Shown in pieces: positions 1 through 36,266 of a stretch of 36,266 nucleotides of DNA. A model generated the notes under the pieces. The model ran no database searches and had not been told where the DNA came from. It saw nothing but the letters and a program-made list of their open reading frames with translations. Source of the stretch: Actinobacteria bacterium 13_1_20CM_4_69_9 (GTDB lineage: Bacteria > Actinomycetota > Thermoleophilia > Gaiellales > Gaiellaceae); the NCBI GenBank assembly GCA_001920085.1, contig MNJC01000051.1, forward strand, positions 1-36,266. The letters run 5' to 3'. Made by a program: the position numbers and the translations under genes. Numbering within the stretch: the stretch's first letter is position 1; each line of letters begins with the position of its first letter.

Positions 1-100
1 CGAGGAAGATGATCCGCTCGTTGAGCAGACGCGAGTAGATGTCGAACGAGCGCTCGCCGCGCGAGGTTTGCTCGATGACCATCGGGATAAGCGGGCTCAT
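1..100 (-). CDS. clpP: ATP-dependent Clp protease proteolytic subunit ClpP, N-terminus (partial, runs off window start)
   Basis: Minus strand from 100 translates [33 protein letters not shown], the canonical ClpP N-terminus; located directly downstream of tig, a common synteny. Confidence 0.93.
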
Positions 101-110
101 TGGGCTCCTT

Positions 111-1445
111 CTAGCCTCCGGGGGTCCACAGTTTCGTCTCTGTCTTGGGCTTTTCCTTGTCGGGGGTCCAGATTGCCTCGCGCGCGGCCGCCTGCTCGGG
201 CGGAATCCGCTCGACGTCGGCTGCGATCCGGTCGAGCGCGTGCGCGAGACGCAGCGCTTCGCGCTCCGACTCGTACGCGCCGGCCTCCTTCGCCTGCGCG
301 ATGATCTCGTCGCCGTCCTCGAACCGCTCCCGGAACGACTGGTCGACCTCGTCGTCGTCGACCGCGATGCCGAGCTCGTCGGCGGCCGCCTCGAGCAGCA
401 TCTCGCCGGCGACCGAGGCGATCGCCTGCTCGCGCAATCGCGCCACGAGCGCCTCGGCGGACTCGCCGGAGAGCTGGAGGTAGGCGTCGAGCGACCCGCC
501 GCTGCGCTGCATGACGCCGTCGAGCTCGCGCAGCAGCGTGCGCGTGCGAGCGTCGACGACCGGCCCCGAGACCTGCACGTTCGAGGCCTCGACGAGACGG
601 TCGAGCGTCGCGCGCCGGAAGGCCTCGTCGGCCTGGGCGTCGAGCTGCTCGCGGATGCGCTGCTCGATGTCCTCGCGCAGCTCCTCGAGAGTGTCGAACT
701 CCGAGGCGGACCGCGCCAGGTCGTCGTCGAGCGGGGGGAGTACCTTCTCCTTGATCTCCTTCATCGTGACGCGCACGGGAGCGGCTTCCGCCTCGCCCGG
801 GCGCTCGAGCCCGATCTCCTTCGCCTCGCCGGGCTGCATGCCGACGAGCTGTTCCTCCAGCTCGGGCAGGAGGCGTCCGGTGCCGAGCTCGACGACGTAG
901 TCGCGCTGTCCGCCGCCGTCGTCGTCGGTGACGAGATCGATGACAACGGTGTCGCCCTCCTGCGCCGGGCGGTTGTCGACAGGCGAGAGCTCGGCGACCG
1001 TCGACCGCAGCACGCTCAACTCGTGGTCGACGTAGTCCTCTGGAACCTCGGGCTCCGCGTACGGGACCTGCAGCTGCTTCCAGTCCGCCACCGCCGGCTT
1101 CGGCAGCACGCTGACCGTCGCCGTGAAGCGCCAGTCCTCGTCGTCCGACGACGGGAGCTCGTAATCGAGCTCCGGCTGCTCCGCCGGCCGGATCCGCGCG
1201 CGCGCCACGGCATTGCCGTACCAGCCGGCGATGTGACTCTCGATCGCTTCGGTGTAAAGCCGCTCTTTGCCGATCCGCGAGACCAGCACGGGCATCGGCA
1301 CCTTCCCCTTCCGAAAGCCCGGGATCTTGGCGCTCGCCGCGAGGTCGGACGCCGCGTGTTCCACGGCGTGGTGGACGTCCGCGCTCGGAACGTCGACCGT
1401 GAGCCGGACCTTGTTGTCCGGCAGCTCCTCTACCTGCGCGCTCAC
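111..1445 (-). CDS. tig: Trigger factor (ribosome-associated chaperone, PPIase)
   Basis: [53 protein letters not shown]... typical trigger factor N-terminus; GTG start at 1445; the track ORF is over-extended to 1742. Confidence 0.95.
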
Positions 1446-1473
1446 CGGGCCATTAGACCAAAGGAGCTCTACT

Positions 1474-2103
1474 GTGGGTCTTGTGCAGCTCTTCGTGATC
1501 GCCCGCCACGGGGAGTCGACGCTGAATTTCGAGAACCGCGTCAACGGCGACCCCGGCGTCCCGGTCCACCTGACGGAGAAGGGCCGTGACGAGGCGCGGC
1601 TGCTCGGACAGCAGATCGCGCACGTCCCGCTCGACCTCTGCGCGCACACGCAGTTCTCGCGCACGCGAGAGACGGCGGAGATCGCCCTCGCTGGGCGCGA
1701 CGTGCCGTTCGAGGAGCAGCCCGAGCTCGGCGACGTCGACATCGGCGAGCTGGAGGGAAGGACACTGGAGGACTACCGCGCGTGGAAGCGCACGCACACG
1801 CGGCGCGATCCGTTCCCCGGCGGCGAGTCGCTGGACGACGCAGCGCGCCGCTACGCCGGCGCGTTCGAGCGGCTCTTGCAGCGCCCCGAGTCGAACATCC
1901 TGATCGTCACGCATGAGATCCCGCTGCGGTACGCGATCAATGGAGCGGACAACTCGGACGAGCTCGACGGGCCGGCGCACCAACTCGCGAATGCGACGCC
2001 GTACCTGTTCGACGAGGAGGCTCTCGGCCGCGCCGTGGAGCAGATCCGGCGCGTCGCAGCCGACACTTCGCGACGATGCGGGCGACAGGACTCGAACCTG
2101 TAA
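1474..2103 (+). CDS. Histidine phosphatase / phosphoglycerate mutase family protein
   Basis: LFVIARHGESTLNFENRVNGDPGVPV...THTQFSRTRETAEIAL (RHGES motif); GTG start preceded by aaggag; stop lies inside antisense tRNA-Leu. Confidence 0.9.
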   Translation: MGLVQLFVIARHGESTLNFENRVNGDPGVPVHLTEKGRDEARLLGQQIAHVPLDLCAHTQFSRTRETAEIALAGRDVPFEEQPELGDVDIGELEGRTLEDYRAWKRTHTRRDPFPGGESLDDAARRYAGAFERLLQRPESNILIVTHEIPLRYAINGADNSDELDGPAHQLANATPYLFDEEALGRAVEQIRRVAADTSRRCGRQDSNL

Positions 2104-2162
2104 GGGGCGTGAGCCCCACTGGGACCTAAACCCAGCGCGTTTGCCAGTTCCGCCACGCCCGC
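2077..2162 (-). tRNA. tRNA-Leu (TAG)
   Basis: Acceptor gcgggcg/cgcccgc, anticodon arm CTGGG-TTTAGGT-CCCAG, long variable arm, T-loop ggttcgagtcc. Confidence 0.95.
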
Positions 2163-2219
2163 GCTCTCCCAGAGTAGACCGCGCTGGACGCGAAGCGTAC
2201 GATCACGTCCGCCAGGTTC

Positions 2220-2807
2220 ATGAAACGTCTCGGAGTCTTCGCCCTGTTGATGCTCGCAGCCGGCGCTGCCGCTGCGGCGGCGGCTGAGAATCATGTCGCC
2301 GCGCCGAGCGCCGCGCGTTGCGGCGGTCAGACGTGGCGGCTGAAGACGTTCAGCGACCTGCAGCGCACGCGGGTCGACGTGACGGCGCAATCGACGACGC
2401 TCGGCGCGATTCGCGAGCGGCGCGGCCCGGGGCGTGTGCCGACGCGGCGCACGACGCGGTACCAGCTGCACACCTGGGAGGTTCCCGCACAGATCACAGC
2501 CTTCCGCCTCGACGCGACAGGGTCGGTGCGCCTGGTGCTGTACGACGACAACGCATACATCAACGCCGTCATCCCGGCTCCCGCGTGCCTGTCTCCGCGC
2601 ACGCGTCAGCGCGCGAGCATCCTGGCTGCCTGGCACCTCTTCGTCGACAAGTGCGGTCACGCATCGTCGGAGTGGCAGTCGCTCGGCGCAATCTTCTTCG
2701 TGCGCGGGCTCGGCTTCTGGGGCGGGAAGACGCCGCAGCGCGGCGGCGCGCCGAACGGCGCCGAGCTACACCCCGTAACGGGCCTCAGGGTCGTCGCGGG
2801 CTGCTAG
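2220..2807 (+). CDS. Secreted hypothetical protein
   Basis: MKRLGVFALLMLAAGAAAAAAA signal peptide followed by Cys-containing domain; no family recognised. Confidence 0.7.
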   Translation: MKRLGVFALLMLAAGAAAAAAAENHVAAPSAARCGGQTWRLKTFSDLQRTRVDVTAQSTTLGAIRERRGPGRVPTRRTTRYQLHTWEVPAQITAFRLDATGSVRLVLYDDNAYINAVIPAPACLSPRTRQRASILAAWHLFVDKCGHASSEWQSLGAIFFVRGLGFWGGKTPQRGGAPNGAELHPVTGLRVVAGC

Positions 2808-4270
2808 CGGATCGTCGCGGGCCGCCGGGCGGCCGTCGCCGGCCCCCGTCGCTGCCGGGAACTGCAGCCAGAACGTCGAGCCTTCTCCCTCGGCGCTCTC
2901 GAAGCCGATCTCGCCGCCGTGCGCCTCGACGATCTGCCGCGAGAGGACGAGCCCCAGGCCGGTCCCGCTGATCCCTCGCTCTCGGCCGACGTCGCCGCGG
3001 AAGAACTTCGTGAAGATGCGCTGCTGGTGATCGGTCGGGATTCCGAGGCCCTCGTCGCGCACCCAGATCCACGCCTCGTCGCCGACCAGCGAGGCACTCA
3101 CGTCCACGACGCCGCCTTCGGGGGAGTACTTGATCGCGTTCGAAAGGAGATTTCCGATCACCTGGGCGAGGCGGTCGCGGTCGCCGAACACGACGAGGTC
3201 GTCGTCGGCCGGATCGAGATGGAGGTCGTGGTTCGCGCTCTGAGCCGAGTACAGCATCACCTGCGCCTCGAGCAGATCGTTCAGATCGGTCTCCTCGAGC
3301 TTCAGCTCGATCGTTCCCTGCTCGATCCGCTGGATGTCGAGCAGGTCGTTCAGCAATTCGGCGAGCCGGCGCGCCTCCGTGCGGATCACTTCGAGGTAAC
3401 GCCTCATCTCGTCGGGCGGCAGCTCGCGGTCGAGCATCAGCGACGAGAAGCCGAGCACGCTCGCGAGCGGCGTCCGGAGCTCGTGCGAGACGTTGCTGAC
3501 GAGCTCGCTCTTCGTCTGTTCGCTCTCGAGCAGCGTACGGTTGCGCTCCTCGAGATCGGCGAGCGTGCTCTCGAGCGACGCCGCCATCGAGTTGAACGTG
3601 CGTTCGAGGCGTCCGACCTCGCCCGGGCCGTCCGTGCGCAGTCGACCCGAGAAGTCGCCGCCCGCAATCTGCTCCGCCGTATCCGCGGCCGAGCGCACGG
3701 GAGCGACGACGGCGCGGTTCACGTAGAGGGCGCCCAGCAGGATCAGCAGGAGGGCGGCGCCCAGGCCGATACCCCCGACGATGAGGGCCCGCTCGGCCGT
3801 CGTGTGCGCATGCGCAGCATGAAACTAACGAGCGGCTGCGAGTAATTCTTCAGGTAGTCGTTGATGGAGCGCTGGATCGCCAGCGCGCGCTCGTGCTGCA
3901 TCGAGTTGTCCGCCGTGAGTGCCAGCAGCTGCTGGATCGCATCGGGGTAGCTCTTCTGCGCGCGCGTCCATGGGGCCAGGTAGCGCCGTTGGTGCGTGAT
4001 CGCGAAGCCGCGCACGCCGGTCTCGAGGTCGACGACGAGCGTCTGCAGCTGGTTCGCGCTGGCGATGACCTGCTGCGAGCGGCGCGCCTCGAGCGAACGC
4101 TGTCGCAGGCCCGTGATCGCGAGAAAGAGGATGAGGAAGACGACGGCGAGGCCGAGCCCCACCAATGCCGCGGACATGACGATGCGGGTCACGAGCCCCG
4201 ACCGTGCCCACCATCCTCCGCGTTCTTCGTTGTTCGCTGCTGCGCCCGTGGCGCTCGGGGGCATGCTCAT
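2766..4270 (-). pseudogene. Sensor histidine kinase (CHASE3-like sensor, TM, HAMP, HisKA, HATPase) interrupted by a frameshift near 3790-3800
   Basis: ORF 3743-4270 encodes TM + CHASE3-like region ending ...SQPLVSFMLRMRT; the next frame continues TAERALIVGGIGLGAALLLILLGALYVNRAVVAPVRSAADTAEQIAGG...VSHELRTPLASVLGFSSLM...GTGLGLVLSRQI to 2766. Confidence 0.85.
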
Positions 4271-4650
4271 GCTCTGTCCTCGAGCACCTCTTCCACGGCG
4301 GCCGCGATTCGCTCGGGCTCGAACGGCTTGACCATCACGATGTCGGCGCCGGCCTGCAGCGCCTGCTCCCGGGTCGCCGGCTGGGCCGTGAGGACGATGA
4401 CGCGCATGTCTGCCAACTCTTCTTCCTGCCGGAGAGCGCTCAGCACCTCTAGACCGCTCAGTCGGGGCATCATCATGTCGAGGATCACGACGTCCGGTCG
4501 CACACTTCGTGCGAGCTCCAGCGATTCCTCGCCGTCGTCGGCCTCCACGAACTCGTACGGGCCCTCGAGGCTGATGCGGATCAACTCACGAAGTGCCGGC
4601 TCGTCGTCGCAGATCAGCACGGTTGCTAGGGAACCGGCCATCTTCTCCAT
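4267..4650 (-). CDS. Response regulator receiver protein (CheY-like)
   Basis: TVLICDDEPALRELIRISLEG...DVVILDMMMPRLSGLEVL...VIVLTA...VKPFEP; 4-nt overlap with the kinase start. Confidence 0.93.
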   Translation of the reverse strand: MEKMAGSLATVLICDDEPALRELIRISLEGPYEFVEADDGEESLELARSVRPDVVILDMMMPRLSGLEVLSALRQEEELADMRVIVLTAQPATREQALQAGADIVMVKPFEPERIAAAVEEVLEDRA

Positions 4651-4729
4651 GCAAGCAGATCCCGGCTGAAACTCATAGAAACCATCGCCACACTCAAGAA
4701 AGATGCCGGGTCCGCCGATTTCCTGACTC

Positions 4730-5278
4730 GTGGCGGCGCACGATCTCCCGGATTTCGATCCGCGCGTCCTCGAGCGGTCGGCCGAGGCTGCATACCGCAG
4801 GGCGAACGCGATCTTCACCGGCTGCGTCGCCGGCGGCGTCGTCCTCGGCACGATGTTCGGCGCCACCCCGCTGACGCCGATCGGCGCCCACTGGCCGATC
4901 CCGCAGGCGTTCGGCTTCGCCACGATGCTGCTCGGCGCGCTCCTCGGCGGCGTGGTCGGCTACGTGGTGGGCGACACCCGGTCGGCGCTCTGCCGCCTGC
5001 AGGGGCAGACGGCGCTCGCCCAGCTCGAGGGCGCCAAGCACGCCCGGGCGATGGCAGACGCCATGCGCGAGATCCACGAGATTCACCAGCAGATACGCGG
5101 GCTGGCGCACGCCGCGCCGGCGGTCCCGGAATCGCCGCCCGCCCGACGGGCGCAATCCTCCCCGCCGGAGCCGGCGCCCGAGCAGTCGCCGTTCAACCTG
5201 CCCGCGCTGCCGGCGCTGCGCGTCGCCGCAGGCCAGTCGCCGCAGGTGAAGCCGCCGCCCGTCACGCCTTCGTCCTGA
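4730..5278 (+). CDS. Hypothetical membrane protein with Pro-rich C-terminus
   Basis: Two hydrophobic segments (IFTGCVAGGVVLGTMFG; GFATMLLGALLGGVVGYVVG) and a low-complexity tail. Confidence 0.7.
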   Translation: MAAHDLPDFDPRVLERSAEAAYRRANAIFTGCVAGGVVLGTMFGATPLTPIGAHWPIPQAFGFATMLLGALLGGVVGYVVGDTRSALCRLQGQTALAQLEGAKHARAMADAMREIHEIHQQIRGLAHAAPAVPESPPARRAQSSPPEPAPEQSPFNLPALPALRVAAGQSPQVKPPPVTPSS

Positions 5279-5288
5279 CCGGCCTAGG

Positions 5289-5489
5289 ATGGGCCGCATG
5301 GCCGACGATCCCCAGCCGGAGCAAGAGGAGGAGAGCGAGCCACCGGAGTGTCCGCGCGGGCACGGCGCGATGCGGCTGCGCACGCGCTGGGCGAACGCGC
5401 AGTCGCGTCCCGGACAGAAGGGCTCGCACGCGCAGCCAGTGACGGAGTGGTTCTGTCCGCGCTGCGGACGCACGGCGCCCGCCGAATAA
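5289..5489 (+). CDS. Small zinc-ribbon-like protein
   Basis: ECPRGHGAMRLRTR...WFCPRCGRTAPAE; two Cys pairs. Confidence 0.65.
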   Translation: MGRMADDPQPEQEEESEPPECPRGHGAMRLRTRWANAQSRPGQKGSHAQPVTEWFCPRCGRTAPAE

Positions 5490-5548
5490 GTGTCGATTCC
5501 CGCGGCTCCTCTTCGTCATAGGAGCGTCAACGACGGAAGGAGCGTGAC

Positions 5549-5899
5549 GTGAAATACATGCTGCTGGTCTGCTGGGACGCGGAGAGGATGAACGCGCGGG
5601 AAGAGCCTCGACCGGGCGACGCACGCGACCACGAGGGCTTCCCCTGGCTGAACGACCTGCAGGCGCGCGGGAAGTGGGTGACCGGCGACCAGCTCGCGCC
5701 ACCGCGGCGCGCGCGATCCGTCCGGGTGCGCGACGGGAAGAGGCTCGTCACCGACGGCCCGTTCGCCGAGACGAAGGAGCTCGTCGGCGGCTTCGACATC
5801 ATCGAGGCGGCGAGCCTGGACGAGGCGGTCGAGATCGCCGGAGGACATCCTGTGGCCGAGGTCGGAACGATCGAGGTGAGACCGTTCTGGGGCCAGTGA
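5549..5899 (+). CDS. YCII-related / DGPF domain protein
   Basis: MKYMLLVCWD...VTDGPFAETKELVGGFDIIEAASLDEAVEIAGGHP...GTIEVRPFW; ggaagg RBS upstream. Confidence 0.92.
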   Translation: MKYMLLVCWDAERMNAREEPRPGDARDHEGFPWLNDLQARGKWVTGDQLAPPRRARSVRVRDGKRLVTDGPFAETKELVGGFDIIEAASLDEAVEIAGGHPVAEVGTIEVRPFWGQ

Positions 5900-5935
5900 C
5901 CCCGCCTGCGAAGGGACTGCGGGCCACTCGGCCTA

Positions 5936-5964
5936 TTGCGGAAACTGCCCGTAAGTGCTCTAAC
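5936..5964 (+). promoter_or_regulatory. Candidate sigma70-type promoter for the downstream structured RNA
   Basis: TTGCGG (5936-5941), 17-nt spacer, TCTAAC (5959-5964); predicted start about 5970. Confidence 0.45.
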
Positions 5965-5969
5965 TAAAA

Positions 5970-6725
5970 AGTTGAACCGCCGGACCGATAGGAGGGCGGC
6001 GGCCCACCTTCCGTCGTTCCGGCGGTTCAGCGACGGGGCAGTCTTCCCTCCCCTGGACCCGTGAACGCAACCTATGGCCGGGCGACGCCCGTGCCTATGG
6101 TCGTTTGGGCAGTTTGCTCGCCGGGGCGACGCCCAGCTGGCGACAGCTACTACCCTGGAAGCAGACGGTTTCGGGGGTACGCCGCTGTCCCCGGGAACCG
6201 TTCCGTGAGCCGGGAGGAGACGGGTTGGGCCGCCAACCCGGGCTACCGCCCGGCTCACTTCCAACTGTAGGCGTGCGAAAGCGCGTGTTCGTCCGGCCTA
6301 TACCGGAGCTAGACGAAAGGCTATAGCGGGGCAGGGCTCGCCCTCGTAGTGTCGCGGCACCGTCAACGTGGGACCGAGCCGCCGGTGCCGCCATCAGACT
6401 GCGGTGGGCCGCCACCGCACTGCGCCCGGCGGTTCGGTTTCATCGCTCGAAAGGCCGGCGCGCGCGGGCAAACCCTCTGGCCGCAGATTGCTCACCCGCG
6501 CAACGCCGTTGAAGACGCTAGATGCTGCGGTTGTCGATGCGCAATGGGTCGACCGGCCCATCTTCGGGGTCTCGAAGGCCCGGTTTCAGGGCGTCTCGCG
6601 GGGACAACCGCCAGTGCAAGCTCCGGCACCGATTCCGCGTCTTGTTGGATAGGGGGAGGCCCCCGGGGGAAAACGCGCCTCTAGCGGCCTAGAAGCGCGG
6701 GGTTCACGGAGGCCACCCCCTTTTT
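5970..6725 (+). ncRNA. Candidate large structured non-coding RNA, family unknown
   Basis: No credible ORF; dense perfect helices: 5973-5984/6018-6029 (12 bp), 6205-6214/6249-6258 (10 bp) enclosing 6221-6228/6233-6240 (8 bp), 6354-6362/6383-6391 (9 bp), 6400-6407/6412-6419 (8 bp), 6462-6468/6495-6501 (7 bp), 6527-6535/6603-6611 (9 bp) enclosing a multiloop; GAAA and GCGA loops; ends near a ggggt...acccc stem plus T-run (6699-6725). Confidence 0.7.
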
Positions 6726-6773
6726 CCTGAACGCGTCGCCGCCCGGCCCGGTTTCGCCGGGTTACCGGTGTGG

Positions 6774-7679
6774 TTACGTGGTCGGGTCGGCCCCGGAGGT
6801 GCGGAGGAAGTCGATCAGCAGTTGGTTGACGCGTCCAGCCTCGTCGTGATGCACCCAGTGCGACGCATCGGCCAGGCGCTCGACGCGGTCGAGGTTCGGC
6901 ACGTCGTCGTGCTCGGGCTCGGCGAGGTCCGAGCCGAGGTACGAATCGCGCTCCCCCCAGATCACCAGTGTCGGCGCCGAGATCGGGCGAAGCTTTGCTG
7001 CGGCTTCCTTCTGGGACTGTCTCACGGAGGCGCGGTAGTAGTTGATCATTCCGGCCGCCGCCCCTTCCTGCGACCACGCCTCGACATAGCGGTCGATTTC
7101 CTCCGGGGTGTAAGGCGGGCTCGCGTCGTGCAGGAAGTGCCGGAAGAAGTGCCAGTCTCTGGCGGGCACGATCTCCTCGGGCAGTCCCGGTGTTGCAAAG
7201 AAGAAGAAGTACCAGGACTTCCGAAGCTGGCTCGGGTGCTTGAGTCCCTCTGAGAGCTTCCGCGGATGGGCCGCGTTGAGGATGGCGAGCCGGTCGACCA
7301 CCTCGGGGTGGTTCATCGCGACGGTCCAGGCGATCGATCCGCCCCAGTCGTGACCGACCAACTGGGCGGACTCGGCACCGAGCTCCCGGATGAAGCCGCG
7401 GATGTCGTCGGCGAGCAGGTCGACGCCGTAGGCCTCGAAGCCCTCGGGCTTCGAGGACAGGTTGTAGCCACGTGTATCGGGGGCGACCACCCGAAAACCG
7501 GCCTCCGCGAGCGGCGCGATTTGTCGCCGCCAACCGAACCAGAACTCCGGGAAGCCGTGCAGCAGAACGACCAGCGGCCCTTCACCGGCCTCGACGTAAT
7601 GCAAGGTCTGATCGCCGACCTCGGCGTAGCCCTCCCGAAGCTCGATCCCGACGTCAGCGAGCAGGCTGGTGGTGGCCAT
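6774..7679 (-). CDS. Alpha/beta hydrolase (epoxide hydrolase / haloacid dehalogenase-like subgroup)
   Basis: VVLLHGFPEFWFGWRRQI...APDTRGYNLSSKP...LVGHDWGGSIAW...DASHWVHHDE. Confidence 0.92.
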   Translation of the reverse strand: MATTSLLADVGIELREGYAEVGDQTLHYVEAGEGPLVVLLHGFPEFWFGWRRQIAPLAEAGFRVVAPDTRGYNLSSKPEGFEAYGVDLLADDIRGFIRELGAESAQLVGHDWGGSIAWTVAMNHPEVVDRLAILNAAHPRKLSEGLKHPSQLRKSWYFFFFATPGLPEEIVPARDWHFFRHFLHDASPPYTPEEIDRYVEAWSQEGAAAGMINYYRASVRQSQKEAAAKLRPISAPTLVIWGERDSYLGSDLAEPEHDDVPNLDRVERLADASHWVHHDEAGRVNQLLIDFLRTSGADPTT

Positions 7680-7937
7680 GAGGACCCTCCCTGTGTAGAC
7701 GACTGGGGCGCGAGACGGCGCCTGCCAGTCTGGATGAGCAAGAGTCTGTCACCACGCCGCGGCGACGCAATCGCCCGCGTCGGGTGACACGCCGAACGCT
7801 GGGGTCCGGTCGCACAGGGACGCGGGTGGCCGCGGTGAAATGTCCGCAGAATGTCCGCAGAGGAGCAGCCCCCGCCCGTAGTAAATCCATACGCATGCCC
7901 TTAGGTCCCTGCCCGGTGGCGCCGATCTGATCTCCAC

Positions 7938-8900
7938 ATGTTGATCCGGAAGACCAAAGCCCTCGTCGTCTTCTTCGTCGCGCTCGCCGCGATCGGCAGT
8001 GGTGCGGCTATCGCAGCGACCCGCGAGAGCGCATCCCCAATCGGCACGGGCGTCGTCGTCATCAACACGAACCTTCGCCTCGAGGACACGTGGGCCGCGG
8101 GCACGGGAATGGTGCTGACGTCCTCCGGCCGGATCCTGACGAACAATCACGTCATCGCGGGTGCGACGACGATTCGGGTCGCCGTCCCGAACACGACACA
8201 CCGGTACGCGGCGCGCGTAGTCGGCTACGACATCGCCGACGACGTCGCGGTTCTTCAACTGCGGAGCGCGACGAATCTCAGGACGGTCACGATCGGCAGC
8301 TCCGCGACGCTCGCGGTGGGCGCGAGCGTCACGGCAGTCGGAAACTCCGGCGGGTTCGGACGCCTCATCTCGGTACGCGGCAGGGTCATCCGACTGAGGA
8401 GGTCGATCACCGTCGAGAGCGGCATCGGCGAGCTCCACCGGCTGAGCGGGGTGATCGAGACGAATGCGTCGCTCCGGCCCGGCGACTCGGGAGGCCCGCT
8501 TCTCGACAGCGCCGGCAAGGTAGTCGGCATGGACACGGCAGCGGCGTTCGGCGGCAGCGCCTACGCGATCCCGATCGCGACAGCCGCGAGGGTCACCAGT
8601 CAGATCGTGGCCGGGAAGGCGTCGCCCCGCGTGCATGTCGGGGCGACGGCGTTCCTCGGAATCAGGGTTCAGGGCACGACCGTCGACGACGTCGTACGCG
8701 GCAGCCCGGCGCAAAAGGCAGGGCTGAAGCCTGGGGATGTCATCATTTCGGTCGGCGGGAAGCGTGTCACCGGCGAGGCCGGCATCACTTCGGCTGTGCT
8801 CGCGCACAAGCCGGGGCAGGTCGTGACTGTCGTCTACACCGACGAGACAGGTACGAGGCGGGCGGCGAGGGTCAGGCTCGCGGCCGGTCCGCCGCAGTAG
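7938..8900 (+). CDS. Secreted trypsin-like serine protease with PDZ domain (HtrA/DegP-like)
   Basis: Signal peptide; NNHV, DDVAVL, RPGDSGGPLLDSAGKVVGM catalytic motifs; PDZ FLGIRVQGT..GSPAQKAGLKPGDVIISVGGKRV. Confidence 0.93.
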   Translation: MLIRKTKALVVFFVALAAIGSGAAIAATRESASPIGTGVVVINTNLRLEDTWAAGTGMVLTSSGRILTNNHVIAGATTIRVAVPNTTHRYAARVVGYDIADDVAVLQLRSATNLRTVTIGSSATLAVGASVTAVGNSGGFGRLISVRGRVIRLRRSITVESGIGELHRLSGVIETNASLRPGDSGGPLLDSAGKVVGMDTAAAFGGSAYAIPIATAARVTSQIVAGKASPRVHVGATAFLGIRVQGTTVDDVVRGSPAQKAGLKPGDVIISVGGKRVTGEAGITSAVLAHKPGQVVTVVYTDETGTRRAARVRLAAGPPQ

Positions 8901-9124
8901 CGGCTATCAACCTGCCGCCCATCAGGACCGGCGCTTCGACGAGTGGCTTCCGAGCTTGCACGACAGCGTGCTCGCTTGGCGAGGCGAGTCCTCGGCCGAA
9001 AGTCCCGATCCGTAGAGCGCTGAGGTGCTCACGAACTTCTCCTGGCGAGGAGAGAGCGGCGAGCGCTTCCTCGTCCTATCGTCCTTCCTGAGGTTGCGCT
9101 GCCGGGGCCCGAGACCGAGCGCAT

Positions 9125-9265
9125 GTGGGAATCCGTTACCCAGCACGGCCTCTTGCCTTCGGGCTGAGACTCATCGCGACGTCGCTGTTTGCACTTTCGT
9201 TTGTGTGGCTGAGCAACCGGCCGACGAGACAACGCGTCGAGCTCTACCACTACAAGCGGCGCTAA
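9125..9265 (+). CDS. Possible 46-aa single-TM small protein
   Basis: VGIRYPARPLAFGLRLIATSLFALSFVWLSNRPTRQRVELYHYKRR from GTG; hydrophobic segment with basic tail; below the ORF-track size cutoff. Confidence 0.3.
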   Translation: MGIRYPARPLAFGLRLIATSLFALSFVWLSNRPTRQRVELYHYKRR

Positions 9266-9496
9266 AGCCGTCCGAGGGCAAAACTCAGTAGTTCTGCCCC
9301 TTGTAAGTGTGCGTTTGGAGGAGGAGACTCGTCTTTGTAGGACAGGTGTTCAAGCCCCGGTGGAGGCCGCTGGATTCTTGCCCTCCTGCTGGGCGGGACT
9401 CCCCCACTAAACCCGAACGTGACCCCATGCGCCGCGCGCCCCGGAGTCCCGCCCGCATTGCGTGATGTTGCGTCAACCGTAGACTCCGGACCCGTC

Positions 9497-9700
9497 GTGC
9501 CCGAGCAGATCCCCATCCCCCGAGATGCGATCGCGAGGGTGGCCGTGCAGCTGGCGGAGGCCGTCGACCAGACAAGCGAATTACTCATGGCCGCGACCGA
9601 ACTGCACGGCAAGGTCGCCGGTTTGCACGCAACCGTGACCGACGCTCTTGTCGAGCTCGAACGTGTGCTCGAGGAGTCCACGACAGACCGGAGTGCTTGA
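9497..9700 (+). CDS. Small hypothetical helical protein
   Basis: VPEQIPIPRDAIARVAVQLAEAVDQTSELLMAATELHGKVAGLHATVTDALVELERVLEESTTDRSA; amphipathic heptad-like pattern; GTG start assumed. Confidence 0.45.
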   Translation: MPEQIPIPRDAIARVAVQLAEAVDQTSELLMAATELHGKVAGLHATVTDALVELERVLEESTTDRSA

Positions 9701-9898
9701 GCCGCACAGTCAGCCGAACCTGGTGTTGACTGCCATGCCGCCCGCCGAGTCTGACGCTTTCGCGCGTTAGCCAGTTGGCCAACAATCTGCTCGCCGACTC
9801 TGCTGGCGACCGCGACGCGTTACCGCACCAGTACCCCTTCGGCCTGCGCGAACTGGCGGGCAACTCGCCGGCGCGGGATCCACCGCCAGCCACCACCG

Positions 9899-10009
9899 TC
9901 ACGACGAACGTACGGACTGCGACATGAACATCCACCGCACCATCACGTAGGCCGTCATCACCATGAGCAACAGCGGGATCACGGCGAGCACGATGAGCAG
10001 CCAGATCAT
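9899..10009 (-). CDS. Possible 36-aa single-TM microprotein
   Basis: MIWLLIVLAVIPLLLMVMTAYVMVRWMFMSQSVRSS; not in the ORF track because of its size. Confidence 0.35.
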   Translation of the reverse strand: MIWLLIVLAVIPLLLMVMTAYVMVRWMFMSQSVRSS

Positions 10010-10029
10010 CCGTCACAAAGCCGTAGCTG

Positions 10030-10524
10030 CTACGGGCCTCCTTCGTAGACGGTTGCTGGTGGAAGCGCTTGCCGTGACACCGGCGCTGCCCAGTAGACCT
10101 CGCCGTTGTCCTTCGCAGCGACGGCCACAGGCAATGCGGTCTTCCCGAACCTGATGACGCACGACCAACCCGAGAGCCCCTCTGGAAACCGCGCTGCTGG
10201 AAGAACCTCGCCGGGTCGCGCTAGGCGAACCTTGCCGGTGTGAATCTTCTTGCAGCTGTTCTCCCTTACCCGCGGAGGGCCTGCTCCGATTGGGAAGAGA
10301 CCGTCTGCGAAGAGATCGGCTGCGGGGTGTGTCTGCGGTGGATACGGAGTGCGCAGATAGTGCTGCAGACTGGCCTCCACCTTCGCGCCGTCGTCGGCGC
10401 CACCGCCGCCGCAGGCGGTAAACACCATTGCGGTGAGCGCCAGCACAGTCGGCAAGACGACCAAGCCAAGACGAAACGGCCGTTCGAGCCGGGCCTCGCG
10501 CTTCCCAACGGGGCTTGCCATCAA
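10030..10524 (-). CDS. Putative lipoprotein
   Basis: PFRLGLVVLPTVLALTAMVFTACGGGGADDG lipobox-like signal, then a soluble domain. Confidence 0.7.
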   Translation of the reverse strand: MMASPVGKREARLERPFRLGLVVLPTVLALTAMVFTACGGGGADDGAKVEASLQHYLRTPYPPQTHPAADLFADGLFPIGAGPPRVRENSCKKIHTGKVRLARPGEVLPAARFPEGLSGWSCVIRFGKTALPVAVAAKDNGEVYWAAPVSRQALPPATVYEGGP

Positions 10525-10734
10525 CAGATGATCTTAGGTGGCCGCAAGACGAATGCAGACGATTCGGAAGCACTTGCGCGGGAGGGTCGGCCGACAGGGC
10601 CGGGGGCCCGAAAAGGACGCATCTACCTGCCGAACGGCGTGGCTTGACCCGCTCGATGCGCCAGGGTCTTGCAGAAGGCACCCGCCGACGAGGGCCTTCT
10701 TGTCGAAGATCGCTCTTTCCAGGTCTTTTCGGAG

Positions 10735-10806
10735 TGGCCCCGGGAGGAGTCGAACCTCCGCACACGGATTCGAAGTCCGTCGCTCTATCCGCTGAGCTAC
10801 GGGGCC
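10735..10806 (-). tRNA. tRNA-Arg (TCG)
   Basis: ggccccg/cggggcc acceptor; ACGGA-CTTCGAA-TCCGT anticodon arm; T-arm ggaggttcgactcctcc. Confidence 0.95.
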
Positions 10807-10816
10807 CGGCTCAGAG

Positions 10817-10890
10817 GGTGGCGGATGGGACTCGAACCCACGACCACCTGGACCACAACCAGGGGCTCTACCAACTGAGCTACCGCCACC
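10817..10890 (-). tRNA. tRNA-His (GTG)
   Basis: CCTGG-TTGTGGT-CCAGG anticodon arm; acceptor gtggcgg/ccgccac with extra 5' G. Confidence 0.95.
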
Positions 10891-10899
10891 GTGGAAGGC

Positions 10900-11553
10900 T
10901 CAGGATAGCGGCGTCTCCTCGAGGCCGACCTGCAATTCGCGGACGGATTCGAACACCGCGACGGCGCCCGCGTCGCGCAGCTCTGCCTCGGAGTACGCAC
11001 CGCCCGTGAGCACGGCGATCGTCTCGACGCCCGCCTTGCGGGCGGCCTCGACGTCCCACGGCGTGTCGCCGACCATCACGGCGTCGTCGGTCCCGGCCTT
11101 CGAGAGCGCCGCCTTGACGACGTCCGGCTCGGGCTTGGTTGCCTCGACGTCGTCCTTCGTCGTCCACGCATCGACGACGTCTCGGATCTCGATCGCGTCG
11201 ACGAAGTGCTCGGCATGCTTCTCGATCGACGAGCTCGCGAGGACTACGGTGTGACCGCGAGCCTTCAGCTCGAAGACGAGGTCGTGCGCACCGACGAAGG
11301 GCACCACCTCGTCGATCATCTTCTCGAACTGCTTCTCCCACTCGTCGCGCACGTCGTCGCCGATCTGACGCTCGACCGCCTCGCCGGCAACGGCGGCGAC
11401 GTACTGGTCGCCGCCCATGCCGACGTGACGGTGCAGATGACGCAGTGCGAGGACGACGTCGTGTTTCCGGAACGCGCGGTACCACGCAAGCGCCTGCTGG
11501 TAGCTGGCGTCGACCAGCGTCCCGTCGACGTCGAGGAGCGCTGCGCGCGCTAT
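10900..11553 (-). CDS. HAD-family hydrolase (phosphoglycolate-phosphatase-like)
   Basis: LIARAALLDVDGTLVDASYQQALAWYRAF...VVLASSSIEKHAEHF...KPEPDVVKAAL...VMVGDTPWDVEAARKAGV; no canonical start near the N-terminus (ATA at 11553 used as approximate boundary). Confidence 0.85.
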   Translation of the reverse strand: MARAALLDVDGTLVDASYQQALAWYRAFRKHDVVLALRHLHRHVGMGGDQYVAAVAGEAVERQIGDDVRDEWEKQFEKMIDEVVPFVGAHDLVFELKARGHTVVLASSSIEKHAEHFVDAIEIRDVVDAWTTKDDVEATKPEPDVVKAALSKAGTDDAVMVGDTPWDVEAARKAGVETIAVLTGGAYSEAELRDAGAVAVFESVRELQVGLEETPLS

Positions 11554-12134
11554 GAGGACGCGGCTTTCGTCTTCGCGGCCTGCTGCTCGTGCTTCCCTTC
11601 GGCGAACTCCTCGATCAGCTTCTTGTTGAACGCCGGTATGTCGTCGGGCTTGCGGCTCGTGACGAGCCCCTGGTCGACGTGCACCTCCTCGTCGACCCAG
11701 TTGCCGCCGGCGTTGCGGATGTCGGTCCGCACCGACGGGAAGGACGTCAGCGTGCGTCCGCGCACCACGCCCGCCTCGATGAGGGTCCACGGCGCATGGC
11801 AGATCGCGCCGACCGGTTTGCCCTGCTCGAAGAAGTCGCGCACGAACTGCACGGCGTTCTCGTCCTGGCGCAGATTGTCGGGATTTCCGACGCCGCCCGG
11901 CAGCACGAGCGCGTCGTAGTCGTCGGCGCTCGCCTCCTCGACCGGCTTGTCGACCTTGAACGAGCCGGCCTTGTCGTAGTGGTTGAAGCCCTGGATCTCA
12001 CCGTCCTTCAGCGAGACCAGGTCGAGCTCGGCACCGGCCTGCTCGAGCGCCTTCCACGGCTCGGTCAGCTCGACCTCCTCGAACATGTCGGCAGCCAGGA
12101 AAGCGATCTTCTTGCCCTTCAGCTCATCGGCCAT
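11550..12134 (-). CDS. DJ-1/PfpI family protein (protease/deglycase-like)
   Basis: KKIAFLAADMFEEVELTEPWKALEQAGAELDLVSLK...DALVLPGGVGNPDNLR...GKPVGAICHAPWTLIEAGVVRGR. Confidence 0.94.
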   Translation of the reverse strand: MADELKGKKIAFLAADMFEEVELTEPWKALEQAGAELDLVSLKDGEIQGFNHYDKAGSFKVDKPVEEASADDYDALVLPGGVGNPDNLRQDENAVQFVRDFFEQGKPVGAICHAPWTLIEAGVVRGRTLTSFPSVRTDIRNAGGNWVDEEVHVDQGLVTSRKPDDIPAFNKKLIEEFAEGKHEQQAAKTKAASS

Positions 12135-12199
12135 CGGTAACCCCCTCGGTCGCTGTCACCCACACGCCTTCCCGCTGCCCCGAGCGAAGTAACGCGGCA

Positions 12200-12272
12200 T
12201 GCGCCTGGGAGGATTCGAACCTCCGACCCGCGGCTTAGAAGGCCGCCGCTCTGTCCGCTGAGCTACAGGCGC
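12200..12272 (-). tRNA. tRNA-Arg (TCT)
   Basis: gcgcctg/caggcgc acceptor; GCGGC-CTTCTAA-GCCGC anticodon arm. Confidence 0.95.
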
Positions 12273-12300
12273 CCGCGCAACAGGGTATCCCGGGCGTTCC

Positions 12301-12837
12301 CTAGCGCCTGACGCCGAAATCGGTGGTCACGATCGTGACCTCGCGCCCGCCGTACGTTCCGGGCGCGGCGGGGACGTGCACTGCAGAGAGCCCGATTTCG
12401 CGCCAGCGCGCGGTGAGCATGTTCTTGCGATGCTCGGGGCTGTCCCACCACATGTCGAGCGCGCCGGGGGCGTCGACGTTGGGCGACGACCACAGCAGGT
12501 TCTCCCCGACGGACCAGAAGTTGCTGCGGCCGATCGGGTAATAGCGCGCGATGCGCTTGTCGAAAGACGAGCCGTTCGCGGAGTCGTGGCTGAAGTAGCC
12601 CCGCGCCGCCATCTCGGCGGAGTGCTGGCGCGCCGCGTCGGACAGGCTGGCCGAGAGGTGCAGCGGCGCGAGCCCGTGCTGCTTGCGGAGGGTGTTGATG
12701 TCGGCGAGGACGCCCTGCTCGAGCGTCGAGAGCGACGCCGCCGGCTGCTGAGACGACGCACCCGCAGGTGACGCCGCGACCCAAAGGCCGGCGATGGCAA
12801 GGAGGAGCACCGCGGACCGCACCAGAGGATTCCCCAT
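12301..12837 (-). CDS. Secreted CAP (SCP/PR-1) domain protein
   Basis: Signal peptide; LADINTLRKQHGLAPLHLSASLSDAARQHSAEMAARGYFSHDS...GENLLWSSP...MWWDSPEHRKNML. Confidence 0.92.
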   Translation of the reverse strand: MGNPLVRSAVLLLAIAGLWVAASPAGASSQQPAASLSTLEQGVLADINTLRKQHGLAPLHLSASLSDAARQHSAEMAARGYFSHDSANGSSFDKRIARYYPIGRSNFWSVGENLLWSSPNVDAPGALDMWWDSPEHRKNMLTARWREIGLSAVHVPAAPGTYGGREVTIVTTDFGVRR

Positions 12838-12886
12838 GTCCGGGAGATCGGCGCGGCCGGCTCGCCGCCCACATCCCTGAAACGGG

Positions 12887-13969
12887 TTACCCGGTCTCGG
12901 GGGCCGGCTGGGCGCGCCTGTGCCGCAGCCAGTCGGCGAAGATCACCTGCAGCGTTCCCGCGACGGGGATCGCCGCCAGCGCGCCGAGCACGCCGGCGAG
13001 CTCGGCGCCGATCAGCACCGAGATGAGGACGACGAGCGGCGACAGCTGCACGGTGCGCCCGTACACCACCGGCTGCAGGATGTGGTTCTCGACCTGCTGG
13101 TAGACGATGAAGAAGACGACGACGATGATCCCGGCGGGCACCGAGTGCAAGAACGCGACAGCGCCGACGATGATGGCGGCGATCGTCGCGCCTGCGAGCG
13201 GGATCAGGTCGAGAATCGCGACGATCAGGCCCAACGCAATCGCGTAGGGCACGCCCAAGATCGCGAGCACGATCGCGGTCAGGCCGCCGGCGATCAGGCT
13301 GATCAGGAGATTGCCGGAGACGTAGCCCCCGACGGTGCGGTAGATGTCGTGGCCGACGGAGCGGTAGCGGCGCCGCGTGTCCGGCCGCAGCAGCGAGAGG
13401 AACCGGTCGATCCAGCCCGGCCCTTCGAGCAGCATGAAGAACGTCATGAACGCGATCGTCACCGTGGCAAGCACTGCATTGACGACGCCTTTCGCGACCG
13501 CGAGCGCCGTCCCGGAAAGACCGAAGAGCTTCGACGCGCCGCCCTCACGTAACGCCTTTCGAGCCTTGTCCACCAGGTGGTACTTCGTCTCGAGGAAGCC
13601 CAGCCTCCCGCGCCCCTTGGTCAGGTCGTCGAGATAGTCGGGCACCTTGTGGGCGAAGTTGTCGACCTGGTCGACCAGCGTCGGGATGAACAGCCATCCG
13701 ATCAGCCCCAGGGCGATCAGCGTGGCGATCGAGACGACCCCGGTGGCCGCGCCGCGGCGGCCGCGGAACCGGTGCTCCAGACGGTCCACCGCCGGGTTGA
13801 GGGCGAGCGCCAGGAACAGCGCGATGAACACCCACGAGAGGACGTGCCGGGAGATCCACAGCACCTTCAGCGTGATGAACGACGCGACGAGGATCCCGAT
13901 GACCAGCAGGATCGTCCGGGGCTGAAACTGGACGACGCGTTCGCGCTCGGCCGGCACGGACTGCAGCAT
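12887..13969 (-). CDS. AI-2E family transporter (UPF0118-like permease)
   Basis: Multiple TMs; ...HVLSWVFIALFLALALNPAVDRLEHR...DLIPLAGATIAAIIVGAVAF...QQVENHILQPVVYGRTVQLSPLVVLISVLIGAELAGVLGALAAIPVAGTLQVI. Confidence 0.93.
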   Translation of the reverse strand: MLQSVPAERERVVQFQPRTILLVIGILVASFITLKVLWISRHVLSWVFIALFLALALNPAVDRLEHRFRGRRGAATGVVSIATLIALGLIGWLFIPTLVDQVDNFAHKVPDYLDDLTKGRGRLGFLETKYHLVDKARKALREGGASKLFGLSGTALAVAKGVVNAVLATVTIAFMTFFMLLEGPGWIDRFLSLLRPDTRRRYRSVGHDIYRTVGGYVSGNLLISLIAGGLTAIVLAILGVPYAIALGLIVAILDLIPLAGATIAAIIVGAVAFLHSVPAGIIVVVFFIVYQQVENHILQPVVYGRTVQLSPLVVLISVLIGAELAGVLGALAAIPVAGTLQVIFADWLRHRRAQPAPETG

Positions 13970-14030
13970 CGCGCCCGGGTCGGATGGCTTTGCGCCCGAA
14001 GCCGGCCGGCAGGACGATAGATTGAGCGGC

Positions 14031-14324
14031 GTGAGCCTCCGAGGACGGACGATCGAGCACACCGCGACGCTGCCCGACGGGCGGAAGGTCGTCGTCCACG
14101 TCGGCGTCCCCGAAGATCCGTACATCGCGCGTGCGGAGCTCGAGACCGTCGACGTGGAGCTCCACTCCGACGGCCACGTGCTGGCCGCCGTCAACACGGT
14201 GCTCGACGTCGATCAGGAGAGTGAAGCCGAGGAGCTCTCGCGCGAGATCGCGCGGCAGCTCGAGTCCGGAGAGATCGAGCCGACGGCGCACGCGATCGAG
14301 CCGCTGGCGGACACGTTGCGATGA
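14031..14324 (+). CDS. Conserved hypothetical small protein
   Basis: [84 protein letters not shown]; coupled to the next gene by overlap. Confidence 0.75.
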
Positions 14325-14785
14325 ACGCGACGCTGCAGACGAACCACGGCGCGATCGAGATCGAGCTCTATCCCGACGACGCCCCCAAGACCGTTGAGAA
14401 CTTCGTCAAGCTCGCGCGCGACGGGTTCTACGACGGCCTGGTCTTCCACCGCGTCATTCCCGAGTTCATGATCCAGGGCGGCGACCCGACCGGCACGGGA
14501 CGCGGTGGCCCGGGCTACCAGTTCGAGGACGAGTTCAACCAGCACAAGGTCGACCGCGGCGCGCTCGCGATGGCGAACGCCGGCCCGAACACGAACGGCA
14601 GCCAGTTCTTCATCGTCACCGCGGACGCGTGCCCTTGGCTCGACGGAAAGCACACCGTGTTCGGGCGTGTCACGTCCGGTATCGAGGTCGTCGACAAGAT
14701 CTCGGAGCTGCCTGCGGACGCCGCGGACAAGCCGCGCGACGACGCACTCATCGAGCGCGTCGAGATCGCCGCGAGTCCCGAATAG
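14321..14785 (+). CDS. Peptidyl-prolyl cis-trans isomerase, cyclophilin type
   Basis: [66 protein letters not shown]...GSQFFIVT. Confidence 0.96.
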
Positions 14786-15221
14786 CCGCAGCCAGCGGCA
14801 GCCCGTACCAGAGGAAGAGGAACGCCGCGCCGACGAGGGCTGTGAACACGGCCGCCCATGTGCGATGGAAGAGGAAGTCGGTGATCACGTAGACCACGCA
14901 CGTGATCGCGACGGCGAGAAACCCGAGCCCGGCAATGGTGAGCGCGTTGGAGACGACGAGCATGCGCTCCTTGTCGTGCTGCCGCCAGCGCAATCGGTGG
15001 TACGAGCTGGGCGCGATCAGTAGGACGGTCGACAGCGCGGTCGCGATGAACGCGGCGAAGAACACGTCGCGTCCGGTCTGGCTGAGCTTCGGAAAGCCGT
15101 TCGCGAACGGCACCGCGAGCAGAAAGGCGAAGAGGACCTGAACGCCGGGGAGCGCCACGCGGAGCTCGTTGAGGAGCTCGATCAGCTCGCGGTTGTGACG
15201 TTGCTCGGCGCTCTCGGGCAT
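14748..15221 (-). CDS. DUF6328-like integral membrane protein
   Basis: [36 protein letters not shown]...[38 protein letters not shown]; four TM segments. Confidence 0.85.
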
Positions 15222-15228
15222 GAGAGAC

Positions 15229-15912
15229 CTATTCCAACCAGGCGTCGCGCGTGAAACCGCCGATCTCCTGAATCGCGCCGTAGATCGCCTGGACGATCGA
15301 CGTCCTGGAGACGCTGATCCGACATGTTCCGTACGGGAGCTTGTTGCGACGCTTCTTCTGGCTGTACTTCGAATACACGTTCACGCTCGACTTGCGCAGG
15401 CACGACGCCGGAAGACCGGCGACGTCGAGCCAGAACTGTTCGATCTCACGCTGGCACTCGCGATGATCGGCAAAGAGGTTGCACGTCACGCTGATCACGT
15501 CGGGGCCGACGTCGAAGCGCTCGCGCAGGAACCTCACGAAGAAGCGCACCATCTCGGGATCCGAGTTTGTGAATTTGACGCTATTGCGATTCCGCGCGCC
15601 CTCGGCCCAGTAGAGCATGCATCCGGCGACGAAAGATGGATCGCCGAAGCGCGCGATCGTACGCCCGTGCTCCTGATACTCGATGCGCTCGTCGCGGCGC
15701 CTCGCAGCTTGCTTCCAGGTCCCGCTCATCTGGCGGTTGTAAGCCACGTTGCGGGCGGCTAGCGCAACATGCTGCTTCGGCGTGAGCTCGATGTCGCGCA
15801 CCCACAGGCTCACCGACGACTTCGACACGCCGACACGGAGCGCGATGTCTTTGATCGACGCGCCTTCCTCGCGGCGCAGTTGTCGTGCGAGGTCGCGTTC
15901 GCGTGTTTTCAC
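15229..15912 (-). CDS. HTH protein with LAGLIDADG-endonuclease-like C-terminal region
   Basis: N-terminal HTH (GASIKDIALRVGVSKSSVSLWVRDIELT) then FVAGCMLYWAEGARNRNSVKFTNSDPEMVRFFVRFLRERF resembling domesticated LAGLIDADG-fold proteins. Confidence 0.7.
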   Translation of the reverse strand: MKTRERDLARQLRREEGASIKDIALRVGVSKSSVSLWVRDIELTPKQHVALAARNVAYNRQMSGTWKQAARRRDERIEYQEHGRTIARFGDPSFVAGCMLYWAEGARNRNSVKFTNSDPEMVRFFVRFLRERFDVGPDVISVTCNLFADHRECQREIEQFWLDVAGLPASCLRKSSVNVYSKYSQKKRRNKLPYGTCRISVSRTSIVQAIYGAIQEIGGFTRDAWLE

Positions 15913-15941
15913 ATTGGAAAACTACAGATGCGATCGGACGA

Positions 15942-16012
15942 AGCGGGCGGGGAGGATCGAACTCCCGTATCGAGGGTGGAAACCTCGCGCTTTGCCACTA
16001 AGCTACGCCCGC
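15942..16012 (-). tRNA. tRNA-Gly (TCC)
   Basis: gcgggcg/cgcccgc acceptor; CGAGG-TTTCCAC-CCTCG anticodon arm. Confidence 0.94.
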
Positions 16013-16034
16013 GCGACCGAGATAGCGTAGCGCC

Positions 16035-16769
16035 GTGGATCCGTATTCGTGGGCTCTGCACTGGGAGGTTCTCGCCGCAATCGCGGCACTCGCAGGCGCG
16101 TACTACTGGACGCAGCGGCGCTGGCCATCGGACACGACGCGGCATGCCGCGTTCGATCTCGCGATCATCCTCCTGCTGGCCGTCTACGTGACGCCGCTGC
16201 ACACGATCGCGCTGCACTATCTGCTCTCGATCCACTTCCTCCAGAACGTCGTCACGGCAGAGTGGGCGCCCGGCCTCGTCGTCTTCGCGGTGTCGCCGGC
16301 GCTCGGCCGGCCGATCGCGCGCTATATCCACCCGCTCGTGGCGCTGCCGCTCTGGCTCGCGACGTACTTCTTCTGGCACGTGCCGGTCATCTACGACGCT
16401 GCGCTGAACCGACCGCACTCGCTCCTTCACGTCGAGCACCTGACCTACTTCCTCGCCGGCCTGCTGATGTGGTGGCCCGTGATCCACGGGAGGTTCTCGG
16501 ACGGCGCGAAGGCGGCATATGTGTTCGCTGCGTTCGTTCTCGCCTCACCGCTCGGCCTGCTGCTCGCGCTCCTGCCGCGCCCGGTCTACGGCTTCTACGA
16601 GGACGCGCCGCAGCTCTGGGGCCTCTCGGACCTGACGGATCAGCAGATCGCGGGCGTGACGATGGCCGTCGAGCAGGCCGTCGTGTTCTTCGCCGTCTTC
16701 GCACACTACTTCGCGCGGTTCCTGCGCACGGAGCAGATCGCGGGCGTCTTCAGCGAAACCCCGAGATGA
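16035..16769 (+). CDS. Cytochrome c oxidase assembly factor CtaG-like membrane protein
   Basis: Polytopic; HTIALHYLLSIHFLQNVVTAEWAPGLVVFAVSPAL...HSLLHVEHLTYFLAGLLMWWPVI...QQIAGVTMAVEQAVVF. Confidence 0.85.
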   Translation: MDPYSWALHWEVLAAIAALAGAYYWTQRRWPSDTTRHAAFDLAIILLLAVYVTPLHTIALHYLLSIHFLQNVVTAEWAPGLVVFAVSPALGRPIARYIHPLVALPLWLATYFFWHVPVIYDAALNRPHSLLHVEHLTYFLAGLLMWWPVIHGRFSDGAKAAYVFAAFVLASPLGLLLALLPRPVYGFYEDAPQLWGLSDLTDQQIAGVTMAVEQAVVFFAVFAHYFARFLRTEQIAGVFSETPR

Positions 16770-17610
16770 GCGCGCCGCCGCCGACCACGAGCGCCGCGGC
16801 AACCAGCAGGCGGGCCCCGATCCGCTCCGACCGGCGCAGCAGGAGCACCGAGATCAGCACCGCCCAGAGCGACTCCGTGGCGACGAGCGGCGCCACAATC
16901 GTGACGCGTCCGCGGTCGAACGCCGAGTAGAGACACGCGTAGCTGATGCCGTAGACGAGGCCGGAGAGCAGGAACGGCCGGAACGCCTGCCGCACCCGCG
17001 CGACACCGTTCGGCCGCAGCAGCACGACGATCGCGATCACGAGCGTCGCCGAGGCCAGCGACGCGCTTGCTGCGACGAACCCGGGCACGTCGCTCCCCCG
17101 CGCGGCCCAGCGCACGAGGTTGTCGCGAATCGCGAACAGAAGCGCTGCGCCGAGGCCGAGCGCAATCCCGAACGACAGTACGGCCCCCGTCCCTCCGCGC
17201 TCGCGCACAAGAAGGATTCCGCCCGCGACGACGAGCAGCGTGCCGATGACCAGCGCGACGTGCAGCGGCTCCCCGAGGATCGTCACGGCGATCGCCGCCG
17301 AGAGCACGGGAGAGACGCCGACCATCACTGCCGTCCGCGACGGGCCGATCACGCCGACCGCGCGCGTGAAGAGGATCTGGCTGATGCCGGGGGCGAAGAG
17401 CCCGGTGACGAAGAAGGGCCACGTGTCCGCCCAGTCGAGCCCTGAGAAGTCGTCCGAGGCGACCGCGAGCGCGATGCAGAACACGCCTGCGAGGAACGTG
17501 GTCACGAGCGACGCGACCTCTGCGTCGAGCGGCGGATGGAGGGCGAGCCGGATGGTGACGGCGAGCGCACCGAACGACAGCGCTGCGCCCGCAGCAAGCA
17601 GGACGACCAA
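16750..17610 (-). CDS. EamA/DMT family transporter
   Basis: Ten hydrophobic segments; ...GPSRTAVMVGVSPVLSAAIAVTILGEPLHVALVIGTLLVVAGGILLV...; TTG start at 17610 adjacent to the tRNA-Pro 3' end. Confidence 0.88.
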   Translation of the reverse strand: MVVLLAAGAALSFGALAVTIRLALHPPLDAEVASLVTTFLAGVFCIALAVASDDFSGLDWADTWPFFVTGLFAPGISQILFTRAVGVIGPSRTAVMVGVSPVLSAAIAVTILGEPLHVALVIGTLLVVAGGILLVRERGGTGAVLSFGIALGLGAALLFAIRDNLVRWAARGSDVPGFVAASASLASATLVIAIVVLLRPNGVARVRQAFRPFLLSGLVYGISYACLYSAFDRGRVTIVAPLVATESLWAVLISVLLLRRSERIGARLLVAAALVVGGGALISGFR

Positions 17611-17611
17611 G

Positions 17612-17686
17612 TCGGGACGGCGAGATTCGAACTCGCGACCTTCGGCTCCCAAAGCCGACGCGCTAACCAGGCTGCGCCACGTCCCG
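17612..17686 (-). tRNA. tRNA-Pro (TGG)
   Basis: cgggacg/cgtcccg acceptor; TCGGC-TTTGGGA-GCCGA anticodon arm. Confidence 0.94.
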
Positions 17687-17714
17687 CTGAACGGAGGTTA
17701 GCGTCACGCGCGGC

Positions 17715-17981
17715 ATGCCCCTGCACCCGGCGGTCGGCTACCCGATGGTCGCGCTCGCGGCGACGCTGTTCGCGATCAACGGGACGGTCTCGAAGGTCAT
17801 CCTCGGCTCGGGAATCGACTCGGCGCAGCTGACGGAGGTCCGCTGCGCCGGCGCGCTGGTCGGGCTGATGCTGATCGCGTTCGCGACGTGTCGTGCGTCG
17901 CTGTGGGCCCGGTTCGTCCCCGTGCAATTGTCCGGCGCAGCGGTTAGTCTCGCGGGCTCCCTCGCACTGTCCTCCCGCTAG
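17715..17981 (+). pseudogene. Truncated EamA/DMT transporter N-terminal fragment
   Basis: MPLHPAVGYPMVALAATLFAINGTVSKVILGSGIDSAQLTEVRCAGALVGLMLIAFATCRASLW then loses homology and stops; only 88 aa of a ~290 aa family. Confidence 0.6.
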
Positions 17982-18018
17982 CCCCCCGCTAGCTCGTAAC
18001 GAAAGGAGCGAACTCGAT

Positions 18019-18036
18019 CTCCCCCGGACGGGGGAG
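18019..18036 (+). promoter_or_regulatory. Hairpin occluding the Shine-Dalgarno of the CAP gene
   Basis: CTCCCCC-GGAC-GGGGGAG (18019-18025/18030-18036); SD gggggagg 18030-18037; ATG 18044. Confidence 0.5.
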
Positions 18037-18043
18037 GCGACTC

Positions 18044-18541
18044 ATGCTTTACGACTTCAAACTGGCACGAATGTACGCGAAAAGGCCGCTTTTCGTCGTT
18101 TTTCTGGCAGTTTTCGGCATCCTCGTCCCCGCCACCGCCGCCCAGGCCAGGGGGCTCACGAGGTCCGAGGCATCACTCCTCATCACGATGAACGGCGTCC
18201 GGCAGAGCAACGGCCTCCCGGCCCTTCGGATCGACTTCCACCTCGTCCGGGCCGCCCGAGCGCACTCGGCTGACATGATGCGCCGCCAGTACTTCGCCCA
18301 CGGCTCCGTCGCGGGCCGCGCGGTCGCCGCAGGGGCCCGCGGGCCCGTCTTCGGCGAGGACCTGGCGTGGGCGACGGGCATCACAGCCCAGTGGGTCGTC
18401 GATCGCTGGCTCGCGAGCCCGGCTCACCGCGCGGTCCTGCTGCGTCCGGGGTTCCGGCGCGTCGGCATCGGCTACGCATTCGGCACGTTCATCGGCCACG
18501 GCGGCGCGGGCGTCGTGACGGCCGACTTCGCGGGACGCTAG
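18044..18541 (+). CDS. Secreted CAP (SCP/PR-1) domain protein
   Basis: Signal peptide; EASLLITMNGVRQSNGLPALRIDFHLVRAARAHSADMMRRQYFAHGS...FGEDLAWATG...VDRWLASPAHRAVLLRPGFRRVGIGY. Confidence 0.9.
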   Translation: MLYDFKLARMYAKRPLFVVFLAVFGILVPATAAQARGLTRSEASLLITMNGVRQSNGLPALRIDFHLVRAARAHSADMMRRQYFAHGSVAGRAVAAGARGPVFGEDLAWATGITAQWVVDRWLASPAHRAVLLRPGFRRVGIGYAFGTFIGHGGAGVVTADFAGR

Positions 18542-18545
18542 GCCG

Positions 18546-18983
18546 CTACTCGGACTCCATCAGCGTCCGGAGCTCGGAGAGCTTCTCCGCGCGCAAATCG
18601 TCGCGCTCGCCTTGGTCGATCCGGTCGAGCAGACGTTGCACGAGCGGTGCGAGCTCGAGCGGGTTGAACGGCTTCGTGATGTAGTCGACGCCGCCGATGT
18701 CGAGCCCGCGCGCACGGTCACGGAACTCGGCGCGCGCAGTCAGGAAGATGATCGGGATGCCGCTCGTGTTGGCATCCTCGAGCAACTGCTGCGCGACATT
18801 CCACCCGTCGAGGCCGGGCATCATCACGTCGAGCAGGATCACGTCGGGACTTTCGTTCCGCGCCTTCTCGACGCCGGATGGTCCGTCGGCCGCCTCGATC
18901 ACGTCCATCCTCTCCGCCTCGAGGTTGACGCGGCAGAGGAGACGGATCGGCGCTTCGTCGTCGATTACGAGAACTTTGGTCAT
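18546..18983 (-). CDS. Response regulator receiver protein
   Basis: MTKVLVIDDEAPIRLLCRVNLEAERMDVIEAADG...DVILLDVMMPGLDGWNVAQQL...IIFLTARAEFRDRARGLDIGGVDYITKPFNPLELAPLVQRLL. Confidence 0.95.
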   Translation of the reverse strand: MTKVLVIDDEAPIRLLCRVNLEAERMDVIEAADGPSGVEKARNESPDVILLDVMMPGLDGWNVAQQLLEDANTSGIPIIFLTARAEFRDRARGLDIGGVDYITKPFNPLELAPLVQRLLDRIDQGERDDLRAEKLSELRTLMESE

Positions 18984-19022
18984 CCCGGCCTAGGCCGCCC
19001 CTATACCCGCTCCGGCGGCCAC

Positions 19023-22000
19023 CTAGTCGCGCGCAACGGGAAGCTCGAACGCGAAACTCGAGCCCTCGCCCTCCGTCGAGTCGACCCAGATGCGTCCGCC
19101 CATCGCGTTGACGAGCTCCTTCGCGATGAAAAGGCCGAGCCCTGTGCCGGCCGCGCCGTCACGCGCTGCGGACTCCGCTCGGTAGAACTTGCGGAAGATC
19201 CACTCGCGCTCGGCCGCGGGAATTCCCGTTCCCTCGTCGACGACGCGCACCTCGACGCGATCCGCGTTGCGGCGCGCCCCGACAGTCACCTTTCCACCCT
19301 CCGGCGAGTAGCGCAGCGCGTTCTCGACGAGGATGTTGAACACCTGCCGAACCTTCTCCGGATCCGCCTCGGCCGCCAGCGGCTCGTCGGGCAGGTCGAT
19401 CTCGAAGCGGTGCTCGTTCGCCCCTTCGACGGTCTCGACCACTTCGGACACGACGGAGCCGACGTCGATGCGCCCGAGCTCGACCTGCAGGTCGCCCGTG
19501 TCCAGCCGCGCGACGTTCAGCAGCTGATCGACGATGCCCGTCAGCCGCTCGGACTCCGAGGCGATGTAGCCGAGGAACGTGCGGCGCTCCTCCTCGCCGA
19601 ACGGGACGTCCTGTCGCAGCAGCGTTTCCGCGAAGCCGTAGATCGACGTCAGCGGCGTGCGCAACTCGTGCGAGACCGCCGCGACGAAGTCCGACTTCAC
19701 CTGCTCGACCATGCGGTCCCCCGAGATGTCGCGGAACGCGAAGATGCGTCCGGCGACTGCTCCCAGCGGGTCGCGCATGACCGCCTCGCTCAGCGAGAGC
19801 CACACCTCTTCGCCGCCGCGAAGGATCGAGACGAGGCGCTGTCCGCCCGGCGCCGCGTCGCCTGACTCGAGGTCGCGCTGCAGGACCTGCGTGGTCGTGT
19901 GCCCGATCGCTTCCGCCTGCGGGACGCCGGTGATCTGCTCCGCCGCTGCATTCCACAGCACCACGCTGCCGTCGCGGTCGACGGCGACGATGCCGTCGGC
20001 GATGTTGGCGAGGATCGCCACGCTGCGCTCCTTCTCGAGCGAGACACGCGAGTAGAGCTCGGCGTTGGCCAGCGCAGCCGAGGTATTGCCCGCCAGCGCT
20101 TGAAGCGCCTCGATCTCCTCCGTGCGCCATGAGCGCGGGCGACGCGCATAGACCGCGAGAACGCCCGCGGGCGCTCCCTCCGGGCCGAAGAGCGGCACGC
20201 CGAGATAGGCGCTGTAACCCGCTTCGACGAGGATGTCCGCACCCGCGAGGTGCCCGTCGGCCGCCGCGTTCTCGACGGCGACAGGTGCACGGGACTGGAA
20301 CACGTCGCCGGAGAGAAGCGCCGTCGAGCTCACACGAGCCCCGACAGCCTCGTCCGTTCCCTCGCCGACCGCGGCGCCGACGACGAGCTCGTCATCTTCG
20401 AGCGTCAGCACGGCGCACGCGTCGGCGCCGACCAGCGCCGGCGCCTGCTGTACGACCTCGTCGAGGACTGCAGCCGGGTCGAGCTCCGTCGCGAGCACGG
20501 AGCCGGTGCGGGCGAGCTGCTGCGAAAGCGCCCGGGCGGTGCGCTCGGCCTCGAACAGCTCGCTCCGCTCGAGCGCGCCGCGCGCCGCCTCCCCGAGGTG
20601 CCGCGCGACGTCGAGATCCTCGTCCGTGAGCGTGCGCTCATCCGAGAAGAACACGAGCGCGAGGCCGTTACGGCCGGCGCGTGGGCTGGCAACCGGAACG
20701 GCCAGCAGCGCACGGAGACCGGCCTCGTACACGTGCGTGCGCCAGCGCGCGTCGAAGCGGTCATCACCGGCCAGCTTCGGAGAAGCCAGGGTGCGCCCCT
20801 CGGCGGGAACTCCGTCGGCGATCAGCGGGACGAGCTGCTCGGGCAGGCGCACGGATGCAGCCAGCTCGAGCTCGGTGCCACGCGGCATGAGCACGGCTGC
20901 CGCGTCGCCGCCGAATGCGTCACACGCGGCCTGCGCGAGCGCGTCGAGCGTCGCCGACAGCGAAAGGGGCTGGCCCAGCATCGCTGCGATCCGGAAGAAG
21001 GCGGATTGCTGCGCAATCCGTCTCTCGTTGTCGCGAAGCAGCCGCGCCACGTGGATCCCGAGCCCGATCTCGCGAGCGACGGCCTCGGTCAGGGACACGT
21101 CCCCGGGCGTCCAGGGGCCCGGCTCGAAGCGGTGCAGCGCGACGACTCCGATCAGCTCCTCGAAGACGACGATCGGGACGGCGAGGAGGGCGCGCGACCC
21201 GAGCTCCAGCAACGCGTCGGTCCCGCCGACGCCCGCGAGCTCGGGCGCGTGCTGGACGTCCTCGATCGCGACCGTTTCGCGCCGGCGCACGGCGAGGTTC
21301 GAGGCCGCCAGCCGCCTCCCCGTCTCGATCGGCGAAAGCCCGGGTGCGTGCCATTGCGCAGCGATCGGGATCGAGTCCTCGGTGTCGCCGAGCCGGATGA
21401 AGCAGCGGTCGACCTTGAGCGCCGCGCCGGTCTCCTCGACGGCGACGCGCAGCAACTCGTCCACGTCGAGCTCCGAGCGCACGCGGGAGGAGATGCGCGC
21501 GACGAAGCGCTCCCGCTCCAGGGCGTCCTTGAGCGCGGCCGTCGAGCGCGTGCGGTCGAGGGCGAGCGCGGCCTCGCCGGCGACCGTGCGCAGCAGCGTC
21601 AGCTCCTCGCTCGAGAATGCCCGCAGCTCGGAAGTCGTCCCGACTACGAGCACGCCGATCACGCGCTCGTTCGCGAGGAGCGGCACGAAGGCGGCGCTCC
21701 TCGCACCCGTCGCCTGCGCAAGCCGCGGGCTGACGATCTTGGACGACCGGACGTCGTAGACGGCGAACGGCGCCGCCTCGAAGACGGCCGTCGAGACGCC
21801 GGACGACTCGTTGTCGAGGTCGACGGTGATCTCCCCGAACCAGGCGAGCTCGCGTCCGTCGTCCCGGCCGAGGAGACCCGAGGCGAGCCGGCGCTCGTCG
21901 TCCACGAGGTAGAGCAGCGACAGCTCGACGTCGACGAGCGGCTCGACCCGCTCGAGCAGCTCTCGGGCGATCGTCGCCATGTCGTCGGAGCCGCCGAACG

Positions 22001-22139
22001 CAGTCGCGATCGCCGAGAGGGACTCGAGCTGCGGCTCGCTGACCGCCGAGGCAGTCCGGCGCCGCAGCGCCCACAGGCCGAGACAGGCCAGTCCGACCCC
22101 GATGACGATCGCCGCAATATCGAGCCCGATCCGAAGCAC
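19023..22139 (-). CDS. Multi-GAF/PAS sensor histidine kinase
   Basis: N-terminal TM, repeated GAF-like domains, PAS (ILANIADGIVAVDRDGSVVLWNAAAEQITG), HisKA (FVAAVSHELRTPLTSIYGFAETLL), HATPase (GTGLGLFIAKELVNAMGG); GTG start at 22139. Confidence 0.93.
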   Translation of the reverse strand: MLRIGLDIAAIVIGVGLACLGLWALRRRTASAVSEPQLESLSAIATAFGGSDDMATIARELLERVEPLVDVELSLLYLVDDERRLASGLLGRDDGRELAWFGEITVDLDNESSGVSTAVFEAAPFAVYDVRSSKIVSPRLAQATGARSAAFVPLLANERVIGVLVVGTTSELRAFSSEELTLLRTVAGEAALALDRTRSTAALKDALERERFVARISSRVRSELDVDELLRVAVEETGAALKVDRCFIRLGDTEDSIPIAAQWHAPGLSPIETGRRLAASNLAVRRRETVAIEDVQHAPELAGVGGTDALLELGSRALLAVPIVVFEELIGVVALHRFEPGPWTPGDVSLTEAVAREIGLGIHVARLLRDNERRIAQQSAFFRIAAMLGQPLSLSATLDALAQAACDAFGGDAAAVLMPRGTELELAASVRLPEQLVPLIADGVPAEGRTLASPKLAGDDRFDARWRTHVYEAGLRALLAVPVASPRAGRNGLALVFFSDERTLTDEDLDVARHLGEAARGALERSELFEAERTARALSQQLARTGSVLATELDPAAVLDEVVQQAPALVGADACAVLTLEDDELVVGAAVGEGTDEAVGARVSSTALLSGDVFQSRAPVAVENAAADGHLAGADILVEAGYSAYLGVPLFGPEGAPAGVLAVYARRPRSWRTEEIEALQALAGNTSAALANAELYSRVSLEKERSVAILANIADGIVAVDRDGSVVLWNAAAEQITGVPQAEAIGHTTTQVLQRDLESGDAAPGGQRLVSILRGGEEVWLSLSEAVMRDPLGAVAGRIFAFRDISGDRMVEQVKSDFVAAVSHELRTPLTSIYGFAETLLRQDVPFGEEERRTFLGYIASESERLTGIVDQLLNVARLDTGDLQVELGRIDVGSVVSEVVETVEGANEHRFEIDLPDEPLAAEADPEKVRQVFNILVENALRYSPEGGKVTVGARRNADRVEVRVVDEGTGIPAAEREWIFRKFYRAESAARDGAAGTGLGLFIAKELVNAMGGRIWVDSTEGEGSSFAFELPVARD

Positions 22140-22323
22140 GCGTGGTTGCTCCCGGGTTAGGTGTGACTGGGCGTAACGAATTGTAGGGAGCGCCGGTGCC
22201 GGTTCCAAAGATGGGCCGTTCGGCCTATTGGAAAGGGAACCCCGACTCGCTAGCCTCAACCCACTGGGCGATGCGAACCGCGGTGCGTTCCTGGCCTTGC
22301 ATTCCGCGGTGAGCACTAGGACG

Positions 22324-22360
22324 AGGCTCGTCACCACCGACCCCCCCGAGTGGCGAGCCT
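22324..22360 (+). promoter_or_regulatory. Stable leader hairpin upstream of ispH (terminator/attenuator-like)
   Basis: aggctcgtcac (22324-22334) pairs with gtggcgagcct (22350-22360), 11 bp with one G-U, followed by cttcctgttt. Confidence 0.4.
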
Positions 22361-22410
22361 CTTCCTGTTTCTAACGGTTGACCGCGCGGCCGATCAGGGC
22401 CGTTGCTACC

Positions 22411-23370
22411 GTGGCTCACGGTTTGGTTTCGCGAGTCCTGCTCGCATCACCTCGGGGATACTGCGCTGGGGTCGAACGCGCCGTGGAGACGGTCGAGCGC
22501 GCCCTTTCCGTGTACGGAGCGCCCGTCTACGTGCGCAAGCAGATCGTCCACAACGCCCATGTCGTGCGCGAGCTGGAGGCGCTCGGAGCGGTCTTCGTCG
22601 AGTCGGAGACGGACGTTCCCGCCGGGGCGACGCTCGTCCTGTCGGCGCACGGCGTCGCGCCCTCGGTCTATTCGCGCGCCGCCGAGCGTCGGCTGCACAC
22701 GATCGATGCGACGTGCCCGCTGGTCACGAAGGTGCACGTGCAGGCGCGGCGCTACGCCGCCGACGGCCACCGCATCGTCCTGATCGGACACGCCGGTCAC
22801 GAGGAAGTGATCGGGACGATGGGCGAGGCGCCCGACGTCACCGTCCTGGTCGAGAGCGTCGACGACGCCGAGTCGCTCGAACTGCCCGACGGCGCGCCGG
22901 TTGCCTACATCACGCAGACGACCCTGTCCGTCGACGAGACGGCGGAGATCATCGACGTGCTCAAGCGCCGCTTCCCGCACATCCGCGGGCCGCAGCGCGA
23001 GGACATCTGCTACGCGACGTCCAACCGGCAGTGGGCGGTCAAGGAGCTGCTCGCGGAGGTCGACCTTCTGCTCGTGATCGGTTCGCGCAACTCGTCCAAC
23101 TCCAACCGCCTTGTCGAGGTCGCCCGCGGTTCGAGAGTGCCGGCGCACCTGATCGACGACGAGACCGAGATCGACGAGGGCTGGTTCGACGGCGCCGAGA
23201 CGGTGGGCGTGACATCGGGCGCGTCGGCGCCCGAGCGTCTCGTCGAGCGCGTGTGCGACTGGTTCCGCGCCTACGGCGTCAGCGACATTCGCCCGTACGC
23301 GAGCGTGTACGAGGACGTCGTCTTCCGGCTGCCCGTCGAGCTACGTCGAGCAGAGACGCCTGCGGCCTGA
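22411..23370 (+). CDS. ispH: 4-hydroxy-3-methylbut-2-enyl diphosphate reductase (exact start uncertain; track start 22378)
   Basis: VLLASPRGYCAGVERAVETVERAL...VLSAHGVAPSVYSRAAERRLHTIDATCPLVTKVHVQARRYAADGH...GHEEVIGTMGEAP...ICYATSNRQWAVKEL...SRNSSNSNRLVEVA...GVTSGASAPE. Confidence 0.97.
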   Translation: MAHGLVSRVLLASPRGYCAGVERAVETVERALSVYGAPVYVRKQIVHNAHVVRELEALGAVFVESETDVPAGATLVLSAHGVAPSVYSRAAERRLHTIDATCPLVTKVHVQARRYAADGHRIVLIGHAGHEEVIGTMGEAPDVTVLVESVDDAESLELPDGAPVAYITQTTLSVDETAEIIDVLKRRFPHIRGPQREDICYATSNRQWAVKELLAEVDLLLVIGSRNSSNSNRLVEVARGSRVPAHLIDDETEIDEGWFDGAETVGVTSGASAPERLVERVCDWFRAYGVSDIRPYASVYEDVVFRLPVELRRAETPAA

Positions 23371-23632
23371 CCGGCCGTAGGAAGCGCGCGACGCGTCCCG
23401 CCTCGCGCTCGTCGAGCGACACTGCCCCTTCGGCCATGCCGCTCTCGTTCCACACGCTGAACCGGATGTGCGGGTCCTCGGTCAGGTAGCGCGTGATGCG
23501 AAGCGCCTTGCCCGCGTCGCGCGGGTGCGGCGAGAAGAACTCCACGATCTTCCTGCGCTGCGGCTGGGCGCACCAAGGACAGAAGCGGAACCGCTCCTCC
23601 AGCTCCCCGCCACAGCGCACGCACTGCGCCAT
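23279..23632 (-). CDS. Small zinc-ribbon protein
   Basis: MAQCVRCGGELEERFRFCPWCAQPQRRKIVEFFSPHPRD...; CxxC..CxxC; 3' end overlaps the ispH 3' end. Confidence 0.7.
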   Translation of the reverse strand: MAQCVRCGGELEERFRFCPWCAQPQRRKIVEFFSPHPRDAGKALRITRYLTEDPHIRFSVWNESGMAEGAVSLDEREAGRVARFLRPVRPQASLLDVARRAAGRRRPRTRSRTGECR

Positions 23633-23662
23633 CTCGGCTGAAGCATTCCATAGCATCGCCGG

Positions 23663-24760
23663 GTGCGCGAGGCGCCGGAACGGATTCAGCGGCTGCCGGA
23701 GCAGTACTTCACTGCGCTGCTCGCACGGGTTGCGGCGGCGGCGGCGGCAGACGGCGAGCCGCTCGTCGACCTTGGACGAGGCAACCCCGAGGTCGGGCCG
23801 CCTCCGCACGTCGTCGAGGCGCTCGCCGAGTCGGCCGCCCGCCCCGACGTGCACGGGTACGCCCCGTTTGCCGGCCTCCCGGCGCTCAAGGAGGCAATCG
23901 CCGCCCGCTACGCCGACGTCTACGGCGTGGAGCTCGATCCGACCCGCGAGGTCGCGGTCCTGCCCGGGACGAAGACAGGCCTGATGGAGTTCGCGCTGTG
24001 CGCGGTCGAGCGCGGCGGCACGATCGTCCTGCCCGATCCCGGCTATCCCGACTACTTCTCGGCGGTCGCGCTCGCCGGCGCCGCGGTCGCCTCGTTCTCC
24101 GGCTTCGACATGCCCGGCGACGGGATGTACCTCAACTTCCCGACGAACCCGACCGCGTCGGCGGCCGCCGACGGCGTCTTCGACGAGGCGGTCGAGTGGG
24201 CGCGCCGGAACGCGGCGTGGGTCATGCACGACTTCGCCTACGGCGATCTCGTCTTCGACGGGCGCAGGCCGCGGAGCTTCCTGGCGGCCGACGGCTCACG
24301 CGATGTCGGCATCGAGCTCTTCAGCATGTCGAAGTCGTACGGGATGGCAGGGTGGCGGCTCGGGTTCGCGCTCGGGAACGCGGAGCTCGTCCGCCGCATC
24401 GAGACGCTGCAAGATCACGCGTTCGCGGGCATCTTCCGGCCCGTGCAGGAAGCCGGAATCGCAGCGCTCACCGGCCCGCAGACCTCCGTCGAGGAACGCC
24501 GTGCGACGTACGAGCGGCGACGCGACTGTGCGCTCGAAGCGCTGCCCGGGCTCGAGACCCGCTCGGAAGGGACCTTCTTCGTCTGGTTCCGGCTTCCGGA
24601 CGGCGTCACGGTCGAGCGGATCCTCGCCGAGCAGCGTGTTGCGCTCGCGCCCGGCGAAGGCTTCGGCGCGCGCGGCGCCGGCTGGGCCCGGCTGTCGCTC
24701 GCGGTCGGCGACGAGACCCTCGAGCGCGGGCTCGAACGCCTACGGGGCGCGTTCCACTAG
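23663..24760 (+). CDS. PLP-dependent aminotransferase, class I/II
   Basis: LVDLGRGNPEVGPPPHVVEAL...GYAPFAGLPALKEAIAARYADVYGVELDP...ELFSMSKSYGMAGWRLGFALGN (SxSKxxxxxGxRxG PLP-lysine motif). Confidence 0.95.
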   Translation: MREAPERIQRLPEQYFTALLARVAAAAAADGEPLVDLGRGNPEVGPPPHVVEALAESAARPDVHGYAPFAGLPALKEAIAARYADVYGVELDPTREVAVLPGTKTGLMEFALCAVERGGTIVLPDPGYPDYFSAVALAGAAVASFSGFDMPGDGMYLNFPTNPTASAAADGVFDEAVEWARRNAAWVMHDFAYGDLVFDGRRPRSFLAADGSRDVGIELFSMSKSYGMAGWRLGFALGNAELVRRIETLQDHAFAGIFRPVQEAGIAALTGPQTSVEERRATYERRRDCALEALPGLETRSEGTFFVWFRLPDGVTVERILAEQRVALAPGEGFGARGAGWARLSLAVGDETLERGLERLRGAFH

Positions 24761-26188
24761 CGCCTGCAGCTCGGCGCGGTGGCCGCGGATCGCGGCGGCG
24801 GCGCGTGAACGCGAGAGGTTCCACGAACGCCAGTCGCCGCCGGCGTCGACGCGGTGGAGCAACGCTCGAGCGAGCACGGCGCGCTGCGGCGGAGGCAGCG
24901 AGCGAATCCGGGTGACGAGAGTCGGCACCGCGTCGTCGCTGAGGTTCGCGAGGTACGACACGTCCACGGCCGGTCGCGTGACGTTCGTTCGCGCGATCGT
25001 CGCGTCTGGATTCACGAAGTTCAGGACGAAGGTCGCGGCGAAGCCGGCGACGAGGGCGCCCACCGCGAACGCGTGGCGCCTCCCGCGCAGAACCGTCAGC
25101 GCGAACCACGCCGACACCACGGCGAGCCAGAGAATCACGCCAGTCGCGTACAGCCGTAGCTCCGTCAGGCCGAAGTGCTCGACGTACAGGCGCATCCGCT
25201 GAAGTGCGGACGCGATGACGATTCCGAGCAGGACGAGCAGGGCTGCCGCCAACCACCGGAACGCACGCCGCCCGCGACCGGCGAGCGCCCAGTCGGCGAG
25301 CAGCAGGACGGACAGCGTCAGCCCGGCGACCGCGACCAGTTCGAAGAAGCCGTGGCGGGCGTACTCGGCATACGTCAGGTGCGCCCGGGACTGGACGAGC
25401 GCGCTGCCGCCGAACAGGTAGCGGAACTGCACGGCGACGAACGCCAGGAACAGCAGGTCGAGGAACGCGAGCGCGACGCAGATCTCGAGCGGCCCGACGA
25501 CGCGGCGGGGGCGCGCGAACGGCACCTGCTCCGACCGTTCTCGGACGGAAAGGAGGTCGCGCAGCAGCCCGCCCGCAAGCCACGCCCACACGGCGACGAT
25601 CAGTATCCGCTCGCCCGCGCTCGCGTCGATCGCCGGCACTGCCGACGAGAGGAGGCTCTTGAAGACAGCATCCGCGGCTGCGAAGAGACCGCCGAAGAGC
25701 AGCAGCAGGGGCACGCCGAGCGCGACTCCGCGCGCGAGGGCCGTCACCCTCTCCGACCGCGCGCGCCCGGCGAGCTCCGCCCACCGGATGTCGGCCATCA
25801 GCAGCGAGAGCGAACCGACCGCCGTCGACCTGGCGGCGCCGACGAAGCCCTCGCCGAACTCGGTCAGCGTGGCGGTGCGGATATTGCGCAGGGCCCCGAC
25901 GCTGACGGCCGCTGCGATTGCGAGCAGATTCGCCGCGACGAGCAGCGGCGAGTCGTGCCACACGAGGAGCGCGGCGAACAGCACGAGCGGTGCGACCATG
26001 AAGCGCCTTCCCTGGTGCAGCGGGACGCGCCCCGCGCGCAAGAGCACGGCGAGCGCGACCGTGAACGCGAGCGCCCACAGCGGCACGTTCAGTCCGAGCG
26101 GCTGCCCCTGGAAGAGGGCGTCCCCGAGAACGCCGAGGCCAAGGGCTGTCGCTGCCAGCGCGATCCCGAGCCTCGTCCGACGACTCAT
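24740..26188 (-). CDS. DUF4153/DUF4173-like polytopic membrane protein
   Basis: ~10 TM segments; LTYAEYARHGFFELVAVAGLTLSVLLLADW and VSYLANLSDDAVPTLV characteristic of DUF4173 proteins. Confidence 0.85.
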   Translation of the reverse strand: MSRRTRLGIALAATALGLGVLGDALFQGQPLGLNVPLWALAFTVALAVLLRAGRVPLHQGRRFMVAPLVLFAALLVWHDSPLLVAANLLAIAAAVSVGALRNIRTATLTEFGEGFVGAARSTAVGSLSLLMADIRWAELAGRARSERVTALARGVALGVPLLLLFGGLFAAADAVFKSLLSSAVPAIDASAGERILIVAVWAWLAGGLLRDLLSVRERSEQVPFARPRRVVGPLEICVALAFLDLLFLAFVAVQFRYLFGGSALVQSRAHLTYAEYARHGFFELVAVAGLTLSVLLLADWALAGRGRRAFRWLAAALLVLLGIVIASALQRMRLYVEHFGLTELRLYATGVILWLAVVSAWFALTVLRGRRHAFAVGALVAGFAATFVLNFVNPDATIARTNVTRPAVDVSYLANLSDDAVPTLVTRIRSLPPPQRAVLARALLHRVDAGGDWRSWNLSRSRAAAAIRGHRAELQALVERAP

Positions 26189-26227
26189 GGGCGCTTATTC
26201 AACCATGCACGAGGCTATGAGCAACGC

Positions 26228-29200
26228 TTATGAGACCTTGGCGATCTCCGGCTCGGACACGCCGTCGGTCGCGACGTCGGTCGCCAGCACCTCTTCCTTG
26301 ATCCAGTCCGCGTGCTCGAGCAGATCGGCGTCGGACGCCGGCAGCGTCAGGCGAATGCGATCGGTGAGCTCGAGGCCGGCGTCCTTGCGCATCGTGTTGA
26401 CGCGATGGATCAGCTCGTACACGCGCCCCTCGCGCCGGAGGTCGTCGTCGAGCTCCGTCGTCATCGCGACGGTCAGGGCGTCGTCGGCGGCCAGTGCCCA
26501 GCCTTCGCGCGCGCGGCGCTCGACGAGCACCTCGTCGGCGCCGAGCTCGTGTCCGTTGACGCGCACGCCGCCTCCTTCGAGCTGCTCGAACTCCCCCGCC
26601 TCCAGCGCCGACCGCACGGCGCCGAGCTCCTTCCCGAGCTTCGGCCCGAGCAGCGGGAGGTTGGGCTTGACGCGCACCTCCATCGCCTCGACCGGTGCGA
26701 ACTCGACCTCCTTGACGCGCAGCTCCTCGGCGATCTCGTCGGAATGCCGCTGCGCGGGGCCGGCCCCCTGCACGACGAGCCGGCGCAGCGGCTGCCGCAG
26801 CTTGAGCCCGGCGTCGCCGCGCGCCTGGCGGCCGAGCTCGACGATTCGCCGCACCTCGCCGACCTCGCGCAAGAGCTCCTCGTCGCGCGGCCGCGCTTCC
26901 GGCCAGGGCTCGAGGAAGACCGAGACTGGCGCGTCCTCGGTGCGCAGGCGCCGCCAGAGGAAGTCTGCGAGGAACGGCATCACGGGACCGATCACCTGCA
27001 CCGACCGCAGCAAGGCGCGATGCAACGTCCACAGCGCCACCTCGTCGCTGTTCCAGAAGCGACGCCGCGAGCGGCGGATGTACCAGTTCGACAGGTCGTC
27101 GACGAACGAGTCGAACGCACGCATCACTCCCGGCGTCCAGTAACGCTCGTACTGCCCCGAGATCTCGGCGACGAGCTGCTCCGTCCGCTCGAAGAGCCAA
27201 CGGTCGAGGGGCTGCAGCTCGCCCGGCGCCTCGTCGCCCGGCCGGAAGCCGTCGACGTTCGCATAGTCGACGAAGAACTTGACGGAGTTCCAGTACGTCA
27301 ACAGCCGACGCCGGATCTCGGCCGCGGGCCCGTAGCCGAACTTCATGTTCTGGCTCGGGACGTGCTCGCAGAACATGAACCGGATCACGTCGGCGCCGAT
27401 GTTCTCGAGCGCCTCGGCGGCGTCGATCGCGTTGCCCCACGAGCGGTGCATCTCGCGGCCGTGCTCGTCGAGGAGCTTCTCGTACGTCAGCACCGCCCTG
27501 TAGGGCGACTTCCCGGTCAGCGTCACCGACATGAAGCACTGCGAGTAGAACCACAGCCGGATCTGCTCGCGCATCTCGGACACCCAGTCGGCCGGGTACC
27601 ACTTCTCCCAGTACGCGTGGTCGGGGAGATCGGCGCCCGTCAGGCCGGCCGCGGCGCCCGTCGCGTAGCCGTGCTCCTTCCACTCCGGGCTCTGCCAGCC
27701 GAGTGTCGAGAAGGGGACGATGCCCGCGTCGAGCCATGCGTCGCCCACCTCCGTCACGCGCCGCACCTCGGCGCCGCAGTCGCACCGGATCGGCACCTCG
27801 TCGATCCAGGGTCGATGCAGCTCCTGCAGCTGTTGCAGCCCGCCGGTCGCGCGCTCGCGCAGCTCGGCGAGTGAGCCGATCACGGTCAGCTTGCCGCACG
27901 AGTTGCACGGGTAGAACGGCAACGGCAGCCCGAAGTAGCGGCGGCGCGAGATGTTCCAGTCGTCCATGTTGCGCAGCCAGTCGTCCATGCGCTTCGAGTA
28001 GAAGTCCGGCGTCCACTCCACGGTCGCGTTCGCGTCGAGCATCGGCTGGCGGATCTCGTCCGCGCGGATCATCCAGTCGTCGGCGATCCGGAAGACGAGC
28101 GGCGTCGAGCAGCGCCAGCAGATCGGATATCGGTGGACGATCGAGCCTGCCTCGACCAGCAGCCCGCGCCGCTCGAGCTCGACGGTGATAGGCCCTTCGA
28201 CGTCCTCCGTCGAGCGTCCCTCGAGCTCGCCGTAATCCTTGTAGAAGCGGCCCGCCTCGTCGATCGGGGTCAACACGGAAAGGTCGTGCACCCGCGAGAG
28301 CTCGAAGTCCTCGGCGCCGGCGCCCGGGGCGATGTGCACGATGCCCGTGCCTTCGTCGAGCGACACGTCGTCCCACGGGATGACGCGGTGCACGACGCCC
28401 TCCTGGGCCGGCAGGTGCTCGAACGGCGCCTCGTACTCGAGGCCGACGAGCTCGCTGCCGCGCACGCGTCGGGTGAGCTCCGCGTCGGGACTGCGCTCGA
28501 CGGCCCACCATTCGAGGCTCTTCGTGAGCCCGTACTCTGCGTCGGGGTTCACCGCGGCGGCGACGTTGGCGGGCAGCGTCCACGGCGTCGTCGTCCAGAC
28601 GACGAGCGATTCCCCGGCGCGGCCCTTCAGCGGAAAGCGCACGTAGAGCGAGGGGTGCGTCAGCTCCGCGTACGAGTTGATCAGCTCGTGTTGCGACAGC
28701 GAGGTCCCGCAGCGCGGGCACCACTCGACGGCCCGGTGGCCCAGGTACAGCCAGTCGCGCTCGTGACACTCCCGGAGGAAGCGCCAGATGTACTCGATGT
28801 TGGTGTCGGAGAACGTGTAGTAGTCGTTGTCCCAGTCCATCCACATCCCGAGGCGGCGGCACTGGTCGGTGATGATCTCGGCGTACTTCGCCACGCGTTG
28901 CTTGCAGCGCTCGGCGAACTCCGCGATCCCGTACTCCTCGATCTCGCGCTTGGAGTTGAGGCCGAGCTCGCGCTCGACGCCGACCTCGACCCAGAGGCCC
29001 TGACAGTCGAAGCCGTTCTGATACCGCAGCTCGTGCCCCTGCAGCGCCTTGTAGCGCTGGAACACGTCCTTGAGCGTCCGGCCCCAGCAGTGATGGGCGC
29101 CCATCGGGTTGTTGGCCGTGATCGGGCCGTCCATGAAGCTGAAGCGCGGGCCGCCGCGGTTCTGCTCCCGGAGTCGGTCGAAGATGCCCTCCGTCTCCCA

Positions 29201-29263
29201 CCAGGCGAGGATCTCGCCCTCGAGGGCGAGGTGGTCTGGGTACTGTGCGAGCGCTTCGAACAC
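26228..29263 (-). CDS. ileS: Isoleucyl-tRNA synthetase
   Basis: MDGPITANNPMGAHHCWGRTLKDVFQRYKALQGHELRYQNGFDCQGLWVEVGVERELGL...SWGNAIDAAEALENIGADVIRFMF...NMKFGYGPAAEIRRRLLTYWNSVKFF; C-terminal anticodon-binding region. Confidence 0.95.
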   Translation of the reverse strand: MFEALAQYPDHLALEGEILAWWETEGIFDRLREQNRGGPRFSFMDGPITANNPMGAHHCWGRTLKDVFQRYKALQGHELRYQNGFDCQGLWVEVGVERELGLNSKREIEEYGIAEFAERCKQRVAKYAEIITDQCRRLGMWMDWDNDYYTFSDTNIEYIWRFLRECHERDWLYLGHRAVEWCPRCGTSLSQHELINSYAELTHPSLYVRFPLKGRAGESLVVWTTTPWTLPANVAAAVNPDAEYGLTKSLEWWAVERSPDAELTRRVRGSELVGLEYEAPFEHLPAQEGVVHRVIPWDDVSLDEGTGIVHIAPGAGAEDFELSRVHDLSVLTPIDEAGRFYKDYGELEGRSTEDVEGPITVELERRGLLVEAGSIVHRYPICWRCSTPLVFRIADDWMIRADEIRQPMLDANATVEWTPDFYSKRMDDWLRNMDDWNISRRRYFGLPLPFYPCNSCGKLTVIGSLAELRERATGGLQQLQELHRPWIDEVPIRCDCGAEVRRVTEVGDAWLDAGIVPFSTLGWQSPEWKEHGYATGAAAGLTGADLPDHAYWEKWYPADWVSEMREQIRLWFYSQCFMSVTLTGKSPYRAVLTYEKLLDEHGREMHRSWGNAIDAAEALENIGADVIRFMFCEHVPSQNMKFGYGPAAEIRRRLLTYWNSVKFFVDYANVDGFRPGDEAPGELQPLDRWLFERTEQLVAEISGQYERYWTPGVMRAFDSFVDDLSNWYIRRSRRRFWNSDEVALWTLHRALLRSVQVIGPVMPFLADFLWRRLRTEDAPVSVFLEPWPEARPRDEELLREVGEVRRIVELGRQARGDAGLKLRQPLRRLVVQGAGPAQRHSDEIAEELRVKEVEFAPVEAMEVRVKPNLPLLGPKLGKELGAVRSALEAGEFEQLEGGGVRVNGHELGADEVLVERRAREGWALAADDALTVAMTTELDDDLRREGRVYELIHRVNTMRKDAGLELTDRIRLTLPASDADLLEHADWIKEEVLATDVATDGVSEPEIAKVS

Positions 29264-29349
29264 GGCTTCGATTCTAGGGCGGGACTAAACGCGTGTTCTG
29301 AAGCGTTGTAAGAAGGGTACGACCGGCAGGTCAGTTAAGAAAGGACCAG

Positions 29350-29670
29350 ATGTCTACCACTGTCACGGAACAGAGCTTCGAGCAGGAAGTGCTCCAGAGC
29401 GACAAGCCCGTCATCGTCGACTTCTGGGCGGAATGGTGCGGCCCGTGCCACGCCGTGTCGCCCGTGCTGGACAAGATCGTCGACGAGCGCAACGGCGACC
29501 TGAAGCTCGTCAAGGTGAACATCGACGAGGAGCAGGGGCTCGCCATGCGCTTCGGCGTCCAGTCGATCCCGATGATGATCCTCTTCAAGGACGGGGAGCC
29601 GGCGGCCGCTGCCGTGGGCGCTCACCCGAAGTCGTCCCTGGAGAGAGCGCTCGGGCTCGGCGAGGGTTAA
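29350..29670 (+). CDS. trxA: Thioredoxin
   Basis: VIVDFWAEWCGPCHAVSPVLDKIVDERNGDLKLVKVNIDEEQGLAMRFGVQSIPMMILFKDG (WCGPC). Confidence 0.96.
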   Translation: MSTTVTEQSFEQEVLQSDKPVIVDFWAEWCGPCHAVSPVLDKIVDERNGDLKLVKVNIDEEQGLAMRFGVQSIPMMILFKDGEPAAAAVGAHPKSSLERALGLGEG

Positions 29671-29676
29671 GCCTTT

Positions 29677-29699
29677 GAGGGGGCCGGTCAGGCCCCCTC
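29677..29699. terminator. Intrinsic-type, possibly bidirectional hairpin between trxA and DUF2231 gene
   Basis: GAGGGGGCC-GGTCA-GGCCCCCTC 9-bp perfect stem followed by ttccttttcttt. Confidence 0.7.
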
Positions 29700-30212
29700 G
29701 GCCATTTCCTTTTCTTTGTGCGGAACCGGCGAGACCGCCCGCTCGCTGGGCTCCTTCACGAGGTTGAGCACGCGCATCCCGTGCACGTAGACGATTGCGC
29801 CGCCGAGCCATCCTCCGAGCGTGAGGAAGCCGAACCCGACCAGCGTGAGTACGAACGCGCCCGCGCTGATGTTTCCGTGCGTGTACGCGCCGTGGCCGAA
29901 GATCGCGGCGAGCGCGAACCACACGGTCGCGGTGACCATCGCAAGCAGGTGATAGGTGGCCGTCCACCAGAGCTCGCTGCGCCACGAGATCGTCAGCCAG
30001 TCGGCGAGGCCGGTGAGCGCGGTCGGCACGGTGAAGATCAAGCCGGCGATCAGCGCGATCCACCAGCCGTACGCGCCGGCGTTCTCCGTGATGCCGAGCA
30101 CCTCGGCGAGCGCCGCGACCGTGGCAAAGGTGTACGTTCCGATCGTCGCGTCGGTGAGCGGCGGATGAAGCGGGTGGCCCGGCAACCCGCGCCACAGATA
30201 GCTGAGCTTCAT
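29688..30212 (-). CDS. DUF2231-like membrane protein
   Basis: GLPGHPLHPPLTDATIGTYTFATVAALAEVLG...; four TM segments, HPLHP motif. Confidence 0.88.
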   Translation of the reverse strand: MKLSYLWRGLPGHPLHPPLTDATIGTYTFATVAALAEVLGITENAGAYGWWIALIAGLIFTVPTALTGLADWLTISWRSELWWTATYHLLAMVTATVWFALAAIFGHGAYTHGNISAGAFVLTLVGFGFLTLGGWLGGAIVYVHGMRVLNLVKEPSERAVSPVPHKEKEMAEGA

Positions 30213-30251
30213 GCGGCCGGGATGTACCGCGGCCGCTACGACCTCAAACGC

Positions 30252-30398
30252 TCAGGACTCTTGCGCCTCGAGGAAGCTCAGGAATGCCGCGTGCTTCGCG
30301 AGGAGGGTCTCGATCTCCGCAACGCCTGCGCCCGCCCAGTCCTCGACCCAGGTATCGCTGAGATCGTCCTCGATGTGATGGAGGCCGCGATCGCTCAT
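30252..30398 (-). CDS. Small 48-aa hypothetical acidic protein
   Basis: MSDRGLHHIEDDLSDTWVEDWAGAGVAEIETLLAKHAAFLSFLEAQES; fills an otherwise empty gap. Confidence 0.4.
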   Translation of the reverse strand: MSDRGLHHIEDDLSDTWVEDWAGAGVAEIETLLAKHAAFLSFLEAQES

Positions 30399-30472
30399 AG
30401 CCGTAAATATCGGCATGCAGGCCGGACGGCACCATGGGCCGATCGGCTCATTCGAGGGATGCCGGAGTCCCA

Positions 30473-31252
30473 TTGACGGGCCTGTTGGTCGTGAATCCGC
30501 GCTCGGGCAGCGGCGGGTCGAGCGCCGGGGAGCTCGTCGCCGAGGCGAGAACGCTCGGGGTCGAGGTGCACGAGCTGAGCGAGGACGAAGATCCGGGTGA
30601 CGTCGCCCGCGCGTCACGTGCAGAGGTGCTCGGCATGGCCGGCGGCGACGGCTCGCTCGCCGCCGTCGCCGCCGTCGCGCTCGAGCGCGACGTGCCGTTC
30701 GTCTGCGTTCCCTTCGGCACGCGCAACCACTTCGCACGGGACCTCGGGCTCGACCGCGACGATCCGCTCGGCGCGGTGCGCGCGTTCGGCGGCGCCGAGC
30801 GGCGGATCGACGTCGGCCGCGCCGACCGGCGGCTGTTCCTGAACAACGTCTCGCTCGGCGTGTACGCATGGCTGGTGCACCGGCGCGAGCACCACCGCCG
30901 GCGGCGCGTTGCGTTCGCGCGTGTACGCGCGTGGGCCGCAGTGCTGACACATCGTCAGCCGCTCGGCCTGGCCATCGACGGAGAGACGGTCGACGCGCGA
31001 ATCGCGCTCGTCGCCAACAACGCCTACAGCATCGACTTCCCGACGATCGGCGCGCGCGATCGGCTCGACGAGGGAAAGCTGCACCTCTACCTGCCCGGCG
31101 ACGAACGCAGCGCCGAGCGTTTCGTCGTCAGCGCCGCGGCCGGGCGGCTCGACGCGGCGATCGACGGCGAGCCCGAGGTGCTGCAGACGCCGATCGAGTT
31201 CCGGATCGAGCCGCGCGCGTTACGAGTGCTGGTACCCGACGGCGGCGGCTAA
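30473..31252 (+). CDS. Diacylglycerol kinase catalytic domain / lipid kinase family protein
   Basis: TGLLVVNPRSGSGG...GMAGGDGSLAAVAAVAL...CVPFGTRNHFARDLGLDRDDPLGAVRAF...FLNNVSLGVYA; TTG start. Confidence 0.93.
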   Translation: MTGLLVVNPRSGSGGSSAGELVAEARTLGVEVHELSEDEDPGDVARASRAEVLGMAGGDGSLAAVAAVALERDVPFVCVPFGTRNHFARDLGLDRDDPLGAVRAFGGAERRIDVGRADRRLFLNNVSLGVYAWLVHRREHHRRRRVAFARVRAWAAVLTHRQPLGLAIDGETVDARIALVANNAYSIDFPTIGARDRLDEGKLHLYLPGDERSAERFVVSAAAGRLDAAIDGEPEVLQTPIEFRIEPRALRVLVPDGGG

Positions 31253-31732
31253 GACGGCCGGGTAGTGCGTGAACGCGAGCTCTGCCGGCGACGGCAGCTC
31301 GGCCGGGTCGAACCACCGCAGCTCGACGAGGTCGTCCGCCGCGCACCCGTCGCCGCGCACGCGCGCGGTCCACGTGAAGCAGAGCACGATGCGCCCGTCG
31401 TACGGCTCGAGCCAGTAGCCGAGAAAGTCGAGCACCTCGAGCTCGAGCCCCGTCTCCTCGCGCACCTCGCGCCGCAGCGCGTCCAGCGGCAGCTCGGCCT
31501 CGTGCAAGAAGCCGCCGGGCAGGTCCCACAACCCGGCGCCCGGGTCCTGCGCGCGGCGGCCGAGCAGGACGCGTCCACGGTCGTCGAGGCAGACGGCCTC
31601 GGCGGCCGGAACGGGGTTTGCGTACCCGACGTAGCCGCATGCGCGGCACTCCACGCGGTCCGCGTGCTTCTCGATAGCCTCGCCGCAAATGGGACAGAAG
31701 CGCCAGCCGTCCAGGACACCCACGAGGAACAC
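31220..31732 (-). CDS. NUDIX hydrolase with N-terminal zinc ribbon
   Basis: WRFCPICGEAIEKHADRVECRACGYVGYANPVPAAEAV...LPGGFLHEAELPLDALRREVREETGLELEVLDFLG. Confidence 0.94.
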   Translation of the reverse strand: MFLVGVLDGWRFCPICGEAIEKHADRVECRACGYVGYANPVPAAEAVCLDDRGRVLLGRRAQDPGAGLWDLPGGFLHEAELPLDALRREVREETGLELEVLDFLGYWLEPYDGRIVLCFTWTARVRGDGCAADDLVELRWFDPAELPSPAELAFTHYPAVLAAAVGYQHS

Positions 31733-31735
31733 GAT

Positions 31736-32113
31736 ATGAGCCCGCGCGCTGCGGGTGCGACGCAGCACGAGCTCTCTCGCATCGGCCTGCTGGCGACCCT
31801 GCCGGGCGCGACGCTCGCGCGGCTCGCGGAGAACATGGTGCGCGAAGACATTCCCGCCGGCGCCGGGGTCGTCTCCGAGGGCGACGAGGGCGATCGCTTC
31901 TACGTCGTGCTCAGCGGGATGTTCTCGGTGACGCAGGAGACCCGTGGCGCCCAGGGCGTCCTGCGTCCGGGCGACTACTTCGGCGAGGTCGCGCTCGCGA
32001 TGCACATCCCGCGCACCGCGTCGGTGCGTGCGCTCACCCCCGCGACGGTCGCGAGCTGCGACGAGGCGACCTTCAACGAGTACATCCGGCCGCTGTTCGC
32101 CGACGACGGTTGA
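31736..32113 (+). CDS. Stand-alone cyclic nucleotide-binding domain protein
   Basis: LSRIGLLATLPGATLARLAENMVREDIPAGAGVVSEGDEGDRFYVVLSGMFSVT...LRPGDYFGEVALAMHIPRTASVRALTPATV. Confidence 0.92.
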   Translation: MSPRAAGATQHELSRIGLLATLPGATLARLAENMVREDIPAGAGVVSEGDEGDRFYVVLSGMFSVTQETRGAQGVLRPGDYFGEVALAMHIPRTASVRALTPATVASCDEATFNEYIRPLFADDG

Positions 32114-32823
32114 CCGAACGCGTCTTCCTGCACGCGGGCATCGCCGATTCGCGGATGTACCGGCAGCAGGTCGAGACGCTCGCGCCGGCGCGTGCCTTCG
32201 ACCTGCCCGGCTTCGGCCACGGGCCCGCCGAGCCCGACGTCCTCGACTTCCGCACCTTCGTCCGCGACCGACTTCCCGACGAGCCGGTCGCGCTCGTCGG
32301 CACGTCCCTCGGCGGGACGATCGCGCTCGAGCTCGCGCTCGAGTCGCCGCAGCGCGTCGCGGCGCTCGTACTCGTCGGCTCCGGCCTCCCCGGCCACGAG
32401 TGGTCCGACGAGGTGCGCGCGTTCGGCGCCGAGGAAGAGGAGGCCCTCGAGCGCGGCGACCTCGATGCCGCCGTCGAAGCGAACCTGAGGCTCTGGCTCT
32501 CGGACGGCGTCGACCCGGAGGTGCGCGTACTCGTCGCGGAGATGCAGCGGACCGCGTTCGAGCGCCAGATCGGACACGAGGTGGAGATGGCGCGGCTCGA
32601 CCCGCCGGCTTCGACGCGGCTCGCGGACGTGCGCGTGCCGACGCTCGTCGTCACGGGCGACGAGGACGTGCAGGACATCCACGAGATCGCCGACAGGCTC
32701 GTCGCCGAGATCCCGGGCGCGGAGCGCGCGACGATCGCGGGCTCGGGGCACTTGCCGAGCCTCGAGCGGCCCGACGAGTTCGACCGCGTCGTCCTAGCGT
32801 TCTTCCGCAAGCACGGCGTCTGA
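32110..32823 (+). CDS. Alpha/beta hydrolase
   Basis: VALVGTSLGGTIALELALESPQRVAALVLVGSGLPGHEW...VVTGDEDVQDIHEIADRLVAEIPGAERATIAGSGHLPSLERPDEF; TTG start overlapping the previous stop. Confidence 0.92.
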   Translation: MTERVFLHAGIADSRMYRQQVETLAPARAFDLPGFGHGPAEPDVLDFRTFVRDRLPDEPVALVGTSLGGTIALELALESPQRVAALVLVGSGLPGHEWSDEVRAFGAEEEEALERGDLDAAVEANLRLWLSDGVDPEVRVLVAEMQRTAFERQIGHEVEMARLDPPASTRLADVRVPTLVVTGDEDVQDIHEIADRLVAEIPGAERATIAGSGHLPSLERPDEFDRVVLAFFRKHGV

Positions 32824-33600
32824 CAGGTTCGGCCAGGCTTCCTTCGCCCAGTCGCCGAAGTCGAGGTCCGTGAGGACGCCGAGCGAGACGTCGGCATCGG
32901 GATCGACCCAGAGGAAGGTTCCGCTGCCGCCGAAGTGACCGAACGTGCGCGGCGACGCTCGCGATCCGGTCCAGTGCGGCTCCTTCGCGTCGCGCAGCTC
33001 GAAGCCGAGGCCCCAGTCGAGCGGATCGAAGCGCCCGAAGTCCGGGAGCACGCCGGCGAGCCCGGGGAACTGCACGGTCGTCGCCTCGGCGAGCGTCTCC
33101 GGCGCGACAAGCGCCGGGCGTTGCAGCTCGCGCGCGAAGAGGAGCAGATCGTCGAGGCTGCCGTGCAGCTCCGAGGCGGGCGAGCCGCGGAGCTCCGCAC
33201 TCATCCCCAGCGGCCGCAGCACGCCGGCCGCGAGGTACTCCCCGAAAGGCATCTCGGCGCGCTCGGCGACGTGCTCGGCAAGCGTCTCGAAGCCGACATT
33301 CGAGTAGATCCGCCGCTGCCCCGGCCGCCCTGTCGGCGCGCCCGGCTCGAACGGCAGCCCCGAGGCGTGCGCCAGCAGGTGGCGGACGGTGGACCCCTCG
33401 GGCCCGGCCGGCTCGTCGAGGTCGATCACTCCCTCCTCGGCCGCGACGAGCGCGGCGAGCGCCGTGACGAGCTTGGTCACGGACGCCCAGCGGAAAACGT
33501 GTTCACGCGGGCCGCGCATCTCGCCGAGGTCTTCGGCGCGCAGCACGAACGCCGCTTTCATGGTCGCCGGCCACTCGTCGATTTGCCGAAGCGCCTCCAC
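32794..33600 (-). CDS. Serine hydrolase, beta-lactamase class C / penicillin-binding family
   Basis: FRWASVTKLVTALAALVAAEEG (SxxK), RIYSNVGFETLAEHV (YxN), FGHFGGSGTFLWVDP. Confidence 0.93.
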   Translation of the reverse strand: MEALRQIDEWPATMKAAFVLRAEDLGEMRGPREHVFRWASVTKLVTALAALVAAEEGVIDLDEPAGPEGSTVRHLLAHASGLPFEPGAPTGRPGQRRIYSNVGFETLAEHVAERAEMPFGEYLAAGVLRPLGMSAELRGSPASELHGSLDDLLLFARELQRPALVAPETLAEATTVQFPGLAGVLPDFGRFDPLDWGLGFELRDAKEPHWTGSRASPRTFGHFGGSGTFLWVDPDADVSLGVLTDLDFGDWAKEAWPNLSDAVLAEER

Positions 33601-33620
33601 CGGCGCGCGATACTACGTCG

Positions 33621-34007
33621 ATGGAGCGCCGGCTCGTCTTCTCGGGCAACCCGTACGAGGGCATCTGGGGACACTCGCGGGCGGTACGCGTCGGCGATCA
33701 CATATCCGTCTCCGGGACGGCTCCGATCCCCGCGGACGGCGCCGCTCCGCCGACCGACGCATACGGGCAGACGCGGCTCTGCCTGCAGATCATCCTCGAG
33801 GCGCTCGCCGAGCTCGGCGCGCACACGGAGGACGTCGTGCGCACGCGCGTGTACGGAACCCGCTCGGACATCTTCGACGACGTCGCGCGCGCCCACAGCG
33901 AGGTTTTCTCCGACATCCAGCCGGCAAGCGCCTTCGTCGTGATCAAGGAGCTCGCCAATCCGGCCTGGCTCGTGGAGATCGAGGCCGATGCGATCGTGAC
34001 GGCATGA
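33621..34007 (+). CDS. RidA/YjgF family protein
   Basis: NPYEGIWGHSRAVRVGDHISVSGTAP...QTRLCLQIILEALAELGAHTEDVVRTRVYGTRSD...ASAFVVIKELANPAWLVEIEADAIV. Confidence 0.93.
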   Translation: MERRLVFSGNPYEGIWGHSRAVRVGDHISVSGTAPIPADGAAPPTDAYGQTRLCLQIILEALAELGAHTEDVVRTRVYGTRSDIFDDVARAHSEVFSDIQPASAFVVIKELANPAWLVEIEADAIVTA

Positions 34008-35089
34008 ACGACAGGCAGATCTACCCGCCGTCGATCACCGGGAAGGGCGCGCGCTTCGCGCCCGGCGGCAGCGTCCTCGACCATGCCTTCGGCAAGAGCG
34101 ATCCGTACACGCTCGGCGTCGAGGAGGAGTACATGCTCCTCGACGGCGAGACGTTCGACCTCGTTCAGCACATCGACACGGTGCTCGCCGCCGTCGCGGG
34201 ACACGAGCTCGAGCCGGTCATCAACCCCGAGCTGATGCAGTCCGTGCTCGAGATCGCGACGCCGGTCTGCCACACGACCGGGGAGATCGCCGACCAGCTG
34301 CGGCGCATCCGCGGATACGTGATCGGCGTCGCGCGCGACCAGGGGATGCGCGTCGGCTCGGCCGGCACGCACCCGTTCAGCCTCTTCGAGCGCCAGCGGA
34401 TCACCGCGAAAGACCGTTCCCGCGCGCTCGTCGACCAGATGCAGTACGTCGCGCGACGCGAGCTGATCTTCGGCCTCCACATCCACGTCGCCGTCGACGA
34501 CGCCGAGAAGGCGATCAAGGTCGTCAACGGACTGCTGCCGCAACTCGGTCCGCTGCTCGCGCTGTCGGCGAGCTCCCCGTTCTGGCGCGGAGAGCCGACC
34601 GGGCTGCGCTCGAGCCGGCAGATGATCTTCGCCGCGTTCCCGCGCTCGGGCCCGCCGCCGCGGTTCGAGAGCTACAGCGACTACGCGGAGGTCGTCGGCC
34701 AGCTCGAGAAGACCGGCTGCATCGCCGACTACACGCACATCTGGTGGGACATCCGCCTGCACCCGCGGCTCGGGACGATCGAGATCCGCATCTGCGACGC
34801 CATCACCCGGCTCGAGGACGTCGTCGCCGTGGTCGCCGCGACGGGGCGCCGCAACCGCATTCCGATCATGCAGCTGATCCGGCGCACGCTGAAGGAGGTC
34901 GAGCCGCACGCGCGCGAGCTCGGTTCGGAGCGGGAGCTCGAGGGGATCGAGGAGATCCTCCGCGGCGGCAACGGCGCCGACCGTCAGCTCCGCGTCTTCA
35001 ACGCGAACCGCGACATCGTCGAGGTCGTCAGCGAGATCGCGAACGCCACGGAAGTCGCTGCTGCGGCTGCCCCGGCCGCAGCGAAGTAG
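34004..35089 (+). CDS. Glutamate-cysteine ligase family 2 / YbdK-type carboxylate-amine ligase
   Basis: YTLGVEEEYMLLDGETFDLV...ELMQSVLEIATPVC...GTHPFSLFERQRITAKDRSRALVDQMQYVARRELIFGLHIHV...WWDIRLHPRLGTIEIRICDA; ATG overlaps the RidA stop. Confidence 0.94.
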   Translation: MNDRQIYPPSITGKGARFAPGGSVLDHAFGKSDPYTLGVEEEYMLLDGETFDLVQHIDTVLAAVAGHELEPVINPELMQSVLEIATPVCHTTGEIADQLRRIRGYVIGVARDQGMRVGSAGTHPFSLFERQRITAKDRSRALVDQMQYVARRELIFGLHIHVAVDDAEKAIKVVNGLLPQLGPLLALSASSPFWRGEPTGLRSSRQMIFAAFPRSGPPPRFESYSDYAEVVGQLEKTGCIADYTHIWWDIRLHPRLGTIEIRICDAITRLEDVVAVVAATGRRNRIPIMQLIRRTLKEVEPHARELGSERELEGIEEILRGGNGADRQLRVFNANRDIVEVVSEIANATEVAAAAAPAAAK

Positions 35090-35098
35090 GCTGCGCGC

Positions 35099-35557
35099 AT
35101 GCTGGGGTCAGGCGACCGAGTACCGGATGCGTCCGTGTGGACCGCGCCCAACGTGCGGCGCGAATTGTCAGAGGTGCTCGGCGACGGCCGGGCTCTCTTC
35201 GTCTTCTACCTCTTCGACTGGTCCTCGACCTGAACGAGCGAGCTGGAGCTCCTGCGTGACAGGAGCCCGCAGTTCGAGCAGGCCGGCGTGCGGCCGTTCG
35301 GCATCTCGCGCGACTCCGCGTGGACGCACATCGCCTGGGCGCAAACGCTCGACCTGAACTTCCCTCTCCTGTCCGACTGGAATGGCGAGGCGACGCGCGC
35401 GTTCGGCGTCGAGGGCGAGTTCCGCGGTCATCACGGCGTCAGCGAGAGGTCCGCGTTTCTCGTCGACTCGGACGGTACGGTCCGCGGCGCATGGCGCTAC
35501 GACACGGCCGAGGTGCCGGACTTCGACGAGTTGCTTCGCGCCGCGCAGGCTTCGTAG
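35099..35557 (+). CDS. Peroxiredoxin/redoxin (AhpC/TSA) family selenoprotein; in-frame TGA at 35231-35233 read as Sec
   Basis: MLGSGDRVPDASVWTAPNVRRELSEVLGDGRALFVFYLFDWSST-U-TSELELLRDRSPQFEQAGVRPFGISRDSAWTHIAWAQTLDLNFPLLSDWNGEATRAFGVEGEFRGHHGVSERSAFLVDSDGTVRGAWRYDTAEVPDFDELLRAAQAS; TGA at the peroxidatic Cys position. Confidence 0.88.
35248..35266 (+). promoter_or_regulatory. Candidate bacterial SECIS element
   Basis: GCTCCTG (35248-35254) / CAGGAGC (35260-35266), loop CGTGA; loop begins 22 nt after the TGA. Confidence 0.65.
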
Positions 35558-36266
35558 CGCTCGCCGCGGCGCTCTACCTCGCCGGCGGGATTGCCGCGAC
35601 GTGGCCCGCGGTGCTGCACTCACGCTCGCACTTCATGTCCGGCGGCGCGCCGGGGAACGGCGAGGCGTCGCCCGGAGACCACCTGCAGACGCTCTACCAC
35701 TACTGGCTCGTCGGCCATCAGCTCGAGCATGGCCGCGCGCCGTGGCGCGATCCGTATACGTTCCGGCCCGAGGCGAAGGCGCAGCCGAACTACGCCGGCT
35801 GGCCGTTCGGCTTTCTGTTCTGGCCGGTCGGCGCCGCATTCGGCCTCGTCGCGGGCTGGAACCTGCTCCAGCTCGTCGTCTACGTGCTCGCGGGCCTGTT
35901 CACCTGCGCGTGGCTGCGCGAGCTCGGGCTGCCGCGTGGGCCGGCGCTCGCCGGGGGGCTCGTGTTCGCCATCGCTCCGTACCGCGTGCAGCAGAGCGTC
36001 GGCCATCTGCTCGGACCGATCTCGATCCTGCTGCCGCTCTCGCTGTGGGCTTTCGAGCGCGGCTGGTTCTGGCTGTCGGCGCTCGCCCTCGCTTCGATTC
36101 CGCTCTCGGGGCAGGTGCACCTCGCGCTCGGCGCGATCCCGTTCGTGCTCGCGTACATGCTCGTTCGCAGGCGCGACCGGCGCGCGGTGATCGGGGCAGT
36201 CGCAGGCGCGCTTGCGGCCGTCGGGGCGGGACTGCTCGTGCGCGAGACGCTGATCAGGGGGTCGAC
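35491..36266 (+). CDS. Polytopic membrane protein, probable GT-C-type glycosyltransferase-like (partial, runs off window end)
   Basis: MALRHGRGAGLRRVASRRAGFVALAAALYLAGGIAATWPAVLHSRSHFMSGG...GDHLQTLYHYWLVGHQLEHGRAPWRDPYTFRPEAKAQPNYAGWPFGFLFWPVGAAFG...; open to the window end, so absent from the ORF track. Confidence 0.75.
   Translation, partial: MALRHGRGAGLRRVASRRAGFVALAAALYLAGGIAATWPAVLHSRSHFMSGGAPGNGEASPGDHLQTLYHYWLVGHQLEHGRAPWRDPYTFRPEAKAQPNYAGWPFGFLFWPVGAAFGLVAGWNLLQLVVYVLAGLFTCAWLRELGLPRGPALAGGLVFAIAPYRVQQSVGHLLGPISILLPLSLWAFERGWFWLSALALASIPLSGQVHLALGAIPFVLAYMLVRRRDRRAVIGAVAGALAAVGAGLLVRETLIRGS

Follow-up and report, generated by a model that had tools for sequence, protein, structure and literature searches.

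A few-copy mosaic of structured palindromic modules, mostly between convergent genes, in a soil actinobacterial genus

Positions 5970-6725 of the 36,266-nucleotide stretch of actinobacterial DNA analyzed here (the window) contain an array of palindromic hairpins built around two conserved modules. These modules recur elsewhere in the genus, keep their structure through compensated changes, carry opposite strand signatures, lie between genes, and are patchily present. Tentatively, and with a probability that we place just short of even, we propose that the region is a mosaic, limited to one genus and to few copies, whose structured palindromic modules act as RNA at the ends of transcripts. In this proposal, long palindromic hairpins with a common GCCG/CGGC tetraloop and two convergent modules would together form a mosaic element, whose modules would lie in the 3' ends of transcripts entering from both sides and fold as RNA. 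The folded modules would terminate or protect these transcript ends and hold the convergent transcripts apart, while the array would evolve as BIME arrays do, losing, gaining and reordering its hairpins. Such a transcript-end mosaic would account for most of our observations. The array is a structured mosaic element of low copy number from a soil actinobacterial lineage that has received little study, and with its strand-specific pairing changes one can address whether selection maintains palindromic mosaics at the RNA or the DNA level.

Architecture of the intergenic array

The 756-nt region separates a YCII-domain gene on its left (5549-5899, plus strand; PF03795, E = 1.6e-18) from a convergent alpha/beta hydrolase gene on its right (6774-7679, minus strand; PF00561, E = 1.6e-33). 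An initial annotation from sequence had found no credible protein here, and we agree that the region is non-coding. The best ortholog pair comprises one locus each from the window genome (G000, contig C5) and a congener (G001, contig C82); substitutions between the two fall evenly on the three codon phases (47/48/46) and indels break the frame, so that protein coding can be rejected. The alignment of these orthologs spans 660 columns with 79% identity and shows no codon periodicity. All 11 of the annotated helices that we checked exist, eight of them perfect and three with one non-Watson-Crick position, which is a G.U pair in helices 6536-6540/6591-6595 and 6544-6550/6555-6561; the GAAA (6277-6280) and GCGA (6140-6143) tetranucleotides are likewise where they had been placed. 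The helix at 6354-6362/6383-6391 is present too, but its bases can also enter a longer, competing hairpin (6376-6435) with relatives elsewhere.

The two cores and three other palindromes follow a common design: an outer stem of 10-12 bp leads through internal loops and an inner stem to a GCCG tetraloop (CGGC on the other strand). Unit length is 50-62 nt in the eight type I units that we folded. Type I hairpins have the apex GGTGG-GCCG-CCACC and type II hairpins TCTG-GCCG-CAGA, while type III is a short palindrome (ATGGGYCGACCGGCCCAT) located after core 2. The three palindromes around the modules lie at 5973-6029, 6376-6435 and 6651-6721. The first, type I hairpin a, has a 12-bp outer stem and a loop that reads CGGC on the plus and GCCG on the minus strand; it folds with z = -6.4 on plus and -5.6 on minus, and is matched on the minus strand by our hairpin model R3 (E = 2.0e-12). 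The second, type I hairpin c, carries the GGTGG-GCCG-CCACC core on the plus strand, and the third is a long interrupted hairpin with a TAGCGGCCTA apex. Besides the two cores, the array holds copies of a single type in either orientation, and each locus has its own order and number of hairpins: C5 reads I-, I+, I+, II-, II+, C82 reads I-, I+, II-, II+, and two loci of a third species (G006) read II-, I+, III+. Elsewhere in the window, positions 22205-22235 hold a further palindrome resembling hairpin III (TTCCAAAGATGGGCCGTTCGGCCTATTGGAA).

The proposed promoter, TTGCGG-N17-TCTAAC, is weak: its two hexamers agree with the consensus at no more than 3/6 and 4/6 bases, and our scan found no sigma-70-like site. 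The hairpin before a T-run does exist, as the interrupted hairpin at 6651-6721 with TTTTT at 6721-6725, and is terminator-like on the plus strand, although a simple terminator scan of the region returned no match. Counting against a role at transcript ends, a strong T-run is missing from the end of both modules: terminator-like features are confined to 6651-6721 and, in weaker form, hairpin III.

Folding and strand signatures

The region folds strongly on both strands: -406.9 kcal/mol (z = -6.0) on plus and -394.9 kcal/mol (z = -5.5) on minus, against 20 dinucleotide shuffles each. Set against 160 windows of 400 nt drawn at random from this genome, whose excess averages -0.57 kcal/100 nt (sd 1.69, minimum -5.35), the region has an excess of -7.4, -6.2 and -3.5 kcal/100 nt along the plus strand and -3.9, -3.9 and -5.1 along the minus strand, placing the left two thirds on plus beyond all 160 windows. 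A high fold z over a long intergenic region can nevertheless stem from opposite-strand modules rather than from one giant RNA.

Module 1 (core 1; 6164-6261, plus strand) comprises hairpin A (6165-6201) and the type I hairpin B (6205-6258), which has a GCCG loop. It is 87% identical to its G001 copy and 86% to that at C5, and a covariance-model search of 103 genomes of the family gained one clear divergent copy, in G006 (E = 3.8e-5). With this relative included, eight of 35 pairs have changed on both sides with pairing kept (shuffle mean 2.6; reached in 0 of 500 shuffles). Column-shuffle folding gives z = -7.0 on plus versus -3.2 on the reverse complement, and G.U outnumber A.C cells 9:1 on plus; when the structure is derived on the opposite strand, this excess disappears (1:1). 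At the G006 copy on contig C140 (L077, 5060-5160), the type I hairpin could take part in two alternative, attenuator-like folds, since its inner portion and a stretch downstream of it (GTGAAGGTGGCGGCCTAC) are almost complementary.

Module 2 (core 2; 6456-6562, minus strand) consists of an alpha hairpin (6456-6508), the invariant motif TAGCGT (6517-6522) and hairpin III (6543-6562). In the alpha hairpin, which has a CGGC loop on the minus strand, 100% of cells pair as standard on that strand across 21 pairs and four copies. TAGCGT lies about 8 nt upstream of the alpha stem in the alignment of these four copies and is absent in G006. Hairpin III has four compensated pairs, with GGG/CCC in some loci replaced by CAC/GTG in others. 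G.U and A.C cells number 15:0 on minus, an excess again lost when the structure is derived on the opposite strand (3:2). Taken alone, hairpin III pairs better on the strand opposite alpha, where it has a pyrimidine tail and resembles a weak terminator.

Type I hairpins show the same kind of compensation, with two-sided changes in eight of 20 pairs among five sequences (0 of 500 shuffles). Compensatory covariation in homologs, on which the initial annotation had made its reading depend, is thus seen in both module 1 and type I hairpins. As these statistics rest on five or fewer sequences per alignment, they are modest, and we regard the signals as good rather than overwhelming. Chance palindromes in GC-rich intergenic DNA are a very improbable explanation: very high G+C does lift background pairing, but the compensatory changes, the shuffle and genome-sample tests and the homologous copies in other species refute it.

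On this sequence evidence module 1 behaves as a plus-strand and module 2 as a minus-strand structure, and the two point at each other. Column-shuffle folding of the C5/C82 alignment likewise assigns the left part to plus and a middle block to minus, and per-hairpin folding agrees with the wobble-based split of the two modules. At the G006 loci on contigs C132 and C151 both hairpins prefer one common strand, while at C116 hairpin strand preference is reversed, which speaks against the transcript-end reading. A mutational bias between strands could account for some of this signature; signs that flip within 200 nt of a single locus it would explain only if convergent transcription were its cause.

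These signatures bear directly on the idea of a single large ornate RNA of about 750 nt read from the plus strand, which we consider improbable. The whole-region fold, the T5 tail after the last hairpin and the full-length C5/C82 alignment, which folds better than its shuffles on plus (z = -6.1), all fit such an RNA. The right-hand third, however, carries a minus-strand signature, the promoter is weak, and loci share only two short cores at variable spacing and differ in hairpin order. Because of the minus-strand module, the shuffled hairpin order and the unconserved DNA between cores, a single long plus-strand RNA is an inadequate description. The initial proposal of a ~750-nt structured non-coding RNA thus stands as to non-coding, covarying structure outside known families, and is unsupported as to one ornate RNA of that length with its own promoter. 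Its statement that the region matches no common RNA class is borne out by Rfam 15, in which the window and seven related loci reach no family's gathering score; at E up to 5 nothing is credible, and matches with low E lie far below cut-off.

Copies, distribution and rival readings

Related copies occur at six loci in two other species of the genus and at C5, the second copy that a DNA search found in the window genome; neighbors differ, and the loci are non-orthologous to that in the window. In G001 the DNA search found copies on C82 and C121/C123 and a partial copy on C78, while in G006 the loci are C140, C132, C151 and C116, the last three added by the hairpin model and C116 only weakly (E = 0.5). 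Between the window and C5/C82, only core 1 (6164-6261) and core 2 (6453-6525) are alignable, in conserved order; their spacing among copies is 193, 266 and 495 nt, and flanks are not conserved between loci. Copies lie mostly between convergent genes. Two congeners have the orthologous YCII gene without adjacent hairpins of this kind, and in G009 synteny around the hydrolase ortholog is broken at the site.

The element is confined to three species of one genus, as far as searched, on the combined results of DNA searches, a GTDB pattern scan, and covariance and hairpin models. Across 85,462 GTDB species, the exact core-2 pattern matches the G001 assembly only (VAXO01, a soil MAG). A search of 50,697 phage records was negative, the hits from two IMG/VR pattern scans were all chance matches in coding DNA, and a single 39-nt plasmid match is attributed to chance. 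Deep GCCG/CGGC-loop hairpins in a 534-kb sample of the genome are limited to the window and C5, and R3 at E below 0.01 detects only these two loci in G000, a count that rests on a 58% complete genome; a genome-wide dispersed REP is rejected on these grounds. At E below 0.05, R3 finds one to three loci each in G001 and G006. We dropped a simple multi-copy count for G001, as its contigs C82 and C123/C121, 96-97% identical, seem to be two strain versions of a single tRNA-Pro locus. Between this tRNA-Pro and the element, about 1.6 kb present in G000 (L010, 2702-4301) is absent in G001 (L011, 436-461).

Differing genomic positions suggest that the modules may be mobile. A stronger version, which we judge unlikely, is that they are non-autonomous mobile DNA, whose single-stranded hairpins are recognized by a Y1 (RAYT-like) transposase and whose structure serves transposition rather than an RNA. 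It would explain the palindromes of alternating orientation in intergenic, convergent settings, as in REP/BIME (PMC3733652, PMC2817692), and Y1_Tnp genes are common in the genus (37, in nine of ten genomes). The changing positions fit as well, as does one module 2 copy abutting a truncated integrase by a tRNA-Gln. Yet the hairpins flank none of the 12 Y1_Tnp loci examined, and no link to RAYT was found in this test; there is only a handful of copies, neither an insertion junction nor a target duplication was found at them, and opposite strand signatures inside one locus are not predicted. The copy in question (G001, C78; L012, 7421-7955) lies against the integrase (PF00589) and looks as though it had inserted into the 5' part of that gene or taken its place.

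Independent small structured RNAs with their own promoters are a less favored but appreciable possibility. One would be a plus-strand RNA at about 6164-6261 and the other a minus-strand RNA comprising III, TAGCG and alpha (with or without beta), acting in trans or as scaffolds, possibly by kissing of their complementary GCCG and CGGC loops. Structure conservation is strand-specific, as such RNAs would require, and the order III - alpha - beta is kept on one strand at C132 and C151 of G006 (68% identity across 357 aligned columns); the hairpins at C5 and C82 follow a matching order. At C151, moreover, no gene on the strand of module 2 ends near it: the module and a slipin-like gene are divergently oriented, and upstream on the module's own strand there is no known gene. 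This placement is at odds with a simple 3'-UTR role and leaves room for independent small RNAs. Against them stand the lack of a promoter in our scan of the region, the absence of the beta hairpin from the window copy, the unconserved flanks and spacing between loci, and a distribution limited to three species. A distinctly unlikely and more specific idea is that of genus-specific pairs of convergent structured RNAs, with modular hairpins and mosaic spread, in which kissing between the complementary loops would separate convergent transcripts or provide a scaffold. We retain transcript-end modules as the preferred reading, in which the array would be transcribed and would terminate transcripts or protect their 3' ends.

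Relation to known systems

Intrinsic terminators between convergent genes resemble the array in hairpin 6651-6721 with its T5 tail and in hairpin III with its pyrimidine tail; the array is far longer and clustered, its loop is conserved, and paralogous copies lie by unrelated genes. Integron attC sites are also imperfect palindromes of about 60 nt that keep their shape while sequence varies, but inspection shows neither R' (GTTRRRY) nor R'' (RYYYAAC) boxes, on which ground attC sites are rejected, and no integron integrase is seen beside the array. The likeness to GOLLD, ROOL, HEARO and OLE that the initial annotation had drawn is backed neither by sequence nor by covariance models, as judged with Rfam 15 for the window and its seven related loci. 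GOLLD and ROOL form RNA nanocages of prophages and phages (PMC12286853); like them, the array is large, hairpin-rich, non-coding and sometimes near tRNA genes, and kissing loops are conceivable, but it has two opposite-strand modules in place of a single conserved architecture and is absent from the phage records searched.

REP/BIME elements are intergenic palindromes, mainly between convergent or unidirectional genes, that combine a few hairpin types mosaically in both orientations, are probably transcribed and are thought partly to act as RNA (PMC3733652, PMC2817692). Units here are 50-68 nt versus 20-40, copies number a handful versus more than 100 per genome, the GCCG tetraloop is conserved, and no flanking RAYT gene was found at the 12 Y1_Tnp loci. 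As to a GTAG or CGTC tag beside the stem, TAGCGT precedes alpha in four copies and not in G006, and a tag of the CGTC type is doubtful. Because unit length, copy number and transposase association fail, we do not assign the array to REP/BIME elements, of which the GTAG and CGTC families are examples; what it shares with them are extragenic palindromes in alternating orientation, arranged as mosaics of a few types and mostly between convergent genes.
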